From contig JAQUJJ010000157.1 of NCBI GenBank assembly GCA_028681035.1, forward strand, positions 1 through 7,745: a DNA stretch of 7,745 nucleotides, written 5' to 3'. Position 1 is the first letter of the stretch. Every line of letters starts with the position of its first letter. Position numbers and translations under genes: made by a program. Below, in pieces: positions 1 to 7,745 of this stretch. The DNA comes from Candidatus Cloacimonadota bacterium (GTDB lineage: Bacteria; Cloacimonadota; Cloacimonadia; Cloacimonadales; Cloacimonadaceae). Below the pieces are notes generated by a model that saw nothing but the letters and a program-made list of their open reading frames with translations, was not told where the DNA came from and made no database searches.

Positions 1-448
1 GCATTTCACGGGCTATCAGACAGGCTTCGATGGTTTTACCGATACCGACATCATCCGCGATCAATAAACGCACAGGATCAAGCTTTAGTGCCATCATGAG
101 CGGAACTAACTGGTAAGGTCTGGGATCAACTGCCAGCCTACCAAAGCTGCGGAAGGGTCCGGCACTGTTGCGGAAACCCAGTCTTAGGGCATCCCTCAGC
201 AGTTTGCAGGATTGATAGTCCCCTAATTGAGCTGGGTCTGGCAGATTGAAAGTAGCAGGCCTGACAGCTTCCAAAGAAGTGAGAATTCCTGTAATCTCAT
301 CATCACTACCACCCAAGGGTTTCACTATTAGCAAACCATCTGTAGAATCAGGCAATACGACCCATTCTCTGCCACGGGTGTTGACGAGGGAGCCAATGGG
401 GTATTTCATGATATCTTCCGATGTGCTTTGGTGTTGTTGATTTATCAT
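1..448 (-). CDS. drmD: DrmD-like SNF2-family helicase, N-terminal part (cut by window edge)
   Basis: The first 149 residues are visible; the gene continues past base 1. Seen: a short N-terminal domain with [15 protein letters not shown] (19-33) and [11 protein letters not shown] (45-55), a Q-motif-like RPYQL (110-114), then ADDVGIGKT (131-139), the Walker A of SNF2-type SF2 ATPases. From memory of the family, the GREWVVLP and LGGS-DEITGI blocks followed by this Walker A are characteristic of DrmD, the SNF2-like helicase of class 1 DISARM phage-defence systems. It should be an ATP-driven translocase acting on DNA in the cytoplasm. The first ATG (448) has a weak TTGGA about 8 bases upstream. 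A second ATG at 409 (residue 14, MKYPIGS) has GGAAG 5 bases upstream and would begin right at the conserved domain, so it may be the true start. The gene follows its neighbour by 41 bp on the same strand. The symbol is a family assignment; the ATPase core beyond Walker A is unseen. Confidence 0.72.
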
Positions 449-489
449 ATTTTATTCCAATGTTATACGGAGCTTACATTCCATTCATC

Positions 490-1188
490 TTAGAAACGGG
501 TAATCAGCCAACCATTGACTGATTGCTTATTCTGTGTTTTATGCATTGTATTGTAATCAATTTGAAAATGCGCATCCGAATTTACTAACTGAATGGGATT
601 TAGTGTTTGTGAGATCATGAAACGCTTGTCAACCACTAAAAAGACGAAAAAAATCTGCTTCAGAGGGATTAGGTTATAGTCGCCAGTGTTAGTCAGAGTT
701 TCTAAGGAATTAGAGAATTTGTTTAACAGCTCTTTAAAAGTTGCGCTGTTACAATTTTGCAGCACGTGAAACCAAGCACCGATATGGTTGTCTTGTATCA
801 ATTTATCTATATCTTTTTTTATACTATCTGGAGGGGCATTGTGAGCTTTGAATTCCATATCTGCTACTCGGTCGAATTTATCATTTACTCTTTCATACAG
901 AGATACATCAAATCTCGCAGACATGGGTGTGGTGCCTCTCCCCATGTGGGTTGCACCAGTAGGAGTCTCAACCGAGAAATACAATTCAGTATCAGTAATC
1001 TGGTAATTCTGGATTGCATTGATGCTTGCTACCCTAAATTCCTGTTCGCTTAATCGATAGGTTTCGTCGCGTTTTTGGGGTATGATTAGACGACTGCTTG
1101 GTTTCTGTTCATTCATCCCGATCAATTCTAAGGATGCCATCTTGCCTATATCATACATATAAGCCAATAGAATATTTGTGCTTATCAT
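490..1188 (-). CDS. Unrecognised 232-aa protein with a plausible PD-(D/E)XK nuclease core
   Basis: I do not recognise the family. The order of segments fits a PD-(D/E)XK nuclease fold: a helix with acidic residues (SEQEF, E48/E50), a strand (YFSVETP, 70-76), a strand carrying D94 (RFDVSLYE), a strand carrying E112-x-K114 (VADMEFKAHN), a helix (IKKDIDKLIQD, 123-133) and a strand (GAWFHVLQN, 137-145). D94 and E112/K114 would be the catalytic set. This is a pattern read by eye, not a database match. The C-terminal third (about 150-232) is featureless to me. There is no signal peptide and no clear membrane helix. The start is well supported: AAGGAG sits 5-6 bases before the ATG, just after the stop codon of the preceding gene (11-bp gap), so translation is probably coupled. 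Sampled GC is low (19/60 at 541-600) compared with the helicases. It could be a nuclease effector or a DNA-recognition subunit of the operon; a non-enzymatic protein is not excluded. Confidence 0.8.
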   Translation of the reverse strand: MISTNILLAYMYDIGKMASLELIGMNEQKPSSRLIIPQKRDETYRLSEQEFRVASINAIQNYQITDTELYFSVETPTGATHMGRGTTPMSARFDVSLYERVNDKFDRVADMEFKAHNAPPDSIKKDIDKLIQDNHIGAWFHVLQNCNSATFKELLNKFSNSLETLTNTGDYNLIPLKQIFFVFLVVDKRFMISQTLNPIQLVNSDAHFQIDYNTMHKTQNKQSVNGWLITRF

Positions 1189-1199
1189 GATTTCTCCTT

Positions 1200-1943
1200 T
1201 TATGCCTGTGCTAAGAACAGTATTTTTACAAAATCTATCAAATCTATCAGATCGTCGACTACTTGTTCTTGGTGTTTAGAGGATCTGTCAATCGAAGAGA
1301 TATCTACTTTTATCTCATTACTCGCTGGGAGGAAAGATATCCCATTTATCCTACTGGAATATTCAGCTCTAATGCAATTAGTCATAGCATCGACAATCGG
1401 TTTTACGCTGGTATTCCCTTTTTCCGGCTTGAGAAAAACCTTTGAACTATCAGTAAAATAGAACCTGAAACTATTATACCCTTCTTCTGTTCTTTCAAAG
1501 GGCAATTTAATGAATACAGCCTTCGTATTTGAGTCTGCATCAGCAGCATGGAATCTCCTTATCAAATTTGTATGATCAGCCACCATTTTATAACAGCGAT
1601 AGCGGTCTTTAGCTGTTCCGTTTTCAGATCCAGGTCCTGGAATACATTTTGGTTCAATTAGGTACTTGTTTTTATCCGCCCAATCTTGTAGCTTCTCTTC
1701 AAAAACATCATGAAATTCTCTTACTTGCTTTTTCGAAAAATATATCCTGTTTGCCAGCCAGTAGATTCCAACCGAGATACTCAACCCCATGATATCCTTC
1801 ACCGCATCGAGGACATTATTTACTGAAAATCCTCTAAAGAACATGCTGCATATAATCGCCATCGCTCCTACTAATCCCAGGATAGTTGCGATATTATCCG
1901 GATTACTGAGGAATTTTTGCTTACTTTGGGTTTCTTTAGCCAT
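1200..1943 (-). CDS. Predicted membrane protein, two N-terminal helices plus a soluble domain, unknown function
   Basis: A 247-residue protein that I do not recognise. Residues about 18-36 (IATILGLVGAMAIICSMFF) and 50-69 form two hydrophobic segments separated by a short polar loop. This predicts a helical hairpin in the inner membrane with both termini on the same side. The basic stretch after the second helix (KKQVR, 71-75) suggests that side is the cytoplasm. A charged, probably helical linker follows (73-92), then a soluble domain of about 150 residues with no catalytic motif I can name. The start is firm: AAAGGAG lies 6-7 bases before the ATG. The next gene begins 11 bp after its stop, with its ribosome site in that gap. 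Two membrane helices joined to a soluble domain are common in effectors or sensors of defence operons, which is the best clue to its role here. Sampled GC is 30-40%, lower than the flanking helicases. Confidence 0.82.
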   Translation of the reverse strand: MAKETQSKQKFLSNPDNIATILGLVGAMAIICSMFFRGFSVNNVLDAVKDIMGLSISVGIYWLANRIYFSKKQVREFHDVFEEKLQDWADKNKYLIEPKCIPGPGSENGTAKDRYRCYKMVADHTNLIRRFHAADADSNTKAVFIKLPFERTEEGYNSFRFYFTDSSKVFLKPEKGNTSVKPIVDAMTNCIRAEYSSRINGISFLPASNEIKVDISSIDRSSKHQEQVVDDLIDLIDFVKILFLAQA

Positions 1944-1954
1944 CGTGTACTCCT

Positions 1955-2188
1955 TTATTGCCCTTCGATTTTGTTAAAAATTGCCGCTTGTTGTATCGGT
2001 AGAGATGATACTCTTTCAGGTTTATCGTATTGTATATGCACAGGAATGTGGCATTTTCTGTGCATATCAGCATCCATATGCATAGGAAACAGGGTTTTTC
2101 TATACATATCATTTAATCTTATAGGTAACGCGATTACTGGGTTTTGAGATTGTCGTGACAGCGTAACGACATTGACGTCTTGATACAT
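1955..2188 (-). CDS. Small hypothetical protein (77 aa), uncertain
   Basis: An open frame that fills the space between the large helicase and the membrane protein on the same strand. I do not recognise the product. The chosen ATG (2188) has AAGG 8 bases upstream, overlapping the helicase stop codon. An in-frame ATG at 2194 and a TTG at 2212 are alternatives, the latter overlapping the helicase end. The protein has no membrane helix. Its middle is rich in Met and His (FPMHMDADMHRKCHIPVHI), where PMHM and PVHI are spaced 14 residues apart. This reflects an inverted and direct DNA repeat in the same place, so the peptide sequence may be a by-product of a structured DNA or RNA element. For a gene: operon position, 10-bp spacing from the helicase, and a stop lying just before the next gene's ribosome site. 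Against: short length, no known family, and the repeat. Confidence 0.42.
   Translation of the reverse strand: MYQDVNVVTLSRQSQNPVIALPIRLNDMYRKTLFPMHMDADMHRKCHIPVHIQYDKPERVSSLPIQQAAIFNKIEGQ
2034..2067. repeat. Strong inverted repeat (hairpin) with an extra direct copy of one arm
   Basis: The arms ATATGCACAG (2034-2043) and CTGTGCATAT (2058-2067) are perfect 10-bp reverse complements. Inside them AATG (2045-2048) and CATT (2052-2055) also pair around a 3-base loop, so nearly the whole 34 bases can fold. The left arm recurs at 2076-2088 as ATATGCATAGGAA against ATATGCACAGGAA at 2034-2046 (12 of 13 identical, period 42 bp). It lies in the doubtful small ORF, 91-124 bp upstream of the membrane-protein start. 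No T run follows on either strand, so it does not look like a simple intrinsic terminator. An mRNA processing or stability hairpin or a protein-binding site are options. Confidence 0.6.
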
Positions 2189-2198
2189 ATTCATAGCC

Positions 2199-5100
2199 TT
2201 ACTTCTCTCCAAAGATGTTGGCGTAATTTGAGATTATGGATTGCCAGTCTCCATCGTAGCGGAATCTGATTACGTGCCAGCCCAGGTCGTCCAGGCTATC
2301 TGCTATTACTTTGTCTTTGGCTCGTTGATCAGCAGTGTCGTGAACGGGACCGTCTATGTAAATAGCAGTGTATTTGTCTTGATAGCTAAAATCAGGTCGG
2401 GTGTGGCACTCTTCGATCAGTTGTTGAGCAGTCGTAGGAAGGATGTAGCCATTGTTATAGATATAATCCAGCCATTTAGTCTCCAGCGTAGAACCTGCCA
2501 GCTTTTTGAGCCTGGCATAATGCTCCACTCGTGAAAAACCACTTGAGGAGCGGGAAAGATCGGCGACCAGTAGCGTGATCAGGATATCTATAATCGCTTT
2601 CCTATCCAGCAAAGCGTGGTCTGTTTGATTTCTATAGCACAGCAGGCAATCATAGCAGGCAGCTTCGCAATCCTCTTTCGAGTTTTTTGCTCGTTTCAGA
2701 TCTTCAAAACTATCGCTATCGTAGTGGCACAATTCAATGGCTGCTTTGATCACGCGTTTGAAGTTACCGGCATCCAAAACCTGTTTCAATACCCCTGCTC
2801 CCCCTTCTGTGGATTCATAAAAGAGAATCGATTTACGATTGTCTTTGGAGGGTAGAGGTTCCACCGAAAGCTCGCTATCTTCCAGCTCAAACACTTGCTG
2901 GATCGCATTCTTGAGCGCTGCCTGCAGAGAGGCGATGATCGCATTACTAATGTCTATTTTGGGTTCAAAAAGCAGGCAGTTTTTGGTATCACTCACATAG
3001 GGTCTCACCAGTATTTTGTTCCTACTCATCGGCGAATCGTCATCGGCATCATCGTCTCCGGGACGTTTATCCCAGTATCCACGTTCAGTATCCAGCCAAA
3101 AGCCTTCAGGTTCACTTGTCCTGCGTTTACGATAGCCCATGTTGATGCGCCAGAGAGTGGCAGAGTCTCCATAGGTGAGCTTGGCGATGAGTTCATCCCC
3201 ATGGCTTAGTTCTGCCTTGATACAAGCCAGATTGCCATTTCTGGTGGCAAAACGCATGGTTGTGCGCACATCAAAGCCCAGCCTTAATCGCTCTTCCTCA
3301 TCGCAATTGATCTGATCCCGACGCTTGGCAACCACATTCTGCAATCTGAACAGATTGGGAATGGGAGCATCAAGCTGGCTCTTGCAATTGTCGCAGACGC
3401 TATCCAGTTTATCCAAACACAAGTAACCGCATTCAGGGCAGAGTTTGGCTTCATTGGTAACTATGCCATCTGGATTATCCTGAGCTGGCATGATTACCTG
3501 GTTGATAATGTAGCGAGAGCCTTCATGGTAAACAAAGGAGCGGGGGCCAAATTCTGTGATCGCCAGGAAGCGGGGACGAGAGACATACTCATCCCTGCCA
3601 CTTTTCACCCTGCGCCCCGGAATGAAGGCAGAGAGAGGTAAACGCGGGAAGTTGTAACCTGGTAAAAAACCCTCGCTGGCAAAATAACGATAACTATAGA
3701 AATCTGATTGTGTGGAACTTTTTGCACTGGTAAGAATATCTAATTGCGATTCAGCTTCCAGGCGAAGCCTTTGAGCTTGTTTCTTATCCCGGTCAGGACG
3801 GCTGGCATCATTTCTGATCTTATTCTGGATATCTTGTTGTTTAAGGGCTGCCTTATACAGTGCACGCCAACGCTCACAGGCTTGCTCAAAATGCTGAGGG
3901 ATCTGGTTAAACACATCACTGAGCCAATCTGAAGTGTACCATACTGAATTATCCAGATACTGGGTAATGGTATAAATAATCTGCTCTGCCCTTTTCTGGG
4001 CACGTGATCTGATCCCCATGTCGTTTAGAGTGCTAAGTACCGAAGGCAATAGTTCCAGGCTTGGTGGCTGTCCGGAGGCATCAATAAGCTCTGTTAAAGC
4101 ACTACCCAGTTTTAACTTGGCTTCTGAAAGCCAAATGGCATTAACGTGGGAGTGGAGCATATCCTCATTGGCTATATCTATCTGAGGAGTTGCAACAGCT
4201 CCAGAGACCATATTCTGGGGTCGCTTAAAGAAATATTGATCATGCGGGCTACCCGTGGAACAATAGCTGAAAATCAGGGCAGGTTGTCCGCTGCGTCCAG
4301 CTCTGCCACTGCGCTGAGCATAGTTGGCAGGAGTGGGAGGAATATTGCGCATATTCACAACGTTAAGCTGTGAGATGTCGATTCCAAGTTCCATAGTGGG
4401 TGAGCAATACAGGATAGGCAGGCTTCCTTTGCGAAAATCTTCTTCCCGATGCTCACGTTCATCATAGGAAACTTGGGCAGTATGTTCTCTGGATTCCAGA
4501 CCCATGGTAGACAGGGCAACTATCTGATAAAACTCTTTGAAGAACTGATTTACAGGTTCACCCTCCAAGGATTCAGAAGGTTGGCGAATGGGATCATAAT
4601 AGCCTTGGGTGCCATCACCTGCTTTCCACACTATCGCATCAGCTACCAATTGATATCCGGGGAGACCATCTTTGTCTTGTGTAACGCTTTCTATTAAACC
4701 ATAGCTTTCCAAGCCTGAGAGAAGGTTCTCTATTATAGTCTGAGTCTCTTCAAGGTTTATAGGGGATTGATATGCTGTAAACGTGTTGGATCGTCTCAGA
4801 TATTGAGCAAAACCGCTGCGAGTTGACAAGAAAACGTCGTTAGTATCATCTTTGCCCGCTTTACGTGAGCGGGGATAGAGTACTGCGGCATAAATCAGAT
4901 TGCGAGGCAATTCATTCTCATCAAAGCCCCAAGGTGGAATCAAGCGTTGCTGGCTTTGCTGCACTATTTGCTCTTGATCTTGGGGATTCAAATACGATAC
5001 TTTTATGGCAAGTCCCCGTCTCATCCAATCTAAGAGGATCTTGAGAATAGACAATCTGGTCTGTTGATTAGACTCAGCTAATGCAGGATGGCTGGTTGAC

Positions 5101-7352
5101 CACTGTTCCTGATCCGCAGCCAGTTCCTGTATAGACAGATAATCTATCTCGAGTAGGCCAGTCTGTTCCAGATTAGGTGCTGTAATTCTCCAACCACGTC
5201 TTAGGTCTCGATACAGGTAATAGCCCAGAACGTTACGAAAAGCTCTTTCTGTTTCTATCTTAGCCATGCCTTTCAAAGCCGTAGGATTGGAGCTATACTC
5301 TTCGTAAGGAAGATTCAGGTTGTTAAAGACTACTTGCGGTAGTTCGCTATGCCTGATGCCTTCGTTGCCACTATTGGCCAGAGCCCGATACAAGGCACCC
5401 CGCATTACTCCAACTTGGACAAAGTCATTAAAATGTCCTGCCTGAAGCGATGCATCCTGGCGATTATCGGTAAAACTGAGCAGTTTTTTGGCTTTGTCCG
5501 CTACATCCATCCCGCGCAAATGACGCACTGCTGACAAGGAAAGAATGGTGGTGGCAGTACTGCGACCTTCGGTGCCCAAAGCAGAGAGTTTGGCGAAATC
5601 ACTGCGTTGGTTGGGAGCAAACGATACACCACATCCAGGGCAGTAACGAAAAGGAGCACTTAGAAAGAGAAAGCGTCTGCCGACCTGGGATTCCAATCCA
5701 TTAGGAGCGACAAGCACGGGTTTCGGCAAATACTCTTTACGATTACTGAGCACTTTGCCATTTTGATCTTTCCATTCCGTGGGGAATTCTTCTATAATCT
5801 GCTCATCCGTGATGCCCATTGGGTCATATAGAAAACCGGCTTCCTGATCCTCATCAACTAACAGGTCATTCAATTCTCTGGGGTAATATCCGTGCACTTC
5901 CTGCTCTTCATCCAGGCTGCGCAAAACGGTATAGAACTCTTGGCCACAATGTCTGCAAAAGGATAGTGGCAATAGGATTTTGGATTTATTGCTACCCGGA
6001 ACATAAAGCTGTCTTTGTATTGTGAGGTGTTTAATGTCCGGTTCATCCAGCGATGCATAAACAGTATCACCTCGGCTGATGAATAGATGCAAGCGAAAGG
6101 CAAAAACGGGAAATCCATTGGCAGGGTTGATGCACTGGTAACCGAGCATCAGGATATGCTGAATGGCCTTTGTACAAGTTACGATATCCAATCCTGTTAA
6201 AACACTCAGTTCACTTGCTCCACCCTTTTCTCCAGTGATGCACTTGGGAGTGGAGCGGATCAAACGGCCTGTATCCTGCTCTGTGCTGAGTCCGAAAGTT
6301 GTTTCAATCCATGAAGCCAAGTGGTTGTTTTGGATCTGCTCAAAGCTGATCTCAGACATTGATAAAGTATCTTGAATGCTCTGTATTAGAGCTGTCGCAT
6401 ATTCAGATTGCTGGAAATTGTATTCCACCGTCACTCTTTGCAGTGATTCGGCAATAACGTTTTCAGGAAAAACAGGGCTGCCAAAGAGTAGGGAAGCGAC
6501 TCGGGATATCTCCTGATTTTGAGTGGCAAGATCACCACTGCTGGACATGGTTGCCGAGGTTCCCACACAGATGATATCCTTAGCTTTCGTTGCTTCTTTA
6601 GTTCTGCGGATCAGCATTGCAACATCGGCTCCTTGCCTACCACGATAGGTGTGCAACTCATCCAAGACCAAGAACTTCAAGTTACTGCAAGCCTTCACCA
6701 ATGGAGCTTCATCAGGACGTGTCAGGATCAGCTCCAACATCACATAATTAGTAAGGATGATGTCCGGAGGGTTAGTGCAAATCTCTTGTTTCTGTTCTGT
6801 AGATTCCTGTCCTGTATATCGCTTGAAGGTGACTGGTCGATCTGAGCCCGGAAAGCCAAAATCGATGAACTTCTCCAGTTCCTTTTCCTGACTATTGGCA
6901 AGAGCATTCATAGGATAGACAATGATGGCTTTGATGCCTTTTCCACTGCCGGTTTTGAGGATATGATTGACGATGGGGATGATGTATGCCAAACTCTTGC
7001 CTGAGCCGGTTCCTGTTGTGAGCACATAGTTGAAGTTTTTATCAGCTTGCTTGATGGCTTCTGCTTGATGCCTATAAAGTTGCATTGCTTTGCCGAGATC
7101 TGTCTTAGCATTCTTGATGCGGAATATCTTTGCACAATCGGGGTGTAAGATACCTTGCGATATCAATTGCTCAATCTGTTCGCCAAGTACGAAAAATGGA
7201 CTTATCTGCAGAAGTGGGTCTGGCCACAGCAGTCCAGCATTAAGCTCATCAGACACGATTCTTTTGATTGCTTCATCTTTGATAGTGATGAAGCCTTTCA
7301 CAAAAGAGCTGTAGTCACTTATAAGTTTATCTTTCAGCTCAAATACATTCAT
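2199..7352 (-). CDS. Giant SF2 helicase with MZB/DUF1998 zinc region and C-terminal Vsr-like nuclease domain
   Basis: An intact 1717-residue protein. Helicase lobe 1: LYRHQ (92-96), Walker A TGTGSGKS (113-120), YPMNAL (146-151), TNYVMLE (201-207), DELH (231-234), SAT (266-268). Lobe 2: FTDNRQDAS (627-635), SPTMELGID (984-992), QRSGRAGRSG (1013-1022). Between them lies a large insertion with two CxxC pairs (466/469, 571/574). A charged helical stretch covers about 1160-1210, then a zinc-ribbon-like set C1305/1308/1320/1323 and an acidic run (1433-1439). STEGGAGVL (1514-1522) and C1562/1566/1569/1572 mark the MZB/DUF1998 region known from MrfA/YprA, DruE and the DISARM proteins. The C-terminus has RPDF (1652-1655), YIDGPVHD (1665-1672) and KDK...LGWHVIRFR, matching the order in Vsr-type nucleases. 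The likely role is an ATP-driven DNA translocase with an attached nuclease, acting on invading DNA in the cytoplasm. AGGAAGG lies 7 bases before the ATG. First gene of the operon. DruE-like and fused DrmA/DrmB-like are both possible; I leave the symbol blank. Confidence 0.93.
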   Translation of the reverse strand: MNVFELKDKLISDYSSFVKGFITIKDEAIKRIVSDELNAGLLWPDPLLQISPFFVLGEQIEQLISQGILHPDCAKIFRIKNAKTDLGKAMQLYRHQAEAIKQADKNFNYVLTTGTGSGKSLAYIIPIVNHILKTGSGKGIKAIIVYPMNALANSQEKELEKFIDFGFPGSDRPVTFKRYTGQESTEQKQEICTNPPDIILTNYVMLELILTRPDEAPLVKACSNLKFLVLDELHTYRGRQGADVAMLIRRTKEATKAKDIICVGTSATMSSSGDLATQNQEISRVASLLFGSPVFPENVIAESLQRVTVEYNFQQSEYATALIQSIQDTLSMSEISFEQIQNNHLASWIETTFGLSTEQDTGRLIRSTPKCITGEKGGASELSVLTGLDIVTCTKAIQHILMLGYQCINPANGFPVFAFRLHLFISRGDTVYASLDEPDIKHLTIQRQLYVPGSNKSKILLPLSFCRHCGQEFYTVLRSLDEEQEVHGYYPRELNDLLVDEDQEAGFLYDPMGITDEQIIEEFPTEWKDQNGKVLSNRKEYLPKPVLVAPNGLESQVGRRFLFLSAPFRYCPGCGVSFAPNQRSDFAKLSALGTEGRSTATTILSLSAVRHLRGMDVADKAKKLLSFTDNRQDASLQAGHFNDFVQVGVMRGALYRALANSGNEGIRHSELPQVVFNNLNLPYEEYSSNPTALKGMAKIETERAFRNVLGYYLYRDLRRGWRITAPNLEQTGLLEIDYLSIQELAADQEQWSTSHPALAESNQQTRLSILKILLDWMRRGLAIKVSYLNPQDQEQIVQQSQQRLIPPWGFDENELPRNLIYAAVLYPRSRKAGKDDTNDVFLSTRSGFAQYLRRSNTFTAYQSPINLEETQTIIENLLSGLESYGLIESVTQDKDGLPGYQLVADAIVWKAGDGTQGYYDPIRQPSESLEGEPVNQFFKEFYQIVALSTMGLESREHTAQVSYDEREHREEDFRKGSLPILYCSPTMELGIDISQLNVVNMRNIPPTPANYAQRSGRAGRSGQPALIFSYCSTGSPHDQYFFKRPQNMVSGAVATPQIDIANEDMLHSHVNAIWLSEAKLKLGSALTELIDASGQPPSLELLPSVLSTLNDMGIRSRAQKRAEQIIYTITQYLDNSVWYTSDWLSDVFNQIPQHFEQACERWRALYKAALKQQDIQNKIRNDASRPDRDKKQAQRLRLEAESQLDILTSAKSSTQSDFYSYRYFASEGFLPGYNFPRLPLSAFIPGRRVKSGRDEYVSRPRFLAITEFGPRSFVYHEGSRYIINQVIMPAQDNPDGIVTNEAKLCPECGYLCLDKLDSVCDNCKSQLDAPIPNLFRLQNVVAKRRDQINCDEEERLRLGFDVRTTMRFATRNGNLACIKAELSHGDELIAKLTYGDSATLWRINMGYRKRRTSEPEGFWLDTERGYWDKRPGDDDADDDSPMSRNKILVRPYVSDTKNCLLFEPKIDISNAIIASLQAALKNAIQQVFELEDSELSVEPLPSKDNRKSILFYESTEGGAGVLKQVLDAGNFKRVIKAAIELCHYDSDSFEDLKRAKNSKEDCEAACYDCLLCYRNQTDHALLDRKAIIDILITLLVADLSRSSSGFSRVEHYARLKKLAGSTLETKWLDYIYNNGYILPTTAQQLIEECHTRPDFSYQDKYTAIYIDGPVHDTADQRAKDKVIADSLDDLGWHVIRFRYDGDWQSIISNYANIFGEK

Positions 7353-7618
7353 CCAAGAACCTTCCTAATGAAATGGCAGATAGTTGGAAAGCGGTTTCCC
7401 ACATTCCCCAACTAAGCCATATCAGTCTTCCTAACCTCACCCAAGGCGATTGATTAACATACATTTTTACCACTAAGTGCCTTAAATTAACAAAGCACAT
7501 ATGTGGAAGTTTTTCAATATTTGCAAACAATCAGTGCAACGATAAACCGTCAAGAACTTTGTCTCTGCCTTCTACCTCGCAATATTGCGGGGTGATGAGT
7601 TAACTAATAGATGATTTG
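7353..7618. other. Gene-free leader region upstream of the operon
   Basis: No convincing gene lies in these 266 bases. A 63-codon minus-strand frame (7339-7530) overlaps the helicase start, has no family resemblance, and is probably chance. The operon promoter should lie here or in the adjoining repeat array. The best -35-like box on the minus strand is TTGACG (7553-7548), but no good -10 follows at 16-18 bases, so I do not call a promoter. The region holds a near-perfect 20-bp palindrome (7574-7593), a perfect 10-bp palindrome CACATATGTG (7496-7505), and a lone reversed copy of the right-end repeat core (7519-7536). Confidence 0.6.
7574..7593. promoter_or_regulatory. Near-perfect 20-bp palindrome, possible operator
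   Basis: ACCTCGCAATATTGCGGGGT reads the same on both strands except for one mismatched pair (T7577 with G7590); its centre, CGCAATATTGCG, is a perfect 12-bp palindrome. It lies about 222 bp upstream of the helicase start, between the repeat array and the operon. There is no central spacer and no following T run, so a dimeric regulator site fits better than a terminator. No regulator gene is visible in the window to pair with it. Confidence 0.3.
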
Positions 7619-7745
7619 TGTACTTGATCACTGAAAACTGCAAATCTGATCACTGAAAACTGCAAATGGCTATTTTGGGCATAACTCTGATCACCGTTTC
7701 TGCAAATTTGATCACCGATTCTGCAAATGGTTCTGATCACCGTTT
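7619..7745. mobile_element. Probable end of an IS21-family insertion sequence (rest outside window)
   Basis: The repeat array begins after TGTAC (7619-7623). An outer TGT followed by several direct repeats of about 20 bp is the known layout of IS21-family ends, where IstA binds multiple sites. TGATCAC-type repeats in particular are ones I associate from memory with this group. No transposase gene, opposite end or target duplication is in the window, so both the family and the exact boundary at 7619 are inference. Plasmid-type iterons or an unrelated regulatory array are alternatives. Confidence 0.42.
7625..7745. repeat. Array of five about 20-bp direct repeats (TGATCAC...CTGCAAAT)
   Basis: Copies lie at 7625-7645, 7647-7667, 7688-7707, 7709-7728 and 7734-7745, the last cut by the window edge. 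All begin TGATCAC and the four complete ones end CTGCAAAT. Copies 1 and 2 are identical over 21 bp, with CACTGAAAA in the middle. Copies 3 to 5 share CACCG and have 3 bases (TTT or ATT) before CTGCAAAT. Spacing is 22 bp (copies 1-2), 41 bp (2-3) and 21 bp (3-4). Copy pairs are therefore about two helical turns apart, as expected of multiple binding sites for one protein on the same face of DNA. Confidence 0.9.

Follow-up and report, generated by a model that had tools for sequence, protein, structure and literature searches.

Which kind of anti-phage system is encoded by an operon in which two helicase genes are separated by a stretch of low G+C content, and do the genes in between work together with the helicases? 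The question is raised by a contig of a Candidatus Cloacimonadota bacterium (JAQUJJ010000157.1, assembly GCA_028681035.1), the whole analysed stretch of which, 7,745 bp, is referred to as the window. The reading favoured here, which for core and insert taken jointly we hold to be somewhat more probable than its negation, is that of a predicted ARMADA Type I anti-phage operon whose insert likely adds an accessory arm consisting of a membrane-anchored adaptor (P0002) and a PD-(D/E)XK nuclease (P0001). Confidence is much higher in the ARMADA I core than in the role assigned to the insert. The observations behind this reading are the gene order, the domain make-up, the grouping of P0003, the YprA-family helicase, with ARMADA I proteins, the adjacency of both helicase genes in most relatives examined and the recurrence of both inserted families.

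ARMADA was presented as the missing link between DISARM and Druantia in a preprint of Bell et al. (2025; PMC12458937), the available part of which gives the following picture. Type I operons are ordered YprA homologue, BrxHII-like helicase and PglX-like methyltransferase, and their YprA protein has a Vsr-type nuclease end and one domain inserted in the OB-CON-DUF1998 region, compared with two in Type II. The system that was cloned and mutated is a Type II cluster of E. coli; all four of its genes were needed, the helicase and methyltransferase motifs mattered, and the cells stayed alive.

Five open reading frames are present on the minus strand of the window, running from position 7352 down to the left edge (Table 1). 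The five same-strand frames of the initial annotation are thereby retained, but the gaps of 10-41 bp given there have to be corrected to 4, 11, 11 and 41 bp, counted from the helicase gene to the SNF2 fragment. The sequence AGGAG lies upstream of both the P0002 and the P0001 gene. The window contains no tRNA and no Rfam match at gathering scores, and the plasmid collection holds no near DNA match to it.

Table 1. Positions of the predicted genes and of the insert in the window.
Feature	Position	Strand	Details
YprA-family helicase P0003 (ArmC-like, ARMADA I)	2199..7352	-	1717 aa; DEAD, Helicase_C, zinc pairs, MZB/DUF1998, Vsr-like C-terminus
Small ORF between helicase and membrane-protein gene (candidate)	1955..2194	-	79 aa from ATG; 85 aa from TTG
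P0002, likely membrane protein	1200..1943	-	247 aa; hydrophobic segment 18-36 and soluble alpha/beta domain
P0001, PD-(D/E)XK-like likely nuclease	490..1188	-	232 aa; E50 helix, D94, E112-x-K114
BrxHII/RapA-like SNF2 helicase (ArmA-like), N-terminal 149 codons	2..448	-	runs off window edge
Low-G+C insert ("slot") between the two core helicase genes	449..2198	-	1,750 bp

The DEAD, Helicase_C, MZB and ResIII families are matched above the Pfam cut-offs in P0003, and the Vsr-like family DUF559 is matched at its C-terminus with 15.7 bits, below the cut-off of 20.6. The proposed fusion of helicase and MZB parts in one chain is thus upheld, and a Vsr part is suggested by the sub-cut-off match. P0003 contains the motifs TGTGSGKS, DELH, TSAT and QRSGRAGR as well as five CxxC pairs, and a single zinc-ribbon-like CxxC pair (1305-1323) is located in the OB-CON-DUF1998 stretch, as expected for ARMADA I. 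No PLD family is found among the Pfam hits of P0003; the Vsr-like motif, RPDF...DGPVH, takes that place. It is kept in 106 of the 120 relatives listed, counted with a regular expression that was loosened beforehand (a stricter first version matched 22 of the 120), and 8 of 18 operon-defined Type I proteins fail the expression used on them. PF04480 is precomputed on some of the relatives. These 120 helicases were listed out of 7,994 entries; the closest among the matches listed is 95% identical and labelled Candidatus Cloacimonetes, and four others (P0026, P0041, P0042 and P0043) reach 71-72% and carry Cloacimonadota-type labels, in line with a likely host of this phylum. Plasmids of Deinococcus, Nocardioides, Roseomonas, Rhodococcus and Acidithiobacillus encode full-length relatives, with an SNF2-type helicase gene and a methyltransferase gene downstream; a search of viral contigs with P0003 gave no match.

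In the window, the YprA gene is followed on the same strand by a BrxHII/RapA-like helicase gene, with the insert in between. The fragment of this SNF2 helicase had been called DrmD-like, a label that gives way to a better fit with ARMADA I helicases: its best PADLOC profile, PDLC02853 (named DpdE), scores 171.8 bits, compared with 54.8 for the best DrmD profile, and its identity amounts to 53.7-74.3% with eight ARMADA I helicases and to 37.4% with one ARMADA II ArmA, while the comparison with a second Type II ArmA spans just 28 residues and is uninformative. At E values up to 1e-60, PDLC02853 matched 24 of 395 Bacteroidota and 9 of 392 Spirochaetota genomes. Thirty-four loci of these phyla were compared, covering 35 of the 36 match places, and in 28 an ARMADA-like YprA gene is located directly upstream of the SNF2 gene, with no gene in the slot and a spacing between a 107-bp overlap and a 22-bp gap; the two helicases are hence not the rare neighbours that, according to the initial annotation, would have refuted its new-system idea. 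Among the other six, the helicase pair is present in L057 on inspection of the frames, automatic frame picking chose no SNF2 gene in L063, and no YprA gene was recognised in L033, L034, L059 and L072. The helicases also lie side by side in eight of nine plasmid ARMADA I loci (L001, L002, L003, L005, L009, L010, L011, L077 and L081), counting L077, in which the SNF2 frame extends back to the YprA gene. A 106-residue protein between the helicases of the Rhodococcus locus L010 is the front part of the SNF2 helicase, and the third gene of the Roseomonas locus L003, annotated as hypothetical, matches a methyltransferase. The Acidithiobacillus operon has a Phd/VapC pair between helicase and methyltransferase, and the stretch examined of a Hydrogenimonas locus stops after the helicase.

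A quick maximum-likelihood tree of 38 YprA proteins, with SH-aLRT support and no bootstrap, was labelled by types that were assigned in this analysis from operon order; label I was given to 18 proteins by YprA-SNF2 order and to P0023 and P0026 by similarity. P0003 falls among the ARMADA I proteins, and label I corresponds to one change, on a branch with an SH-aLRT value of 99 that also contains reversed-order loci. Three Type II and two DruE3 proteins are placed elsewhere, and one DrmA+DrmB protein is likewise apart from P0003. Since long-branch warnings were raised on the Type II/Druantia side, no claim is made on the relationship between Type II and Druantia. That the locus is a variant of DISARM class 1 or Druantia, rather than ARMADA, is already disfavoured and very improbable. 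The best PADLOC label of P0003 is DruE3 (342 bits) and DrmD profiles do match the SNF2 fragment; however, DUF1998 is fused to the helicase instead of forming a separate DrmB, the tree keeps P0003 apart from the DruE3 and DrmA+DrmB proteins, and PDLC02853 outscores DrmD and finds its strong hits directly behind ARMADA-like YprA genes in the 28 loci. The initial annotation had suggested a possible new subtype that links DISARM and Druantia. Its in-between position stands, whereas an undescribed system does not, because the helicase pair is that of the ARMADA Type I described in PMC12458937.

The insert between the helicases has a G+C content of 37.9%, compared with 45.0-48.0% across 3,405 windows of the same length in the helicase gene; by codon usage, the inserted genes could not be distinguished as foreign. 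The small ORF of 79 codons, a candidate gene, is longer than expected, as a frame of at least 78 codons arises in 7 of 5000 base shuffles of this gap, and no family was found for it in Pfam, PADLOC, NCBIfam or PHROG. An antitoxin-like or regulator gene was not recognised in the insert with the same four collections.

P0001 is likely a PD-(D/E)XK nuclease, as judged from its sequence and structure model. D94, E112 and K114 are invariant in 10 aligned sequences, and the elements SEQE and D...E-F-K also occur in three distant proteins. The model has a restriction-enzyme-like order of elements, for which Foldseek gave no significant match, and restriction enzymes are found among the VIA rows for P0001; no Pfam match lies below an E value of 0.18. 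P0002 possesses one clear hydrophobic segment and is likely a membrane protein, whose soluble domain, compared with a YbjN/type III secretion chaperone-like fold, is perhaps chaperone-like; Foldseek returned nothing significant for its model. Sequence searches of solved structures with both proteins gave nothing better than E 0.72. In keeping with the initial view, the operon is of defence type and combines two translocases, a likely membrane protein and another likely nuclease. As to the middle genes, no description of P0001 or P0002 turned up when the main texts of PMC12458937 and PMC12839542 were searched by term, nor in literature listings. The P0001-P0002 pair within an ARMADA operon thus appears to be undescribed; the core system has already been described.

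Homologs of P0001 and P0002 recur, and some are tied to each other and to a P0003-type helicase by contigs of equal size, a linkage that is inferred from coinciding longest-contig sizes. A size of 15772 is shared by nuclease P0007, membrane protein P0018 and helicase P0044, 27423 by nuclease P0010 and helicase P0033, 142300 by nuclease P0013 and helicase P0026, and 6630 by nuclease P0012 and membrane protein P0020. Three nuclease-helicase coincidences were thus observed, compared with 0.34 expected from the coincidence rate within the helicase list (10 nuclease entries against the 120 listed of 7,994 helicase entries). The helicases of contigs 15772 and 27423 are 93.5% identical and their nucleases 75.0%, which points to either faster change or exchange of the nuclease. 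The 95% identical helicase lies on a contig of 33,360 bp that appears in neither the nuclease nor the membrane-protein list, an absence that suggests gain and loss of the insert.

Beyond these contigs, no relatives of P0001 or P0002 were found in plasmids and none were confirmed in viral contigs; two distant P0001 relatives in genome contigs have neighbours that are not ARMADA genes. The P0001 profile matched 2 of 395 Bacteroidota and 1 of 392 Spirochaetota whole genomes, and the P0002 profile none of five records in a search without positive control. A search across all 82 loci collected found no P0002 relative; those of P0001 were confined to the seven loci that had been chosen for P0001.

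It is possible, if doubtful, that the insert is an independent hitchhiking module, i.e., a self-contained defence or toxin-antitoxin-like unit without functional tie to the ARMADA operon. Its G+C content is lower than that of both flanking genes, it is probably absent beside the 95% identical helicase, and its nucleases diverge faster than the helicases; the VapC toxin-antitoxin pair inside the Acidithiobacillus operon and the distant P0001 relatives outside ARMADA loci point in the same direction. However, the insert keeps the strand and the tight spacing of the operon, nucleases from two or more families occur on the same contigs as helicases of one and the same clade, and the antitoxin-like or regulator gene of such a unit was not recognised. 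Rather improbable is an ordinary ARMADA I operon whose middle genes are non-functional or decaying leftovers. The small ORF without known family would agree with decay, as would P0013, a 144-aa piece of the P0005 nuclease annotated on one contig, from which it follows that broken or misread nuclease copies exist; P0001 and P0002, by contrast, are intact in the window, and their relatives, at 50-68% and 57-67% identity, respectively, are of full length with the conserved residues kept.

The favoured reading, an ARMADA I core with an accessory arm, leads to a mechanism whose core steps are drawn by analogy. On the model of ARMADA II and DISARM, self DNA would be marked by a methyltransferase, expected to be encoded outside the window. 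Phage DNA that is unmarked or replicating would be bound by the two translocases, and its cleavage would fall to the Vsr-like C-terminus of P0003. For the related DruE of Druantia III, an engagement of ssDNA-containing intermediates is described in the available part of PMC13192584. At the membrane, P0002 would tether P0001 or act as its switch via a soluble, perhaps chaperone-like, domain of P0002, and P0001 might cut DNA when the core engages its target or when the phage blocks the core. P0001 is favoured as a second effector, kept at the membrane or controlled there by P0002, because auxiliary PD-(D/E)XK effectors inside BREX-type operons have been reported, as far as the available part of PMC12839542 goes.

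The Chlorohelix locus L011 is the only one of the nine plasmid ARMADA I loci with an occupied slot. Its slot gene has a G+C content of 43.8%, compared with 50.7 and 54.9% in its neighbours, and encodes a protein of 389 aa with one hydrophobic segment that is unrelated to the slot proteins of the window. A tentative extension, which we regard as less probable than not, is an ARMADA I subtype in which the helicase-helicase boundary serves as a cargo slot for membrane-linked effectors, which in Cloacimonadota would be a membrane-anchored, chaperone-like adaptor together with a second PD-(D/E)XK nuclease, and in Chlorohelix a membrane protein of unrelated sequence; the core would sense phage DNA and the slot would provide a swappable second effector at the membrane. 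Should the slot genes cooperate with the core, the locus would show how a helicase-based immune system gains effectors and ties DNA sensing to the membrane, and two protein families without Pfam name would join the parts of phage defence.

Compared with known systems, the locus is closest in layout to ARMADA Type I, in which the first gene likewise encodes a YprA helicase fused to DUF1998 and ending in a Vsr-like tail, and the next a BrxHII/RapA-like helicase, in agreement with the tree; the window differs by the extra genes between the helicases, and it ends inside the SNF2 gene, before the methyltransferase position. ARMADA Type II has related YprA, SNF2 and methyltransferase parts; however, the order given in PMC12458937 is SNF2, methyltransferase, YprA and GajB-like helicase, whereas YprA precedes SNF2 here, and its YprA proteins lie elsewhere in the tree, with an SNF2 identity of 37.4%. 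DISARM class 1 shares a YprA-family helicase and an SNF2-like helicase with the window, but in the same source its DrmA and DrmB are separate genes accompanied by the PLD nuclease DrmC, in contrast to the single chain found here. Druantia III likewise has a YprA-family helicase with a C-terminal nuclease; according to the available descriptions, DruE has PLD domains at its C-terminal end and acts together with DruH, whereas the tail of P0003 is Vsr-like. The auxiliary effectors of BREX and BREX-related operons resemble P0001 as stand-alone PD-(D/E)XK nucleases in operons with BrxHII-like helicases; the cores reported in the available part of PMC12839542 are of the BREX or DUF499 type, whereas the window combines a YprA core with a likely membrane partner of the nuclease.

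The SNF2 fragment, the first 149 codons of a BrxHII/RapA-like helicase cut by the window's edge, is matched by the PADLOC profile PDLC02853, which carries the name DpdE. An ARMADA-like YprA gene lies directly before strong matches to this profile in 28 of 34 loci (L033-L039, L046-L072), and ARMADA I helicases may be wrongly labelled Dpd when they are annotated with PDLC02853. The fragment also matches phrog_23807, a phage protein family of unknown function (E 9.2e-34); relatives of the SNF2 helicase are therefore encoded by viruses of prokaryotes.

The slot between the two helicase genes is filled on a Chlorohelix plasmid by an unrelated protein of 389 amino acids, which has one hydrophobic segment. 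In a Treponema MAG, a distant relative of the likely nuclease P0001 extends into the beginning of another frame, which, on reading by eye, also has a D...E-x-K-like stretch; the two frames are perhaps a nuclease pair.

Upstream of the YprA helicase gene, the window contains short direct repeats centred on TGATCAC, which may resemble the repeats at the ends of certain insertion sequences.

Positions of the features discussed
Feature	Source	Position
SNF2 fragment	window	2-448
TGATCAC-centred repeats	window	7625-7745
identical 21-mers, two copies	window	7625, 7647
14-mers, three copies	window	7686, 7707, 7732
Overlapping frames	Treponema MAG	L006:9369-11034
389-aa protein	Chlorohelix plasmid	L011:15116-16285
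Phd/VapC pair	Acidithiobacillus	L009:20103-20737
Defence gene neighbours	Nocardioides plasmid	L002:3685-30000

In an ARMADA I operon of Acidithiobacillus, a Phd/VapC toxin-antitoxin pair separates the SNF2 helicase gene from the methyltransferase gene. On a Nocardioides plasmid, an ARMADA I operon lies alongside McrBC-like genes and the DISARM genes drmA and drmB.
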